The notes under the pieces are model-generated. The model did not search any database and had not been told where the DNA came from. It worked only from the letters and a program-made list of their open reading frames with translations. A stretch of DNA of 64,000 nucleotides from contig NC_006177.1 of the NCBI RefSeq assembly GCF_000009905.1, positions 3,358,595 to 3,422,594 of the forward strand. The letters are read 5' to 3'. This DNA comes from Symbiobacterium thermophilum IAM 14863 (GTDB taxonomy: Bacteria; Bacillota; Sulfobacillia; Symbiobacteriales; Symbiobacteriaceae). The position numbers and the translations under genes are program-made. Shown here one piece after another: positions 1 to 64,000 of the stretch (the first letter of the stretch is position 1; each line of letters opens with the position of its first letter).

Positions 1-558
1 CAGTCCGCCCACGGCGGCCGAGACGCGGCCGATGCGCCCGCCCTTGCGCAGGTAGTCAAGCTTGTCCAGCGTGAAGTACAGGTGCGAGCTCGCGTTGACC
101 GCCTCGATCACCTCGCGGATCTCCGCGATGGACCGCCCCTGCTCGGCCATCTCGGCGGCGACGAGCACCTGGAGGGCCATCTCACCCGAAAGCGTCCGGG
201 TGTCCACCAGGGTGATGTCCAGTTCGGGCACCAGCGCCCGCGCCGCGCTCGCGGCGTTGTACGAGCCCGAGAGCCCGCAGGAGAGATGCAGCGACAGGAT
301 GGGCAGCCCCGCCTCAGCCGCCCGCCGGTACGCGGTGACGTAGTCGCCCACGGCGGGCTGGGACGTCGTCGGGAACTCGCCCCGCTCCCTCAGCCGCTGG
401 TAGAAAGCGGCCGGGGTCATGTCGACGCCGCTCTGGTAGCTCTCGTCCCCGAAATTGACGGTCAGCGGAACAATATGCAGGCCGTACTGCTCGATCAGAG
501 CCTCCGGCAGATCGACTCCTCCATCTACCACCAGGGTGCAGGAGCGATTATGCGTCAT
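1..558 (-). CDS. DegV family fatty-acid-binding protein (C-terminus cut by window edge)
   Basis: The reading frame starts at ATG 558 and stays open for exactly 186 codons to the window edge, so the C-terminal third is missing. An AGGAGG Shine-Dalgarno lies eight bases upstream. The N-terminus has the DegV signature: a beta strand ending in a D-G-G-V-D-L-P segment near residue 13, then the HIVPLTVNFG strand and a TSQPA motif near residue 70 that in DegV proteins contacts the lipid carboxylate. A Ser-rich LSCGLSGSYNAA loop follows. DegV/FakB proteins bind a fatty acid and, in Firmicutes, can present it to the kinase FakA; that role here is inferred from the family. It is the last gene after the downstream end of the two-component pair, with a hairpin between them. 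Confidence 0.9.
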   Translation of the reverse strand, partial: MTHNRSCTLVVDGGVDLPEALIEQYGLHIVPLTVNFGDESYQSGVDMTPAAFYQRLRERGEFPTTSQPAVGDYVTAYRRAAEAGLPILSLHLSCGLSGSYNAASAARALVPELDITLVDTRTLSGEMALQVLVAAEMAEQGRSIAEIREVIEAVNASSHLYFTLDKLDYLRKGGRIGRVSAAVGGL

Positions 559-668
559 CGTGGATCCTCCTCACCGGGCTGCAGCCGCCGGAGCGGCGGC
601 CCGCCCGCGTCTCCACTCAGCGTACCTTCTCCCGGGCGGCGGCGCATCTGCCCACGGGTCCGATCGCA

Positions 669-708
669 GGGCAGAGTTTGGGCGCCGCGGTGTGCGGCGC
701 CTCTGCCC
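669..708 (-). terminator. Strong hairpin downstream of the response regulator gene
   Basis: Two nested stems (GGGCAGA with TCTGCCC, and GGCGCCGC with GCGGCGCC) form a 15-bp hairpin with a 5-base bulge and the loop GGTGT. It sits just after the stop of the response regulator and before the DegV gene. There is no T tract, so it may be an RNA-stabilising or inefficient termination structure. Confidence 0.55.
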
Positions 709-734
709 AAAGGGATAGTCCGGCTTGTCCCCGA

Positions 735-1400
735 CTAGACCAGGTTGAGTTCCTGAGCCAGCAGGATCGCGTGCACCCGGTCCCGCGCCCCGAGTTTGGC
801 GAAGATGGAGCGCACGTGATGCTTTACAGTACCCTGGCCGATGAAGAGCTTCTCCGCGATATCCTGGTTGGAGGCGCCTGAGGCCATCAGGCGCAGGACC
901 TCGGTCTCCCGCTCGGTGAGCGGCTCGACCAGCGGCCGCGCTTTCGGCCGGCTGGCGGCCATGGAGGAGAGCCGGCTGAACTCCTTCAGGACGCGGGTGG
1001 TAATCTGCGGCTGCAGCAGCGACTCCCCCGCGGCCACGGTGCGGATCGCCTGCGAGAGCTCGTCGTACTCGGCGTCCTTCAGCAGGTACCCGCGCGCGCC
1101 GGCGGCCAGCCCTTCGAAGATGTACTCGTCGTCGTCGAAGGTGGTCAGGATGATGACCCCCGCGGCGGTGCCGCTGCGGACCAGCTCCCGCGTCGCCGTG
1201 ACACCGTCCATCCCCGGCATGCGCACGTCCATCAGGATCACGTCCGGTTTCAGCTCGGCCGCCATCCGCAGGGCCTCCTCGCCGCTCGACGCCTCGCCGA
1301 CCACCTCCATGTCCGGGTTGCGGTTCAGCAACGCGGCGAGCCCCCGCCTGAGCAGGGACTGGTCGTCCACGATCATGATGCGGATCTTCCGTCCGTCCAT
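735..1400 (-). CDS. NarL/FixJ-type response regulator
   Basis: A 221-residue two-component response regulator. Residues 6-120 are the receiver domain, with acidic pair D12-D13, phospho-acceptor D58 in LMDVRMPG, T86-T87 in ILTTFDDDEY and the conserved lysine in LLKDAEYDE. Residues 157-221 are a LuxR-type helix-turn-helix (LTERETEVLRLMASG, IAEKLFIGQGTVKHHV). GGAGGGAGCCCC precedes the ATG. The partner kinase gene ends 13 bases upstream on the same strand, so the pair is co-transcribed and the kinase is the probable phospho-donor. The regulon is not evident; the closest candidate sites are the CCGTCATA direct repeats in the intergenic region upstream of the kinase. Confidence 0.95.
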   Translation of the reverse strand: MDGRKIRIMIVDDQSLLRRGLAALLNRNPDMEVVGEASSGEEALRMAAELKPDVILMDVRMPGMDGVTATRELVRSGTAAGVIILTTFDDDEYIFEGLAAGARGYLLKDAEYDELSQAIRTVAAGESLLQPQITTRVLKEFSRLSSMAASRPKARPLVEPLTERETEVLRLMASGASNQDIAEKLFIGQGTVKHHVRSIFAKLGARDRVHAILLAQELNLV

Positions 1401-1413
1401 GGGGCTCCCTCCA

Positions 1414-3483
1414 TCAGAGACCGATCGGCAGGCTCAATGATACCTGAAAGCCGCCATCACTGCGCGGGCCTGCATCAAACTCCCCGTTGAGCGCCTGCGC
1501 CCGCTCCCTGAGACCCACCAGGCCGAAGCCGGACCGGACCGCCTCCGCACGGTCGCTCCGCCCGAGGTCGTCGTTGACGACCCGGAGCGTCACCCGGTCG
1601 GGCAGCCGGGTGAGGGTAATCTCGACGCGGGTGGGCCGCGCGTGCTTCTGGATGTTGGTGAGGCTTTCCTGCACGGTGCGGAACACGGTCATGCGCGCCG
1701 CCGCCGGCAGGTCGCCGCCCTCGCCGTCCACCCGGAGGATCACCGGTGTACCCGTGGTCTGCATCCAGCGGGTCACCAGGTCCTGGATCGCCCTGGGCAA
1801 CGGCCGGTCGAAGCGGTCCAGGGTCTCCACCATCTCCGCGCTGGAGCGCATGGCGGCCCGGATCACCTCCAGCGCCCGGCGCACGTGTGCGGCAGCCGCC
1901 TCCGGCTCCTCGCCGGCCAGGGCCTCCGCGTTCTGCAGCTCCACGATCACCGCCGTCAGGTGGTGGCCCAGCCCGTCGTGGATCTCCCGGGCCATGCGCA
2001 CCCGCTCCCGGGCGATGGCCATCCGCCTGGCCTCCACCAGCCTGGCCTCCAGCTGCCGGTTCACCTCGCGCAGCTGTTGTGCGTAGAGCATGGACCGGGT
2101 GCGGGCCTCCAGCTGGAGCCGGGTCATCTGCGCCATGACCGCGGCGAAGAAGTAGGTGACGCCGAAGGCCACGGTCAGGGAAAGGGGCGGGACGGCCCCT
2201 CCCCCGCCGATCAGCACGAGGGAGGCGCCGGTGAGCAGCGTCGGGAAGGCCACGGCCGCCACGACGCCCCGCGATCCGCCCGGCATCAGGAAGACCATCT
2301 GGGCGGACACGACGAGGAAGAGCTGGTTCATCAGCGGCTCGCCGGTTGTCCAGACCAGCAGGAGGATCAGCGCGGCCTGGGCCACGACGAAGAAGGCGCG
2401 CCAGGCATACGGGACGGGGCTTACCGACGCCCCCGCGTAGGCCCCCAGCAGCAGGATTGTGAGCAGCAGCACCCGCCACCAGTGCGGGTCGCCGGCCACC
2501 CAGTGTGCGACCAGCATGACCCCGGCGGTGACCGCCAGCACCCCGGCGTTCCAGACGTGGTAGACCCGGATCGGATCCGTGAGCTTCAGCGGCGCCTGCG
2601 GGTCCGGGGGGCCTGCAAACCGGCCGGGGGTGTCCGCCTCGTCCAGCTCCGCCCCCTCCTCGCCCGGGCGCAGGGTGCGGACGGCCGACCGCACCTCCCC
2701 CAACACGGCCTTGGCCTCCAGCCGCGCCTCCCTGACGGCCGCGTAATCGAGTTGTCCGGCGGCCAGCATGTCCCGGAGCCGGCCCTCCAGCGCGGAGAGG
2801 CGGGAGACCAGGCCGGCGTGGATGGTCCGGGCCAGCCGCTCCCTCTCCTCGCTCTCCGCCCGGTGCTCCACCGTGCGGTCGTACTCCCGGAGCACCTCGT
2901 GCCGCTGATTCACGCCATCCAGCAGCTGCCGGGCCAGCTGGCTCTCCCGCTCCTGCTGCAGCATGGTCAGCGTGACCAGGGCGGCGAACACCAGGTAGAG
3001 CAGGTACATGCCGATGCTGACGACCATGCTCGCCCCGGGCACGCCGGGGGGCGTGATGGCGAGGTACAGCGCCAGCCAGAGGGCGGCCAGGGTGCCCACA
3101 AACGGCGCCCACCGTCGGACGGGGATCAGGTAGACCGCCTGGACGGCGACCACCGCGAAGAGAAAGCGGGTGAGCCCGCCGTCCAGCGCGTAGATGGCCG
3201 CCACGAGCAGGGCCTGGGCCAGCAGGTAGAGCTCGTGCCGGATCCCCCTGCTCCAGCCGGGCGCCACCGGACGGATGCGCGACCAGACCGCCAGGTACGC
3301 CCAGCTGAGCCCGACCCCGGCAAGCCGCGCCCAGACAACCCTTGCTGCCGCCTCCCCGGAGAGCCACGAGAGCACCGGCAGGAAAGCCAGCATCAGGGCC
3401 GCAAACAGGTTCACGGGATGGGGATAGCCCGTTCGGAACAGCTGGTCGAGCCTGCGCACGATCCGCCCCTGTATCGCTTCCAT
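1414..3483 (-). CDS. Membrane histidine kinase with duplicated sensor/DHp module
   Basis: A 689-residue kinase read from ATG 3483; an in-frame GTG at 3543 would add 20 residues and lacks a good SD. Two successive modules are visible. Module one has about five hydrophobic segments (roughly residues 20-170), a coiled region and a HisKA_3-like helix pair around H222 (ARTIHAGLVSRLSALE, ending in EVRSAVRTLRP), but no ATPase domain follows. Module two has another set of membrane segments (about residues 310-450), a canonical HisKA_3 at H502 (AREIHDGLGHHLTAVIVEL) and a C-terminal HATPase_c domain (QESLTNIQKHA, SGFGLVGLRERA). It is the likely partner of the response regulator immediately downstream. 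The stimulus is unknown. Confidence 0.93.
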   Translation of the reverse strand: MEAIQGRIVRRLDQLFRTGYPHPVNLFAALMLAFLPVLSWLSGEAAARVVWARLAGVGLSWAYLAVWSRIRPVAPGWSRGIRHELYLLAQALLVAAIYALDGGLTRFLFAVVAVQAVYLIPVRRWAPFVGTLAALWLALYLAITPPGVPGASMVVSIGMYLLYLVFAALVTLTMLQQERESQLARQLLDGVNQRHEVLREYDRTVEHRAESEERERLARTIHAGLVSRLSALEGRLRDMLAAGQLDYAAVREARLEAKAVLGEVRSAVRTLRPGEEGAELDEADTPGRFAGPPDPQAPLKLTDPIRVYHVWNAGVLAVTAGVMLVAHWVAGDPHWWRVLLLTILLLGAYAGASVSPVPYAWRAFFVVAQAALILLLVWTTGEPLMNQLFLVVSAQMVFLMPGGSRGVVAAVAFPTLLTGASLVLIGGGGAVPPLSLTVAFGVTYFFAAVMAQMTRLQLEARTRSMLYAQQLREVNRQLEARLVEARRMAIARERVRMAREIHDGLGHHLTAVIVELQNAEALAGEEPEAAAAHVRRALEVIRAAMRSSAEMVETLDRFDRPLPRAIQDLVTRWMQTTGTPVILRVDGEGGDLPAAARMTVFRTVQESLTNIQKHARPTRVEITLTRLPDRVTLRVVNDDLGRSDRAEAVRSGFGLVGLRERAQALNGEFDAGPRSDGGFQVSLSLPIGL

Positions 3484-3549
3484 ATCCTTATTGTATACCC
3501 CTCTGGCCTTCTGCACTATCCGCGCCGTTGCCCACCCCGCCACCTTATA

Positions 3550-3570
3550 CCGTCATAACGACCCGTCATA
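3550..3570. promoter_or_regulatory. Direct repeat CCGTCATA x2, period 13 bp
   Basis: Two identical octamers CCGTCATA (3550-3557 and 3563-3570) lie between the divergent kinase and aconitase genes, upstream of both. The spacing is a little over one helical turn, as for a dimeric regulator. Operator function is inference. Confidence 0.35.
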
Positions 3571-3580
3571 GGCCTGTCGA

Positions 3581-3609
3581 TTTACGGCTTCGAAAGATTG
3601 TTCTAGAAT
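3581..3609 (+). promoter_or_regulatory. Probable sigma-A promoter of the aconitase gene
   Basis: TTTACG (3581-3586) and TAGAAT (3604-3609) are separated by 17 bp, giving a predicted start near 3616 and a leader of about 124 bases. A second weaker pair, TTGGAT with GAATAT, begins near 3625. Confidence 0.5.
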
Positions 3610-3739
3610 AGAGCCGACGGGAATTGGATTCTCTCTGATATGCTACCGAATATCTAAACTTCTCATGGTCCCAACGGCGGTGCCCGCCGGAGGCGTTCCG
3701 CGGATCGCCAATACTGCCATACGGAAAAGAGGTGCTCAG

Positions 3740-6412
<2,673 letters not shown>

Positions 6413-6626
6413 GCGGGGCCTGCAGTGACCGGTCAGGCTGCCCAGTGAGCGGTGTTCGGCCCACCCGGCTCGTTCACGGCCGGAACGGCTGACGTGGCCG
6501 GTGATGCGGCGTCTGGCACTGGACCTCCAGGTCCGTGCAGACCACCGGCGGAACGGTAGGTTACGCCCAACGCCGTGTGCGGTCCGCTCATGGGGCACCG
6601 AGCACCAAGTGCCAGAGGAAGGTACA

Positions 6627-6668
6627 GGGGCTGTCCCGAAAGCAGATGACTCTGCTTGGGACAGCCCC
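6627..6668. repeat. Long imperfect hairpin resembling an IS or MITE end; possible acnA terminator
   Basis: The outer arms GGGGCTGTCCC and GGGACAGCCCC are perfectly complementary, and the inner arms AAGCAGA and TCTGCTT extend the stem across a two-base bulge to 18 bp around the loop TGAC. GGGCTGTCCC-type sequences are common at IS termini, so this may be a small palindromic element. It lies 215 bp after the acnA stop. The rest of 6413-6849 shows nothing I can recognise. Confidence 0.5.
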
Positions 6669-6849
6669 GTCTGCTTGCTACCGGGTTGGGTGTTTCAGGA
6701 AGCGCCCCGACGATCGCGTGGGATCCGGTGCAGGGTTGGCCGGAACCAAGTCCTGGCCAAGGCGGGGGCTTCTCTCCGGGGCAGATGGTAGGCAAGCGCA
6801 AGCCGGCCGATCTCTAAGTCCCCTGCACAGACTGCCGGCGGAGCTACGG

Positions 6850-7470
6850 CCTCGAACCGGGGATTCGAGGGGGCACGGATGACCATGAGGAGGCGGAATG
6901 TGCACTGGGCAGCGGGAAGCGAGTGCACATTCCGCCTCGAACTGGCGGTTCGAGGGGGAACAGTTGGCGGTGAGAGGGCGAAATGTGCACTGCGCGGCGG
7001 GGGGCAGGTGCACATTCCGCCTTGAACTGGAGGTCTGAGGGGAAACAGTTGCCGGCGAGAAGGCGAAATGTGCACTGCGCTGTGGGGGGCGGGTGCACAT
7101 TCCGCCTTGAACTGGAGGTCTGAGTGGAAACAGTTGCCGGTGAGAAGGCGAACTGTGCACTGTGCGGCGGGGGGCAGGTGCACATTCCGCCTCGAACTGG
7201 CGGTTCGAGGGGGAACAGTTGGCGGTGAGAGGGCGAAATGTGCACTGCGCGGCGGGGGGCAGGTGCACATTCCGCCTCGAACTGGAGGTCTGAGGGGAAA
7301 CAGTTGCCGGCGAGAAGGCGAAATGTGCACTGCGCTGTGGGGGGCGGGTGCACATTCCGCCTTGAACTGGAGGTCTGAGTGGAAACAGTTGCCGGTGAGA
7401 AGGCGAAATGTGCACTGTGCGGCGGGGGGCAGGTGCACATTCCGCCTCGAACTGAGGATTTCGAAGGAAA
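6850..7470. repeat. Tandem array of seven 85-bp units with nested inverted repeats
   Basis: Units start at 6897, 6982, 7067, 7152, 7237, 7322 and 7407, exactly 85 bp apart, with half a unit before the first. Each contains an inverted repeat GGCGAAATGTGCAC / GTGCACATTCCGCC around a G-rich centre, and units 1 and 4 also have the dyad CCTCGAAC-TGGCG-GTTCGAGG. Units 3 and 6 are identical and units 2 and 5 differ at one base, so there is a 255-bp higher-order period from duplication of a three-unit block. Because 85 is not a multiple of three and stops are rare, several frames stay open; these are not convincing genes. Function unknown. Confidence 0.9.
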
Positions 7471-7624
7471 ACGGTGCTGGTGCCCTGCCGCGGGCACCGC
7501 CTCATGCCCTGCCCCGCGCCGAGATGGCGGTGCTGTTCGCTAACCTGTACGGTTTGCCCGGGCGCTGGGGTGCGCCGGCGATCGCCGTGCCCGCGCGCCG
7601 CACTGTGCGCTGGAAGCAGCTCAC

Positions 7625-7656
7625 GGGGGCAGGTCGGACTGAGCCGACCTGCCCCC
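7625..7656 (-). terminator. Perfect 13-bp hairpin after the small Pro/Val-rich gene
   Basis: GGGGGCAGGTCGG and CCGACCTGCCCCC form a perfect stem around ACTGAG, 30 bp past the stop of the minus-strand gene. There is no T run, so termination is likely but not proven. Nothing else is recognisable between 7471 and 7685. Confidence 0.6.
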
Positions 7657-7685
7657 GCATCGCGCCGGCGAGCCCTCCGTGAATC

Positions 7686-8021
7686 TCAGCAGCAGATCGG
7701 CACGCCCCAGACCGCCGGGACCCCGGTGATGAAGGGCTTGCCGAACGGGCTGATCACCGGAGCTGCCGGGAACGGGAAGACCGCGCCGGTGGCGGGAACG
7801 CCGAAGGGGTACGTAACGGGGAAGACGACAGGCGCCGTCGGGGTGGGCAGCGGCACGGCCACCCCCGCGGTGACCGGCGCCGCCACCGGCGTGGCCAGCG
7901 GCTTGCCGAAGGTGGTCGGCGCCGGCAGGGGGATGCCCTTGCCCACCGGCGTCCAGGTCTTGGTCACCAGCGGCGGCGAGGGACAGGTGATCCCGGGAAT
8001 CGGAAAGCCTCCGAAGAACAC
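7686..8021 (-). CDS. Small Pro/Val/Gly-rich protein ending in Cys-Cys, unrecognised
   Basis: A predicted protein of about 111 residues that I do not recognise. It is composed almost entirely of P, V, A, G, T and F, with motifs such as FGGFPIPGI, FPVTYPFGVPATG and FPFPAAPVISPFGKPF, and it ends in VPICC. Lysines are few and there are almost no acidic residues. The SD AGGAGGT at 8028-8034 abuts ATG 8025-8027, too close to serve it, but is six bases from GTG 8019-8021, so I place the start at GTG 8021; the ATG would add two residues. There is no clear signal peptide or membrane helix. A surface, coat or matrix protein is possible from composition only. It is transcribed divergently from the DUF2161-type gene and followed by a hairpin. 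Confidence 0.6.
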   Translation of the reverse strand: MFFGGFPIPGITCPSPPLVTKTWTPVGKGIPLPAPTTFGKPLATPVAAPVTAGVAVPLPTPTAPVVFPVTYPFGVPATGAVFPFPAAPVISPFGKPFITGVPAVWGVPICC

Positions 8022-8180
8022 GCGCATACCTCCTGAAGGGCGAGACGGCTGATGACTTCACTCCCTTTATGCTATGCCCCGCCGTCCCGTGCGGTCCCGA
8101 CCGCGCCGACGGGCAGGATTCGGCGCACCGCTGACGGAATCTCGCAGGAGGACGTCCGCCCTGAAGGAGGTGCTGCCCCG

Positions 8181-8879
8181 TTGGCCGAACGCGCCGAACG
8201 CGACCTGTATGAGCCCGTGAAGTCCCTGCTGGAGGGGCTCGGCTTCACCGTGCGAGGCGAGGTGAACGGCTGCGACCTGGCGGCGGTGCGCGGGGATGAC
8301 CTGGTGATCGTCGAGCTGAAGCGGACCGTAAACCTCGACCTGCTCCTCCAGGCCGTCGACCGGCTCCGCCTGACCGATCTCGTCTACGTCGCGGTGGAGG
8401 CGCCCCGCCGCGCCCGGGGCCGGCGCTGGACCCAGATCCAGCACCTGTGCCGCCGCCTGGGCCTGGGCCTGATGGTCGTGCGCTTCACCGGCGGTGGACC
8501 GGCGGCCGCGGTCCTCTTCGACCCGGAGCCCTGGCGTCCCCGCCCCCGATCCCGGCAGCGGGCGGCGCTGCTGCGCGAGGTTGCCCGGCGTTCCGGAGAC
8601 TACAACGTGGGCGGGTCGACCCGCTCGCCCCTGATCACCGCCTACCGGGAGGAGGCCCTCCGCATCGCGGCCTACCTCCGGGAACAGGGCCCGTCCGCCG
8701 TGCGCACGATCCGGGCAGCCACCGGCGTAGAGGCTGCGGCGCCGATTCTGCAGCGGAACTATTACGGATGGTATGAACGCACCGCACGCGGCGTATACCG
8801 GCTCACGCCCGCCGGGGAGGAGGCCCTGCGCACCTACGCCCACGTCGTGTCCCGGCTGGGCGGCAGGCCGCCGGCCTGA
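8181..8879 (+). CDS. DUF2161-type PD-(D/E)XK nuclease-fold protein
   Basis: A 232-residue protein started at TTG 8181, where AAGGAGGTG lies about ten bases upstream; the frame is open 43 codons further but without an SD. The N-terminal 110 residues look like a PD-(D/E)XK restriction-like fold: E-R-D-L-Y-E-P-V-K near the start, D in GCDLAAVRGDD, and E-L-K in VIVELKRTVN, followed by an LLLQAVDRLRLTDLVYVAV helix-strand pair. The C-terminal part (YREEALRIAAYL, VRTIRAATG, ILQRNYYGWYERTARGVYRLT) resembles a winged helix. This matches my recollection of the DUF2161 (COG5482) family, whose substrate is not established. It precedes the gamma-glutamyltranspeptidase gene by 45 bp and may be co-transcribed with it. 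Confidence 0.75.
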   Translation: MAERAERDLYEPVKSLLEGLGFTVRGEVNGCDLAAVRGDDLVIVELKRTVNLDLLLQAVDRLRLTDLVYVAVEAPRRARGRRWTQIQHLCRRLGLGLMVVRFTGGGPAAAVLFDPEPWRPRPRSRQRAALLREVARRSGDYNVGGSTRSPLITAYREEALRIAAYLREQGPSAVRTIRAATGVEAAAPILQRNYYGWYERTARGVYRLTPAGEEALRTYAHVVSRLGGRPPA

Positions 8880-8924
8880 GGCCGGATCCGCTATGGAAAA
8901 CTTCCATGTCGAGGGGGATGGCGC

Positions 8925-10532
8925 ATGCGCTTCGATCCGCTGGATTATCCGTACCCTTCCCGCCGCAACTGCGTGTACGCGGCCCGGGGCATGGTTGCGA
9001 CCTCGCAGCCGCTGGCCGCGCAGGCGGGGCTGACCGTCCTGCAGCAGGGCGGCAACGCGGTCGATGCGGCCGTCGCCGCCGCCGCGGCGCTCACGGTGGT
9101 CGAGCCCACGTCCAACGGCATCGGCTCCGACGCCTTCGCCCTGGTCTGGGCCGGCGGGCAACTCCACGGCCTCAACAGCAGCGGGCCCGCCCCGCGCAAG
9201 CTGACCCTTGAGAGCCTGAACCGGGCGGGGCTGAGCGAGATGCCCCGCTACGGGCTCGCGCCGGCGATGGTGCCCGGTGCGCCGGCCGCCTGGGTGGAGC
9301 TGAACCGCCGGTTCGGCCGGCTGCCCCTCGCACAGGTCCTGGCCCCGGCGGTCGAGTACGCGGAGCGCGGCTACCCTGTCTCGCCCACCTTGGGCCGGAA
9401 CTGGGAGGCGGCTTACGAGAACTACCGGCGGAACCTCGCCGGAGAGGAGTTCCGCCCCTGGTTCGACACCTTCGCCCCCGCGGGACGGGCGCCGGCGATC
9501 GGAGAGATCTGGCGCTCCCCCGGCCACGCCCGCACCCTCCGGCTGATCGCCGAGACCGCCGGAGAGGCGTTCTACCGGGGCGAGCTCGCCGAGCGCATCG
9601 CCGCCTTCGCCCGGCGCCACGGCGGCTTCCTCGACCTGGAGGATCTGGCATCGTTCCGGCCCGAATGGGTGCAGCCCCTGCATGTCCGTTACCGCGGCTA
9701 CGATGTGTGGGAACTGCCGCCCAACGGACAGGGGCTGGTGGCCCTGATGGCCCTGAACATCCTGAAGGGGTTCTCCTTCGGCTCCCGTGAGGAACCGGAG
9801 GCCTATCACCTGCAGATCGAGGCGATCAAGCTGGCGTTCGCGGACGGCCTCCGCTATATTGCCGATCCGCAGTCGATGGACGTCACGCCCGAAGAGCTGC
9901 TTTCGGACGCCTACGCCGAGGAGCGGCGCAGGCTGATCGGCCGCACCGCGCTCGAGCCCGCGCCCGGGCGGCCGCCGAAGGGCGGGACGGTGTACCTCGC
10001 CGCCGCGGACGCCGAGGGCAACATGGTGTCCTACATCCAGTCCAACTACATGGGGTTCGGCTGCGGCATCGTCATCCCCGAGACGGGCATCGCCCTCAAC
10101 AACCGGGGCCACACCTTCCGGCTCGACCCCGCCCATCCCAACTGCCTCGCCCCGGGCAGGCGGCCGTACAACACCATCATCCCCGGCTTCCTCACCCGCG
10201 ACGGCCAGGCCGTGGGCCCGTTCGGCGTCATGGGCGGGTTCATGCAGCCCCAGGGCCACGTGCAGGTGATCGTGAACGCCATCGACTTCGGCATGAATCC
10301 CCAGGCCTGCCTGGACGCCCCCCGCTGGCGATGGGTGGAGGGGCGAACCGTCGAGATGGAGCACGCCGTCCCGGAACACATCGCGGACGCGCTGGCGCGC
10401 CGGGGCCACGCCGTGCGCTGGGCGCTGGGTTCCGGCGGATTCGGCCGCGGACAGATCATCTGGCGGCAGGACAGCGGCGTGCTGGTCGGCGCGACGGAGC
10501 CACGGACGGACGGCCACGTCGCGGCGTGGTAG
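8925..10532 (+). CDS. Gamma-glutamyltranspeptidase family protein
   Basis: A 535-residue Ntn-hydrolase of the gamma-glutamyltranspeptidase family, which self-cleaves before a catalytic Thr. The N-terminal motif MVATSQPLAAQAGLTVLQQG, the GGNAVDAAVAAAAALTVVEP helix and GIGSDAFALVW are present. The predicted nucleophile is T355 in KGGTVYLAAADAEGNMVSY, followed by NNRGHTF and GVMGGFMQPQGH in the small subunit. No signal peptide is seen, so it is probably cytoplasmic. Cytoplasmic GGT-like proteins are often annotated as glutathione hydrolases or cephalosporin acylase-like, and the true substrate cannot be read here. The SD is weak (GAGGGGGATG before ATG 8925). Confidence 0.92.
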   Translation: MRFDPLDYPYPSRRNCVYAARGMVATSQPLAAQAGLTVLQQGGNAVDAAVAAAAALTVVEPTSNGIGSDAFALVWAGGQLHGLNSSGPAPRKLTLESLNRAGLSEMPRYGLAPAMVPGAPAAWVELNRRFGRLPLAQVLAPAVEYAERGYPVSPTLGRNWEAAYENYRRNLAGEEFRPWFDTFAPAGRAPAIGEIWRSPGHARTLRLIAETAGEAFYRGELAERIAAFARRHGGFLDLEDLASFRPEWVQPLHVRYRGYDVWELPPNGQGLVALMALNILKGFSFGSREEPEAYHLQIEAIKLAFADGLRYIADPQSMDVTPEELLSDAYAEERRRLIGRTALEPAPGRPPKGGTVYLAAADAEGNMVSYIQSNYMGFGCGIVIPETGIALNNRGHTFRLDPAHPNCLAPGRRPYNTIIPGFLTRDGQAVGPFGVMGGFMQPQGHVQVIVNAIDFGMNPQACLDAPRWRWVEGRTVEMEHAVPEHIADALARRGHAVRWALGSGGFGRGQIIWRQDSGVLVGATEPRTDGHVAAW

Positions 10533-10578
10533 CCGGCACTCGGTCTATGGCCCTAGTGTGCTGCAACTCTCCCTCCGT

Positions 10579-10652
10579 ACTTTGGCCCATCCGGGGAGCG
10601 CGAAATGGAGACTTTGTTGCCCTGTTAGGCCAAAGTCCGTGCACGTTACAAT
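10579..10652 (+). promoter_or_regulatory. Candidate promoter and 9-bp dyad upstream of pyruvate:ferredoxin oxidoreductase
   Basis: TTAGGC (10625-10630) and TACAAT (10647-10652) are 16 bp apart. A perfect inverted repeat ACTTTGGCC (10579-10587) and GGCCAAAGT (10628-10636) has its right arm over the -35 and spacer, as an operator might. A small GGCTGC/GCAGCC hairpin sits in the leader at 10674-10692. Confidence 0.4.
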
Positions 10653-10713
10653 AATGTAGGTTAGGCAGCACGACGGCTGCAAGCGGTGCAGCCTGTGATA
10701 GGAGTGTGAGACG

Positions 10714-14265
<3,552 letters not shown>

Positions 14266-14307
14266 GGACACAAGCCCCTGGCCGCAGCGAACCTACAGCA
14301 GTGAGAA

Positions 14308-14337
14308 GGAGCAGGGCGTGTGCTCACGCCCTGCTCC
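14308..14337 (+). terminator. Rho-independent terminator of the oxidoreductase gene
   Basis: GGAGCAGGGCGTG and CACGCCCTGCTCC form a perfect 13-bp stem around TGCT, followed by TCTTGTTGTCTT. It lies 42 bp after the stop and also faces the convergent SLH gene. Confidence 0.85.
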
Positions 14338-14414
14338 TCTTGTTGTCTTCCGGCCGCCATGTCGGCGCAGCCCCGGCGTTTACCGGGTGCCTGCCGGAAG
14401 CGCAGCTCCGTCCG

Positions 14415-17400
14415 CTACCGGCCGGTGCGCCGCTCCACCTCCAGCTGGAGGACCACGTCGCCCCGGGCCTTCACCGTGACCCGGTCGCCCATGCGGAGGT
14501 CGCTCACGCGGATCTTCCCTTCGCCCAGGGTAAGCACCGCCTCCTCGGCCAGGATCAGCTTCCGGTCCTGACGCCCGTTCACCCGCAGGGTGATCACGTC
14601 GTCCGCGATGGCCCGGATCGTCCCGGTGAGCTCCACCACCTCGGGCCGCTCCTCAACGAGGATCCGGTCCGCGATGCCGTTCACCAACCGGATGCGCAGC
14701 CGGTCGCCGGCCTGCAAGTCGTCCAGCTCCACCCGCCGGCCGTCCCGGACATAGGACGTGGCCGGGCTGAGAAGGACCCGCTGCTGGCCGTCGCCAGTGT
14801 ACAGCCGCAGGCTGGGGGAGAAGTCGATGGAAACGTGGTAGATCGCCACCAGCTGGCCGGTGACCTCCTGGGCCGGGATCTCCTCCACCAGCACGTCGGC
14901 CGCCTCGCCGTCGACCAGGGTCACGATCACCCGGTCGCCGGGCTGCAGGTCGGTGATCCGGATGGGGCTGTCGCCTCGCCGGATGGAGGCGTCGGCCGCC
15001 AGCGGGATGTTCCGGACGCCCTCGTCGGTCCGCACGTCAATGCTGGCCCGGAAGGTGATCGAGACGGGATAGACCTCCACGATGGTCCCTGTGATCTTCT
15101 CCGTCACGGGGCCGCGCTCGGTGACCGCAATCTCGGTGGCGACGCCGTCCTTCAGGGTCACCGTCACCCTGTCGCCGACCCGCAGGTCCTCCGGCTCTAG
15201 CCGCTGCCGGCCATGGATAATCTGCACCTCAGGATCCAGGTCGATGCTGACCTTCTCCCGGCCGGTGTTCACCACGATGCTGGACCGGAACCGGATCGAC
15301 ACGTCGTAGATCGCCTCGATCGTCCCGGTGACCTGCTCGACCAGGGGCCCGCGCTTTTCGACACGGATCTCGGTGGCGACGCCGTCCACCGTCGTCACGA
15401 CCAGCTCATCGCCCGCCCGCAGCTCCTCCAGACGCAGCGGGGTGTTGCGGTAGCGGATGGAGACGTTCTCGGCGAGGTTGATGCGCCTGCTCCCGCCGTC
15501 GGTCTTCACCGTGACGCGCGCGGGCTGGTTCCGGGTGGCCGCCTCCACCTTCTCCAGGGTGCCGGAGACCTCCTCGACCAGTGGCCCGCGGCTCCGGACG
15601 GTGACCTCCGTACCGACCCCGTCCACGGTCTTCACGACCACCTGGTCGCCCACCCGCAGTTCCTCCAGCCGCAGCGGGGTGTTGCGGTAGCGGATGGAGA
15701 CGTTCTCGGCGAGGTTGATGCGCCTGCTCCCGCCGTCGGTCTTCACCGTGATGCGCGCGGGCTGGTTCCGGGTGGCCGCCTCCACCTTCTCCAGGGTGCC
15801 GGAGACCTCCTCGACCAGCGGACCGCGCTTGTGGATGGTGATCTCGGTGCCGACGCCGTCCACCACGGTGATGGTGACCTCATCGCCGACCCGCAGGTCC
15901 TCCGCCTGCAGCCTGCGGCTGCCGTGCCGGATCGAGACGTCGCTGGCCAGGGTCACCGTGCGGGTCGCCTTGCCGGTGTTCACCGTCACCTTCGGACCGG
16001 AAGTCCGGGTGGCCGGCGTGATCTGCTGGATGGTCCCGCTCACCTCTTCCACCAGCGGGCCCCGGGACAGGACGCGGACTTCCTCGGCCACGCCGTTCAC
16101 CAGCCGGACCTGCACCTGATCCCCCTGGCGCAGGTCGGCCACGGTCAGCCGGTTGTTGCCCTGGCGGATGACGACGTTGGCGGCCAGGGTGACCGTGCGG
16201 GTGCGGCCGTCCTCGGTGCGCAGGCGCAGCCGGGCCTGGGTGTTCTTCGTCGCCGGCTGGACGGACTGGATCTCACCCCGAACGGTCTCCTCCGTGCGGG
16301 CGGGCTTGTCGACCGTGATGCGGATGGCGATGCCGCCGGCCAGCCGCACCGTCACCTCATCCCCGGGCTCCAGATCCGTCAGGTCCACCCTGTTGCCCTC
16401 CCGGGTGATGACCGCTCCGGGCGCCACCGTGATGGTTCGGGTGCTGTTGCCGACCCGCACCCGGATGGACCCCAGGAACGAAATCGAGTACGGCTGGACC
16501 GAGACAATCGTGCCCTTGATCTGGTCCTCCGTGCCGGCGCCGGAGCCGCGCTCGGTCACCTCGATGGCCACGACGACTCCCGCGATGACGTTGAGCCGCA
16601 CCTTATCGCCGACCCGCAGCTGGTTCAGCGCGATGGACCGGCCATTGTAGGTCGCCGTCACCTGCGGCGCCAGCGGGTAGGTCTGCTCCTTGCCGCCCGA
16701 GCGCTTCAGAACCAGCAGCCCGAGCCCGCCGGCCATCTCGGACGGCTGGAAGATGGCGCTGATCTCGCCCGTCACGTCGCTGACTCCGGGCAGATTGACC
16801 GGCGAGTGGGCGATGACCATCAGCACCCGCTCGTCGCTGTCGAGCACCACCGAGACCCGGGCGCCCTTCGGCAGGTCGTCGAGGCCGGCCCGGCGTTCAT
16901 CCAGGAAGACCGGCGCGTCCGCGGCCACCGAGAGCGTCCGGTTGCGACCCTGCACGGACAGGGTAATTGTCCGGTTCCGCTCGCTGGCCGACACCAGGTC
17001 GCCCGCCAGGTAACCAGGACGGAACCGCCCCTGCTCGCCCAGCTGTCGGTCGGTGCGGGACAGCAGGGCCGCCGCCTGGGCCCGCGTGATCGGGTCGTTG
17101 GGCCGGAACGTGCCGTCGGGGAAGCCCTGCACGAGCTCGTGGTCCACGGCGGCCGCCACGTAACCCACCAGCGAGGCGGGCACCAGATCGCCGTCCTTGA
17201 ACGGCAGGCTCGCCGTCATCTTGGCCTGCGCCTCGGCCTCGTAGCCCAACGCGCGGACCAGCAGCACGGAAACCCAGAGCCGGCTCGCCTTCTCGCTGGC
17301 CCGCAGCAGGCCGTCCTCCGCGATCGGCATGATCTCGTAGTCGACCGCGACAGCGATATAGGGCCTTGCCCATGCCGGAATCTGATCGCGGTCGGTGTAG

Positions 17401-17726
17401 GGCAGCAGCTCGCGGATGCGGCTCTCACTCAGCCGCTGGGCCTCATCCTCCAGCCCCATGAGCCGCACGGCCACCGTCACCGCCTCGGCTCGGGTCAACG
17501 GCGCCGAGGGCTGGAAGAGGCCGTTGCCGACGCCTCTCATGAGCCCCTTGAGCTGCATCTCCACCACATACGGCCAGGCCCAGTCGCTGTCAGGGACGTC
17601 CAGGAAACCGAGCCCCAGACCGAGTCCCAGACCGATGCCCCTTGACGCTGCCGCCGCCGGGGCCGGCGCCGCCCCCAGCAGCAGCACGAGGGCGAGAACG
17701 ACGCTCAGCAGTCGTCGCACCCTCAA
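14415..17726 (-). CDS. SLH-domain cell-surface protein with eleven ~78-residue repeats
   Basis: An 1103-residue exported protein started at TTG 17726 with GAGGAGGGG five bases upstream. Residues 1-27 are a signal peptide (basic MRVRRLL, hydrophobic core, APAPAAAAS). Three SLH modules follow, to about residue 220: FLDVPDSDWAWPYV...LTRAEAVTVAVRLMG, a degenerate second, and LVQGFPDGTFRPNDPITRAQ, which normally anchor proteins to pyruvylated cell-wall polymer. The rest is about eleven repeats, each a small beta-rich unit of the pattern V-x-G-T-I ... L-x-V-G-D-x-V-T-V ... G-V-A-T-E-I. Two central repeats are almost identical at DNA level with a 237-bp period (compare 15441 and 15678), a recent duplication. 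It may be an S-layer or surface protein; no catalytic domain is visible. Confidence 0.9.
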   Translation of the reverse strand: MRVRRLLSVVLALVLLLGAAPAPAAAASRGIGLGLGLGLGFLDVPDSDWAWPYVVEMQLKGLMRGVGNGLFQPSAPLTRAEAVTVAVRLMGLEDEAQRLSESRIRELLPYTDRDQIPAWARPYIAVAVDYEIMPIAEDGLLRASEKASRLWVSVLLVRALGYEAEAQAKMTASLPFKDGDLVPASLVGYVAAAVDHELVQGFPDGTFRPNDPITRAQAAALLSRTDRQLGEQGRFRPGYLAGDLVSASERNRTITLSVQGRNRTLSVAADAPVFLDERRAGLDDLPKGARVSVVLDSDERVLMVIAHSPVNLPGVSDVTGEISAIFQPSEMAGGLGLLVLKRSGGKEQTYPLAPQVTATYNGRSIALNQLRVGDKVRLNVIAGVVVAIEVTERGSGAGTEDQIKGTIVSVQPYSISFLGSIRVRVGNSTRTITVAPGAVITREGNRVDLTDLEPGDEVTVRLAGGIAIRITVDKPARTEETVRGEIQSVQPATKNTQARLRLRTEDGRTRTVTLAANVVIRQGNNRLTVADLRQGDQVQVRLVNGVAEEVRVLSRGPLVEEVSGTIQQITPATRTSGPKVTVNTGKATRTVTLASDVSIRHGSRRLQAEDLRVGDEVTITVVDGVGTEITIHKRGPLVEEVSGTLEKVEAATRNQPARITVKTDGGSRRINLAENVSIRYRNTPLRLEELRVGDQVVVKTVDGVGTEVTVRSRGPLVEEVSGTLEKVEAATRNQPARVTVKTDGGSRRINLAENVSIRYRNTPLRLEELRAGDELVVTTVDGVATEIRVEKRGPLVEQVTGTIEAIYDVSIRFRSSIVVNTGREKVSIDLDPEVQIIHGRQRLEPEDLRVGDRVTVTLKDGVATEIAVTERGPVTEKITGTIVEVYPVSITFRASIDVRTDEGVRNIPLAADASIRRGDSPIRITDLQPGDRVIVTLVDGEAADVLVEEIPAQEVTGQLVAIYHVSIDFSPSLRLYTGDGQQRVLLSPATSYVRDGRRVELDDLQAGDRLRIRLVNGIADRILVEERPEVVELTGTIRAIADDVITLRVNGRQDRKLILAEEAVLTLGEGKIRVSDLRMGDRVTVKARGDVVLQLEVERRTGR

Positions 17727-17822
17727 GAGAACCCCTCCTCTCTGGTCACTCCGTTCACCGTCAATACAGACGATTCGGGGCGCCGCGCGCGTTTCAGGGG
17801 GTCCGTGAGATGACAGAAAAAT

Positions 17823-17852
17823 CGTCAGGAGAGGGACACCCCTCTCCTGACG
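17823..17852 (-). terminator. Terminator of the deacylase-EVE operon
   Basis: A perfect 13-bp stem, CGTCAGGAGAGGG with CCCTCTCCTGACG and loop ACAC, is followed on the minus strand by ATTTTTCTGTC. It ends transcription of the minus-strand genes at 17923-19976. Confidence 0.85.
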
Positions 17853-17922
17853 TCTCGCCCGTAATCACGCCATCTCCCAGGGCCGAACGGGGGCCGCACG
17901 CCCTGGCTCACGCCCCCCCGGC

Positions 17923-18345
17923 TCACGCCTCCCGGAGCTCGGTCCCGCCCATCTCGTGCAGCCAGGCCCACTGCTCCTGACTCACCGGCATGACCGACAG
18001 GCGCGACTGGCGCACCAGGGCCCAGTCGGCGAACCGGGGATCGGCCTTAACATCGGCCAGGGTCACCGGGGTTCTGAACCGGTAGAGCGGCTCGACATCC
18101 ACCGCGACCCATCGGCCCTCCGAATCGGTCGGGTCGGGGTACGGCTCGCTGACGATGCGCCCGACGCCCACAACCGCCCGTTCGTCGCCGGTGTGGTAGA
18201 AGAGGAACAGGTCGCCGGGCCTCATCGCCCGCATATTCCTGGCCGCCGCCGCGTTGCGCACCCCGTCCCAGAGGTCGCGCCCCGCACGCTCCAGGTCGTC
18301 GTAGCTGTAGACGGTTGGTTCGGTCTTCATCAACCAGAAGGCCAT
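17923..18345 (-). CDS. EVE domain protein
   Basis: A 140-residue protein read from ATG 18345 with GAGGAGG about nine bases upstream. It is a complete EVE (PUA-like) domain: FWLMKTEPTVYSYDDL at the N-terminus, LWDGVRNAAAARNMRAM, GDLFLFYHTGDERAVVG and a C-terminal FADWALVRQSRLSVMPVS. EVE domains are related to YTH and are thought to bind modified bases in DNA or RNA; the ligand here is not known. It starts 38 bp after the stop of the deacylase gene and shares its terminator, so the two are co-transcribed, although no functional link is obvious. Confidence 0.92.
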   Translation of the reverse strand: MAFWLMKTEPTVYSYDDLERAGRDLWDGVRNAAAARNMRAMRPGDLFLFYHTGDERAVVGVGRIVSEPYPDPTDSEGRWVAVDVEPLYRFRTPVTLADVKADPRFADWALVRQSRLSVMPVSQEQWAWLHEMGGTELREA

Positions 18346-18383
18346 CGCCAGGTCCTCCTCTCCGCGGGCCGGAGCGCCGGCCC

Positions 18384-19976
18384 TCACTCCTCGCCCCGCC
18401 GGATGATCCGGCCGTGGCGCCCGCCGACCCACTCGCCCCGGTCCACCACCACGTGGCCGTTGACCAGCACGTAGGCAATGCCTTCGGGGTACTCCTGCGG
18501 GCTCAGCCAGGTCGTCCGGTCGGCAACGGTCGCCGGATCGAACAGCACGAGGTCGGCGTACTGCCCGGGCTTGACGTAGCCCCTGCTCTTCAGGCCCAGC
18601 TCGTCCGCCACCTGGCCGGTGGACTTGCGGACGGCCTGCTCCAGCGTGAGCACCCCGCGCTTGCGCACCAGCTCCTCGAACAGCTGGGGGTAGGTGCCGT
18701 AGGAGCGCCGGTGGAACGCGTAGGCGCGCGCCTCCGCCGCCGTGGCCAGCTTCGGTTGCGCTTCCCCGTCGGTGGAGACGACGGACCAGTCCGCCGCGTA
18801 GAACCGGTGCATCGCCCGCTCGCTGGAGACCAGCGCCACGACCCGGGTGTTCGGGTGCCGCGCCAGAAGACTCCGGGCCGCTTCGGATTCCGGCAGGCCC
18901 AGCAGTGCGGCGGCCTCTGCCACGGTCAGCCCCTGCAGCTCCCCGGGCGCCCCGTCGACGATCAGCAGGTGCTCCGGCGGCAGGGCCGAAGCCCACTCCG
19001 CGAGGGGGCGGTTGACCGCGTAGTCCGGCGCCCGGTAGGGATAGACGTCGGCAAAGACCCGCTGCCCGGCGGCCCGGGCCTCCTCGATCAGACGGACGAC
19101 CTCGTCCTCCTTGCCCCAGTTCCGGTAGTGCACGATCTTCAGGTGCGAAAGGTTCACGGGGACGCCGGCCTGCCGACCGATCTCCAGCGCCTCCTCGATC
19201 GCCTCCACCAGGGCGTCGCCCTCGCTGCGCATGTGCGTGGCGTAGATGCCGCCGTAAGGGGCGGTCTCCTTCACCAGTTCCACCAACTCCGCCGTTCCGG
19301 CGAAGGACCCGGGCTGGTACTCGAGCCCGGTGGAGAGGCCCAGGGCCCCGTCCTCCATGCCCTCGCGCACCAGCCGCTTCATCTCCGCCAGCTGCGCCTC
19401 GCCGGCCGGTCCCTCGGCCCATCCCATCACGTGAGCGCGCACGGACCCCTGCCCCAGGTAGGTACCGTAGTTGACGCCCGTCCCCTCCGCCTCAAGCCGG
19501 GAGAGGAACGCGCCGATGTCCACCGGCGACCGGCCGTCCACGCCGCCGATCTCAGTGGTGATGCCCTGCATCAGCGAGGCCTTGGCGTCCCGCTCGATGA
19601 AGGGGTTGAGCAGGTCGTCGTGGGTGTGCGAATGGGGGTTGATGAACCCGGGGGCCACCACCAACCCCGTTGCGTCGATGACCCGTTCCGCCCGGTACGG
19701 TCCGACGTCGCCCACGGCGACGATGCGGTCGCCGCTGACCGCCACGTCGCCCCGGAAGCCGGGCGCGCCGGTCCCGTCGACCACGGTGCCGCCGGCGATG
19801 ACGAGGTCATATACTATGGGGGTTGCCTCCACCGCGGGCGGGTCTGCGGCGCCCCTGCCAGGGGGCTCGCCTCCGGCAGCACCGCCGCCCTCCGCCGCCC
19901 CGGCAGGACCCGCAGGCGGTGCGGAGCAACTGACGAGAAGCAGGAGACCGAAAAGCACTGCGATGAGCCTCGGCAC
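18384..19976 (-). CDS. N-acyl-D-amino-acid deacylase-like lipoprotein
   Basis: A 530-residue amidohydrolase of the D-aminoacylase type, started at GTG 19976 with GAGGAGG eight bases upstream. The N-terminus is a lipoprotein signal, LLLLVSCSAPP, with C17 as the expected lipidated residue, then an Ala/Gly/Pro-rich linker. The metallohydrolase core begins with YDLVIAGGTVVDGTGAPG and has the metal-binding H-x-H in FINPHSHTHDD, IYATHMRSEG and VNLSHLKIVHYRNWGK. The C-terminus has GYVKPGQYADLVLFDP, typical of the family. Predicted role: hydrolysis of N-acyl-D-amino acids outside the membrane. In the HxH loop the usual family D-x-H-S-H-x-D pattern reads NPHSHTHDD, and a T-T-E-I-G-G segment stands where the family often has a cysteine, so substrate or metal use may differ. 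Confidence 0.88.
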   Translation of the reverse strand: MPRLIAVLFGLLLLVSCSAPPAGPAGAAEGGGAAGGEPPGRGAADPPAVEATPIVYDLVIAGGTVVDGTGAPGFRGDVAVSGDRIVAVGDVGPYRAERVIDATGLVVAPGFINPHSHTHDDLLNPFIERDAKASLMQGITTEIGGVDGRSPVDIGAFLSRLEAEGTGVNYGTYLGQGSVRAHVMGWAEGPAGEAQLAEMKRLVREGMEDGALGLSTGLEYQPGSFAGTAELVELVKETAPYGGIYATHMRSEGDALVEAIEEALEIGRQAGVPVNLSHLKIVHYRNWGKEDEVVRLIEEARAAGQRVFADVYPYRAPDYAVNRPLAEWASALPPEHLLIVDGAPGELQGLTVAEAAALLGLPESEAARSLLARHPNTRVVALVSSERAMHRFYAADWSVVSTDGEAQPKLATAAEARAYAFHRRSYGTYPQLFEELVRKRGVLTLEQAVRKSTGQVADELGLKSRGYVKPGQYADLVLFDPATVADRTTWLSPQEYPEGIAYVLVNGHVVVDRGEWVGGRHGRIIRRGEE

Positions 19977-20041
19977 CTCGGATCCGCCTCCTCGTTGGGT
20001 GATTTTACTGTACCTGACGGGTGTACCGGGGTCAAACCCTC

Positions 20042-20071
20042 TTGCACGCCAACCGGCCCTACGTGTAAACT
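20042..20071 (+). promoter_or_regulatory. Promoter of the RRM gene
   Basis: TTGCAC (20042-20047) and TAAACT (20066-20071) are separated by 18 bp, placing the transcript start near 20078 and giving a leader of about 66 bases. Confidence 0.55.
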
Positions 20072-20143
20072 GAAGAAAACGTCGCGACGTTGCCTCAGGG
20101 CATCGGCTGCGAGAAATTCACAGAGACGGGAGTACGAGAGCAG

Positions 20144-20431
20144 ATGGCCAAGACCCTTTATTTCGGTAACCTGCCGTGGGCAGCCACCAGCGAGGACCTG
20201 CACAACGCCGTGTCGCAGTACTGCGAGGTCATCTCCGCTCGCATTGTCACGGACCGCGAGACCGGCCGCAGTCGCGGGTTCGGCTTCGTGGAAGTGCCCG
20301 ACGAAGCCGCCCAGCTGGTGATCGATGCCCTGAACGGTGCGGAGTGGGCAGGCCGCCCGCTGACCGTCAACGAGGCGCGTCCGCGCGACGGCCGGGCCAA
20401 CCTGGGCCTGCCGAAGAAGGTACAGCCCTGA
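20144..20431 (+). CDS. Small RRM-type RNA-binding protein
   Basis: A 95-residue protein that is essentially one RNA recognition motif. RNP2 is LYFGNL near residue 5 and RNP1 is RGFGFVEV near residue 44, with the intervening ARIVTDRETGRS loop typical of bacterial and cyanobacterial Rbp proteins. A short basic tail ends in LPKKVQP. The start at ATG 20144 gives the family length; the frame is open 18 codons upstream but that stretch has no RRM homology. It is monocistronic, with its own promoter and a strong terminator. Bacterial RRM proteins bind single-stranded RNA; some are cold-responsive, which cannot be judged here. Confidence 0.93.
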   Translation: MAKTLYFGNLPWAATSEDLHNAVSQYCEVISARIVTDRETGRSRGFGFVEVPDEAAQLVIDALNGAEWAGRPLTVNEARPRDGRANLGLPKKVQP

Positions 20432-20447
20432 TCACTCGCCGATAAGC

Positions 20448-20474
20448 GTGCCACCTGCGGGTGGCACTTTTTTT
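20448..20474 (+). terminator. Rho-independent terminator of the RRM gene
   Basis: GTGCCACC and GGTGGCAC pair around TGCG and are followed by seven T residues, a canonical intrinsic terminator 17 bp after the stop. Confidence 0.95.
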
Positions 20475-20577
20475 GCGGAGGGGAGCGCTGCCGCCCCTCC
20501 CATTTTGTGCGCTTGCGCCAAGAAGAAACCAAGAGGGGTTCGCGCCGGTCCAACCGAATGGTATAGGGCTGTAGGGG

Positions 20578-21717
20578 GTGTTCGCACTGTACTGGCACGG
20601 CCGCTTCTGGAGGATGATCGATTGGCCGCTCTTCGCCATCGTCCTCGCCATCACTGCCATCGGCTTTGTCGTGATCTCCAGCGCCGCGCCGAGCTACGAG
20701 GTCAAGGCGGACCTCATCAAGCAGGCGGCCGCCCTCGTCATGGGCATCTTCGCCTGGGCGATCCTGCTTCTCCTTGACTACAACGAGCTGCGCGCCCTCC
20801 ACTGGTGGATCTACGGGTTCAACGTGGCGATGCTGCTGGCCGTCGTGGCGTTCGGCGTCGAGGTCATGGGCAACAAGAACTGGCTGGACCTCGGCGTCAT
20901 CATGGTGCAGCCGTCTGAACTGGGCAAGGTGCTCTTGATCATCACGCTGGCGAAGCAGCTCGACGACATGGAGCGGCTGGACGCGTGGTGGCACCTCGCG
21001 CCGCCGATCCTCCACGTGCTCCCCGTCCTGGGCGCCGTGGTCCTGCAGAAGGACCTGGGAACCGCCCTGGTGTTCGCCGTGATCGGCGTCGTCATGGTCT
21101 ACGGCCGCGGCTTCCCGGGGCGGAAGCTGCTGGCGGCGGGGATTCTCCTGGCCGCGTTCGTCGTCGGGTCCGTCTGGAGCCACTACACATACGGCACCGT
21201 CTTCCCGCTGAACATCAACCCGGGTCAGTGGTCCCGCATCGACGCCTTCCTCTTCCCGGAGAAGGATCCCCAGGGGTCCGGCTGGCAGGTGCTGCAGTCC
21301 AAGATGGCGATCGCCAGCGGCGACATCTGGGGCAAGGGGTATAAGCAGGGCGAGTATCAGCAGAACGGCTGGCTCCCCTTCCCCCACACCGACTTCGCCT
21401 TCGCGGCGCTGGTCGAGGAGTGGGGGTTCGTCGGAGGCGCCGTGCTGCTCGGCCTCTACGCGCTGCTGTTCCTCCGGCTGGCGATCATCGCGTTCTCCGC
21501 CAACGACCGCTACGGCACCCTGCTGGTCGTCGGGGTCGCCGGCCTGTTCGGCGCCCACGTTCTGGAGAACGTCGGCATGACCATGGGGCTGATGCCGGTC
21601 ACCGGTATCCCGCTGCCCTTCGTCAGCTACGGACCCACCGCCCTGCTGGCCAACATGGCCGCCATCGGCCTGGTCCAGAGCGTGGCAGCCCGGCGGGAGC
21701 CCCTGCCCTATGACTGA
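20578..21717 (+). CDS. RodA/FtsW/SpoVE family SEDS glycosyltransferase
   Basis: A 379-residue polytopic membrane protein with about ten hydrophobic segments. SEDS signatures are clear: LGVIMVQPSELGKVLLIITLAK in the middle, LQKDLGTALVF, GYKQGEYQQNGWLPFPHTDFAFA in the large external loop and GIPLPFVSYGPTALLANMAAIG near the C-terminus. SEDS proteins polymerise lipid II glycan strands with a class B PBP. RodA is somewhat more likely than FtsW because of length and loop sequence, but the sub-family is not settled and SpoVE is possible. Start: GTG 20578 keeps the first membrane helix complete; ATG 20614 is the alternative. The Yip1-type gene follows 12 bp later. Confidence 0.9.
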   Translation: MFALYWHGRFWRMIDWPLFAIVLAITAIGFVVISSAAPSYEVKADLIKQAAALVMGIFAWAILLLLDYNELRALHWWIYGFNVAMLLAVVAFGVEVMGNKNWLDLGVIMVQPSELGKVLLIITLAKQLDDMERLDAWWHLAPPILHVLPVLGAVVLQKDLGTALVFAVIGVVMVYGRGFPGRKLLAAGILLAAFVVGSVWSHYTYGTVFPLNINPGQWSRIDAFLFPEKDPQGSGWQVLQSKMAIASGDIWGKGYKQGEYQQNGWLPFPHTDFAFAALVEEWGFVGGAVLLGLYALLFLRLAIIAFSANDRYGTLLVVGVAGLFGAHVLENVGMTMGLMPVTGIPLPFVSYGPTALLANMAAIGLVQSVAARREPLPYD

Positions 21718-21729
21718 TGAAGGAGAGGG

Positions 21730-22287
21730 TTGGCCTTGGCCTTGCCTGATTGGATCCGCGGCATGCTGCTGCGGCCGGCGGAAACCTTCGCGCAGGCACA
21801 GACGCAGATGCGTTTCGCCTACCTCTGGATCCTGCTGACCGTCTTCACCGTCGAGGCCGTCATGCTGCTCTTCCATCCCAGCGTGCGCTCAGCCGTGCCC
21901 TCACTGCCGGCAGGGGCACTGCTCTGGAGCCTTCTCAACCTGATGCTGACGCTGTTCGCCGTGCAGGCGGTGCTGCTCTTCTGGAGCGGACGCATCTTCG
22001 GCTGGAAGATCGAACTCCAGGAGGCGGCCAAGTACACGGGGCTGGTGTGGGTGCTGTTCCTGGTGGAGGACATCGTCACCTTCGTCCCCTACCTCACGCA
22101 GCGGGACTGGCTGGTGCTCTGGGCCTCTGTGCCGTTCCTCGTGTGGCGGGTCGTGGCCCAGACGGCAGGGGTGCACCGCATCTCGGGCCTGCCCCTGGTC
22201 CGGTGCCTGGGCCTGGTGCTCACGGCGACGCTCCCCTGGAACCTGCCCCTGCTGTACCTGAACTGGAGCGGCCTCGTCGCACCGTAA
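21730..22287 (+). CDS. Yip1-type integral membrane protein
   Basis: A 185-residue hydrophobic protein started at TTG 21730 with AGGAGAGGG just upstream. After an amphipathic N-terminus (LPDWIRGMLLRPAETFAQ, the usual beginning of bacterial Yip1 proteins) there are about five membrane segments, at roughly residues 28-46, 58-82, 97-118, 127-142 and 158-182. The function of bacterial Yip1 proteins is not established. It is 12 bp behind the SEDS gene and probably in the same transcript, and a hairpin shared with the convergent sdh operon follows. Confidence 0.75.
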   Translation: MALALPDWIRGMLLRPAETFAQAQTQMRFAYLWILLTVFTVEAVMLLFHPSVRSAVPSLPAGALLWSLLNLMLTLFAVQAVLLFWSGRIFGWKIELQEAAKYTGLVWVLFLVEDIVTFVPYLTQRDWLVLWASVPFLVWRVVAQTAGVHRISGLPLVRCLGLVLTATLPWNLPLLYLNWSGLVAP

Positions 22288-22302
22288 TGTTAGGTACAAG
22301 AG

Positions 22303-22342
22303 AGCGGGTTCGCCACCCCGCGGAAGGGCCGGCGAACCCGCT
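22303..22342. terminator. Bidirectional terminator between Yip1-type gene and sdhB
   Basis: A perfect 12-bp stem, AGCGGGTTCGCC with GGCGAACCCGCT, closes a 16-base loop between two convergent genes. T tracts on either side are short. Confidence 0.7.
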
Positions 22343-22349
22343 TTCGTCG

Positions 22350-23105
22350 CTACTGCATGAACATCTTCTTAACGGCGTACACGGTGAGCTGCCGCTGGAT
22401 CTCGGCGATGGAGGTGGTGAGCGGAATCCCCTTCGGGCAGGCCCGCACGCAGTTCTGGGCGCTGCCGCACTCCATGATGCCGCCCGGGCCCATCAGGGCC
22501 TCCAGCCGCTCGTGGGCGTGCATCTTGCCCGTCGGATGGGCGTTGAACAGCCGCACCTGGGAGATCGGCGCGGGACCGATGAAGTCGGTTTTCTCGTTGT
22601 AGTTGGGGCACGCCTCCATGCAGCAGCCGCAGGTCATGCACTCCGACAGCTTATACATCCACTCCTGGTCGGCGGGCGACTGGCGCGGCCCGGGGCCGAG
22701 GTCGTGGGTACCGTCGATGGGGATCCACGCCTTCACGCGCTTCAGCGCCTCGAACATGCGGGAGCGGTCCACCATGAGGTCCCGGACCAGGGGGAACGAC
22801 TTCAGCGGCTCCAGCACGATCGGCTGCGTCAGGTTGTCGACCAGGGCGGAGCAGGCCTGGCGGGCCTTGCCGTTGATCACCATCGAGCAGGCGCCGCAGA
22901 CCTCCTCCAGGCAGTTGGAGTCCCAGACCACCGGCGTGGTGCGCTTGCCCTCGGCGTTGACCGGGTTGCGCTGGATCTCCATCAGGCAGGCGATGACGTT
23001 CATGCCGGGGCGGTACGGGATGCGGAACTCCTCCCAGTAGAAGGGCTTATCCGGTGCCTCCTGCCGCCTGATGCGGAGTTCGATGAACTTCCTCTGATCG
23101 GCCAC
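22350..23105 (-). CDS. sdhB: Succinate dehydrogenase/fumarate reductase iron-sulfur subunit
   Basis: A 251-residue electron-transfer subunit. The N-terminal plant-type ferredoxin domain binds [2Fe-2S] (CLEEVCGACSMVINGKARQAC, about residues 63-83). The C-terminal domain has a [4Fe-4S] motif (CMTCGCCMEACP) and a [3Fe-4S] type motif (CGSAQNCVRACPKGIP). The start is GTG 23105, with AAGGGGGT upstream overlapping the end of sdhA. It moves electrons from the SdhA flavin to the quinone or cytochrome b site in SdhC. Last gene of the sdhCAB operon. Confidence 0.97.
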   Translation of the reverse strand: MADQRKFIELRIRRQEAPDKPFYWEEFRIPYRPGMNVIACLMEIQRNPVNAEGKRTTPVVWDSNCLEEVCGACSMVINGKARQACSALVDNLTQPIVLEPLKSFPLVRDLMVDRSRMFEALKRVKAWIPIDGTHDLGPGPRQSPADQEWMYKLSECMTCGCCMEACPNYNEKTDFIGPAPISQVRLFNAHPTGKMHAHERLEALMGPGGIMECGSAQNCVRACPKGIPLTTSIAEIQRQLTVYAVKKMFMQ

Positions 23106-23120
23106 GGTTCCCGTACCCCC

Positions 23121-24902
23121 TTACTTGCTCGAGTAGTCCCGCTTGCGGGGCTGGATGTGAGTGATGTCGACCGGCTGGTAGAACAGCTCCGGCCCGTCCT
23201 CGGTGTGGCGGGCAATGGTGGTCTTCAGCCAGTTCGCGTCGTCCCGCTCCGGGAACTCGGGCTTGTAGTGCGCCCCGCGGGACTCGTTCCGGGCCAGCGC
23301 GCCCTTGGTGATGACCTCCGCCAGGACCAGCATGCCGTGGAGCCAGCGGGTGAACACAGCGGGCTGGTTGGAGTGGCTGCCGGTGTCGGGTACGCCGATC
23401 CGCTCGTACCGCTCCTTCAGCTCGGCGATCTTCACGAGCGTCTCCTGGAGCTTGGCGTTGTACCGCACCACGGTGACGTTGTCGGTCATGACCTTGCCCA
23501 GTTCGTCGGCCAGGACGTAGGGGTTTTCGGGACCGTCCATGCGCAGGATGCGCTGGTACTTGGCCTCGGCCTCCCGCACGGCCGCCTCGAAAATCGACTC
23601 GGGCAACTCCTCGGCCGGGGTGGTGTTGAGCCCCAGGACGTACTTCACGGCCGCAGGGCCGGTCACCATGCCGTCAAAGACGCAGGAGACCAGCGAGTTG
23701 GCGCCGAGCCGGTTGGCGCCGTGATGCTGGAACGAGGCCTCGCCGGCGGCGTAGAGGCCGGGGATGTTGGTCATGAAGCTCTTCGGGCTCGAGATGTCCA
23801 TGTCGTTGTTGGCCTTCTTCTCGTAGCCCGCCCAGAGGCCGCCCATGCTGTAGTGGACCCCCGGGAAGATCTTCATGGGCACCTTGGTGGGGTCGTCGCC
23901 GACGAACTTGATGTACATGTCGATGAGGTTGCCGATGCGCCGGCGCAGGGTCTCTGCCGGGATGTGGCTCACATCCAGGTAGACCATGTTCTTGCCGTCG
24001 ACGCCCAGCTTCTGGTTGACGCAGACGTCGAAGATCTCGCGCGTGGCGATGTCGCGCGGGACCAGATTGCCGTACTTGGGGTACTTCTCCTCGAGGAAAT
24101 ACCAGGGCTTGCCATCCTTGTAGGTCCAGACGCGGCCGCCCTCGCCGCGGATCGACTCCGACATGAGCCGCAGCTTGTCGTCGCCTGGGATGGCGGTGGG
24201 GTGCACCTGGATCATCTCGCCGTTGGCGTACCATGCACCCTGCTGGTAGACGATCGCGGCGGCGGAGCCGGTATTGATCACCGAGTTGGTGGACTTGCCG
24301 AAGATCATGCCGATTCCGCCCGTGGCCATGATGACCGCGTCGGCCTTGAACGCCCGGAACTCCATGGTGCGCAGGTTCTGCGCGGTGCAGCCGACCACCC
24401 GGCCCTCGTGGAGCACGAGACCGGTGAAGTCCCACCCCTCCCACTTGGTGACCTTGCCGTCCACCTCGTGGCGGCGCACCTGCTCGTCCAGGGCGTACAG
24501 CAGCTGCTGGCCGGTGGAGCCGCCGGAGAACGCGGTGCGGTGATACAGGGTGCCGCCGAAGCGCCGGAAGTCGATCAGCCCCTCCGGCGTGCGGTTGAAG
24601 GGCACACCCATCCGGTCGAAGAGGTAGATGATGCCCGGGGCCGCCTCACACATGGCCTTGACCGGCGGCTGATCGGCCAGGAAGTCGCCGCCGTAGATGG
24701 TGTCGTCAAAGTGGATCCAGGGAGAGTCACCCTCGCCCTTGGTGTTCACCGCGCCATTGATGCCCCCCTGCGCGCACACAGAGTGGGAACGCTTGACGGG
24801 GACCAGGGAGATCAGGTCGACGTGGAACCCGGCCTCGGCAGCCTTGATGACGGCCATCAGCCCGGCCAGACCGCCGCCAACGACAATGAGATTGCGTCGC
24901 AC
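23121..24902 (-). CDS. sdhA: Succinate dehydrogenase/fumarate reductase flavoprotein subunit
   Basis: A 593-residue flavoprotein that oxidises succinate or reduces fumarate. The FAD dinucleotide motif is VVGGGLAGLMAV near residue 8, and HSVCAQGGINGAVN near residue 40 includes the histidine that normally carries covalent FAD. Active-site segments include YHRTAFSGGSTGQQLLYALD, HPTAIPGDDKLRLMSESIRGEGG and GANRLGANSLVSC. The start is GTG 24902 with TAGGAGGGAA upstream. The subunit order C-A-B and a single large cytochrome b subunit resemble the B. subtilis and epsilon-proteobacterial type. The direction of catalysis in vivo cannot be read from sequence. Confidence 0.98.
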   Translation of the reverse strand: MRRNLIVVGGGLAGLMAVIKAAEAGFHVDLISLVPVKRSHSVCAQGGINGAVNTKGEGDSPWIHFDDTIYGGDFLADQPPVKAMCEAAPGIIYLFDRMGVPFNRTPEGLIDFRRFGGTLYHRTAFSGGSTGQQLLYALDEQVRRHEVDGKVTKWEGWDFTGLVLHEGRVVGCTAQNLRTMEFRAFKADAVIMATGGIGMIFGKSTNSVINTGSAAAIVYQQGAWYANGEMIQVHPTAIPGDDKLRLMSESIRGEGGRVWTYKDGKPWYFLEEKYPKYGNLVPRDIATREIFDVCVNQKLGVDGKNMVYLDVSHIPAETLRRRIGNLIDMYIKFVGDDPTKVPMKIFPGVHYSMGGLWAGYEKKANNDMDISSPKSFMTNIPGLYAAGEASFQHHGANRLGANSLVSCVFDGMVTGPAAVKYVLGLNTTPAEELPESIFEAAVREAEAKYQRILRMDGPENPYVLADELGKVMTDNVTVVRYNAKLQETLVKIAELKERYERIGVPDTGSHSNQPAVFTRWLHGMLVLAEVITKGALARNESRGAHYKPEFPERDDANWLKTTIARHTEDGPELFYQPVDITHIQPRKRDYSSK

Positions 24903-24914
24903 GACCGTTCCCTC

Positions 24915-25562
24915 CTACATCTGGAATGCGAACAGGGCGGTGAGGCCCATTGCCGAGACGAGCACGAACAGCAGGTTCGTGACCAGGCTCGAGACCCGCT
25001 GGCTGCGCGGGCCGATGGTGATCCCCCAGGTGATGAGGAAGGTGTACAGGCCGTTGGCGAAGTGGTACGCCGCGGCCACGATGCCGATCCCGTAGAGTAC
25101 CTTGGCCAGCGGGCTGGCGAAGGCCTCCGCGACGATGGTGTAACTGGGCAGGCCCGGCAGTTCCAGGTTCCCGTCATAGACGCCCAGGGCTTTCTGGACT
25201 CGGAAGTGCCAGATGTGGTACGTCACGAAGACCAGCGTCACCAGACCGGTGATGCGCTGCAGCAGGAAGGCCCAGTTCCGGCCGTAGCTGTACTGGGAGA
25301 CGTTGTGCCGGGCGTCGGCCGCGATGTAGATGCCGTAGATCGCATGGAAGTAAAGCGGCAGGAAAATGCCAAAGATCTCGATGAACAGGATAAACGGCAG
25401 CGAGTTGATGGACAGCACGACTTCGTTGTACGCCTCGGGCCCGTACATGGCCTTCGAGTTCTCGAACAGGTGGAACACCAGGAAGAGGCCCACGGGAACA
25501 ACACCGGCAAGCGAGTGAAGCCGCCGAAGCAGGAAATGATTGCGTCTCACAAACTCTCGCAT
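24915..25562 (-). CDS. sdhC: Succinate dehydrogenase cytochrome b558 subunit
   Basis: A 215-residue membrane anchor with five hydrophobic segments and several haem-ligand candidate histidines: H in LRRLHSLAGV, H in FLVFHLFENS, H in YFHAIYGIY, H in FVTYHIWHF and H in AAYHFANG. This matches the di-haem type B cytochrome b of Firmicutes SQR. ATG 25562 is preferred because AAGGAG lies about 11 bases upstream; a GTG 24 bases earlier is also in frame. First gene of the operon, with a promoter and a leader of about 117 bases. Confidence 0.95.
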   Translation of the reverse strand: MREFVRRNHFLLRRLHSLAGVVPVGLFLVFHLFENSKAMYGPEAYNEVVLSINSLPFILFIEIFGIFLPLYFHAIYGIYIAADARHNVSQYSYGRNWAFLLQRITGLVTLVFVTYHIWHFRVQKALGVYDGNLELPGLPSYTIVAEAFASPLAKVLYGIGIVAAAYHFANGLYTFLITWGITIGPRSQRVSSLVTNLLFVLVSAMGLTALFAFQM

Positions 25563-25685
25563 ACTCCCGGTACGCTCCTTCCCCACTTGCTCTTGTCAGG
25601 AAGCCTCCGTCCAATCCATACTGGACCTTGCCCCTTCGCAGGACACGTGCTAGTTCGAACGTACCACAAGCCGTAGACCGAACCC

Positions 25686-25715
25686 ATTGTAGTCCTGCGT
25701 ACAAAGTACTGTCAA
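25686..25715 (-). promoter_or_regulatory. Sigma-A promoter of the sdhCAB operon
   Basis: On the minus strand TTGACA (25710-25715) and TACAAT (25686-25691) are separated by 18 bp. This is the best sigma-A match in the window. Confidence 0.85.
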
Positions 25716-25749
25716 CGTTCTGAAAGACTATTGCTGGGAGCAATCACGG

Positions 25750-25818
25750 TTATAAGCATCGCTTATGACAGCTCCTCCTATTTGTACAATTCCGCACAAG
25801 CCTTGTGCCAAACGGGTT
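25750..25818. promoter_or_regulatory. Two short palindromes and a -10 candidate in the sdhC divergent region
   Basis: ATAAGC-ATC-GCTTAT (about 25753-25767) and GCACAAG-C-CTTGTGC (about 25794-25808) flank a possible plus-strand promoter, TTATGA (25763-25768) to TACAAT (25785-25790), 16 bp apart. They may be operators for the divergent promoters; this is inference. Confidence 0.35.
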
Positions 25819-25919
25819 TCGTCGCAAGGCCGAGGTGTGTGCACGCCCGGATTCCGGCTGCTGGGTATTTGCGGCCCTTATTTTGGTCCCTCGCGCTTCG
25901 AATAAGGGGAGGGGATGGC

Positions 25920-26621
25920 TTGTTCGACAAACTGCGCTTTTCCGTGCCGGGAGGGACGGAGCACCTGATCCCCTTTGCTCACCTCTCACGGATGCAGGAA
26001 GCGGTGGAACTCCTTGGCGCCGAGGATTTCCCTCTGCTGATGCGGCTGGGCGCGGTGGATGGTCTCCGCCTCCAGCCGGTGCGGGCCGGCGTACTTCATG
26101 ACGAGGCGTTGCGCGCCTCCCAGCGGCTGGTTGCACACCAGGTTCCCACGCTGACCTTCCACTCGCCCTCCGGCGCGGCCCTGGGCTCGCTCTTCGGCGG
26201 GCAGGGGGAGGCGGACGTCGCCGCGTCCGACAGCGCCCGCGTCTCCCTCACTCCCCGGGGCATCCGGATCGCCCTCCGCCAGTTCCCGCCCCCCGTGGGA
26301 TTCCGCTCCACCCCGGGGCTGGAGCGGGGCTGGTTCGCGTGCTTCTTCGCCTCGCTCCGCTTCGGGGAAGACGGGATCTGCGGACTCCGCACGCCAGAGA
26401 TGGGCGGCTCCGGAGCCCCCGTGCTCCTGCCGGAGCTTCCGAAGTTCCCGCCGGTGACCCGCTGGCACCGGGCATTCGTCGCCGGCCGGCCGGACGTCGC
26501 GGAGGTCCGGTTTGCGTTCACCCCGGCCCAGGACGTCTTCCGGGACGTCCTGCACGCCCTCACGGCAGCCACGCAGGAGTCGCTGCGGCTGAAGCGGGCG
26601 CTGGAGATCGAGTTGGTGTAA
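25920..26621 (+). CDS. Protein of unknown function, 233 residues
   Basis: I do not recognise this protein. The start is TTG 25920 behind AAGGGGAGGGGA. It begins LFDKLRFSVPGGTEHLIPFA, has a hydrophobic-acidic middle (ALGSLFGGQGEADVAASDSA) and a C-terminal region FTPAQDVFRDVLHALTAATQES that looks helical. There is no signal peptide or membrane helix. The codon use is normal for the window and the frame is uninterrupted, which supports a real gene. The leader forms CCCTTATT...AATAAGGG, with the right arm covering the SD, so translation could be controlled by folding. It is divergent from sdhCAB and convergent with the aminotransferase gene. Confidence 0.72.
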   Translation: MFDKLRFSVPGGTEHLIPFAHLSRMQEAVELLGAEDFPLLMRLGAVDGLRLQPVRAGVLHDEALRASQRLVAHQVPTLTFHSPSGAALGSLFGGQGEADVAASDSARVSLTPRGIRIALRQFPPPVGFRSTPGLERGWFACFFASLRFGEDGICGLRTPEMGGSGAPVLLPELPKFPPVTRWHRAFVAGRPDVAEVRFAFTPAQDVFRDVLHALTAATQESLRLKRALEIELV

Positions 26622-26663
26622 CACCCGCCGGCGAGGCCCACACCCCGCATCCCGCAGGCGCGC

Positions 26664-26703
26664 GGAAGGCGGCCCCGCCGGCGCAGCCGGAGAGCCGCCT
26701 TCC
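26664..26703. terminator. Bidirectional hairpin between two convergent genes
   Basis: GGAAGGCGGC and GCCGCCTTCC pair perfectly, with an inner CCGGC/GCCGG stem, in the 91 bp between the unknown gene and the aminotransferase gene. Confidence 0.65.
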
Positions 26704-26712
26704 ACCACCAAC

Positions 26713-27903
26713 CTAAGTAGACTGCTTGTACACCGCACGGGCAGCCGCGACCGCCGCGCCCCGCTCGCAGCGGTACCCCTGTTCCACCAGGGCCTGCTCC
26801 AGGGCGCCTAGCAAGGTGATCACCGGCGCCGGGTTGGCGTTGACGCCCATCAGCCCCACGCGCCAGACCCTGCCGGCCAGGGGGCCGAAACCGCCCGAGA
26901 TCTCGATGTTTTGCTCCAGCAGCCGGCGGCGGACCGCCAGGTCATCGATGCCCTCGGGGATGTTGATGACGTTGAGCATGGGCAGCCGCTTCCCCTTGGT
27001 GAAGAGCGTGAGCCCCATCGCCTCCAGGCCGGCGGCGAACGCCTCGTGCGCTTTGCGGTGACGGGCGTAGCGGGCCTCCAGCCCCTCCTCCAGGGCGATG
27101 CGGAGCGCCTCCCGCATGGCGTAGATCATCGTGATCGGCCCGGTGTGGTGGAACACCCGGTTGTTGGCCTTGCCGTCACCCCAATAGGCGAAGAGCAGGT
27201 TCACGTCCAGATACCATGACTGGCACTTGGACTTGCGGCCGGTGATGACCTCCATCGCCCGGGGGCTGAAGGTGACCGGCGACAGCCCGGGCGGGGCGCC
27301 CAGGCACTTCTGCGAACAGGACGCCGCCGCGTCCACGCCCCACTCGTCGACCCGGACGGGCATACCGCCCAGCGAGGTCACGCAGTCGATGGCGATCAGG
27401 GCGCCGTAGCGGTGGGCGATCTCCGCGACCGGCGCGATCTCCTGCTCCGCCCCGGTCGAGGTCTCGGCGTGCACCAGGGCGACCAGCTTCGCAGGCTTGC
27501 GCCGCAGCTCCTCCTCGAAGCGCTCGGGCGGGATCGCCTCGCCCAGGGGCGCCTCGATCACCCGCACGTTGGCCCCCGTGCGGGACGCCACGTCCGCCAT
27601 CCGCTGGCCGAAGTAGCCGATAATGCCCACCACCACGTCGTCCCCGGGTTCCAGCAGGTTGACCATCATCGCCTCGACGCCGGCCGAGCCCGTGGCCGAG
27701 ATGGGCACCGTGTGGTGATTCCGGGTCTCGTACACCTCCCGGAGCCAGCCCATGGTCTCATCCATGATCGACAGGAACGCCGGATCCAGGTGGCCGATGA
27801 CCGGCGTCGCCATCGCCCTCAGGATTCGCGGGTCCACGTTGGAAGGGCCTGGCCCCATCAGAAGCCGCTGTGGCGGGTTCAACTCTCCGAACCTGCGCTC
27901 CAA
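26713..27903 (-). CDS. Class V aminotransferase (alanine-glyoxylate / serine-pyruvate type)
   Basis: A 396-residue PLP enzyme of the alanine-glyoxylate/serine-pyruvate aminotransferase group. RLLMGPGPSNVDPRILRAM is the typical N-terminus, SATGSAGVEAMM contacts the cofactor phosphate, HAETSTGAEQEI and AIDCVTSLGG hold the ring, and K199 in SCSQKCLGAPPG is the Schiff-base lysine. It starts at TTG 27903 behind GAGGGGGG. The reaction is probably glyoxylate or pyruvate transamination with alanine or serine; a purine-catabolic (S)-ureidoglycine partner is also possible for this group. It begins 48 bp after the nuclease-family gene and is likely in the same transcript. Confidence 0.92.
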   Translation of the reverse strand: MERRFGELNPPQRLLMGPGPSNVDPRILRAMATPVIGHLDPAFLSIMDETMGWLREVYETRNHHTVPISATGSAGVEAMMVNLLEPGDDVVVGIIGYFGQRMADVASRTGANVRVIEAPLGEAIPPERFEEELRRKPAKLVALVHAETSTGAEQEIAPVAEIAHRYGALIAIDCVTSLGGMPVRVDEWGVDAAASCSQKCLGAPPGLSPVTFSPRAMEVITGRKSKCQSWYLDVNLLFAYWGDGKANNRVFHHTGPITMIYAMREALRIALEEGLEARYARHRKAHEAFAAGLEAMGLTLFTKGKRLPMLNVINIPEGIDDLAVRRRLLEQNIEISGGFGPLAGRVWRVGLMGVNANPAPVITLLGALEQALVEQGYRCERGAAVAAARAVYKQST

Positions 27904-27950
27904 TCCAGTTCCCCCCTCGGCACTGGCTGCACGTAGAGAAGGTCCGCCTG

Positions 27951-28424
27951 CTAGTGCAGGACGGGCTCCCCCTCGTCATCGCTCTCCGGCACCTGGAACC
28001 GGGCCTGCCGCTCCGACAGCTCGTGCTCGTCCAGACCGGCCTCGTCCAGCACCTTCTCCTCCGCCATGATCGGCACCTTCAGCCGCAGCGCGAGGGCCAG
28101 GGCGTCGCTCGGGCGGGCATCGATCGTCAGCTCCCGGCCGTCCGCGGTGCGCAGCTCCAGGCTGGCGAAAAACGTCCTGTCGCGGTAGTCGCAGATCACC
28201 ACCCGGGTTATCGTCGCCCCCAGGGCCTCCATCACTCGGAGGGTCAGTTCGTGGGTCAGCGGGCGGGGCGTCCGGATCCCTTCCACTTCCAGCGTGATGG
28301 CCCGGCCTTCCAGCAGACCCACTTCCATCACCAGGAGGCGCTTCAACGTCGCTGCACGCAGCACCAGGATGACGGTTGCGGTCTCCTCGATCATGGCCAC
28401 GCTCATGAGGTCCACGCTGACCAT
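27951..28424 (-). CDS. Bifunctional nuclease (BFN/DUF151) family protein
   Basis: A 157-residue single-domain protein with the BFN pattern: [26 protein letters not shown] at the start, [34 protein letters not shown] in the middle and [22 protein letters not shown] towards the end. Plant family members were described as having DNase and RNase activity; the bacterial role is not settled. ATG 28424 is chosen because GAAGGGGG lies upstream and the conserved domain starts within a few residues. Its promoter region is shared with the divergent moaD-moaE fusion. Confidence 0.88.
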
Positions 28425-28505
28425 TTGGAGTGCCCCCTTCCCAAGTTCAAGTATACGCCACCCGATCCCCGCTGGAAAGCGAGGGCCCGCGCAGGAACGG
28501 CCGGG

Positions 28506-28535
28506 TGGACGGGCTCTCGGCCGCTGGTCTATACT
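28506..28535 (+). promoter_or_regulatory. Promoter of the moaD-moaE fusion gene
   Basis: TGGACG (28506-28511) and TATACT (28530-28535) are 18 bp apart, placing the start near 28542, about 32 bases before the TTG codon. This supports the chosen start. Confidence 0.6.
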
Positions 28536-28573
28536 GTAGGCAAGCATTCGCGTTCCCCGGGAGGGTTCCCAAT

Positions 28574-29275
28574 TTGGTAACGGTGAAACTCTTCGCGGCG
28601 GCGGCCGACGCCGTGGGCCGGCGTACCCTGGAGGGCGACTGGGCCGGCCGGACGACCGCGCAGCTCCTGGAGATCCTGACGCAGCAGTACCCGAACCTGG
28701 CCCGCCTCGCCCCGGTGCTCTCTGTGGCCGTCAACCGCGAGTATGCCCCCGCCGACCGGGTGCTGGCCGACGGCGACGAGGTGGCGCTCATCCCGCCGGT
28801 CAGCGGGGGGGCCGATGACCCGGAGCCTCCGCTCTTCGCCATCACCACCGAGCCCCTCTCGGCCGACGAGATCGCCGCCAGGGTCACCAACCCGCATTCC
28901 GGCGCGACGCTGGTCTTCGTCGGCACGGTTCGGGAGTGGACCCGGGGCCGGCGCACGGTCTACCTGGAGTACGAGGCCTATCCCGAGATGGCCGTGGCAC
29001 AGATGGAACAGATCGGGCGGGAGATCGCGGAGCGCTGGCCGGGTGCGCGCACCGCGATCGTGCACCGGGTGGGCAGGTTGGAGATCGGCGAGGCCAGCGT
29101 AGTCATCGCCGTGGCCACCCCCCACCGGGCGGACGCCTTCGAGGCCTGCCGGCACGCCATCGAGCGGCTGAAGCAGATCGTGCCCATCTGGAAGAAAGAG
29201 GTCTGGGAGGACGGCGAGGCCTGGGTCGGCAGCCAGATCGGTCCCGACTGGATGCATCAACCTCTCAAAGAATAA
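28574..29275 (+). CDS. Fused molybdopterin synthase, MoaD-MoaE
   Basis: A 233-residue fusion started at TTG 28574 with GGGAGG nine bases upstream. Residues 1-79 are MoaD, a ubiquitin-like sulfur carrier ending in IPPVSGG, with the di-glycine at residues 78-79. Residues 88-225 are MoaE, with [55 protein letters not shown] and the active-site lysines in [14 protein letters not shown]. Molybdopterin synthase needs a free MoaD C-terminus as thiocarboxylate. Mycobacterial MoaX is a comparable fusion that is cleaved after the di-glycine, so cleavage is expected here, but that is inference. moeA and mobB lie 26 kb away. Confidence 0.93.
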
Positions 29276-29283
29276 GGACGAAA

Positions 29284-29319
29284 ACAGCCTGCACCTCCGG
29301 TGCAGGGTCAGGTTGAAGA
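29284..29319 (+). repeat. Left terminal inverted repeat of the IS
   Basis: It starts ACAGCCTGCACCTCCGGTGC and ends near GAAGACAAA, matching the complement of the right end with several mismatches. Confidence 0.85.
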
Positions 29320-29321
29320 CA

Positions 29322-29356
29322 AAATCCGGGTAACCCCTCGCGGGTGCCCGGATTTT
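29322..29356 (+). terminator. Hairpin just inside the IS left end
   Basis: AAAATCCGGG and CCCGGATTTT form a perfect 10-bp stem between the left end and the transposase. Such hairpins commonly shield an IS from read-through transcription. Confidence 0.7.
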
Positions 29357-29389
29357 GTTGTACAATGGCAACATAAGCAGTATCTGGCG

Positions 29390-30853
29390 GTGGTGAATGC
29401 GGTGCTTCGGGAACATGGACATGCTCAGCGCAAGTATGAGCTCGTGCTGATCGAAGACTTGGTGCCCCAAGATCATTTGCTCCGGAAGATCCAAGCGATA
29501 CTTGATACTGACTTCATCCGGGAACGCACGGCCAGGTTCTACAGCGACCGGGGGCGACCGGCCATCGATCCAGTAGTGCTGGTGAAGATGGAGCTCATCG
29601 CATACCTCTTCGGCATCCGATCGGATCGGCGTTTGGTCGAGGAGATCCGGGTCAACGTCGCCTACCGCTGGTTCTTGGGGTTGGGGCTTACCGATCCGGT
29701 CCCGCACTTCACCACGCCAGGTAAGAACTACAGCCGTCGGTGGAAGGACTCCGGCCTGTTTGAGGAACTGTTCGACCATGTCGTCAAGCAGGCCATTGAT
29801 GCCGGATACATCGATGGTCGCATGATCTTCACCGATTCCAGCCACCTGAAGGCAAACGCCAACAAGCGTCGGATTGCCAAAGAAGGTACGAAAGGCGTTA
29901 CCCTGGAGGACATCGCCAGAGCCCGGGAACGGCACCTGGCGGCTCGTCGGGCCGAACGGGAAGAGTGTGCGGCAAATGATGATACGGAGGATGGCTTACT
30001 GGCCGCAGTGAACGCTGACCGCGAGGCCCACGGGCTGAAGCCCTTGCCCGAACGCAAAGAAGACCCGCAGCCGGATCTGTCGGTTGACGAGATGACGGTC
30101 AGCCTGACGGACCCGGAAGCGGCGATGCTTCGCCGTGAGGGGAAGCCTGACGGGTTTCACTACCTGCAGCACCGCACCGTCGATGGTCGCCACGGCTTCA
30201 TCCTCGACGTGCTCGTCACGTCGGCGGCGATGACCGACGCCCAGGTTTACCCCACGTGCCTTTCCCGTGTTGACCGGCACGGGCTGAAGGTCGAGAAGGT
30301 TGGAGTCGATGCCGGGTACAACACCTTGGAGGTTCTGCACCTGCTGTCCAAGCGAGGGATTCAGGCTGCGGTAGCGCATCGCCGTCACCCTTCGCCCAAG
30401 GAACTGATGGGCAAGTGGCGCTTCAAGTATGACGCTTCACGGGATGCCTACCGCTGCCCGGCCAAGCAGTGGCTGACGTACGTCACCACCAACCGTGACG
30501 GCTACCGAGTCTACCGATCCGATGCTTCGGTTTGTGCGTCGTGTCCACTCCTTGGCCAGTGTACTCGCTCCACCACGAAGCAGAAAGTGATCCATCGCCA
30601 CCTCTACGAGCACCTGCGGGAAGAGGCGCGGGAGTTTGTGAAGACGGATGAAGGGCAGCGCCTCGCACAGCGTCGGCGGGAAACGGTAGAGCGCAGTTTT
30701 GCCGATGCCAAAGAGTTGCACGGTCTGCGGTATGCGCGATACAGAGGCCGAAAACGTGTGCAGCACCAGTGCCTGGTGTCGGCCCTGGCGCAGAACTTGA
30801 AGAAGCTGGCCCTCTTAGAGAGCCGGCGATCTTCGTATGCCTTGAGCGCCTAA
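29390..30853 (+). CDS. IS1182-family transposase
   Basis: A transposase of about 487 residues with an intact frame. The DDE triad can be placed at D in MIFTDSSHLKANANK, D in KVGVDAGYNT and E in ETVERSFADAKELHGL. The N-terminal EDLVPQDHLLRKI and FYSDRGRPAIDPVVLVKM segments, and CASCPLLGQCT before the last catalytic residue, are typical of the IS1182 group. The start is uncertain: the frame is open from within the terminal repeat, and GTG 29390, 29393 and 29402 are all possible, none with a strong SD. Codon use is slightly less GC-rich than the neighbours, consistent with transfer. The element looks functional. Confidence 0.92.
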   Translation: MVNAVLREHGHAQRKYELVLIEDLVPQDHLLRKIQAILDTDFIRERTARFYSDRGRPAIDPVVLVKMELIAYLFGIRSDRRLVEEIRVNVAYRWFLGLGLTDPVPHFTTPGKNYSRRWKDSGLFEELFDHVVKQAIDAGYIDGRMIFTDSSHLKANANKRRIAKEGTKGVTLEDIARARERHLAARRAEREECAANDDTEDGLLAAVNADREAHGLKPLPERKEDPQPDLSVDEMTVSLTDPEAAMLRREGKPDGFHYLQHRTVDGRHGFILDVLVTSAAMTDAQVYPTCLSRVDRHGLKVEKVGVDAGYNTLEVLHLLSKRGIQAAVAHRRHPSPKELMGKWRFKYDASRDAYRCPAKQWLTYVTTNRDGYRVYRSDASVCASCPLLGQCTRSTTKQKVIHRHLYEHLREEAREFVKTDEGQRLAQRRRETVERSFADAKELHGLRYARYRGRKRVQHQCLVSALAQNLKKLALLESRRSSYALSA

Positions 30854-30941
30854 GGATACCGGGAAAGACCCTCCGTTTCCCACTTCCCCAGCACCCAACT
30901 GAGGCAAATCCAGGCGAATTTCTGGAAGTACATACCAAGAA

Positions 30942-30979
30942 GCGCCTCCTGTGAGCCGCTGAGCGGCCACAAGAGGCGC
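30942..30979 (+). terminator. Terminator hairpin at the IS right end
   Basis: GCGCCTCCTGTG pairs with CACAAGAGGCGC around CCGC-TGA-GCGG, followed by CTTTGT. It ends the transposase transcript just inside the right terminal repeat. Confidence 0.75.
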
Positions 30980-30983
30980 CTTT

Positions 30984-31020
30984 GTCTGCAGCCTGAGCCT
31001 GCACCTCCGGTGCAGGCTGT
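30984..31020 (+). repeat. Right terminal inverted repeat of the IS
   Basis: It ends GCACCTCCGGTGCAGGCTGT at 31020 and is complementary to the left end. Confidence 0.85.
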
Positions 31021-31031
31021 CCGTCTGCTTG

Positions 31032-33125
31032 TTATCTGAGCACCCATCCGCCGTCGTACCGGTAGTTCATGCAGAGGGCCCCGCCCTCGCAGAAGGAGGC
31101 GCCGCCGCCGGTGAGCGAGGCAGAAACCCCGAAGGCGCCCTGGACGACGACCCCCCTGGCCGGCCGCTCGGCGCCGGGGGTGTGGGTCACTCTGAGCGTC
31201 AGCAGCGCGTTCCGGTCGACCGCCTCGTCCAGCGCGTCCACCGGCACCCACCTGCCGCCCTGCTGGCGGTAGGCGAGCAGCACCGCCGCCCGGTCGGAGC
31301 GGCCCAGCAGCAGGAGCCGCTTCTCCTGGCCGGCCTGGACGATCTGCGCCCCCTCCCACCGTGTCACCACGCCGTCATAGGTCTTCACCAGCTCCGCCTG
31401 TCCCGGGGCGTGGATCACGGCCATGCCCATGCCGCCGGGGCCCGTCGGCAGGGTGATCACCCGGGTGTTCTCCCCGACATCGAAGACCCGGATCCCCAGC
31501 GACCCGTCGGGGTCGACCAGCTGGCTCAGCCGTCCGCCCGTCAGGGCGGCGGGGTCCACCAGGGCCAGGAACTCGGCCATCTGGCTGGCCGCCCATACCA
31601 GGTCCTCCTCCCCGTGCGGGCGGGTGAGCTCCCCCATGTAGTGGGTGAGGAGCGGCAGCGAATGCAGCCGGCCGTCGACCCACGTCAGCTGGTGGCACCG
31701 GCCGGGGTACTGGCAGACGGTCACGTGCGGCTCGTCTCCGTCCTGGAGTTCCACGCTGAACAGCGGGTACAGCGCGGGCTCCCAGGAGATGGTGATCTCA
31801 TCGGCGGTCACGTCCCCGATATTCCAGTACGGCGCGCGGGTGACGTAGCCCACCCAGTCGGACGCGAACTGCCAGTCATTCCCCGCGTCCAGCCTGAGCA
31901 GGTAGAGGGTGCGCTTCGCCGTCCCCACGTCCTCCTGCCCTGCCGAGTCGTCCACAACCACCAGCATCGCCGGCATGCCGCGGTGCGCAAACCCCCGCAC
32001 CGACTCCACCAGCCCTGGCAGGGGCAGCGCCCGGGTCGCGGGCACGCCGCTGGTGCGGAACTGGACGACGTTGAAGTACCGTCCCTTCAGGTACTGGCCG
32101 GGGGCAGGGATGCTCAGCAGGCTCACCGAGAGGCCGCGGCCCTCGTCCGACAGCATGCGGGATCCCGTTGGGAGCCGGGCGGTGAGGCTGTCTGACCAGC
32201 CGGCCTCCAACTGCCGAGTCAGCTTCGCCTTCGCCAGTTCCCAGGCGGCCTCGGCCGCCTGCTCGCGCGAAGTGCCGACCCGCGCGGTCACCGCCTCGGG
32301 GCAGTCGCCCTCCCGCTGGCACCGCCGGAGCGGATCTGCGGCGATGTCCAGCAGCGCAAAGGCGTCAAAGCGGGATTCGTCCGCCAGCGAAAAGCGCCCG
32401 TCAAACTTCAGGAAGATCTCGGTCGCCAGATGCAGCGACCCGTCCTTCGGATCGAAGGCCGGCGACCACGTCCCCTGCTCCAGCGCCACCTGCAGGGTCC
32501 CGTCGACCACGGTCAGCCGCGCCGGGCCGTAGGTCCCCTCCATTCCGGCGAAGGCGTCGGTCACAAGCTCAAACGGGCCAGCCGCCGGACCGGAGAAGTG
32601 CGCGATGTAACCGCTCCGCTCGTTCTCCTGCAGGGCCAGGGTGATTCGCCGCGCGCCGGGCGTGTCGTGCAGGTAGGCCGACACCAAGCGCGCCGCCGGC
32701 AGCGGCGAGAGCTCGAAGGCGCGGGGCGAGTTGCCCGACCGCACCTGCACCGCAACCCGGTCGATCTCGTCCACCAGGGTCCGCCCGGGCAGCGCCAGCG
32801 CATAGAGGTGGATCCCGGCGCCCAGGTCGATGTGGCGGACCATGGCCTCCAGGCCGGGGCGGGGAGACGCCGTCCACTCGTCGTCGCTGATCTGGAAGGA
32901 TTCGGGCCGCTGCAGCAGGCCGAGCAGGGTGCGCACGGCGTTCTCTGCCGCCGTGCGCCGCTGCGCGCTGGAGGCGGTGCCGTCAAAGGCCGCCGCGGCA
33001 CGCTCCCGCAGCTGCTCCAGCGTCGGCACATCCTCCTGCTGCTGCGGCGTCTGCCGGGCGCAACCGGTGACGAGAAGCGTCAGGGCGAGAAGCGCAGAGG
33101 CCGCCCGCAATCGCAAGCTGGTCAT
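31032..33125 (-). CDS. Large lipoprotein of unknown function
   Basis: A 697-residue protein that I do not recognise. Residues 1-22 are a lipoprotein signal with lipobox LVTGC, and C22 would be the lipidated residue. After a Gln-rich linker the chain is a long, beta-rich extracellular region without membrane helices. Notable are two Cys pairs, CQREGDCPEAV in the first half and VCQYPGRCHQL in the second, and a C-terminal SFCEGGALCMNYRYDGGWVLR, suggesting disulfides. The start is ATG 33125 behind CGGAGGT. It lies 85 bp downstream of the tandem coaX genes with no terminator seen, so it may share their transcript. The IS has inserted 11 bp after its stop. Confidence 0.8.
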   Translation of the reverse strand: MTSLRLRAASALLALTLLVTGCARQTPQQQEDVPTLEQLRERAAAAFDGTASSAQRRTAAENAVRTLLGLLQRPESFQISDDEWTASPRPGLEAMVRHIDLGAGIHLYALALPGRTLVDEIDRVAVQVRSGNSPRAFELSPLPAARLVSAYLHDTPGARRITLALQENERSGYIAHFSGPAAGPFELVTDAFAGMEGTYGPARLTVVDGTLQVALEQGTWSPAFDPKDGSLHLATEIFLKFDGRFSLADESRFDAFALLDIAADPLRRCQREGDCPEAVTARVGTSREQAAEAAWELAKAKLTRQLEAGWSDSLTARLPTGSRMLSDEGRGLSVSLLSIPAPGQYLKGRYFNVVQFRTSGVPATRALPLPGLVESVRGFAHRGMPAMLVVVDDSAGQEDVGTAKRTLYLLRLDAGNDWQFASDWVGYVTRAPYWNIGDVTADEITISWEPALYPLFSVELQDGDEPHVTVCQYPGRCHQLTWVDGRLHSLPLLTHYMGELTRPHGEEDLVWAASQMAEFLALVDPAALTGGRLSQLVDPDGSLGIRVFDVGENTRVITLPTGPGGMGMAVIHAPGQAELVKTYDGVVTRWEGAQIVQAGQEKRLLLLGRSDRAAVLLAYRQQGGRWVPVDALDEAVDRNALLTLRVTHTPGAERPARGVVVQGAFGVSASLTGGGASFCEGGALCMNYRYDGGWVLR

Positions 33126-33210
33126 GGAGTACCTCCGTTGGCTGGATTTTGGATGTGTACCGCTACGCCACTGTTTCGCCCGAGCGCTCGCCCTTTCCTT
33201 CCCCGCCGGC

Positions 33211-34017
33211 CTACGCCTCCGCCGCGGCGTCCGGCCAGTTCAACTCGTACATCAGGCGGATCCCCTGGAGGGTGAGGTGCGGGTCGACCATCTGGATCGT
33301 CCGGCTTTCCACCGCGACCATCGAGGCGAGCCCGCCCGTCGCCACGACCACGGGATCGGGGCCGTCTGGTGCGATCTCCTGCGTCAGCCGGCGCACCAGG
33401 CCGTCAGCCAGGCCGGCAAAGCCGTAAAGAATCCCCGACTGCATGCTGGCGGCGATGTTCCGGCCGATCACCGACTTGGGCCGCTGGATCTCCACCCGCT
33501 GCAGCAGGGCCGTCCTGCGGGTCAGCGCTTCGGCGGCGGTGCGGATGCCGGGCGCGATCACGCCGCCCAGGTACTCCCCCTCGGCGCTCACGCACTCCAG
33601 CTTGGTGGCGGTGCCGAAGTCCACCACGATGACCGGCCGCCCCTGGGGCCGCCCGTAGATCTCCCAGCCAGCCAGGGCGTTGACCAGGCGATCGGTGCCC
33701 AGGGCGGCGGGGTTGTCGTACCGGACCGCCGGCAGGCTGCGCAGGTCGCCGGTCAGCTCCTTCAACTGCACCTTCAGGTACTGCTGCACCGCCCGGCTGA
33801 GGACGGGGTTGAGCGGTGGCACCACGGAGGCCATCGCCGCGCAGGTGATGTCCGCGGGCGTGTGTCCGTCCCGCTCCAGCAGCTGGATCAGCTGCAGCCC
33901 GTATTCGTCCCAGGTCTCCGCGCGGTTGGAGGCCATCCGCCACATGCAGATGAGCTCATCCTCCAGGAAGAGCCCCGCGGTAATGTTGGTGTTCCCGATG
34001 TCGACAGCGAGCAGCAT
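33211..34017 (-). CDS. coaX: Type III pantothenate kinase, copy 1
   Basis: A 268-residue CoaX of the ASKHA fold, which phosphorylates pantothenate in CoA synthesis. Visible motifs: the phosphate loop AVDIGNTNITAGLF at residues 4-17, D in LGTDRLVNALAGWEIYG, the third motif VVDFGTATKLECVSAEGEYLGGVIAPGI and the C-terminal VVATGGLASMV. In the third motif the usual T-x-D after GTAT reads K-L-E, a conservative but notable change. The gene ends 85 bp before the lipoprotein and begins three bases after the second coaX stops, so the two copies are transcribed together. Confidence 0.93.
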   Translation of the reverse strand: MLLAVDIGNTNITAGLFLEDELICMWRMASNRAETWDEYGLQLIQLLERDGHTPADITCAAMASVVPPLNPVLSRAVQQYLKVQLKELTGDLRSLPAVRYDNPAALGTDRLVNALAGWEIYGRPQGRPVIVVDFGTATKLECVSAEGEYLGGVIAPGIRTAAEALTRRTALLQRVEIQRPKSVIGRNIAASMQSGILYGFAGLADGLVRRLTQEIAPDGPDPVVVATGGLASMVAVESRTIQMVDPHLTLQGIRLMYELNWPDAAAEA

Positions 34018-34020
34018 GGG

Positions 34021-34815
34021 CTACCTTCCCCCCCGGGCGTGGGCCTGGTGCCGTTCGTAGATGATGCGCAGTCCGGTCAACGTGAGGGAGGGATCGCAGT
34101 ACTGGATCGTCGCGCACTCGCCGGCCAGCAGCTCTGCCTGCTCGCCGGTCGCGACGACCTTGCACCCCTTTCCCTCCGGATCCAGTTCGGCCATCATGCG
34201 CTCCACCAGGTCGTCCACCAGACTGGCGAAGCCGAAGATGATCCCCGACTGCATGGCGTGGACCGTGTTCCGGGCCAGGGCCCGCGGCGGCCGGACCAGC
34301 TCGACCCGGGGCAGCTTGGCAGCGAACTGGAACAGCGCGTCGGCCGAGACGACAATCCCGGGCGCGATCACGCCGCCCAGGTACTCTCCCCGGGCGGAGA
34401 TGGCGTCGAGGATGATGGCGGTGCTGAAGTCCACCACGATCAGCGGCCCGCCGTACTTGTCAAAGGCCGCCACTGCGCCCACGATCCGGTCCGCCCCCAC
34501 CTCGCGCGGGTTGTCGTACCGGATCATCATGCCGGTGCGGACGCCGGGACCGACCACCAGCGGCTTCAGGTTGAAGTACTTCTGGCACATCCACTCGAGC
34601 GTGGGGACCAGCGGCGGGACCGAGGACGCGATGGCCACGGCCGTCACCTGGCCGGATGAAAAGCCGGCGCGCGCCATCAGCTGGGTGAACAGCATCCCGT
34701 ACTCGTCCATGGTGCGGTTCGGATCGGTGGTCACCGTCCATTCCGCCAGCAGGTTCTGACCCTCGAACACGCCGGCGACCGTGAATGTGTTCCCGACGTC
34801 AATGGTGAGCAGCAT
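34021..34815 (-). CDS. coaX: Type III pantothenate kinase, copy 2
   Basis: A 264-residue CoaX started at ATG 34815 with GGGGAGGT upstream. Motifs: TIDVGNTFTVAGVF at the phosphate loop, VGADRIVGAVAAFDKYGG and VVDFSTAIILDAISARGEYLGGVIAPGI. The central G of DFGTA is S here, and the aspartate after the T-A-I segment is retained. Sequence identity to the adjacent copy looks moderate by eye, so the duplication is old. One copy may be the main kinase and the other a divergent paralogue; sequence alone does not say which. An extended -10 promoter lies about 70 bp upstream. Confidence 0.93.
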   Translation of the reverse strand: MLLTIDVGNTFTVAGVFEGQNLLAEWTVTTDPNRTMDEYGMLFTQLMARAGFSSGQVTAVAIASSVPPLVPTLEWMCQKYFNLKPLVVGPGVRTGMMIRYDNPREVGADRIVGAVAAFDKYGGPLIVVDFSTAIILDAISARGEYLGGVIAPGIVVSADALFQFAAKLPRVELVRPPRALARNTVHAMQSGIIFGFASLVDDLVERMMAELDPEGKGCKVVATGEQAELLAGECATIQYCDPSLTLTGLRIIYERHQAHARGGR

Positions 34816-34883
34816 CCGTGCGCGACCTCCCCGGTGGCCGGCCTGCTCCGGTGCGGGCCCGGCTCCACGAAAACTCATGGACG

Positions 34884-34915
34884 ATTATAGCATGACTGCA
34901 TGCGGCCCGGGTCAA
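34884..34915 (-). promoter_or_regulatory. Extended -10 promoter of the coaX-coaX-lipoprotein genes
   Basis: On the minus strand TGCTATAAT (34884-34892) is an extended -10. TTGACC (34910-34915) lies 20 bp upstream, inside the loop end of a long hairpin, so the -35 contribution is doubtful. Confidence 0.55.
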
Positions 34916-34932
34916 CGACCCGGGCCGCATGC
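34898..34932 (-). terminator. Perfect 16-bp GC-rich hairpin ending the nadC-coaX intergenic transcript
   Basis: GCATGCGGCCCGGGTC pairs perfectly with GACCCGGGCCGCATGC across a three-base loop. No T run follows, so it could act as a terminator or as a stable 3-prime end. Confidence 0.6.
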
Positions 34933-35091
34933 CGAGCGCTATGCAGTTCGGAGTCGATAACCCCAGCACCTCCACGGGGACAGACTCGGAAGTCCCCGGA
35001 TCCCCCCTGGCGGCCCGATGACCGACTCCTGCGGGAAAGGCCCGCCGCCGTTCCGCCTGGGGTTTCGGTCCCTTCCTGTACCTCTATTATA
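34933..35091 (-). ncRNA. Candidate structured RNA between nadC and coaX
   Basis: A TATAAT (minus strand, 35086-35091) would start a transcript near 35079 that ends at the 34898-34932 hairpin, about 180 nt with no convincing coding frame. It can fold as a closed multibranch: AACCCCAG/CTGGGGTT (35057-35064 with 34959-34966) encloses GCGGG-AAAGG-CCCGC (35031-35045) and CGGGGAC/GTCCCCG (34975-34998). It matches no riboswitch or SRP RNA that I can recall. Alternatives are a coaX leader or simple intergenic DNA. Confidence 0.4.
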
Positions 35092-35123
35092 CCGGATGGC
35101 CGGGCCCCGTGACCTGTCAATCT

Positions 35124-35987
35124 TCAGTCTTCTTTTTCCAGCGCTTTCGGATCCCCGAAGGATAGGCGGAAGGGCAGAGGCCTGGCCGCGTGGGCGAGGT
35201 CGCAGACGCTGATGATGTCCACGCCCGTCTTGGCCAGTTCGGTGAGGTGCGCCGGATCGGCGGAGCCGCAGACCTCCAGTGCGGCCCTGCCGGCGACCAT
35301 CTCCACGGCCCGCTTCACGGTCTCGGGATCCATGCCGGTGAGCACCAGGATGTCCGCGCCCCCATCGACCCCCTCCTGCACCTGCTCCAGCGACACCACC
35401 TCCACGGCGATCCGGCTCGTCGGCGGCGCGCCCTTCCGGGCGGCCACCACCGCCTCCCGTACGCCGCCCGCCAGCGCGAGGTGGCCCGCCCGTACCAGGA
35501 TCCCGCCGGTCGGTCCGTAGGGCTGAACCTGGCCGCCGCCGATCCGCACCGCGTATTGCGCGATCACCCGCAGGTCGGGGACCGTCTCCCATCCGGCGAC
35601 GAGGCGGGCGTGGTAGTACTTGATCGCGTCGGCCAGCTGGCGGGTCGCGGTGGCGATGCCGCTCATCCTCTGCAACAGGCTGACCGCCACCCGCTCGGCC
35701 GTGAGGATGGGCCGTGCAGGACCGGAGACCGAGGCCACGGGGACGCCGTCGTCGACGGCGCCGCCCTCCGGCACGAGCCGCTCATAGACCAGCTCGGGGT
35801 CCACCGCCCGGAAGACCGCCTGGGCCACCGGGTGCCCGCACAGCACGCCCGCCGCCCCCGCAACGATCGTCGCCGTGCACCGGGCGTCTTCCGGCACCAC
35901 GGCCGACGTGGCCAGGTCGCCGGGGCCCACGTCCTCCAGAAGGGCCCGCCGCACCAACTCCTCCACGGCAACTGGGTTCAGGGTCAT
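35124..35987 (-). CDS. nadC: Nicotinate-nucleotide pyrophosphorylase (carboxylating)
   Basis: A 287-residue quinolinate phosphoribosyltransferase that makes nicotinate mononucleotide in NAD synthesis. Motifs: LVRRALLEDVGPGDLATSAVV at the N-terminus, LLQRMSGIATATRQLADAI, IRIGGGQVQPYGPTGGILVRAGHLALAGG for the quinolinate/PRPP site, and IAVEVVSLEQVQEGVDGGADILVLTGMDPE in the barrel. In many family members the last of the basic residues at the H-R-x-G-L-x-D site is conserved; here that segment reads VRIGGGQVQP, which is variant. The start is ATG 35987 behind GAGGAGGT. It follows folK by 57 bp, so it may belong to the folate transcript. Confidence 0.92.
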   Translation of the reverse strand: MTLNPVAVEELVRRALLEDVGPGDLATSAVVPEDARCTATIVAGAAGVLCGHPVAQAVFRAVDPELVYERLVPEGGAVDDGVPVASVSGPARPILTAERVAVSLLQRMSGIATATRQLADAIKYYHARLVAGWETVPDLRVIAQYAVRIGGGQVQPYGPTGGILVRAGHLALAGGVREAVVAARKGAPPTSRIAVEVVSLEQVQEGVDGGADILVLTGMDPETVKRAVEMVAGRAALEVCGSADPAHLTELAKTGVDIISVCDLAHAARPLPFRLSFGDPKALEKED

Positions 35988-36044
35988 TCCGCAGACCTCC
36001 TCGGCTTCACTGTCCGGCCGTGCCGGCCGTCCCGCCCATTGGCT

Positions 36045-36572
36045 TTATTCTACCCCCTGAATCTGCCTCAGCAAAGACTGCCGGTCCCGGATCCGCACCA
36101 CCGGCTGGTCCCCGAGGTCCGAGAGCCGCCCCTCCAGCGCCGTCCGGCTGATTCCGGCCGGCTCCTCCCCGTCGCGCCACACCTCCAGCAGCGGCGCCAG
36201 CACGAAGGCGCGCTCCAGCATGCGCGGGTGGGGCAGGGTGAGCCCGGGGCCGTCCAGCCGCGCCTGCCCGTGCAGCAGGATGTCGATGTCGATGGTGCGC
36301 GGGCCCCAGCGGATCGTGCGCACCCGGCCCAGGTCGGCCTCGATGGACTGCGTGAGGGCCAGCAACCCGTACGGGTCCAGGGCCGTCTCGATGCGGGCGG
36401 CGCAGTTCAGGAAGTCCGGCTGGTCGGTCAGCCCCTGGGGCGCCGTGCGGTACAGCCCGCTCACCGCGGCCAGGCTGGTCCCTGGGGCGGACGCCAGCCG
36501 GCGCAGGGCCGAGACCAGCTGTCCCTCCGGGTCGCCGATGTTCGCCCCCAGCGAAAGGTACGCGGTGGTCAC
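36045..36572 (-). CDS. folK: 2-amino-4-hydroxy-6-hydroxymethyldihydropteridine pyrophosphokinase
   Basis: A 175-residue enzyme that pyrophosphorylates 6-hydroxymethyl-7,8-dihydropterin in folate synthesis. It has the family start TTAYLSLGANIGDPEGQL, YRTAPQGLTDQPDFLNCA, DLGRVRTIRWGPRTIDIDIL and LPHPRMLERAFVLAPL. GTG 36572 is the start; AGGAGG lies eight bases upstream and the codon overlaps the TGA of folB as GTGA, implying translational coupling. Third gene of folP-folB-folK. Confidence 0.97.
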   Translation of the reverse strand: MTTAYLSLGANIGDPEGQLVSALRRLASAPGTSLAAVSGLYRTAPQGLTDQPDFLNCAARIETALDPYGLLALTQSIEADLGRVRTIRWGPRTIDIDILLHGQARLDGPGLTLPHPRMLERAFVLAPLLEVWRDGEEPAGISRTALEGRLSDLGDQPVVRIRDRQSLLRQIQGVE

Positions 36573-36946
36573 CGGCCACGCCTCCTCTGGATCTCCACCA
36601 TCACGCCGCCCAGGGCGCCCGGGATCGGCGCCCGCGGCTTGTGCACCCGGATGGTCACGGCCTCCACGTTGCGGTACTGGGCCAGCACCTCGGCGGCCAC
36701 CCGCTCCGCCACGGCCTCGATCAGCTTGAACGGGGTGCCCTCCACGATCGCCTTCACCGTCTGGTAGACCTTCCCGTAGTGCACCGTCTGCCGGATGTCG
36801 TCCTCCTGCCCCGCAGCCTGCAGGTCCAGGTAGAGCTCCGCGTCCACCAGGAACTCCTGCCCCAGGCGCGTCTCCTCGGGCAACACGCCGTGGTAGGCGT
36901 AAAAGCGCATGCCCGAAATCACAATGCGATCCACGTCCGCCGTCAC
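36569..36946 (-). CDS. folB: Dihydroneopterin aldolase
   Basis: A 125-residue enzyme converting dihydroneopterin to 6-hydroxymethyldihydropterin and glycolaldehyde. FYAYHGVLPEETRLGQEFLVD and YGKVYQTVKAIVEGTPFKLIEAVAERVA are characteristic, as is the C-terminal VHKPRAPIPGALGGVMVEI. GTG 36946 overlaps the TGA of folP as GTGA; GTG at residue 5 is an alternative with better SD spacing. Both ends overlap neighbours, so folP, folB and folK are one tightly coupled unit. Confidence 0.96.
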   Translation of the reverse strand: MTADVDRIVISGMRFYAYHGVLPEETRLGQEFLVDAELYLDLQAAGQEDDIRQTVHYGKVYQTVKAIVEGTPFKLIEAVAERVAAEVLAQYRNVEAVTIRVHKPRAPIPGALGGVMVEIQRRRGR

Positions 36947-37785
36947 CCCTCAAAGCCGCCGCGGCCGGGGCGCACGATGGCGTCGGCCACCTGCGCCACC
37001 CGCTTCATGGCGCGCACGTCGTGTACACGGAGGATGTCCGCGCCGCCCATGATACCAATCGCCACCGCCGCCGCCGTACCCTCCAGCCGTTCCTCCGGCG
37101 GCAGCCCGCCCAGTACCTTCCCGATGGTCGACTTGCGGCTGACGCCGAGGAGCAGGGGCCTGTCCAGCTCCCGCAGCTCCCCCAGCCGCCGGATGACCTC
37201 CAGGTTCTGCAGAGGGGTCTTGCCGAAACCTACGCCGGGATCCAGGATGATCAGGTCCCCGGGCAGTCCGGCCGCGGCGGCCAGCGCCAGCGACCGGCGG
37301 AAGAAGGCCTTGATGTCGCCCATCAGCTCCCGGTACTCGGTGCCGTGCTGGTTGTGCATCACCACCACCGGGCACTGCCACCGCGCCGCCACCTGGACCA
37401 TCTCCGGATCGCCCTGCAGCCCCCAGATGTCGTTGATCATATCGGCCCCGGCGCCCAGGGCGGCCTCTGCGACCGCCGCCTTCTGCGTGTCCACGGAGAT
37501 GATGGCATCAGGCGCCGCCCGCCGCAGGGCCGCGATCACCGGCAGGACCCGGCGCATCTCCTCGTCGGCCGGGACGGGCTCGTACCCCGGACGGGTCGAC
37601 TCGCCGCCGATGTCGATGATGTCCGCGCCCTCCTCCAGCATGTGCAGGGCGCGGGCCACGGCCCGTTCCGGGTCCGTCCAGCGGCCGCCGTCGGAAAACG
37701 AATCCGGCGTCACGTTCAGAATGCCCATGATCACTGAGCGCGTACCCAGCTCCAGCGAGCGGCCCCGGCAGGAAATCCGCCACAT
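36943..37785 (-). CDS. folP: Dihydropteroate synthase
   Basis: A 280-residue TIM-barrel enzyme joining p-aminobenzoate to hydroxymethyldihydropterin pyrophosphate. MGILNVTPDSFSDGGRW is the pABA/pyrophosphate loop, followed by GADIIDIGGESTRPGYEPV, ISVDTQKAAVAEAAL, MINDIWGLQGDPEM, VVVMHNQHGTE and LILDPGVGFGKTP-type segments, and LLLGVSRKSTIGKVLG. The start is ATG 37785 with GAGGTGACC upstream. First gene of folP-folB-folK; a hairpin separates it from fhs. Confidence 0.97.
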   Translation of the reverse strand: MWRISCRGRSLELGTRSVIMGILNVTPDSFSDGGRWTDPERAVARALHMLEEGADIIDIGGESTRPGYEPVPADEEMRRVLPVIAALRRAAPDAIISVDTQKAAVAEAALGAGADMINDIWGLQGDPEMVQVAARWQCPVVVMHNQHGTEYRELMGDIKAFFRRSLALAAAAGLPGDLIILDPGVGFGKTPLQNLEVIRRLGELRELDRPLLLGVSRKSTIGKVLGGLPPEERLEGTAAAVAIGIMGGADILRVHDVRAMKRVAQVADAIVRPGRGGFEG

Positions 37786-37817
37786 GAGATTCAGGTCACC
37801 TCGTCTCTGAATGTGCG

Positions 37818-37844
37818 AAGGCCGGGGAGGGATTCGCCCCGGCC
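37818..37844 (-). terminator. Hairpin between fhs and folP
   Basis: AGGCCGGGG and CCCCGGCCT pair around nine bases, 44 bp after the fhs stop. No T tract follows, so read-through into folP is possible. Confidence 0.5.
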
Positions 37845-37887
37845 TCCGCCTCTCCCTTCCTGCGGAAGCGAACAGCGCCCGGTCCGG

Positions 37888-39558
37888 CTAGAACAGCCCT
37901 GTGATCTCCCCGTCGTCGGAGACGTCGATGCTCTCCGCGGCGGGCACCGGCGGCAGGCCGGGCATGGTCATGATCTCGCCGGTGAGCGCCACCACGAAGC
38001 CCGCGCCGGCGCTGGGCCGCACCTCGCGGACGGTCAGCCGCCAGCCCGTGGGCGCGCCCAACTTCTTGGGGTCGTCGGAGAACGAGTACTGGGTCTTCGC
38101 GATGCAGACCGGTGCGCGGCCGAAGCCCTCGCTCTCCAGCTTCTTCAGCATGCGGCTGGCCTCCCGGGTAAAATCGACGCCGTCGGCGCCGTAGATCCGC
38201 GTGGCGACCTTCTCGATCTTGGTCTTCAGGCTGTCCTCGTCGTCGTAGGCGAAGCGGAACCGGTTCGGCTGTTCAACCAGCTCCACCACCCGCTGCGCCA
38301 GCTCGATGCCGCCGTCGCCGCCCCGGGCGTGGACGTCCGCCACCACGGCCGTGGCGCCGGCCTCCTCCACCAGTGCCCGCAGCAGGGCAATCTCGGCTTC
38401 GGTGTCGGCCGCAAAACGGTTGATCGCGACGACCGCCGGCAGTCCGAAGACCTCGGTCACGTTGCGGAGGTGACGCATGAGGTTGGCGCTGCCCCGCTGC
38501 AGGGCCTCCAGGTCCTCCCGGGCCAGATCGTCCTTCTTCAGGCCGCCGTGCATCTTCAGCGAGCGGATGGTGGCCACCACCACCACGGCGTCGGGGCGCA
38601 GCCCGGAGAGCCGGCACTTGATGTCAATGAACTTCTCCGCCCCCAGGTCCGCACCGAAGCCGGCCTCCGTGATCACGTAGTCGGCCAGCTTCAGGGCGAG
38701 CCGGGTCGCCACGACGGTGTTGCACCCGTGGGCGATGTTGGCGAAGGGCCCGCCGTGCACGAAGGCCGGAGTGTTCTCCAGCGTCTGCACCAGGTTGGGC
38801 TTGATGGCTTCCTTCAGGAGGGTGGCCATCGCCCCTTCCGCCTTCAGGTCCCGGGCCCGCACCGGGGCGCCGTCGTAGGTGTAGCCGACGATGATCTCAC
38901 CGCAGCGTCGCTTCAGGTCGGCCAGGTCCTCCGCCAGGCAGAGCGTCGCCATGACCTCCGACGCCGGGGTGATCATGAACTCCTCCTGGCGCGGCACGCC
39001 GCCGTTCTTGCCGCCGAGACCGATGACCACGGACCGCAGGGCCCGGTCGTTCATGTCCAGGACCCGCTTGAAGGTGATCTGCCGCGGGTCGAGGCCCAGT
39101 TTGTTGCCCTGGTGGAGGTGGTTGTCGATCATCGCCGCCAGCAGGTTGTTGGCCGCCGTCACGGCGTGGAAGTCGCCGGTGAAGTGCAGGTTGATCTCAT
39201 CCATGGGAACGACCTGCGAGTAGCCGCCGCCGGCCGCGCCGCCCTTCACGCCGAACGCCGGCCCCAGCGAGGGCTCCCGGAGGGCGATGATCGCCCGCTT
39301 CCCGATGCGGGACATCGCCTGGCCCAGGCCCACCGTCACCGTGGTCTTGCCCTCGCCGGCAGGCGTCGGGCTGATGGCGGTGACCAGGATCAGCTTGCCG
39401 TCGGGGTTGGACCTCACGCGGGGCCACACGTGGTCGGCCACCTTGGCCTTATAGCGGCCGTACAGCTCCAGGTCTTCGGGACCCAGTCCGATCTGCTCTG
39501 CCACCTTCGTGATCGGTTCAAGCCGTGCACGCTGCGCAATTGCGATGTCGGAGAGCAA
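37888..39558 (-). CDS. fhs: Formate-tetrahydrofolate ligase
   Basis: A 556-residue enzyme interconverting formate, THF and ATP with 10-formyl-THF, ADP and phosphate. [20 protein letters not shown] is the P-loop, and [41 protein letters not shown] and [23 protein letters not shown] are family hallmarks. The start is TTG 39558, since GGAGGAGG lies eight bases upstream and the length matches; the frame is open six codons upstream, where the SD itself would be coding. Downstream of fchA in the histidine gene block, it can run in the ATP-forming direction on formyl units from formiminoglutamate. Confidence 0.98.
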
Positions 39559-39595
39559 GGTCCGTTCCTCCTCCACTGGTCACTCCGCTGGACTG

Positions 39596-40243
39596 CTACT
39601 GCTGCTTCAGGAACCGCACCACCGGATCCGGAACCAGGCTGTGGAAGGCCTGCAGCACCTCCTCCCGTTCCGCACGCATGCGCTCCACCTGTTCCAGCGT
39701 CTCCTGACGGAAGGCTTCATCCGTAATGGAGCCGAGGTTGATCGCCACGTTCCACAGGGCCCCCTCGAAGCCCGCCGACGCCATCAGGAGCCCCACCACC
39801 GCGTCGCTGGCAGCGTTGGGGTTGCCCCGGGCCACCGCCGCCAGCGCGTGCCGCATCACCGCCAGGCAGTGATCCATGGTCTCCAGCGGCGTGCGGGTCG
39901 CCTCCCGGTAGGCCGCCTGGACCGCCTGCCGACGCGCCGACTTCTCCTCCGGCGTGCCCTTGGGCAGGGCGAACGCCGCCATCACCTGGTTGAACGCCGC
40001 CTGGTCCTGGTCGGCCAGGCCGAGGAGCGCCTCCGCCTCCTTCAAGCCCGCTTCCTGGGCGGCCGCCATGTCCGCCTCCACGTCCCGGAACTTCTCCCGC
40101 CCCCGGGTCAGGCCCGCCACCATGGCGACCAGGCTGGCCCCCATGGCCCCGGCCACGGCGGCCACCGTGCCGCCGCCGGGGGCCGGCGTCGAGGCCGCCA
40201 CCTGCTCGCAGAACCCCTTGACCGTCTGTTCACCGATGCGCAT
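39596..40243 (-). CDS. fchA: Formiminotetrahydrofolate cyclodeaminase
   Basis: A 215-residue helical enzyme releasing ammonia from 5-formimino-THF to give 5,10-methenyl-THF. It has the family start TVKGFCEQVAASTPAPGGGTVAAVAGAMGASLVAMV, KEAEALLGLADQDQAAFNQVM in the middle and NPNAASDAVVGLLMASAGFEGALWNVAINL near the end. AGGAGGT precedes ATG 40243. It is a separate polypeptide, unlike the mammalian FTCD fusion, and lies directly between hutI and fhs. Confidence 0.97.
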   Translation of the reverse strand: MRIGEQTVKGFCEQVAASTPAPGGGTVAAVAGAMGASLVAMVAGLTRGREKFRDVEADMAAAQEAGLKEAEALLGLADQDQAAFNQVMAAFALPKGTPEEKSARRQAVQAAYREATRTPLETMDHCLAVMRHALAAVARGNPNAASDAVVGLLMASAGFEGALWNVAINLGSITDEAFRQETLEQVERMRAEREEVLQAFHSLVPDPVVRFLKQQ

Positions 40244-40252
40244 GGGCTACCG

Positions 40253-41536
40253 CTACCTCCTGCGTACCTTTCCCTCGTCCACAATGAGCCTGCCCCGCTT
40301 CACGACCTTGGCCACGACACCCATGCCCATGTGGTAGGGAATGTGCCAGTGGGTCGGCGTCGACAGGATCACCACGTCGGCCAGCTTGCCCACCTCCAGC
40401 GAGCCCACCTCGGCCTCCATCCCGATCGCAGCTGCGGCGTTGATCGTCGCCGCCGCCAGGGCCTCGCTGGGGTTCAGCCCCAGGTGCATGCAGGCCAGGG
40501 TGATGATGAAGGGCATCGCATAGGCCGGGCAGGAACCTGGGTTGTAATCGCTGCCCAGGGCCACGGTGCAGCCCAACTCGATCATCCGGCGGGCCCGGGC
40601 GTAGGGCGCGTTCATCAGGCAGAACGACGTGCCCGGCAGGCAGACCGCCACCGTGCCCGCCTCCGCCAGCTTCGCCAGCGCCTCGTCCGACGCGTGGAGC
40701 AGGTGCTCGGCGCTGATGGCTCCGAGCTCCGCCGCCAAGGCCGCGCCGCCCAGGTCGGAAAGCTCGTCGGCGTGCACCTTCACGCCGAAGCCCAGCGCCT
40801 TCGCCCGCTCCAGGATCCGGCGGGACTCCGCGACCGAGAAGACCCCCGCCTCGGTGAAGACATCGGCGAACCGGGCCAGGCCCGGCTCCGCGGCCACCGC
40901 GGGCAGCATCTCCTCCACCAGCAGGTCCACGTAAGCCTCCCGGCGGCTGCGGTACTCCGGCGGCACCTCGTGTGCCCCCATGAAGGTGGGGACCACGGTC
41001 AGCGGATGGCGGCGGGCCATCGCCCGGATCGCCCGGAGCTGCTTCAGCTCGTCGGCCAGGCTCAGGCCGTAGCCGGACTTCACCTCCACCGTCGTCGTCC
41101 CGTTCAGGGCCAGCTGATCCAGCCGGGCGAGGCCCAGCTCCACCAACTCGGCCTGGCTGGCGGCCCGGGTGGCACGCACCGTCTCCAGGATGCCGCCGCC
41201 CCGCGCGGCGATCTCCTGGTAGGTGGCTCCGCCCAGGCGCAGCGCAAACTCCTCCGCCCGGTCCCCGGCGAAACAGAGGTGCGTGTGCGGGTCCACGAAC
41301 CCCGGGATCACGGCCCGCCCCCGGGCGTCGATCACCCGGGTGTCGGGGCCGGTCTCCACCGTCCGCAGCACCTCGTCCTCCGGCCCGACGGCCACGATGC
41401 GTCCGTCCCGGGCCGCGAGCGCCCCGCCGGGGATGACGGCCGCGTCCTTCATCCGCTCGCCCCGCCGCGGGCCCCCGGCCATCGTCACCAGTTCGCCCGC
41501 GCCCACGATCAGGAGATCCACGGGCCTCAACCGCAT
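40253..41536 (-). CDS. hutI: Imidazolonepropionase
   Basis: A 427-residue amidohydrolase cleaving imidazolone-5-propionate to N-formimino-L-glutamate. Metal and substrate residues are in IPGFVDPHTHLCFAGDRAEEFALRLGG, KSGYGLSLADELKQLR, PTFMGAHEVPPEY, VKVHADELSDLGG, SAEHLLHASDEA and VALGSDYNPGS. ATG 41536 is preferred, with GAGG six bases upstream; a GTG immediately before it is also possible. It overlaps no neighbour but sits eight bases from ftcD, in the hut operon. Confidence 0.97.
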   Translation of the reverse strand: MRLRPVDLLIVGAGELVTMAGGPRRGERMKDAAVIPGGALAARDGRIVAVGPEDEVLRTVETGPDTRVIDARGRAVIPGFVDPHTHLCFAGDRAEEFALRLGGATYQEIAARGGGILETVRATRAASQAELVELGLARLDQLALNGTTTVEVKSGYGLSLADELKQLRAIRAMARRHPLTVVPTFMGAHEVPPEYRSRREAYVDLLVEEMLPAVAAEPGLARFADVFTEAGVFSVAESRRILERAKALGFGVKVHADELSDLGGAALAAELGAISAEHLLHASDEALAKLAEAGTVAVCLPGTSFCLMNAPYARARRMIELGCTVALGSDYNPGSCPAYAMPFIITLACMHLGLNPSEALAAATINAAAAIGMEAEVGSLEVGKLADVVILSTPTHWHIPYHMGMGVVAKVVKRGRLIVDEGKVRRR

Positions 41537-41544
41537 CACCGCCC

Positions 41545-42444
41545 TCAGTCGACCAGCCGCTTCTCCAGGACCTGGTCGGTCTTGAACCCCTCCAGCCGCA
41601 GGTAGTGGCGGGCCACACCCACCAGAGCGTCCACGGGCACCAGCCCGACGATCTCCGACCCCACCACCGGCACGCCGTACCGCTCGGCCTCGATCCGGAT
41701 CAGCTCAAACGCCCTGTGCAGTGGCGTCTCCTTGTAGTTGACCATGTTCATGCTGACCTGCACCTGGTTCCGGTCGGCGAGGGGCACCGCGATGGCCTTG
41801 CAGTGGACGAGACCGCCGCTGGAGCCGCGCACCGCCTTCGCGATCTTCCTGGCGATGGACAGGTCGGACGTGCCCAGGTTGACGTTGAAGGCGATGAGCG
41901 GCATCCGCGCGCCCACGGCGGTGCACCCCGCGGTGGGGTGGATCTTCCGGGGGCCGAAGTCGGGGTCCTTCGCCGGGTCGACGCCGATCAGCTCCCTGAG
42001 CCCCTCGAACTCCCCCCGGCGCACGTCGGCCAGGTTGCGCCGGTCAGGGCGGGTCGCCGCCTCCTCGTAGAGGAAGACCGGCACCCCCATGTTGCCCAGC
42101 GCCTCGCCCACCTGCCGGGCCAGGGCCACGCAGTCCTCCATGGTGCACCCCGAGACCGGCACGAAGGGGATGACGTCCACCGCGCCCATGCGCGGGTGGC
42201 TGCCCTTGTGGTGGTTCAGGTCGATGAGCCGGATGGCCGCTTCCGCCCCCCGCAGGGCGGCCCGGACCACGGCCTCCGGGGATCCGATGAAGGTGACGAC
42301 GCAGCGGTTGTGGTCGACGTCGGCGGAGACCGACAGCACCTTCACCCCCTGGGCCGCGATGGCCCCGGCGATGGCCTCGATCACCTCCGGCCGCCGCCCC
42401 TCGCTGAAGTTGGGCACGCACTCAACCAGCGCGTTCGGATTCAA
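41545..42444 (-). CDS. ftcD: Glutamate formimidoyltransferase
   Basis: A 299-residue enzyme transferring the formimino group of formiminoglutamate to THF. ECVPNFSEGRRPEVIEAI, SADVDHNRCVVTFIGSPE, NHHKGSHPRMGAVDVIPFVPV and IRIEAERYGVPVVGSEIVGLVP are typical. The start is TTG 42444: GGGGAGGAGG lies seven bases upstream, and the ten extra codons of the longer frame would encode the SD itself. It forms the link between histidine breakdown and the folate pool; fchA, four genes' worth of sequence downstream, completes the reaction. Confidence 0.96.
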   Translation of the reverse strand: MNPNALVECVPNFSEGRRPEVIEAIAGAIAAQGVKVLSVSADVDHNRCVVTFIGSPEAVVRAALRGAEAAIRLIDLNHHKGSHPRMGAVDVIPFVPVSGCTMEDCVALARQVGEALGNMGVPVFLYEEAATRPDRRNLADVRRGEFEGLRELIGVDPAKDPDFGPRKIHPTAGCTAVGARMPLIAFNVNLGTSDLSIARKIAKAVRGSSGGLVHCKAIAVPLADRNQVQVSMNMVNYKETPLHRAFELIRIEAERYGVPVVGSEIVGLVPVDALVGVARHYLRLEGFKTDQVLEKRLVD

Positions 42445-42481
42445 GGGACCGCCTCCTCCCCGGTTGTCCTCCACGCCCGGC

Positions 42482-44131
<1,650 letters not shown>

Positions 44132-44164
44132 CTCCATACCCCCCTCGTTTCGGTTACGACTGCG

Positions 44165-45688
44165 CTACTCGAGGGGACCGGCCACTGCCTCGACGGCGGC
44201 GACCAGTTCCCCGTTGTGCACCAGTTCGGCGAGGGCCTCAATGTCCGGCGCCAGCACCCGGTCGCCGCTCAGCGGCGCCACCCGCTCCCGGATCGCCGCG
44301 TAGGCGGCGCGCGTGGCCGGGGCGAGCCGCTCCGGGCCCACGAACTCCAGAGCCTGGGCGGCGCACAGCAGCTCGATGGCCAGCACCCGGCGGACGTTGG
44401 CGATCACCTGCCGCGCCTTGCGGGCGGCCGTGGTGCCCATCGACACGTGGTCCTCCTGGTTGGCGCTGGACGGAATGGAGTCCACGCTGGCCGGGTGAGC
44501 GAGCACCTTGTTCTCGCTCACCAGCGACGCCGCCGTGTACTGGGTGATCATCAGCCCCGAATGCACCCCGCCGTTGCGGGTGAGGAAGGCCGGCAGCCCC
44601 GAAAGCTGTGGGTTGACCAGTCGCTCGATGCGCCGCTCGGCGATGTCGCCGAGCTCCGCGACGGCGATGGCCAAGTAGTCCAGCGCCAGCGCGACCGGCT
44701 GACCGTGGAAGTTGCCGCCGGAGATGACCTCGTCGTCGTCCGGGAAGAGCAGGGGATTGTCGGTGACGGCGTTCATCTCCCAGTCCAGCACCTGCGCCAC
44801 GTGCTCGATCGCGGTCCGGCTGGCGCCGTGCACCTGCGGAAGGCAGCGCAGGGTGTACGGATCCTGGGTGCGCATCTGCCCCGGTCGGGTGGTGAGGCGC
44901 GACCCCTCGGTCAGCCGGCGCAGGTTCCTGGCAGCCGCCTGCTGCCCCGTGTGGAGCCGCAGGGCCTGCACCCGCGGGTCCCAGGCCGCCGGGATCGCCC
45001 CCAGCGCCTCGGCCGTCATGGCCGCCGCGATGTCCGCGGTTTTCAGCAGCACCTGAGCATCGTGGAGGCCGAGGGACCCCAGCGCGGTCATCGCCTGGGT
45101 GCCGTTGATCAGGGCCAGCCCTTCCTTGGCCGTCAGCGTCAGCGGCCGGAGGCCGACCCGCTGCAGCGCCTCGGCGCCGGACAGCCGCTCGCCATTGACA
45201 ACGGCCTCACCCAACCCGATCAGCGGAAGGCTCATGTGGGCGAGCGGCGCGAGGTCGCCGCTGGCGCCCAGGGAGCCCTGCTCCGGCACCACGGGGGTGA
45301 GGCCGAGATTGAGGAACGCCACGAGCATCTCCAGGGTCTCCGCCCGGATGCCGGAGTGGCCCCGGGAGAGCGCCTGGGCGCGCAGAAGGAGCATCGCCCG
45401 CACCACTTCCGCCGCGAGCGGCTCTCCGACGGCGCAGGCGTGGCTCATCAGGAGATTGCGCTGCAGTGCTTCTGTCTGCTCTGCCGATATGGGGACGTCG
45501 CTGAACTTGCCAAAACCGGTGGTGATGCCGTAGACCGGCCGGCGCTCCCGCACCAGCCGTTCCACCATCTCGCTCGCTCTGGCTACCCGCTGCCGCACCT
45601 CCGGCGTCAGCACGACGCGCGCGCCGTGCCTGGCGACAGCCACGACTTCCGGGAGGGTTAAATGTGCACCGAGTTCTACCGCTTCCAT
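44165..45688 (-). CDS. hutH: Histidine ammonia-lyase
   Basis: A 507-residue enzyme converting histidine to urocanate and ammonia. The MIO cofactor forms from Ala-Ser-Gly in GSLGASGDLAPLAHMSLP. Other conserved segments are VYGITTGFGKFSDVPI, LLMSHACAVGEP, LGAIPAAWDPRVQALRLHTGQ and SSANQEDHVSMGTTAARKA. The start is ATG 45688 with GGGAGG upstream; the frame is open 65 codons further, across the promoter, so the longer version is not real. First gene of the hut operon. Confidence 0.98.
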   Translation of the reverse strand: MEAVELGAHLTLPEVVAVARHGARVVLTPEVRQRVARASEMVERLVRERRPVYGITTGFGKFSDVPISAEQTEALQRNLLMSHACAVGEPLAAEVVRAMLLLRAQALSRGHSGIRAETLEMLVAFLNLGLTPVVPEQGSLGASGDLAPLAHMSLPLIGLGEAVVNGERLSGAEALQRVGLRPLTLTAKEGLALINGTQAMTALGSLGLHDAQVLLKTADIAAAMTAEALGAIPAAWDPRVQALRLHTGQQAAARNLRRLTEGSRLTTRPGQMRTQDPYTLRCLPQVHGASRTAIEHVAQVLDWEMNAVTDNPLLFPDDDEVISGGNFHGQPVALALDYLAIAVAELGDIAERRIERLVNPQLSGLPAFLTRNGGVHSGLMITQYTAASLVSENKVLAHPASVDSIPSSANQEDHVSMGTTAARKARQVIANVRRVLAIELLCAAQALEFVGPERLAPATRAAYAAIRERVAPLSGDRVLAPDIEALAELVHNGELVAAVEAVAGPLE

Positions 45689-45718
45689 GGACTGAACCTC
45701 CCGCATTAGCCTGCTCCC

Positions 45719-45748
45719 ATTATAGGAACCGAAAAACCGGGGAGGCAA
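45719..45748 (-). promoter_or_regulatory. Promoter of the hut-folate operon
   Basis: TTGCCT (45743-45748) and TATAAT (45719-45724) on the minus strand are 18 bp apart, giving a leader of about 24 bases before hutH. No HutP-type UAG triplet array is visible in that short leader. Confidence 0.65.
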
Positions 45749-45796
45749 ACGACTACGCTGTCGCTTTAAACCAGTCAAGGGCGGCATAAAAAGGGG

Positions 45797-45875
45797 GCCA
45801 GCGTCCCGTGGGGGGAGGACGCTGGCTACGGCAAAGGGGAGGGTTGTCCTCAACCCGTGGGGGCAGGCTGAGGAC
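45797..45875 (+). ncRNA. Twin hairpins with near-identical 10-base G-rich loops
   Basis: Hairpin 1 (45797-45826) is GCCAGCGTCC / GGACGCTGGC with loop CGTGGGGGGA. Hairpin 2 (45846-45875) is GTCCTCA / TGAGGAC, with an inner CC/GG and loop CGTGGGGGCA. The 14 bases CCCGTGGGGGNAGG are shared, 49 bp apart, while the outer stems differ completely yet stay complementary. A third hairpin with a G-run loop follows at 45970-45989. Whether this acts as RNA or DNA is unknown. Confidence 0.45.
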
Positions 45876-45900
45876 CGGAACAAAGGAGGGTGAGCGGTGG

Positions 45901-45975
45901 GTGATCCTCGGGTCGACCGACTGGAATCAGTGGATGAAGTCGTTCGTGATCGACTGCTGCATCGTCAGCGGCTGA
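45901..45975 (+). CDS. Candidate 24-residue peptide with a perfect ribosome binding site
   Basis: A short frame from GTG 45901 to TGA 45975, with AAGGAGGG ten bases upstream. The predicted peptide starts MILGSTDWNQ and ends IDCCIVSG, amphipathic and with a vicinal Cys pair. Its stop codon lies inside a hairpin GGCTGA-TTGGGGGG-TCAGCC. It could be a leader peptide, a small regulatory or modified peptide, or a chance ORF. I found no plus-strand promoter with confidence, and nothing recognisable between 45990 and 46159. Confidence 0.35.
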   Translation: MILGSTDWNQWMKSFVIDCCIVSG

Positions 45976-46159
45976 TTGGGGGGTCAGCCAACTGCGCGTG
46001 GCCCAGCCGACCCAAGTGATCGCCTACGCTTTGAGAATAGCCCGCCGGCAAACAGTTGAAAATCCAACCTTTGGACGCTAAAAGTCTACGCCGGGGACTA
46101 CGCTGTGCGGCCGAGGATCCCCCGTCTGTGCTCTACCCGGACATCGTCCCGGCAGCCAG

Positions 46160-47446
46160 CTAGGGCCTGGGAGAGATGACCGACGTGGCCGCCAGCGCGG
46201 CGTCGAAATGCTCCCGCAGCCGCTGGTTCGCCGCATCCAGGGTCAGCGACTGCAGAGCGGGGATCTCGTCGAAGAGCCCGATCCCCTTGAAGAAGCCGTC
46301 GATGAACAGGTAGGAGAGCCCCTCCAGGTCGTTCATCAGGTTCAGGATGCGCCCCACCAGCTTCCGGCGGGCCCTTTCGAAGTCCTCCGGCTGGATCCCC
46401 TCCTCCCGGGCCCGCGCCAGCCCCTCCAGGAGCTCGGCCTCCAGCTGCTCGGGATCCGGGGTGGGGCCGGAGACGTAGGTGTAGCCGAAGGTAACTTCCG
46501 GCGCGTGCCCGAAGCCGAAGCGCTGGTCGATGAGGCCGCTCTCGTACAACCGGGTGTAGAGCGGGGAGCCCTTGCCGACCAGGACGTCCAGCAGAATGGC
46601 AGTCAGCAGGTCCCGCTCCAGGAGCGGCCGGCCGGTAAGGCCGACCTGCTTCTCCTTGAAGCCCAGCCGGAAGATCGGCTGGCTCACGACCAGCTCCTGG
46701 ACCCGCCGCCGCTGGGCGATCGCCTGCGGCTCCTCGGGCAGGCGCCGCTGGATCGGCGCCTGGGCGGGGTACCGGCGGCCGGCGAAGGCGGCCCTCGCCT
46801 GCTCCACCACCGCCCGGGGATCCAGGTCGCCGGCGACGAACAGCACCATGTTGGACGGGTGATAGAAGATCCGGTGGCAGAGGTACAGCAGGTCCTGGTC
46901 GATCCGGCGGATGGACTCCACCGTGCCGGCGATGTCCAGCCGCACCGGGTGCCGGACGAACAGGGCCTCCATCAGGTTGGCGGAGGAGCGCCAGCCCGGG
47001 TCGTCCAGGTACATCCGGATCTCCTGCTCGATGATGCCCTGCTCGCGGGCCACCGACTCGGGCGTGAAGTAAGGCTCCTGCACGAAGTTCAGCAGCAGGT
47101 CGAGGCAGGCCGCGAAGTGATCGGTGGTGGTGAAGTAGTACACCGTGTGCGTGTGCGTGGTGTAGGCGTTGACGTCCGCGCCCAGCTCCGCGAACCGGTC
47201 GGCCACGTTGCCGTCCGGCCCCTCAAACAGCTTGTGTTCCAGGAAATGGGCGATGCCGTCAGGCACCTGTACCTCGTCGCCGGACTGCGGGTCGACGAAG
47301 CAGCTGTCGATGGAGCCGTACTGCACCGCCACGCGACCGGTGGCCTGCCGGAAGCCGGGCTTGACCAGCACCGCCACCGTCAGGCCGTTCTCCAGTCGCT
47401 CGGTGTACAGTTCGTCACGCAGGATGGGGTCAAAGTGCCGCTCCAC
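46160..47446 (-). CDS. M16 family zinc peptidase (YmfH-like, catalytic subunit)
   Basis: A 428-residue pitrilysin-family protease. The inverted zinc motif H-x-x-E-H is present in DGIAHFLEHKLFEGPDGN, with the downstream acidic zinc ligand expected near EQGIIEQEIRMYLDDPGW. The C-terminal half has the usual second domain (PTPDPEQLEAELLEGL, EDFERARRKLVGRILNLM). It starts at GTG 47446, four bases from the stop of its partner. In Firmicutes such pairs (YmfF/YmfH) work together; the pair here is catalytic plus non-catalytic. Confidence 0.93.
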   Translation of the reverse strand: MERHFDPILRDELYTERLENGLTVAVLVKPGFRQATGRVAVQYGSIDSCFVDPQSGDEVQVPDGIAHFLEHKLFEGPDGNVADRFAELGADVNAYTTHTHTVYYFTTTDHFAACLDLLLNFVQEPYFTPESVAREQGIIEQEIRMYLDDPGWRSSANLMEALFVRHPVRLDIAGTVESIRRIDQDLLYLCHRIFYHPSNMVLFVAGDLDPRAVVEQARAAFAGRRYPAQAPIQRRLPEEPQAIAQRRRVQELVVSQPIFRLGFKEKQVGLTGRPLLERDLLTAILLDVLVGKGSPLYTRLYESGLIDQRFGFGHAPEVTFGYTYVSGPTPDPEQLEAELLEGLARAREEGIQPEDFERARRKLVGRILNLMNDLEGLSYLFIDGFFKGIGLFDEIPALQSLTLDAANQRLREHFDAALAATSVISPRP

Positions 47447-47449
47447 CGA

Positions 47450-48733
47450 TTACGCTCCCCCTTCCTTCCTGGTGAGCAGGTAGACCGTGTCGGGCGTGAA
47501 GTGGCGGGCGGCCTCGACCACCTGCTCCCGGGTGACCTGTCGGTAGCGCGTCACCCGCTCGTCGATGGAGAGGTCGCGGCCCGAGAAGACCTGGTCCACC
47601 GCCAGCTCCGCCATCGCCCCGGGGCTGTCGGCCGCGCTCAGCATATCGTTCACCAGGGTGGCCTTCGTCATCTCCAGCTCGGCCTCGGTCAGCGCCCCCT
47701 CCTGCAGCGCCTTCAGTTGCTCCAGCATGATCGCCCGGCACTTCTCCGCGTCGGCGAACTCCACGCCGGCGTACATGTATCCCACGCCCTTCACCGTCTC
47801 GATGGCCGAGTAGGCGAAGTAGGCCAGCGAATGCTTCTCCCGCACCTCCTGGAAGAGCTTGGAGTGGGAGAATCCCCCGAGCACGCCGTTGGCCACCAGC
47901 ATCGGGAAGTACAGCTCGTCCCGGAGCGTGATCCCGGTGCGGAAGCCAATGACCACCACGCCCTGGTTGACGTCCATCCGGTCGACCACCGCGCGCACGG
48001 GCCCGTCCGGCCGGCGCTTGACCAGGGTGTCGGGGAACCGGCGCTCCCCGGCCGGAATCGGCAGCCGCCGGGGGACCTCCTGCGCCACCTGTTCGGGGTC
48101 GACGTCGCCGAGGATGAAGATGTCCACCGGGGCCTCCGTCAGCACCCGTCGGTGGTGCGCCAGCAGGCTCTGCGGGGTGGCGCCCTCCAGATCCTCCACC
48201 CGGCCCAGCCGGTGCAGGGCGAAGGGCTCACCCGCGCACATCTCGGCGGTGCAGCGGACCATCGCATAGCGCCGCTTGTCGTTGATGAGCCCCTCGATCA
48301 TCTGCCGGAGGTTGTTCCGCTCCTGCTCGACGTAGTCGGGCCGGAAGCCGTCGCCGACCAGCAGCGGGCGGGTGATGACGCTGGCGAGCACGTCCAGGCC
48401 CCGCAGGAGGAGCCCGCGCTCGCCCGGGATGTGGTGGTCTCCGGCCACCTCCAGGCGGAAGACGATGGACTGCACCTCGCCGCGCCGGGCGACGTCGACG
48501 CTGAAGGACGCGCCATACAGCTCATCCAGATGTCGGGACAGCGCCGCAGTGGTGGGAAAGTCGGCCGAGGCCCGGGCCAGCACCATCGGCAGCAGCGCGT
48601 TGTAGGTCACCGTCACAGGTTCCAGCGGCATGTGGAAGTAGATATAGACCGTCGTCGTCTTGAACTTGCGCGTCGGCTGCACGTAGAGGTTGACGCCCTC
48701 GTGCAGGGGGAAGCGGGTGAAGTGATCCGCCAA
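47450..48733 (-). CDS. M16 family protein lacking the zinc motif (YmfF-like)
   Basis: A 427-residue M16-fold protein started at TTG 48733 with AAGGAGGG upstream. The region that should hold H-x-x-E-H reads ALSRHLDELYGASFSVDV, so it is not a peptidase alone. NNLRQMIEGLINDKRRYAMVRCTAEMCAGEPF and REKHSLAYFAYSAIETVKGVGYMYAGV match the substrate-binding half of the family. It is probably the partner subunit of the downstream peptidase; they are four bases apart. Confidence 0.92.
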   Translation of the reverse strand: MADHFTRFPLHEGVNLYVQPTRKFKTTTVYIYFHMPLEPVTVTYNALLPMVLARASADFPTTAALSRHLDELYGASFSVDVARRGEVQSIVFRLEVAGDHHIPGERGLLLRGLDVLASVITRPLLVGDGFRPDYVEQERNNLRQMIEGLINDKRRYAMVRCTAEMCAGEPFALHRLGRVEDLEGATPQSLLAHHRRVLTEAPVDIFILGDVDPEQVAQEVPRRLPIPAGERRFPDTLVKRRPDGPVRAVVDRMDVNQGVVVIGFRTGITLRDELYFPMLVANGVLGGFSHSKLFQEVREKHSLAYFAYSAIETVKGVGYMYAGVEFADAEKCRAIMLEQLKALQEGALTEAELEMTKATLVNDMLSAADSPGAMAELAVDQVFSGRDLSIDERVTRYRQVTREQVVEAARHFTPDTVYLLTRKEGGA

Positions 48734-48754
48734 CGGGAACCCTCCTTCCTGGCC

Positions 48755-49201
48755 TTAGTCTGCCCCGGCGCGGGGCGGCGCTTCCTGGCGGTCCCAGTTA
48801 AGGCACAGCTGCACCGCGTCGGTGAGGGGCAGACCGCCGACTTCTGACAGGGCCACCCAGCGGGCGTCGGCTGCGTCGTCGGCCGCGCGCAGGCTGCCCC
48901 CCGCCGGCCGGGCCGTGAAGTAGTGCACCACGTAATGGTAGCGCACCCGCCCCGCCTCATCGCGGTCGATCGCGTCGATGTAGCCCAGATAGCGCTCAAT
49001 GTCCACCTGCAGCCCCGTCTCCTCCCGGACCTCCCGCAGGAGCGCCTGCTCCACCGTCTCCCCCAGCTCCACCCGGCCACCGGGGAGTCCCCAGTACCCC
49101 TGGAGCGGCGGCGTCGCCCGCTGCACCAGGAGCACCCTGTCCCCGTCCCGTATGAGCGCGTGGCAGGAAGGCATCGGGTAGCCCGCGTAGGCACGGCCCA
49201 T
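48755..49201 (-). CDS. Nudix hydrolase
   Basis: A 148-residue protein with a complete Nudix box, GGRVELGETVEQALLREVREETGLQ near residues 42-66, in which the glutamates bind metal. The N-terminus PSCHALIRDGDRVLLVQRATPPLQGYWGLP is typical of MutT/ADP-ribose pyrophosphatase groups. The substrate cannot be assigned. ATG 49201 is preferred, with AAGGGG about eleven bases upstream; a start 15 codons earlier has no SD. It lies directly after the ftsH terminator and probably starts the nudix-M16-M16 transcript. Confidence 0.92.
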   Translation of the reverse strand: MGRAYAGYPMPSCHALIRDGDRVLLVQRATPPLQGYWGLPGGRVELGETVEQALLREVREETGLQVDIERYLGYIDAIDRDEAGRVRYHYVVHYFTARPAGGSLRAADDAADARWVALSEVGGLPLTDAVQLCLNWDRQEAPPRAGAD

Positions 49202-49230
49202 TCGTGCACATCCCCTTTCCCTGCGAAAAA

Positions 49231-49254
49231 CCCCCGCCATCTCCATGGCGGGGG
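49231..49254 (-). terminator. Rho-independent terminator of ftsH
   Basis: TGGCGGGGG and CCCCCGCCA pair (positions 49246-49254 with 49231-49239) and TTTTT follows on the minus strand. Confidence 0.92.
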
Positions 49255-49267
49255 CATCAGGCGCTGA

Positions 49268-51148
<1,881 letters not shown>

Positions 51149-51251
51149 GTCTGCCGGGCCCCTCCTTCCGCAGGGCTAACGCCTCAGGGCGTGCGGAGAT
51201 ACTCTTGCTCAACCATTGAGTCGGCCGTATGGCCGCAAAAGATACTTGTTC

Positions 51252-51280
51252 AGTGTACCATATTCAATTCGCCGGAGCAA
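51252..51280 (-). promoter_or_regulatory. Promoter of ftsH
   Basis: TTGCTC (51275-51280) and TACACT (51252-51257) on the minus strand are 17 bp apart, predicting a leader of about 97 bases. Confidence 0.7.
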
Positions 51281-51296
51281 CCGACGCCAGAGGGCT

Positions 51297-52745
51297 TCAA
51301 TCGCCGCCAGACCCCTCCGGACGCCTGCGGACCGTCACCCGCACGGCCGAACGCGTCCCGGCGTCAGGTCGGAAGCGGCGGTCCCGGATCACCCCGGGCA
51401 CCCAGACTACAGTATCGCCCGCAACCAGCAGCGGCAGACCATCCCGCTGGTCCCGGGGCACCTTCGCATCCACCAGGATGTCCTGAAGCTTCTTGGAACC
51501 CTGCATGCCCGCCGGCCAGAGCCGGTCCCCGGGACGGCGCGTCCGCACCGCCAGCGGCCCCGGAAGCCGGTCCCGGTCGAGCCACATCTCGTCGTCCGGC
51601 AGCCGCGCCGGCATCGCGGACGGCGGAACCAGCTCCGCCGCCACCGTCACGCCCAGGGCCGGAATCGCCGTCTCGCCCGGCACGGCCACCGGCCAGACCT
51701 GTTCCAACGCCTCCGCCCCCGGCCCCAGTTGCGGATGGGACCGCGCGAACCGGCAGCGGCCGTAAGCCACGGACAGGCGAACCCCCTGCGGCAGGTCCAG
51801 CCAGTGGCTGCCCTCCGTCCGGCCGGCCAGCTCCAGGGCCCGGGTCACAGCGGAGAGCCCCGGGCCGTAGGCCGAGCCGCTCACCCGCTGCACGGCCATC
51901 CGGACGATCCGCCGGGCCAGGGCCAGAGGCTCCTGCACCAGGAGCGTCCCGTCCAGCTCGACCACCGGCTCGCCGGTCGCCTCCCCGGTCTCCCGCCACC
52001 CGCAGCGGGCGCAGGCCTCCCGGGTGAGCTCCGCGAGCAGCCGGTCCTCCTCCCGGAGCAGGTCCGCCGTCTGGGCGAGGTTGTCCACCACCGCGTCGCC
52101 GAACCGCTCCGTCAGGGCCGGCAGGATCTCCAGCCGGATCCGGTTGCGCTCAAAGTCCCCCTGCAGGTTGGTGGCGTCCATGCGGGGCGTGAGCCCGTGC
52201 GCCCGGCAGTACGCCAGGATCTCCTGCCGCGAGGCGCCCAGCAGCGGCCGGATGATGGTCAGGCCGCCCTCCCGCCGCACGGGCGGGATGCCGGCAAGGC
52301 CGGTGGAACCGCTGCCCCGCAGCAGCCGCATCAGCACCGTTTCCGCCTGGTCGTTCCGGTTGTGGCCGGTGGCGGCCCGCTGCGCCCCGATGGCCGCCGC
52401 GAGGCGGGCCATCTCCGCGTACCGGCGGCGGCGGGCGTTGTCCTCGAGCGAACCCCGCATGGCCTCCAACTCGCCGGGGCGGAGCGTTACCGTGGTCAGC
52501 GGCAGCGAAAGCTCCCGGGCCAGGTCGGCGACGAAGGCGGCATCCGCCCGCGACGCCTCGCCGCGCAGGCCGTGGTCTAGATGAAAAAGGTGCAGAGAAA
52601 GCCGCCACGCGGGGGCCAGGCGGTAGAGCACGTGCGTGAGCGCCAGAGAGTCAGGGCCCCCGGAGACGGCCACGATCACCCGATCGCCCGGCTCGAGCAT
52701 CCCGTGCCGGACCACGTATTCGCGCACCCGATCGAGCAGCGGCAC
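51297..52745 (-). CDS. tilS: tRNA(Ile)-lysidine synthase
   Basis: A 482-residue enzyme that converts C34 of tRNA-Ile(CAU) to lysidine. The PP-loop SGGPDS is at residues 28-33 in VIVAVSGGPDSLALTHVL, followed by HLDHGLRGEASRADAAFV, LEDNARRRRYAEMARLAA and GHNRNDQAETVLMRLLRGSG. The C-terminal TilS domain includes RTRRPGDRLWPAGMQGSKKLQDILVDAKVP. The GTG at 52745 is chosen because GGAGGGGGGG lies about eight bases upstream; the frame is open 58 codons further, into the spoIIE side. Confidence 0.96.
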   Translation of the reverse strand: MPLLDRVREYVVRHGMLEPGDRVIVAVSGGPDSLALTHVLYRLAPAWRLSLHLFHLDHGLRGEASRADAAFVADLARELSLPLTTVTLRPGELEAMRGSLEDNARRRRYAEMARLAAAIGAQRAATGHNRNDQAETVLMRLLRGSGSTGLAGIPPVRREGGLTIIRPLLGASRQEILAYCRAHGLTPRMDATNLQGDFERNRIRLEILPALTERFGDAVVDNLAQTADLLREEDRLLAELTREACARCGWRETGEATGEPVVELDGTLLVQEPLALARRIVRMAVQRVSGSAYGPGLSAVTRALELAGRTEGSHWLDLPQGVRLSVAYGRCRFARSHPQLGPGAEALEQVWPVAVPGETAIPALGVTVAAELVPPSAMPARLPDDEMWLDRDRLPGPLAVRTRRPGDRLWPAGMQGSKKLQDILVDAKVPRDQRDGLPLLVAGDTVVWVPGVIRDRRFRPDAGTRSAVRVTVRRRPEGSGGD

Positions 52746-52767
52746 CCGGTCACCCCCCCTCCACGCC

Positions 52768-52815
52768 AATCCCCGGCCCAGGTGCCGATTCCCGTTTCGA
52801 CACCGGCCGGGGATT
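52768..52815 (-). terminator. Long hairpin between spoIIE and tilS
   Basis: AATCCCCGGCC and GGCCGGGGATT pair perfectly around a 26-base region that itself has a GGTG/CACC stem. No T run follows; it may terminate or attenuate the spoIIE transcript. Confidence 0.45.
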
Positions 52816-52846
52816 CCCTTCCGGTTTCCGTGCAGCTTTCCGTCCG

Positions 52847-55156
52847 TCAGCGCCTGCGTGCGCGCCTGCCCCCGTTGCCGCCCGGGCCCCCGCGGGGAGC
52901 CGTCATGGCGGGGACCCACTGGCCCGATGGCTTCGGCCGCGGCGCCGCTTCCGCCGCGCCGTCCGCGAGGGCCATCCGGGCCACCACGACGGTGAGGTCG
53001 TCCTCCGGCGCGGGCGTCAGTTCAAGGGCACGGGCCAGCACGCGCTCGGCCACCTCCTCGGGGTCCGCGCTCTGCTCCCGGCTCAGCTGCTCCAATAGCC
53101 ACCGCTCCTTATCCTCCTGATCGCGGGCGGCCTCCAGGACGCCGTCGCTGACCATCACGATGAGGTCGCCGTCGCCCAGCACCCGCCGCTCCGGCTCCAC
53201 CTCCACGTCCGGGACGGCGCCGGCCGGCGGCGCGGGAACGCGCACGACCGTCACGTCGCCGCCGCGGCGCACGAAGCTGGGTGCGGCCCCGACCTTGACG
53301 AACTCGGCCTGACCGGTGGCCAGGTCGAGGACTGCGAGGTCCAGCGTGGCGAACGTATCCCCGGGCCCTCGGAGGAGGAGCACGGAATTGACCGTCTTCA
53401 CCGCCACCTCGGCGTTGAACCCGGCATCCAGCAACTGCTGCAGGAGGCGGACGCACTCGCCGGACTGCACCGCCGCCTCGCGGCCGACGCCCATGCCATC
53501 GCTGAGCGCCAGCAGGAACCGCCCGCCCGAGAGGGGCCCCGTGACCGCCGAATCGCCGGAGATGTGGCCGCCCCGCTTCGGCATGCGGGCCACCGCGGCC
53601 GTCGCCGTGAACACCGCCGGCATGGCGCGGCCGGGCCTGCCCCCCGCTGCAATGTCCTCCGCCATGCGGTCCAGCATGCGGGCGACGCTGTGGATGTACT
53701 CTCCCGCCACAGCCCTGCCCTCCTCGAGCCGTCGGGCCAGGGCGCGGTCGGACCGCTCCAGGTCGTACAGGTGGTTGAGCGTCACCGCAACCTGCGCGGG
53801 GTGAATGCAGCGGGCCTCCAGCTGGTCCGGCAGCGGGGACAGCGGCAGCGGGCCCTCCAGATCGATCCGTCGCCACAAGTCGTCCATCAGCTGCCGGGTC
53901 TCGTCCGCGTCCCGCTCCCAGCACTGTGCGCGGAGGGAGCAGGACTGGCAGACCTGCTCTTTCAGTGACCGCAGGCGGCGCTCCAGGACAGGCGCCGGCG
54001 GGGATGCCACGGCGGCCACCTGCGTGTAGGTGCGCTGAATCTCCCTCAGGGCCTGCGCCACCGCCAGCAGCCGTTCACGGGCCTCGCGCACGGTGCCGTC
54101 GACGGGTGCGCCGGCATCCGGCTCAGGCGGAGCAGCGCGCTCGCTGCGCAGGGCCTGCGGCAGGCGCACCGCCCAGGCCGACGGCAGCAGCCAGAACAGC
54201 AGCGTGGCGGTGCCGGCCGACAGGGCCATGGCCTCGAGCACGGCCCCCTGTCCCTGCGTCGCCATGCTGTACGAGAGAAATCCCAATGCGTACGCCAGGC
54301 CCACCCCCGGCTTCCTGAGGTCGCGGAACGCGCCGCCCAGGAAACCGGCGACAACGTACGCCATCGCCTGGCTGTCCGAAAGGGTCGGCGGGCCGAACAT
54401 GCCGGTGCCCGGCGGGTGTGCGAGCACCGTGAGGAAGGACGACATGCCGATCACCGCCCCCGCGGCGGCGCCCCAGCCCATTCCGCCCGCGTGGGCGCAG
54501 AGCAGCACCGCCAGCCCCGCGAAGACGCCGTGCAGCGAAAGCCGTCCCCACAGGGTCAGGTCCTGCAACCCGGTGAGGGCGGATGCCAGCAGGATGATGG
54601 CGGGGACCGGCAGATCCAGCGGCGCGCCTTCCGGGTACCTGCCCTGCCTCAGGTCGGACACGGCCAGGGTGAAGAGGAGCGCGAGCACGCCGGTGAGGCT
54701 GGACCAGAACGCGAGCGGCACCGTGCCGACTGCGGGGTTCTGCAGGATTCCCTGGCCCGCCGCCACCGCGGCGGCAAGCAGGGCGCCGATGAGCGGACTG
54801 TGCCGAGGGCTCACCTGCGTCAGCCCGCCCAGGGTGTGGACCAGGCCGATGGCCACGGCCGTGGTGGCGAACACGGAGAGCGGCTGGACCAGCGCGGCGC
54901 CGCCCAGCAGCGCCAGGGCCACGGGAAGCGCCGCCAGCCCGCCGAACCCCGCCGCCCGCACCGCCGTGTAGAAGGCGATGCTGAACGGCGCTGCGGGGCT
55001 GACCGGCTGTGCCCGGCCCATGAGGAACGCGATCACGATCCCGGCGTACAGAAGCGGGCGCCACGCCCACGACAGGCGGCGTTGCAGCCACCCCTGAAGG
55101 CCCGTCCACCTCCGGCCGGACGGCTCGGGACGATCAGACGACCGGGAGAATGCCAC
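52847..55156 (-). CDS. spoIIE: Stage II sporulation protein E
   Basis: A 769-residue sporulation phosphatase started at GTG 55156 with GAGGGTGATC upstream. About ten N-terminal membrane helices (to near residue 310) anchor it to the polar septum. A central region with CQSCSLRAQCWERD follows, and residues about 540-740 are a PP2C domain with LLALSDGMGVGREAAVQSG and VMVSDGVLEAA holding the metal aspartates. SpoIIE dephosphorylates the anti-anti-sigma factor SpoIIAA to activate sigma-F. A 0A-box promoter just upstream fits this role. The C-terminal tail after the phosphatase is basic and Gly/Arg-rich, longer than I expect for the family. Confidence 0.96.
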   Translation of the reverse strand: MAFSRSSDRPEPSGRRWTGLQGWLQRRLSWAWRPLLYAGIVIAFLMGRAQPVSPAAPFSIAFYTAVRAAGFGGLAALPVALALLGGAALVQPLSVFATTAVAIGLVHTLGGLTQVSPRHSPLIGALLAAAVAAGQGILQNPAVGTVPLAFWSSLTGVLALLFTLAVSDLRQGRYPEGAPLDLPVPAIILLASALTGLQDLTLWGRLSLHGVFAGLAVLLCAHAGGMGWGAAAGAVIGMSSFLTVLAHPPGTGMFGPPTLSDSQAMAYVVAGFLGGAFRDLRKPGVGLAYALGFLSYSMATQGQGAVLEAMALSAGTATLLFWLLPSAWAVRLPQALRSERAAPPEPDAGAPVDGTVREARERLLAVAQALREIQRTYTQVAAVASPPAPVLERRLRSLKEQVCQSCSLRAQCWERDADETRQLMDDLWRRIDLEGPLPLSPLPDQLEARCIHPAQVAVTLNHLYDLERSDRALARRLEEGRAVAGEYIHSVARMLDRMAEDIAAGGRPGRAMPAVFTATAAVARMPKRGGHISGDSAVTGPLSGGRFLLALSDGMGVGREAAVQSGECVRLLQQLLDAGFNAEVAVKTVNSVLLLRGPGDTFATLDLAVLDLATGQAEFVKVGAAPSFVRRGGDVTVVRVPAPPAGAVPDVEVEPERRVLGDGDLIVMVSDGVLEAARDQEDKERWLLEQLSREQSADPEEVAERVLARALELTPAPEDDLTVVVARMALADGAAEAAPRPKPSGQWVPAMTAPRGGPGGNGGRRARRR

Positions 55157-55190
55157 GCGATCACCCTCTGCAGGCGATGTTGCAGCATCC

Positions 55191-55225
55191 AGTGTAACCC
55201 AACGGCCTTGCCGAAAGCTGTCGAA
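55191..55225 (-). promoter_or_regulatory. Spo0A-type promoter of spoIIE
   Basis: On the minus strand TCGACA (55219-55224) and TACACT (55191-55196) are 22 bp apart. The complement of the -35, TGTCGAA at 55219-55225, is a perfect Spo0A box. Long-spacer sigma-A promoters with a 0A box over the -35 are known for spoIIG and spoIIE in Bacillus. Confidence 0.75.
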
Positions 55226-55265
55226 TTTTGTAAGGGCCGCCTGCGATTTCCATCCAGGAGAAGAA

Positions 55266-55305
55266 AGCACCCGGCGCTGGCTCCTGCCAGCGCCGGGTGC
55301 TTTGC
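55266..55305 (-). terminator. Terminator of tRNA-Glu
   Basis: A perfect 17-bp stem, AAAGCACCCGGCGCTGG with CCAGCGCCGGGTGCTTT and a six-base loop, lies five bases after the tRNA 3-prime end. Confidence 0.9.
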
Positions 55306-55310
55306 CATTG

Positions 55311-55386
55311 GCGACCCCAACGGGATTCGAACCCGTGCCGCCACCGTGAAAGGGTGGTGTCCTAGGCCTCTAGACGATGGGGTCGT
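55311..55386 (-). tRNA. tRNA-Glu (anticodon TTC)
   Basis: A 76-base tRNA with encoded CCA. The acceptor stem GACCCCA pairs with TGGGGTC, the T arm is ACGGG-TTCGAAT-CCCGT, and the anticodon arm CCACC-CTTTCAC-GGTGG gives anticodon TTC (complement of 55350-55352). It reads GAA and GAG codons. It is a single-gene unit between spoIIE and moeA. Confidence 0.98.
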
Positions 55387-55405
55387 CATCCTGAGGCTCA
55401 CTTAG

Positions 55406-55435
55406 CTTATCAAAGATTGCGGCACGGCGTCAAGT
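55406..55435 (-). promoter_or_regulatory. Promoter of tRNA-Glu
   Basis: TTGACG (55430-55435) and TAAGCT (55406-55411) on the minus strand are 18 bp apart, with the predicted start about 13 bases before the tRNA. Confidence 0.6.
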
Positions 55436-55462
55436 AGTCAACCGATTCCAGCGGCTTCCGGA

Positions 55463-56710
55463 TCACACGTCGCCCCTCGGGGGCGGCACGAAGACGTCCG
55501 CGTCGTCCAGCAGAAGGGCGCGCACCCGCGCACCGGCCGGGAGCGGGCCCGCGTGGGCCGGAACCACCGCGTAGGCGTTGGCATGGCTCATCGAGCTGAG
55601 CACGCCCGCCCGCTGGGCCATGCTGGTGTCAAGCCGGATCTCGCCGTCCGGACCATTGTACGCCCGCGCCCGGAGGTACCGGGTGACGCCCGCCGTTTTC
55701 AGCACCGGCTGGTCCAGCACCCCCTCCGCGGCCCTGAGGCCCAGGCGGCGCCGGCCCAGCAGGTGGTCCAGCAACGGGCGCACCAGCAGGTCGAAGTCCG
55801 TAATCGCCGCCGCAGGGTTGCCCGACAGCCCGATGACGAGGCGGCCTTCCAACACGCTCGCACACACCGGCGTGCCGGGCTTGATGCTGACCCGCCAGAA
55901 GAGCTGTTCGGCACCCAGGATCGTCAGCGCCTCCCGCACCACGTCAAACCGGCCCACGGAAACGCCGCCCGTGGTGAGAATCAGGTCGCACCCCGCCGCC
56001 TCCCGCAGCATGCCGGCGATGACCTCGGTCACATCGCGGGCGACCCCCAGCACGATGGGGACGCCCCCTGCGGCCCGCACCAGCGCGGCCACGCCGGGGC
56101 TGTTGGAGTTGCGGATCTGCCCCGGTCCCGGCGTCTGGTGCGCCGGCACCAACTCGTCCCCGGTGCTCAGGATCCCCACCCGGGGCCGGGCGAAAACCGG
56201 GACCTCCAGGATGCCGAGGGCCGCAAGCAGGTTGATCTCCTGGGGGCGGATCAGATGACCGGCCTCGAGGATCAGCTCGCCCTCCCGCACGTCCTCGCCC
56301 ACGGGCGCGACGTTCTCCATCGGCGGGACGGGGCGGAACACCAGCACGCCCTCCGGGGTCACCCGCACCTCCTCCAGCCGGATCACCGCGTCGGCGCCCG
56401 GCGGCACCGCGCCGCCGGTCATGATGGCCACCGCCGTGCCCGGCGCCAGTTCCGCCTCCCGGGGATGCCCGGCAGGAATCACCCCGACCGGCCGGAGGAC
56501 CACGGGCTGCTCCCGGGTTGCCCCCAGGGTGTCCGCGGAGCGGACGGCGTACCCGTCCATGCCCGATCGGGCGAAGGCGGGCAGCGGCTCGGGCGCGTGC
56601 ACATCCTCGGCCAGGACCAGCCCCAGCGCGTCCTCCAACGGTACCCGCTCCACGCGCCGGGGCGGCGCGCGGTGCAGCAGAAGCTCACAGGCCTCCTCAA
56701 CCCGAAGCAT
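55463..56710 (-). CDS. moeA: Molybdopterin molybdenumtransferase
   Basis: A 415-residue enzyme that inserts molybdate into adenylated molybdopterin. LPAFARSGMDGYAVRSADT is the N-terminal catalytic segment, followed by GTAVAIMTGGAVPPGADAVIRLEEV, GILSTGDELVPAHQTPGPGQIRNSNSPGV, LILTTGGVSVGRFD and VFCGLSGNPAAA-like GLSGNPAAAITDFD. ATG 56710 follows GGGGGGAGC. It is 11 bases downstream of mobB in one transcript. Confidence 0.97.
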   Translation of the reverse strand: MLRVEEACELLLHRAPPRRVERVPLEDALGLVLAEDVHAPEPLPAFARSGMDGYAVRSADTLGATREQPVVLRPVGVIPAGHPREAELAPGTAVAIMTGGAVPPGADAVIRLEEVRVTPEGVLVFRPVPPMENVAPVGEDVREGELILEAGHLIRPQEINLLAALGILEVPVFARPRVGILSTGDELVPAHQTPGPGQIRNSNSPGVAALVRAAGGVPIVLGVARDVTEVIAGMLREAAGCDLILTTGGVSVGRFDVVREALTILGAEQLFWRVSIKPGTPVCASVLEGRLVIGLSGNPAAAITDFDLLVRPLLDHLLGRRRLGLRAAEGVLDQPVLKTAGVTRYLRARAYNGPDGEIRLDTSMAQRAGVLSSMSHANAYAVVPAHAGPLPAGARVRALLLDDADVFVPPPRGDV

Positions 56711-56721
56711 GCCGCTCCCCC

Positions 56722-57243
56722 CTAGCTCCTCGTCTGTGCGTCCCTGAGCAACCGCATCTCCACGAAGTCCGCGATGGCGACGATGTCGTTCCAGTCAAAC
56801 CGGGGAAGGGCCGTTTGGACCGGGAGGTCGCCGGCCACGGCGATGAGCGTCGGGTCTTCCCCGCACAGCAGGTGCCCCTCGTTCCGGGCGCTGCTGAAGA
56901 TCTCGATCTTGGGGAAGCGCTCGCGCTTGAACCCTTCGGTGATCACGAGGTCCACGGAGCCCAGCAGCGCGATGGCGTCTGCGGTGGAGAACTCCCCTTC
57001 GGGCACCGAACGGACGAGCCCGATCTGCCCGGGGCCGATGATGCACACCGCCTTCGCCCCGGCCTGCCGGTGCCGCCAGGTGTCCTTGCCTTCATGGTCC
57101 ATCTGGAAACCGTGAACGTCGTGCTTCAGCGTGCCCACCGACCAGCCGCGGCGAGTGAGCTCCGCCACCAGCCGTTCCACCAGGGTGGTCTTGCCGCACT
57201 TCCCACAACCCACGATCGAGAGCACTGGGGGCCGTTCCGTCAT
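56722..57243 (-). CDS. mobB: Molybdopterin-guanine dinucleotide biosynthesis protein B
   Basis: A 173-residue P-loop GTPase; Walker A is GCGKCGKT at residues 12-19, then LKHDVHGFQMDHEGKDTWRHRQAGA and VDLVITEGFKRERFPKIEI, both MobB hallmarks. It supports MobA or MoeA in delivering the cofactor. ATG 57243 is chosen with GGGAGG upstream; ten extra codons lack an SD. No mobA is seen in the window. Confidence 0.95.
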   Translation of the reverse strand: MTERPPVLSIVGCGKCGKTTLVERLVAELTRRGWSVGTLKHDVHGFQMDHEGKDTWRHRQAGAKAVCIIGPGQIGLVRSVPEGEFSTADAIALLGSVDLVITEGFKRERFPKIEIFSSARNEGHLLCGEDPTLIAVAGDLPVQTALPRFDWNDIVAIADFVEMRLLRDAQTRS

Positions 57244-57352
57244 GGCCTGGTTCGCCTCCCGCGTCGGAGTCAAGGACCATCATACCGGGAATCCGCGGAG
57301 CCGGCCATCGGGCGCGGGCCGGTGGAAGCGTAGCACCAAATGGGGGCACCGG

Positions 57353-58162
57353 TCAGCTCCCGGTGCTGGTGTAGCGCCGCGTGCCGAACTTCCAGAAGCC
57401 GTACGCCAAACCGATGGCAGCCACGCCCACCGCCGGCGTCGCCCAGGCCAGGAGCGGCAGCGGCAGCTCCTGCACCCGGCCCAGCAGCACGTGGGCGGGG
57501 AAGTAATTAATGAAAGCAAACGGCACCAGCACCGTCAGGACGAACTGAATCGCCCGGTGGTAGATGGAGACCGGGTAGTTGATCAGCTGGCGCGCCGGGT
57601 AGACCAGGCTCCAGTAGAACGTGTAGGTCCGGGTCGTCCAGAAGGCCATCGTCGCCACGGTCATCATGGCCGCCCCGAGGATCATGGCCCCGCCGGCCGC
57701 GGTGAGGACCAGGTAGCCCAGCTGCAGCGCGGTAAGGCGGATGCCCGCGGTCTTCACCGCGAAGGTGAACGCCGCGAGGGAGAACACGAACTGCCCCATC
57801 CCGGCGATGGGCGACTGGGTGCTGATCACCGTGAGCATGGGGTTGATCGGCCGCAGCAGGGCGCGATCGAAGCTGCCCATGCGAACCTGGTCCTCGAAGC
57901 TGATGAAACTCCAGAAGAGCGACACGGCGAAGCCCCACGCCAGGATGGCCAGGGCGTAAAGCAAGATGATCTCCTCAAACCGCCACCCGCCCACGGTGGT
58001 GAACCGCTGCGTCAGCCAGTACAGCGCCGCGAACTGTCCGGCATAGGTGAGCACGATGCCGATGAGATGGGAGAAGAAGTTCACCCGGTACTGCATCTGC
58101 GACCGGGCCTGGGCCATGGCCATGCGGACGTAACAGGACAGGTTGTGCCCGAGATCGCCCAC
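57353..58162 (-). CDS. ABC-2 type transporter permease (second of a pair)
   Basis: A 269-residue integral membrane protein with six hydrophobic segments, matching the ABC-2/DUF990-type permeases: LSCYVRMAMAQARSQMQYRVNFF at the N-terminus, GGWRFEEIILLYALAILAWGFAVSLFW, GSFDRALLRPINPM and the C-terminal helix LGLAYGFWKFG-type ending TRRYTSTGS. GTG 58162 has GGGGGGATAGCG upstream. It starts three bases after the stop of the other permease. Confidence 0.9.
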   Translation of the reverse strand: MGDLGHNLSCYVRMAMAQARSQMQYRVNFFSHLIGIVLTYAGQFAALYWLTQRFTTVGGWRFEEIILLYALAILAWGFAVSLFWSFISFEDQVRMGSFDRALLRPINPMLTVISTQSPIAGMGQFVFSLAAFTFAVKTAGIRLTALQLGYLVLTAAGGAMILGAAMMTVATMAFWTTRTYTFYWSLVYPARQLINYPVSIYHRAIQFVLTVLVPFAFINYFPAHVLLGRVQELPLPLLAWATPAVGVAAIGLAYGFWKFGTRRYTSTGS

Positions 58163-58164
58163 CG

Positions 58165-58959
58165 CTATCCCCCCTGCACCGTCAGCTTCCGCTGCCCCGC
58201 GTGCCACATCGCGGCCAGCAGTCCGCAGCCCGCCAGAGCCCACGCGGCCTGCAGTGCCAGCGCCTGCCACAGGGCAGGGCCCGTAAGTGTCCCCGCCAGG
58301 ATGGCCGAGGGGACGAAGTACGTGCCCGCCCACGGCAGGTAGGTGGCCAGGGCTGCGGCCCATCCCGGCAGGTAGTACAGCGGGATGAACTCCCCGGAAA
58401 AGAGCGAGCTGGCCAGGAACCACAAGTTCTCCGCCTCGTTGAACTGGATCGTCCACAGTGCGATCAGCGTCAGCGACAGCAGGAAGCTCGCTTCGATCAC
58501 CCAACCCAGCAGGCCGCTGACCACGAAGAGCAGCAGGGCGGCGGGGTCGGGCACCGTGAGGCGGAAGGCCAGCCAGATGACCACGTACACCGGCAGCGAC
58601 CGGAGGGTGCGGAACAGCGAACGGCCAAGGAAGTCGCCCATCACCCGCACCGGCAGCGGAACCGGTTTGATCAGTTCCAGCGCCACGTCGCCCATGCGGA
58701 ACTTCTCGGCGACCTCCCAGGTCGGCAGGTGGCCGAGCTCGGACAGGATGCGGATGGCGACGATGTACCGCATCTGCCGTTCGAGGGCGACGGGGTCGTT
58801 CCCCAGAAGCGCGGTCCAGATCCCCGCGAACAGCACGAACCAGATCAGGCCGGAGACGATCCCCAGCCATCCCTCCACCTTGTAGGCCGCCTGTTGGCGG
58901 AACCCCTGCGCGACGAACGCCGCGAACGCGCCCATGCGCCGCAAAGCCCCCTTCTCCAT
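58165..58959 (-). CDS. ABC-2 type transporter permease (first of a pair)
   Basis: A 264-residue membrane protein with about six segments; YKVEGWLGIVSGLIWFVLFAGIWTALLG, PTWEVAEKFRMGDVALELIKPVPL and YLPGWAAALATYLPWAGTYFVPSAILAG are characteristic of the same family as its neighbour. The start is ATG 58959, or ATG 58935 with a longer SD distance. The ATP-binding gene that normally precedes such a pair is not upstream; the next gene is on the other strand. Substrate unknown. Confidence 0.9.
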   Translation of the reverse strand: MEKGALRRMGAFAAFVAQGFRQQAAYKVEGWLGIVSGLIWFVLFAGIWTALLGNDPVALERQMRYIVAIRILSELGHLPTWEVAEKFRMGDVALELIKPVPLPVRVMGDFLGRSLFRTLRSLPVYVVIWLAFRLTVPDPAALLLFVVSGLLGWVIEASFLLSLTLIALWTIQFNEAENLWFLASSLFSGEFIPLYYLPGWAAALATYLPWAGTYFVPSAILAGTLTGPALWQALALQAAWALAGCGLLAAMWHAGQRKLTVQGG

Positions 58960-59075
58960 GACGGTCCTGATGGCACGCCATATCGTTTCGCTGCCGCCCC
59001 CGGGAGCCCCTCTCAGGAGGACTCTTCGTTTCCCCTGTGGAAAGTTTGATGTATGCCGAGACGGAGGTTCGCGCG

Positions 59076-59537
59076 ATGAAGCTGGAAGTCATCAACGCCT
59101 TTCTGACTGCTGCTCGCCACAGCCTGTCCCAGGAGTTGCAGTCCGAAATCAAGCGCACCGGACTCTTCGTGGACCCCTCGGAGAACGCGATCGACGAGGT
59201 TGCCGTCTACCTTTCCTTCGTCGGCCAGGTGCGGGGCACGATGCTGCTGGGCTTTGACCTGACCACCGCCCGGAAGATCGCCTCCGCCATGGTGAGGGAA
59301 CCGCTGGCGGAACTTACGGAGATGGGGCTCTCCGCCTTGGCGGAGCTGGGGAACCTGATCGCCGGCGGTACGTGCATCGAACTGGAGCAGCTCGGCTTCT
59401 CGGCCGACATCTCCCCGCCCACCATCATGATCGGCGCGCGGTCCCGCATCTCGACCCTGGGGATCCGACGCGTGGTTCTGCCGCTGGCGACCCAGCACGG
59501 CCATTTCAACCTGCACGTCGCGGTCGACATCACCTGA
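59076..59537 (+). CDS. CheX-like chemotaxis phosphatase family protein
   Basis: A 153-residue protein of the CheC/CheX/FliY fold. MKLEVINAFLTAARHSLSQEL begins it and the E-x2-N motif characteristic of CheX appears in LSALAELGNLIAGGTCIELEQLGF. CheX dephosphorylates CheY-P; standalone copies occur near signalling genes. ATG 59076 has CGGAGG eight bases upstream. No other chemotaxis gene is in the window. A CBS protein follows 29 bp later. Confidence 0.85.
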   Translation: MKLEVINAFLTAARHSLSQELQSEIKRTGLFVDPSENAIDEVAVYLSFVGQVRGTMLLGFDLTTARKIASAMVREPLAELTEMGLSALAELGNLIAGGTCIELEQLGFSADISPPTIMIGARSRISTLGIRRVVLPLATQHGHFNLHVAVDIT

Positions 59538-59566
59538 TCGCGCAGAGCGAAGGAGTGTGCAGCAGA

Positions 59567-59992
59567 ATGACCCTGGTGCGTGATGCCATGATCCAGGTGG
59601 AACCCCTTTCCCCCAACGACCCGATCTTCGTCGCCCTCCAGGCGATGCGGAAGCAGCGGCTCCCGTTCGTGCCGGTCGTGCGGTCGGACGGCACCCTGTA
59701 CGGGTTGGTCACGGAAGGCGACCTGGTCCGCCTGATCTACCGGGCAACCCGCGAAAGCGGCGAAAGCGTGCCGCACTGGATCCGCGGCGCAGGCCGTCAG
59801 GTACTGCTCGTGCAGTCGGTGAAAGAGGTGGTGACCCGGGAGCTGGACACCATCGGACCGGACATTCCCCTGGAGGATGCCGCCGAGCTCATGGTCCGCA
59901 ACCACCGCAAGGTGCTGCCGGTGGTGGCGGATGGCCGGCCTATGGGCTATCTGATGCGCTCGGCCGTCGTCGACCACCTGATTGGAGAATAG
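59567..59992 (+). CDS. CBS domain pair protein
   Basis: A 141-residue protein made of two CBS motifs (residues 1-65 and 79-140): VRDAMIQVEPLSPNDPIFVALQAMRKQRLPFVPVV and VKEVVTRELDTIGPDIPLEDAAELMVRNHRKVLPVV. A CBS pair usually senses adenosine nucleotides or S-adenosylmethionine; there is no partner domain. AAGGAG precedes ATG 59567. Probably co-transcribed with the CheX-like gene. Confidence 0.95.
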   Translation: MTLVRDAMIQVEPLSPNDPIFVALQAMRKQRLPFVPVVRSDGTLYGLVTEGDLVRLIYRATRESGESVPHWIRGAGRQVLLVQSVKEVVTRELDTIGPDIPLEDAAELMVRNHRKVLPVVADGRPMGYLMRSAVVDHLIGE

Positions 59993-60010
59993 CGGTTCAC
60001 GCGCTTCGGG

Positions 60011-60045
60011 ACCGGCCCCTCCCCGCGTTGCGGGAGCGGGCCGGT
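60011..60045 (+). terminator. Terminator of the CheX-CBS pair
   Basis: ACCGGCCC and GGGCCGGT close an inner TCCCGC/GCGGGA-type stem, followed by TTCTGTTTC. Confidence 0.8.
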
Positions 60046-60103
60046 TTCTGTTTCGGTTCCCCCGCGTAGACAGTCCCGGCGCACGGTGACTAGGCCCCAG
60101 GTA

Positions 60104-60246
60104 CTATTGTGACACCTTTTTTCACAGACCCGTTGTGTCATGACACTTTGTAAATGGGATAGCCAAAAGATGACCCTCCCATGTTCTTGCCACACCCAGA
60201 AGAGTGAATTACCATCAAGGTGAGGATGCGTTCGTGATTTCACAAA
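60104..60246 (+). promoter_or_regulatory. Cluster of TGTGA/TCACA dyads upstream of the hydrogenase operon
   Basis: Near 60106 TTGTGA and TCACAG flank nine bases. GTGTCATGACAC (60135-60146) is a perfect 12-bp palindrome. GTGATTTCAC (near 60234) is a further dyad and the start of TTTCACAA. These resemble redox-regulator (Rex) half-sites, TTGTGA and TCACAA, but with non-standard spacing. The -10 and -35 are not clear. Confidence 0.4.
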
Positions 60247-60283
60247 CAAGCGTATCCCTGTCGTTGGCAAAGGTGGTGTGCGT

Positions 60284-60838
60284 ATGACGCATGCTTGCAA
60301 GGGCATTACGCCCGATGATCCACGGTTTGCCGAACTGGACGCCTTCATTCAGGACGGCCGGTCTTCCGCCGACCACCTGATCGCGGTGCTCCACAAGGCC
60401 CAGGAGATCTTCGGATTCCTGCCCGAGGAGGTGCAGCGCCACGTCGCTGCCGCGCTGCACGTGCCTCCGAGCGAGGTCTACGGCGTCGTGACGTTCTACA
60501 ACTACTTCACCCTGACGCCCGTGGGCAAGTATCCCATCAACGTCTGCATGGGCACGGCCTGTTACGTGCAGGGCGCGGGCCGCCTCCTCTCGCTGTTTGA
60601 ACGGGAGCTCGGCATTCAGCCCGGGCAGGTCACTCCCGACGGGCTCTTCTCGCTCGAGGTCTGCCGGTGCCTGGGCGCCTGCGGTCTCGCCCCGGTGGTG
60701 ACCGTGGCGGGTGAAGTGCACGGCAAGCTGACCGAAAGCGACGCTCTGAAGTTGGTGGCCGAGCTGCGCCAGCGGGCCGCCGCCGAACAGCCGCAGGCCG
60801 GCGCAGCCGTTGCCGCAGTGGGAGGTGAGGCGCAATGA
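60284..60838 (+). CDS. hydC: NADH-dependent [FeFe]-hydrogenase, NuoE-like subunit
   Basis: A 184-residue thioredoxin-like [2Fe-2S] protein. After a helical N-terminus (DHLIAVLHKAQEIFGFLPEEVQRHVA and YGVVTFYNYFTLTP), the four cysteines are in NVCMGTACYVQGA and EVCRCLGACGLAP. HydC passes electrons between the NuoF-like subunit and the hydrogenase. ATG 60284 has AGGTGG upstream. Its stop overlaps the next ATG as ATGA. First gene of the hydCBA operon. Confidence 0.95.
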   Translation: MTHACKGITPDDPRFAELDAFIQDGRSSADHLIAVLHKAQEIFGFLPEEVQRHVAAALHVPPSEVYGVVTFYNYFTLTPVGKYPINVCMGTACYVQGAGRLLSLFERELGIQPGQVTPDGLFSLEVCRCLGACGLAPVVTVAGEVHGKLTESDALKLVAELRQRAAAEQPQAGAAVAAVGGEAQ

Positions 60839-62745
60839 CCGCCGTTCAGACGCCCCAGCGAATTACTTCCCTGGCGGACCTGGAGGCCGTGCGGGCCCGG
60901 CGTGCGGGCGCCATCGCCCTGCGCCAGGCCGAGGCCGTGAACCTGGCGGAAGCGCCCGAGGTGCACATCCTCGTCTGTGCGGGCACGGGCTGCCAATCCA
61001 ACAAGTCCCTGAACACCGTCGCGGCCCTCCAGCAGGCGGTGGAGGACCACGGCGTGGCTGACCGGGTGAAGGTCGTGCCCGTCGGGTGTTTCGGCTTCTG
61101 CCGGATGGGGCCGGTGGTGGTGGTGTATCCCGGCCAGACCTTCTACTGCGAGGTGCAGCCGCAGCACGCACCGGTCATCATCCAGCAGCACGTGCTGGGC
61201 GGCCAGCCCGTCGAGGCGCTGCTGTACGCGCCCAATCCGCGGGAGAAGCACCGCATCGCCAAGATGATGGACCAGCCCTTCTACAAGGGGCAGCACCGCA
61301 CGGCCCTCAGCCACTGCGGCCTCATCAACCCCGAGTGCATCGAGGAGGCCATCGCTGCGGACCGCTACTTCGCCCTGGCCAAGGCCCTGCTGGAGATGAC
61401 CCCGGCCCAGGTGATCGAAGAGGTGAAGCGCTCGGGCCTGCGGGGCCGGGGCGGCGGCGGCTTCCCCACGGGCCGCAAGTGGGAACTGGCGGCCGCGGTG
61501 GAGGGCGACGTGAAGTACGTCCTCTGCAACGCCGACGAGGGGGATCCCGGCGCGTTCATGGACCGCTCCATCATCGAGGGCGACCCGCACGCCATCCTGG
61601 AAGCCATGGCCATCGCCGGGTACGCCATCGGGGCACAGCACGGCTACATCTACGTGCGCGCCGAGTACCCGGTCGCGGTGCACCGGCTGGAGATCGCCAT
61701 CCGGCAGGCCCGCGAGCTCGGCCTCCTGGGCGAGAACATTCTCGGCACGGGCTTCAGCTTCGACATCGACATCCGTCTCGGCGCCGGCGCCTTCGTCTGC
61801 GGCGAGGAGACGGCTCTGATCGCCTCGATTGAAGGCCAGCGCGGCCTGCCCCGGCCCCGGCCTCCCTTCCCGGCGCAGAAGGGGCTGTGGGGCAAGCCGA
61901 CGCTGAACAACAACGTCGAAACCTACGCCAACGTGCCGTACATCATCCTCCACGGCGCTGAGGCCTTCCGTAGCGTGGGCACGGAGAAGTCGCCGGGCAC
62001 CAAGGTGTTTGCCGTGGCCGGCAACGTGATGAACACCGGCCTGGTTGAGGTGCCCATCGGCACCACCCTCCGGGAGATCGTCTACGGCATGGCCGGCGGC
62101 ATCCCGAAGGGGCGGCCGTTCAAGGCGGCCCAGACCGGCGGCCCCTCCGGCGGGTGCATTCCCGCCCACCTGCTGGATATCCCCATGGATTACGAGCCGC
62201 TCAACGAGGTCGGCTCCATGATGGGGTCCGGCGGGCTCATCGTGATGGACGACCAGTCCTGCATGGTCGACGTGGCACGCTTCTACCTGCAGTTCACCCA
62301 GGACGAGTCCTGCGGGAAGTGCCCGCCCTGCCGCATCGGCACCAAGCGGATGCTGGAGATCCTGGACCGCATCGTCGAGGGCGAGGGCACGATGGAGGAC
62401 CTGGACGAGCTGGAGCGGCTGGCCAACGGGATCAAGGCCACGGCGCTGTGCGGCCTCGGCCAGACCGCGCCGAACCCGGTCCTGTCCACCCTGCGCTACT
62501 TCCGTGAGGAGTACGAGGCGCACGTGCGGGACAAGCACTGCCCGGCGGGGCGCTGCAAGGCCCTGACGGACTTCCGGATCGACCAGGAGCGGTGCAAGGC
62601 GTGCAACGTCTGCGCCCGGAACTGCCCGGTGGACGCCGTCCACGGCGAGGTGCGCAAGCCGGAGACGTTCTACATCGACGCCGAGGCGTGCATCAAGTGC
62701 GGGACGTGCGCCACCGTCTGCAAGTTCAACGCCGTTGTATGGTAA
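60835..62745 (+). CDS. hydB: NADH-dependent [FeFe]-hydrogenase, NuoF-like flavin subunit
   Basis: A 636-residue flavoprotein. Residues 35-125 are an N-terminal thioredoxin-like [2Fe-2S] domain (VCAGTGCQSNKS, PVGCFGFCRMGP). Residues 195-420 bind FMN and NADH (LRGRGGGGFPTGRKWELA, CNADEGDPGAFMDRSIIEGDPHAI). A [4Fe-4S] site is in ESCGKCPPCRIGTKRM near residue 490. The last 55 residues carry two ferredoxin-type clusters (CKACNVCARNCPVDAV and CIKCGTCATVCKFNAVV). This layout matches the HydB subunit of trimeric electron-bifurcating hydrogenases. ATGA overlap with hydC. Confidence 0.97.
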   Translation: MTAVQTPQRITSLADLEAVRARRAGAIALRQAEAVNLAEAPEVHILVCAGTGCQSNKSLNTVAALQQAVEDHGVADRVKVVPVGCFGFCRMGPVVVVYPGQTFYCEVQPQHAPVIIQQHVLGGQPVEALLYAPNPREKHRIAKMMDQPFYKGQHRTALSHCGLINPECIEEAIAADRYFALAKALLEMTPAQVIEEVKRSGLRGRGGGGFPTGRKWELAAAVEGDVKYVLCNADEGDPGAFMDRSIIEGDPHAILEAMAIAGYAIGAQHGYIYVRAEYPVAVHRLEIAIRQARELGLLGENILGTGFSFDIDIRLGAGAFVCGEETALIASIEGQRGLPRPRPPFPAQKGLWGKPTLNNNVETYANVPYIILHGAEAFRSVGTEKSPGTKVFAVAGNVMNTGLVEVPIGTTLREIVYGMAGGIPKGRPFKAAQTGGPSGGCIPAHLLDIPMDYEPLNEVGSMMGSGGLIVMDDQSCMVDVARFYLQFTQDESCGKCPPCRIGTKRMLEILDRIVEGEGTMEDLDELERLANGIKATALCGLGQTAPNPVLSTLRYFREEYEAHVRDKHCPAGRCKALTDFRIDQERCKACNVCARNCPVDAVHGEVRKPETFYIDAEACIKCGTCATVCKFNAVVW

Positions 62746-62758
62746 GGGGGTGCGGTGC

Positions 62759-64000
62759 GTGATCCATCTGACGATCGACCGGCGCCCCGTCTCGGTCGAA
62801 CCCGGAACCACAGTCCTGGAGGCGGCGCGCCAGAACGGTATCCACATTCCCACGCTCTGCTATCTGAAGGACATCAACAAGATCGGAGCCTGCCGCATGT
62901 GCCTGGTGGAGGTCGAGGGGGCCCGCGGCCTCCAGACCGCCTGCACCACCCCCTGCACCGAGGGGATGGTCGTCCACACCAACTCCCCCGCAGTCCGCGA
63001 GGCCCGCAAGCTGGTGCTGGAACTGCTGCTCTCCGACCACAACATCGAGTGCCCGACGTGCCTGCGCGCGGGCAACTGCGAGCTGATGCAACTGGCCCAG
63101 GAAATGGGCGTGCGCACGGTCCCGCTGAAGGGCGCCCACCATCAGGTGCATCGGGACGTGGAGTCCGGCGCTATCGCCGTGGACAGTTCCAAGTGCGTGC
63201 TCTGCCAGCGCTGTGTCGCCGTCTGCCGTGAGGTGCAGGGCGTCTCGGCCATCTCGGTCACCGGCCGCGGCTTCGAGTCCCGGGTCGCGCCGTTCTTCGG
63301 CGTGTCGCTCAACGACGCGGCCTGCGCCCTCTGCGGCCAGTGCACCGTGGTCTGCCCCACCGGTGCGCTCACCGAGTACGACGAGACCGAGGCCGTCTGG
63401 CGGGCCCTGCTGGATCCCACCAAGCACGTGGTGGTACAGACCGCCCCGGCCGTCCGGGTCCAGATCGGCGAGCCGTTCGGCCTGCCGCCCGGCGCGGTCT
63501 CCACCGGCAAGATGGTGGCGGGGCTGCGTCGGCTGGGCTTCGACCAGGTGTTCGACACCGTGTTCTCCGCCGACCTGACGATCATGGAGGAAGCGACGGA
63601 GCTCATCCAGCGGCTCCAGAAGGGCGGTCCGCTACCCCTCATCACCTCCTGCTCGCCGGGCTGGGTCAAGTTCGCCGAGCACTTCTTCCCCAACATGCTG
63701 GAGAACCTCTCCACCTGCAAGTCGCCGCAGCAGATGTTCGGCGCCCTGGCCAAGACCTACTACGCCGAGAAGGCCGGCATCGACCCTGCGGACATGGTCG
63801 TGGTGTCGGTCATGCCCTGCACGGCCAAGAAGTACGAGGCCAACCGACCCGAGATGCGGGACTCCGGGTACCAGGATGTCGACTACGTCCTGACCACCCG
63901 CGAGCTCGCCCGCATGTTCCGCCAGGCGGGGATCGACCTGCCCTCCCTGCCGGACGAGGAGTTCGACAACCCGCTCGGCATCGGTACCGGCGCCGGCACC
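62759..64000 (+). CDS. hydA: [FeFe]-hydrogenase catalytic subunit (3-prime end cut by window edge)
   Basis: The first 414 residues of HydA from GTG 62759, with AAGGGGG eight bases upstream; the frame is open to the window edge. N-terminal [2Fe-2S] domain (CYLKDINKIGACRMCLVEVEG), His-ligated [4Fe-4S] (HNIECPTCLRAGNCEL) and two [4Fe-4S] motifs (CVLCQRCVAVC, CALCGQCTVVCP) precede the H-cluster domain. H-cluster motif L1 is TSCSPGW with C298, and motif L2 is MPCTAKKYEANRPE with C354. The L3 motif lies beyond the window. Together with hydC and hydB it forms an NAD-linked hydrogenase. Confidence 0.97.
   Translation, partial: MIHLTIDRRPVSVEPGTTVLEAARQNGIHIPTLCYLKDINKIGACRMCLVEVEGARGLQTACTTPCTEGMVVHTNSPAVREARKLVLELLLSDHNIECPTCLRAGNCELMQLAQEMGVRTVPLKGAHHQVHRDVESGAIAVDSSKCVLCQRCVAVCREVQGVSAISVTGRGFESRVAPFFGVSLNDAACALCGQCTVVCPTGALTEYDETEAVWRALLDPTKHVVVQTAPAVRVQIGEPFGLPPGAVSTGKMVAGLRRLGFDQVFDTVFSADLTIMEEATELIQRLQKGGPLPLITSCSPGWVKFAEHFFPNMLENLSTCKSPQQMFGALAKTYYAEKAGIDPADMVVVSVMPCTAKKYEANRPEMRDSGYQDVDYVLTTRELARMFRQAGIDLPSLPDEEFDNPLGIGTGAGT

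Follow-up and report, generated by a model that had tools for sequence, protein, structure and literature searches.

Sequence elements between nadC and coaX

What is the block of approximately 180 nt that lies between nadC and coaX in Symbiobacterium thermophilum, and does it belong to coaX or stand as a gene of its own? We addressed this question in a stretch of 64,000 nucleotides, hereafter the window, from a genome that consists of a single contig (G000, 3,566,135 bp), and in related genomes. The initial annotation had proposed either an RNA gene or a coaX leader, folded as a multibranch. By comparison with relatives, a gene with a second promoter for coaX stood up, while the proposed multibranch structure did not.

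On the minus strand the order is nadC, the upstream neighbour (35124-35987), then a TATAAT, about 180 nt, a 16-bp hairpin, TGCTATAAT and coaX (34021-34815). We take the names nadC, coaX and, in relatives, folK from recognition of the sequences, nadC also following the initial annotation. coaX, a type III pantothenate kinase and the first of two tandem paralogues, lies in an ORF that is open over 34021-34878, and its start was placed at 34815 by comparison with relatives. The two paralogues are adjacent (33211-34815, minus strand) and 46% identical; adjacent coaX pairs were found in all eight genomes of the order, the second copy being truncated where the contig stops in G003 and appearing as two split matches in G006.

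The TATAAT noticed on the minus strand before the block is indeed present (35086-35091) and is presumed to be the -10 element of an RNA promoter; it reads TATAAT in G000 and G001, TATACT in G002 and TATGAT in G004. From it we delimit a candidate non-coding RNA of about 182 nt (34898-35079, minus strand), with an inferred start at 35079, 7 nt past the -10, and an end set at the terminal hairpin. This hairpin (34898-34932, minus strand), the presumed end of the transcript, has the 16 perfect base pairs ascribed to it, a 3-nt loop and no U-tract. Just beyond it, the second extended -10 that had been pointed out, TGCTATAAT (34884-34892, minus strand), is the presumed coaX promoter, and its TATAAT is kept, past the hairpin and shortly before coaX, in all four genomes that carry the block.

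TATAAT occurs only three times in the 64-kb window, both strands included, with two copies bracketing the RNA block, and TGCTATAAT is the sole TG-N-TATAAT. Only one perfect hairpin of the window is longer than that of the block, and in eight mononucleotide shuffles of the window the longest perfect hairpin was at most 13 bp, as compared with 16 bp at 34898-34932. A simple promoter scan gave no acceptable -35 at 16-18 nt for either -10, and a simple terminator scan gave no hit at the block, where the hairpin has no T-tract. Elsewhere in the window, the third TATAAT (45719-45724, minus strand) precedes an ATG that has a GGGAGG-like site, and the longest perfect hairpin, of 18 bp (55264-55303, AAAGCACCC...GGGTGCTTT), lies directly downstream of tRNA-Glu (55309-55384, minus strand), of which it is probably the terminator.

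Conservation and coding potential

A search of related genomes, which the initial annotation had suggested, returned homologous blocks in G001, G002 and G004, and the conserved stretch runs from the -10 to the hairpin in these four genomes of two genera. Excluding gaps (2, 8 and 16 gap columns for G002, G001 and G004, respectively), the RNA body of G000 is identical to that of G002 at 127/140 positions, to that of G001 at 110/142 and to that of G004 at 87/141, as compared with 100/137, 78/135 and 54/109 of the fourfold sites of coaX (one-sided Fisher p 9.6e-5, 3.5e-4 and 0.036, the fourfold sites being probably near saturation for G004). In the spacer from nadC to the -10, 20/26, 11/21 and 6/25 positions are identical in the same three genomes. 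The four carriers share a 3' core, GACUCCGAACUGNAWAGCG (34937-34955, minus strand), of which the first 12 nt are invariant.

Such conservation could in principle reflect a small protein gene, either an 81-codon TTG-start ORF (34875-35120, minus strand) or a 58-codon GTG-start ORF (34799-34975, minus strand), as both frames are open in the window and parts of each are open in G002. However, indels put the halves of the 81-codon ORF in different frames in G002, G001 and G004, and the 58-codon frame meets stops in G001 and G004; we give this explanation hardly any credence. The remark that some 180 nt lack a convincing ORF is borne out by the loss of reading frames across the block among relatives, through indel shifts and through stops in G001 and G004, and by sequence comparison the block is conserved and non-coding.

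Occurrence among genomes

The carriers comprise four of the five genomes of the family Symbiobacteriaceae and four of the 154 genomes of the class; G000, G001 and G002 belong to one genus and G004 to another genus of the same family. When 61 genomes were searched at the DNA level, the block turned up in both other members of the genus and in G004, the other listed matches (E up to 10) being short, and covariance models recovered the four carriers at E <= 3e-32 per genome. The covariance models gave no convincing fifth carrier among the eight genomes of the order or the 154 of the class, and a covariance model gave no convincing further carrier among 398 genomes drawn evenly from the phylum, a draw in which, among the four carriers, only G000 shows a match. 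When the eight genomes of the order were searched with up to 2 mismatches, every carrier had a single copy of the core GACTCCGAACTGNAWAGCG, and none of the four non-carriers had one. The fifth genome of the family (G003), which is 77% complete, has the coaX locus without the block. Among the genomes searched, the candidate RNA is restricted to the Symbiobacterium-related lineage.

Weaker covariance-model matches, whose E-values hold for one genome and are roughly calibrated, were taken as chance. With model R1 these were 11 further genomes of the 154 in the class (E 9e-4 to 0.07), the best matches in the four non-carriers of the order (E 0.0015, 0.0099, 0.14 and 0.54) and second places in G002 (1.6e-4 and 0.0075); with model R2 they were five further genomes of the 154 at E <= 0.01 and three of the 398 in the phylum draw. 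The weak matches are short or partial. At 20 weak loci, the 12-nt core is found with one mismatch in L103, with two in two loci and with three or four in the rest, and at L083 a two-mismatch core sits inside the weak match. All eight weak loci checked (L081, L083, L084, L102, L103, L105, L106 and L107) lie wholly inside open frames of at least 100 codons, the one at L103 being presumably methionine sulfoxide reductase B. A 38-nt match in G018 from the first DNA search (E 7.9e-5) is not among the covariance-model matches of the class. Exact-pattern scans were likewise set aside: the contig scan returned two contigs of carriers and one from Prevotella, the flank of which is unlike the block, and the viral scan returned four contigs with unrelated flanks.

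RNA structure

The fold of the block has a z of -2.84 with the terminal hairpin and of -0.11 without it, the latter no better than shuffles. The multibranch had been proposed to be closed by AACCCCAG/CTGGGGTT. This pairing exists (35057-35064 with 34959-34966) but is unused as a closing stem in minimum-energy folds, and in the more distant G004 only four of the eight pairs are kept. For this stem, 26 of 32 cells are paired and one pair is changed on both sides, with 277 of 500 shuffles as high; furthermore, a competing helix pairs the CCCC run about equally well.

From four sequences, RNAalifold predicts a closing stem, an arm starting CCCC..GGGG, a GCGGG-CCUUU-CCCGC hairpin and, besides the terminal hairpin, a weak arm located in the 3' half. 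In the putative closing stem of this consensus (CAG/CUG, GGG/UCC and CGA/UCG; 35078-35064 with 34944-34958, minus strand), 35 of 36 cells are paired and the substitutions lie on one side only. The small GCGGG-CCUUU-CCCGC hairpin (35031-35045, minus strand) is nearly invariant in the four carriers, and in the terminal hairpin nine core pairs are invariant and the 7-nt GGG-CCC spacing is constant in all four. In a model-fitted alignment, 91% of the cells of the consensus fold pair, a level as high in 16 of 500 shuffles, while versions slid along the alignment reach 31-44%. With only four sequences, no more than two pairs of the consensus fold are changed on both sides, which 140 of 500 shuffles equal, and 74 of 500 shuffles attain its covariation score. 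An open helix scan gave as its best helix one with three doubly changed pairs of six; 17 of 300 column shuffles reach it, and a parallel-strand control equals it in doubly changed pairs and length. Since shuffles and the parallel-strand control match the covariation signal, the fold beyond the terminal hairpin is unproven.

Both the CCCC run and the GACUC core have alternative pairings. A new structured RNA class limited to the Symbiobacteriaceae might be imagined, an orphan RNA with the invariant GACUCCGAACUG core and mutually exclusive pairings that would sense or regulate coenzyme A or NAD supply from its place in the nadC-coaX locus; this strikes us as improbable. An action of the RNA on coenzyme A or NAD supply, if true, would be of wider interest.

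Separability from coaX

In the non-carriers of the order, coaX lies directly behind nadC (G003 and G007) or folK (G005 and G006), and the 300 nt preceding coaX in these four genomes contain no TATAAT on either strand. The RNA is intact in G001, where the contig that holds it together with nadC breaks off within a group II intron. Within the 5' part of this intron (L039:11325-11413), a match to RF02003 starts 28 nt past the hairpin (29.5 bits, E 5.8e-5, below the gathering score of 49), and at L039:11325, 5 nt past the hairpin, stands GTGCG, which the usual start of group II introns resembles. The G001 contig with coaX opens with the 3' end of a group II intron (L063:1-90; RF00029, 40.6 bits, gathering 40), followed by TGCTATAAT and then by coaX. 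We infer that the two ends, on separate contigs, belong to one intron between the hairpin and the coaX promoter. According to PMC8919778, bacterial class C group II introns integrate immediately behind intrinsic terminators, whether or not these have a U-tail; if the G001 intron is of this class, its placement fits the hairpin being a terminator. Taken together, the placement of the intron, the presumed coaX promoter past the hairpin and the gene order of the non-carriers favour a separate RNA gene.

The same observations bear on a cis-acting coaX leader, in which the P1 transcript would sense a signal such as a coenzyme A metabolite or, because of nadC, NAD, and the hairpin would be a conditional terminator whose read-through would add to coaX expression. 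In G000, G002 and G004, RNA and coaX are linked and share a strand, which would fit a leader. In G004 they are together without nadC as the immediate upstream neighbour: that contig extends a further 580 nt upstream, and these contain an opposite-strand ORF and no nadC. The alternative pairings of the CCCC run and the GACUC core also speak for a leader. However, coaX has a separate TATAAT past the hairpin in all four carriers, the group II intron apparently lies between hairpin and coaX in G001, some 80 nt separate the block from the coaX start at 34815, and none of the four carriers has a U-tract after the terminal hairpin; we hold a leader to be rather unlikely.

Another explanation is a control region acting at the DNA level, with the palindrome GCGGCCCGGG-N7-CCCGGGCCG and its neighbours binding a protein for the coaX promoter and no stable RNA being made. 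In its favour, both the arm sequence and the 7-nt spacing are kept in the four carriers, beyond the needs of a plain terminator. Yet conservation spans the whole 180 nt from the -10 on, and in G001 the intron apparently parts an intact palindrome from the promoter, which leaves such a region distinctly unlikely in our view. Elsewhere in the G000 genome, an exact GCGGCCCGGG-N(3-12)-CCCGGGCCGC palindrome occurs just once, at L061 (G000:C1:1155339-1155369).

A candidate trans-acting RNA gene

We lean towards reading the block as a small non-coding RNA gene that ends at the hairpin and acts in trans, with coaX under a promoter of its own. The RNA would be transcribed from the promoter with its -10 at 35086-35091 (minus strand), and the 16-bp GC hairpin would most likely end the transcript, serving as a terminator that lacks a U-tract; coaX would be transcribed from the extended -10 just beyond. 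Given the promoter-like site, the separability from coaX and the invariant segments, we judge a trans-acting regulatory RNA most likely, which is a guess as to function; it might act via the CCUU hairpin loop and the GACUCCGAACUG core, which are invariant and exposed. Transcription, termination and action in trans are steps that we infer from the sequence. Weighing against this reading are the lack of a good -35 and of a U-tract, the unexceptional folding of the body, a covariation signal no stronger than in the controls, and the linkage to coaX in G000, G002 and G004. When the complement of the 12-nt core was considered as a target, no site common to the four carriers was found besides the RNA locus: it occurs only at that locus in G000, G001 and G002, and in seven places, including the locus, in G004.

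coaX appears to have gained its own promoter where the RNA gene came between it and its operon, and we favour the idea that the end of the RNA gene forced or accompanied the new promoter. For a lineage of Bacillota with little RNA annotation, the locus provides a further candidate RNA gene, one that is conserved and that Rfam 15 does not contain. No prior description of the RNA was found in the open literature searched, including the accessible parts of PMC2965389 and PMC8919778.

Comparison with known RNA families

At gathering score, Rfam 15 gave only tRNA-Glu in the 64-kb window, outside the block, and at E up to 10 the window gave four weak matches, far below gathering scores. The scans took in the copies of G000, G001 and G004: the G001 copy had no match at E up to 10, and the G004 copy had a single weak match, to RF02353, which covers the hairpin (13.8 bits, gathering 39). 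The initial annotation had recognised no riboswitch, SRP RNA or 6S RNA, and the Rfam scan of the block agrees, having returned none.

6S RNA is about 180-200 nt long, with its own promoter and no ORF, and the block is like it in length, in its own, here presumed, promoter and in the lack of an ORF. It is nevertheless not 6S RNA (RF00013), which has no match at the block; the 6S RNA of the genome is at G000:C1:2589371-2589565, and G001, G002 and G004 each have a 6S match above cut-off elsewhere. Unlike the terminal hairpin of the block, the hairpin that follows the 6S gene of G000 carries a TTTTT. The small bacterial SRP RNA (RF00169) is, like the block, short, GC-rich and structured; it was rejected as well, with no match at the block and an SRP RNA at G000:C1:2130193-2130277. 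With riboswitches and attenuators in 5' leaders, such as NAD+ riboswitches, the block shares a position upstream of a cofactor-biosynthesis gene and a hairpin before that gene, but it has no Rfam riboswitch match and coaX has its own promoter-like site past the hairpin. Bacterial trans-acting sRNA genes, of which the staphylococcal Rsa RNAs are an example, differ from the candidate, whose terminal hairpin has no U-tract; they are like it in being intergenic and lineage-restricted, with their own -10, a terminal hairpin and a C-rich hairpin loop.
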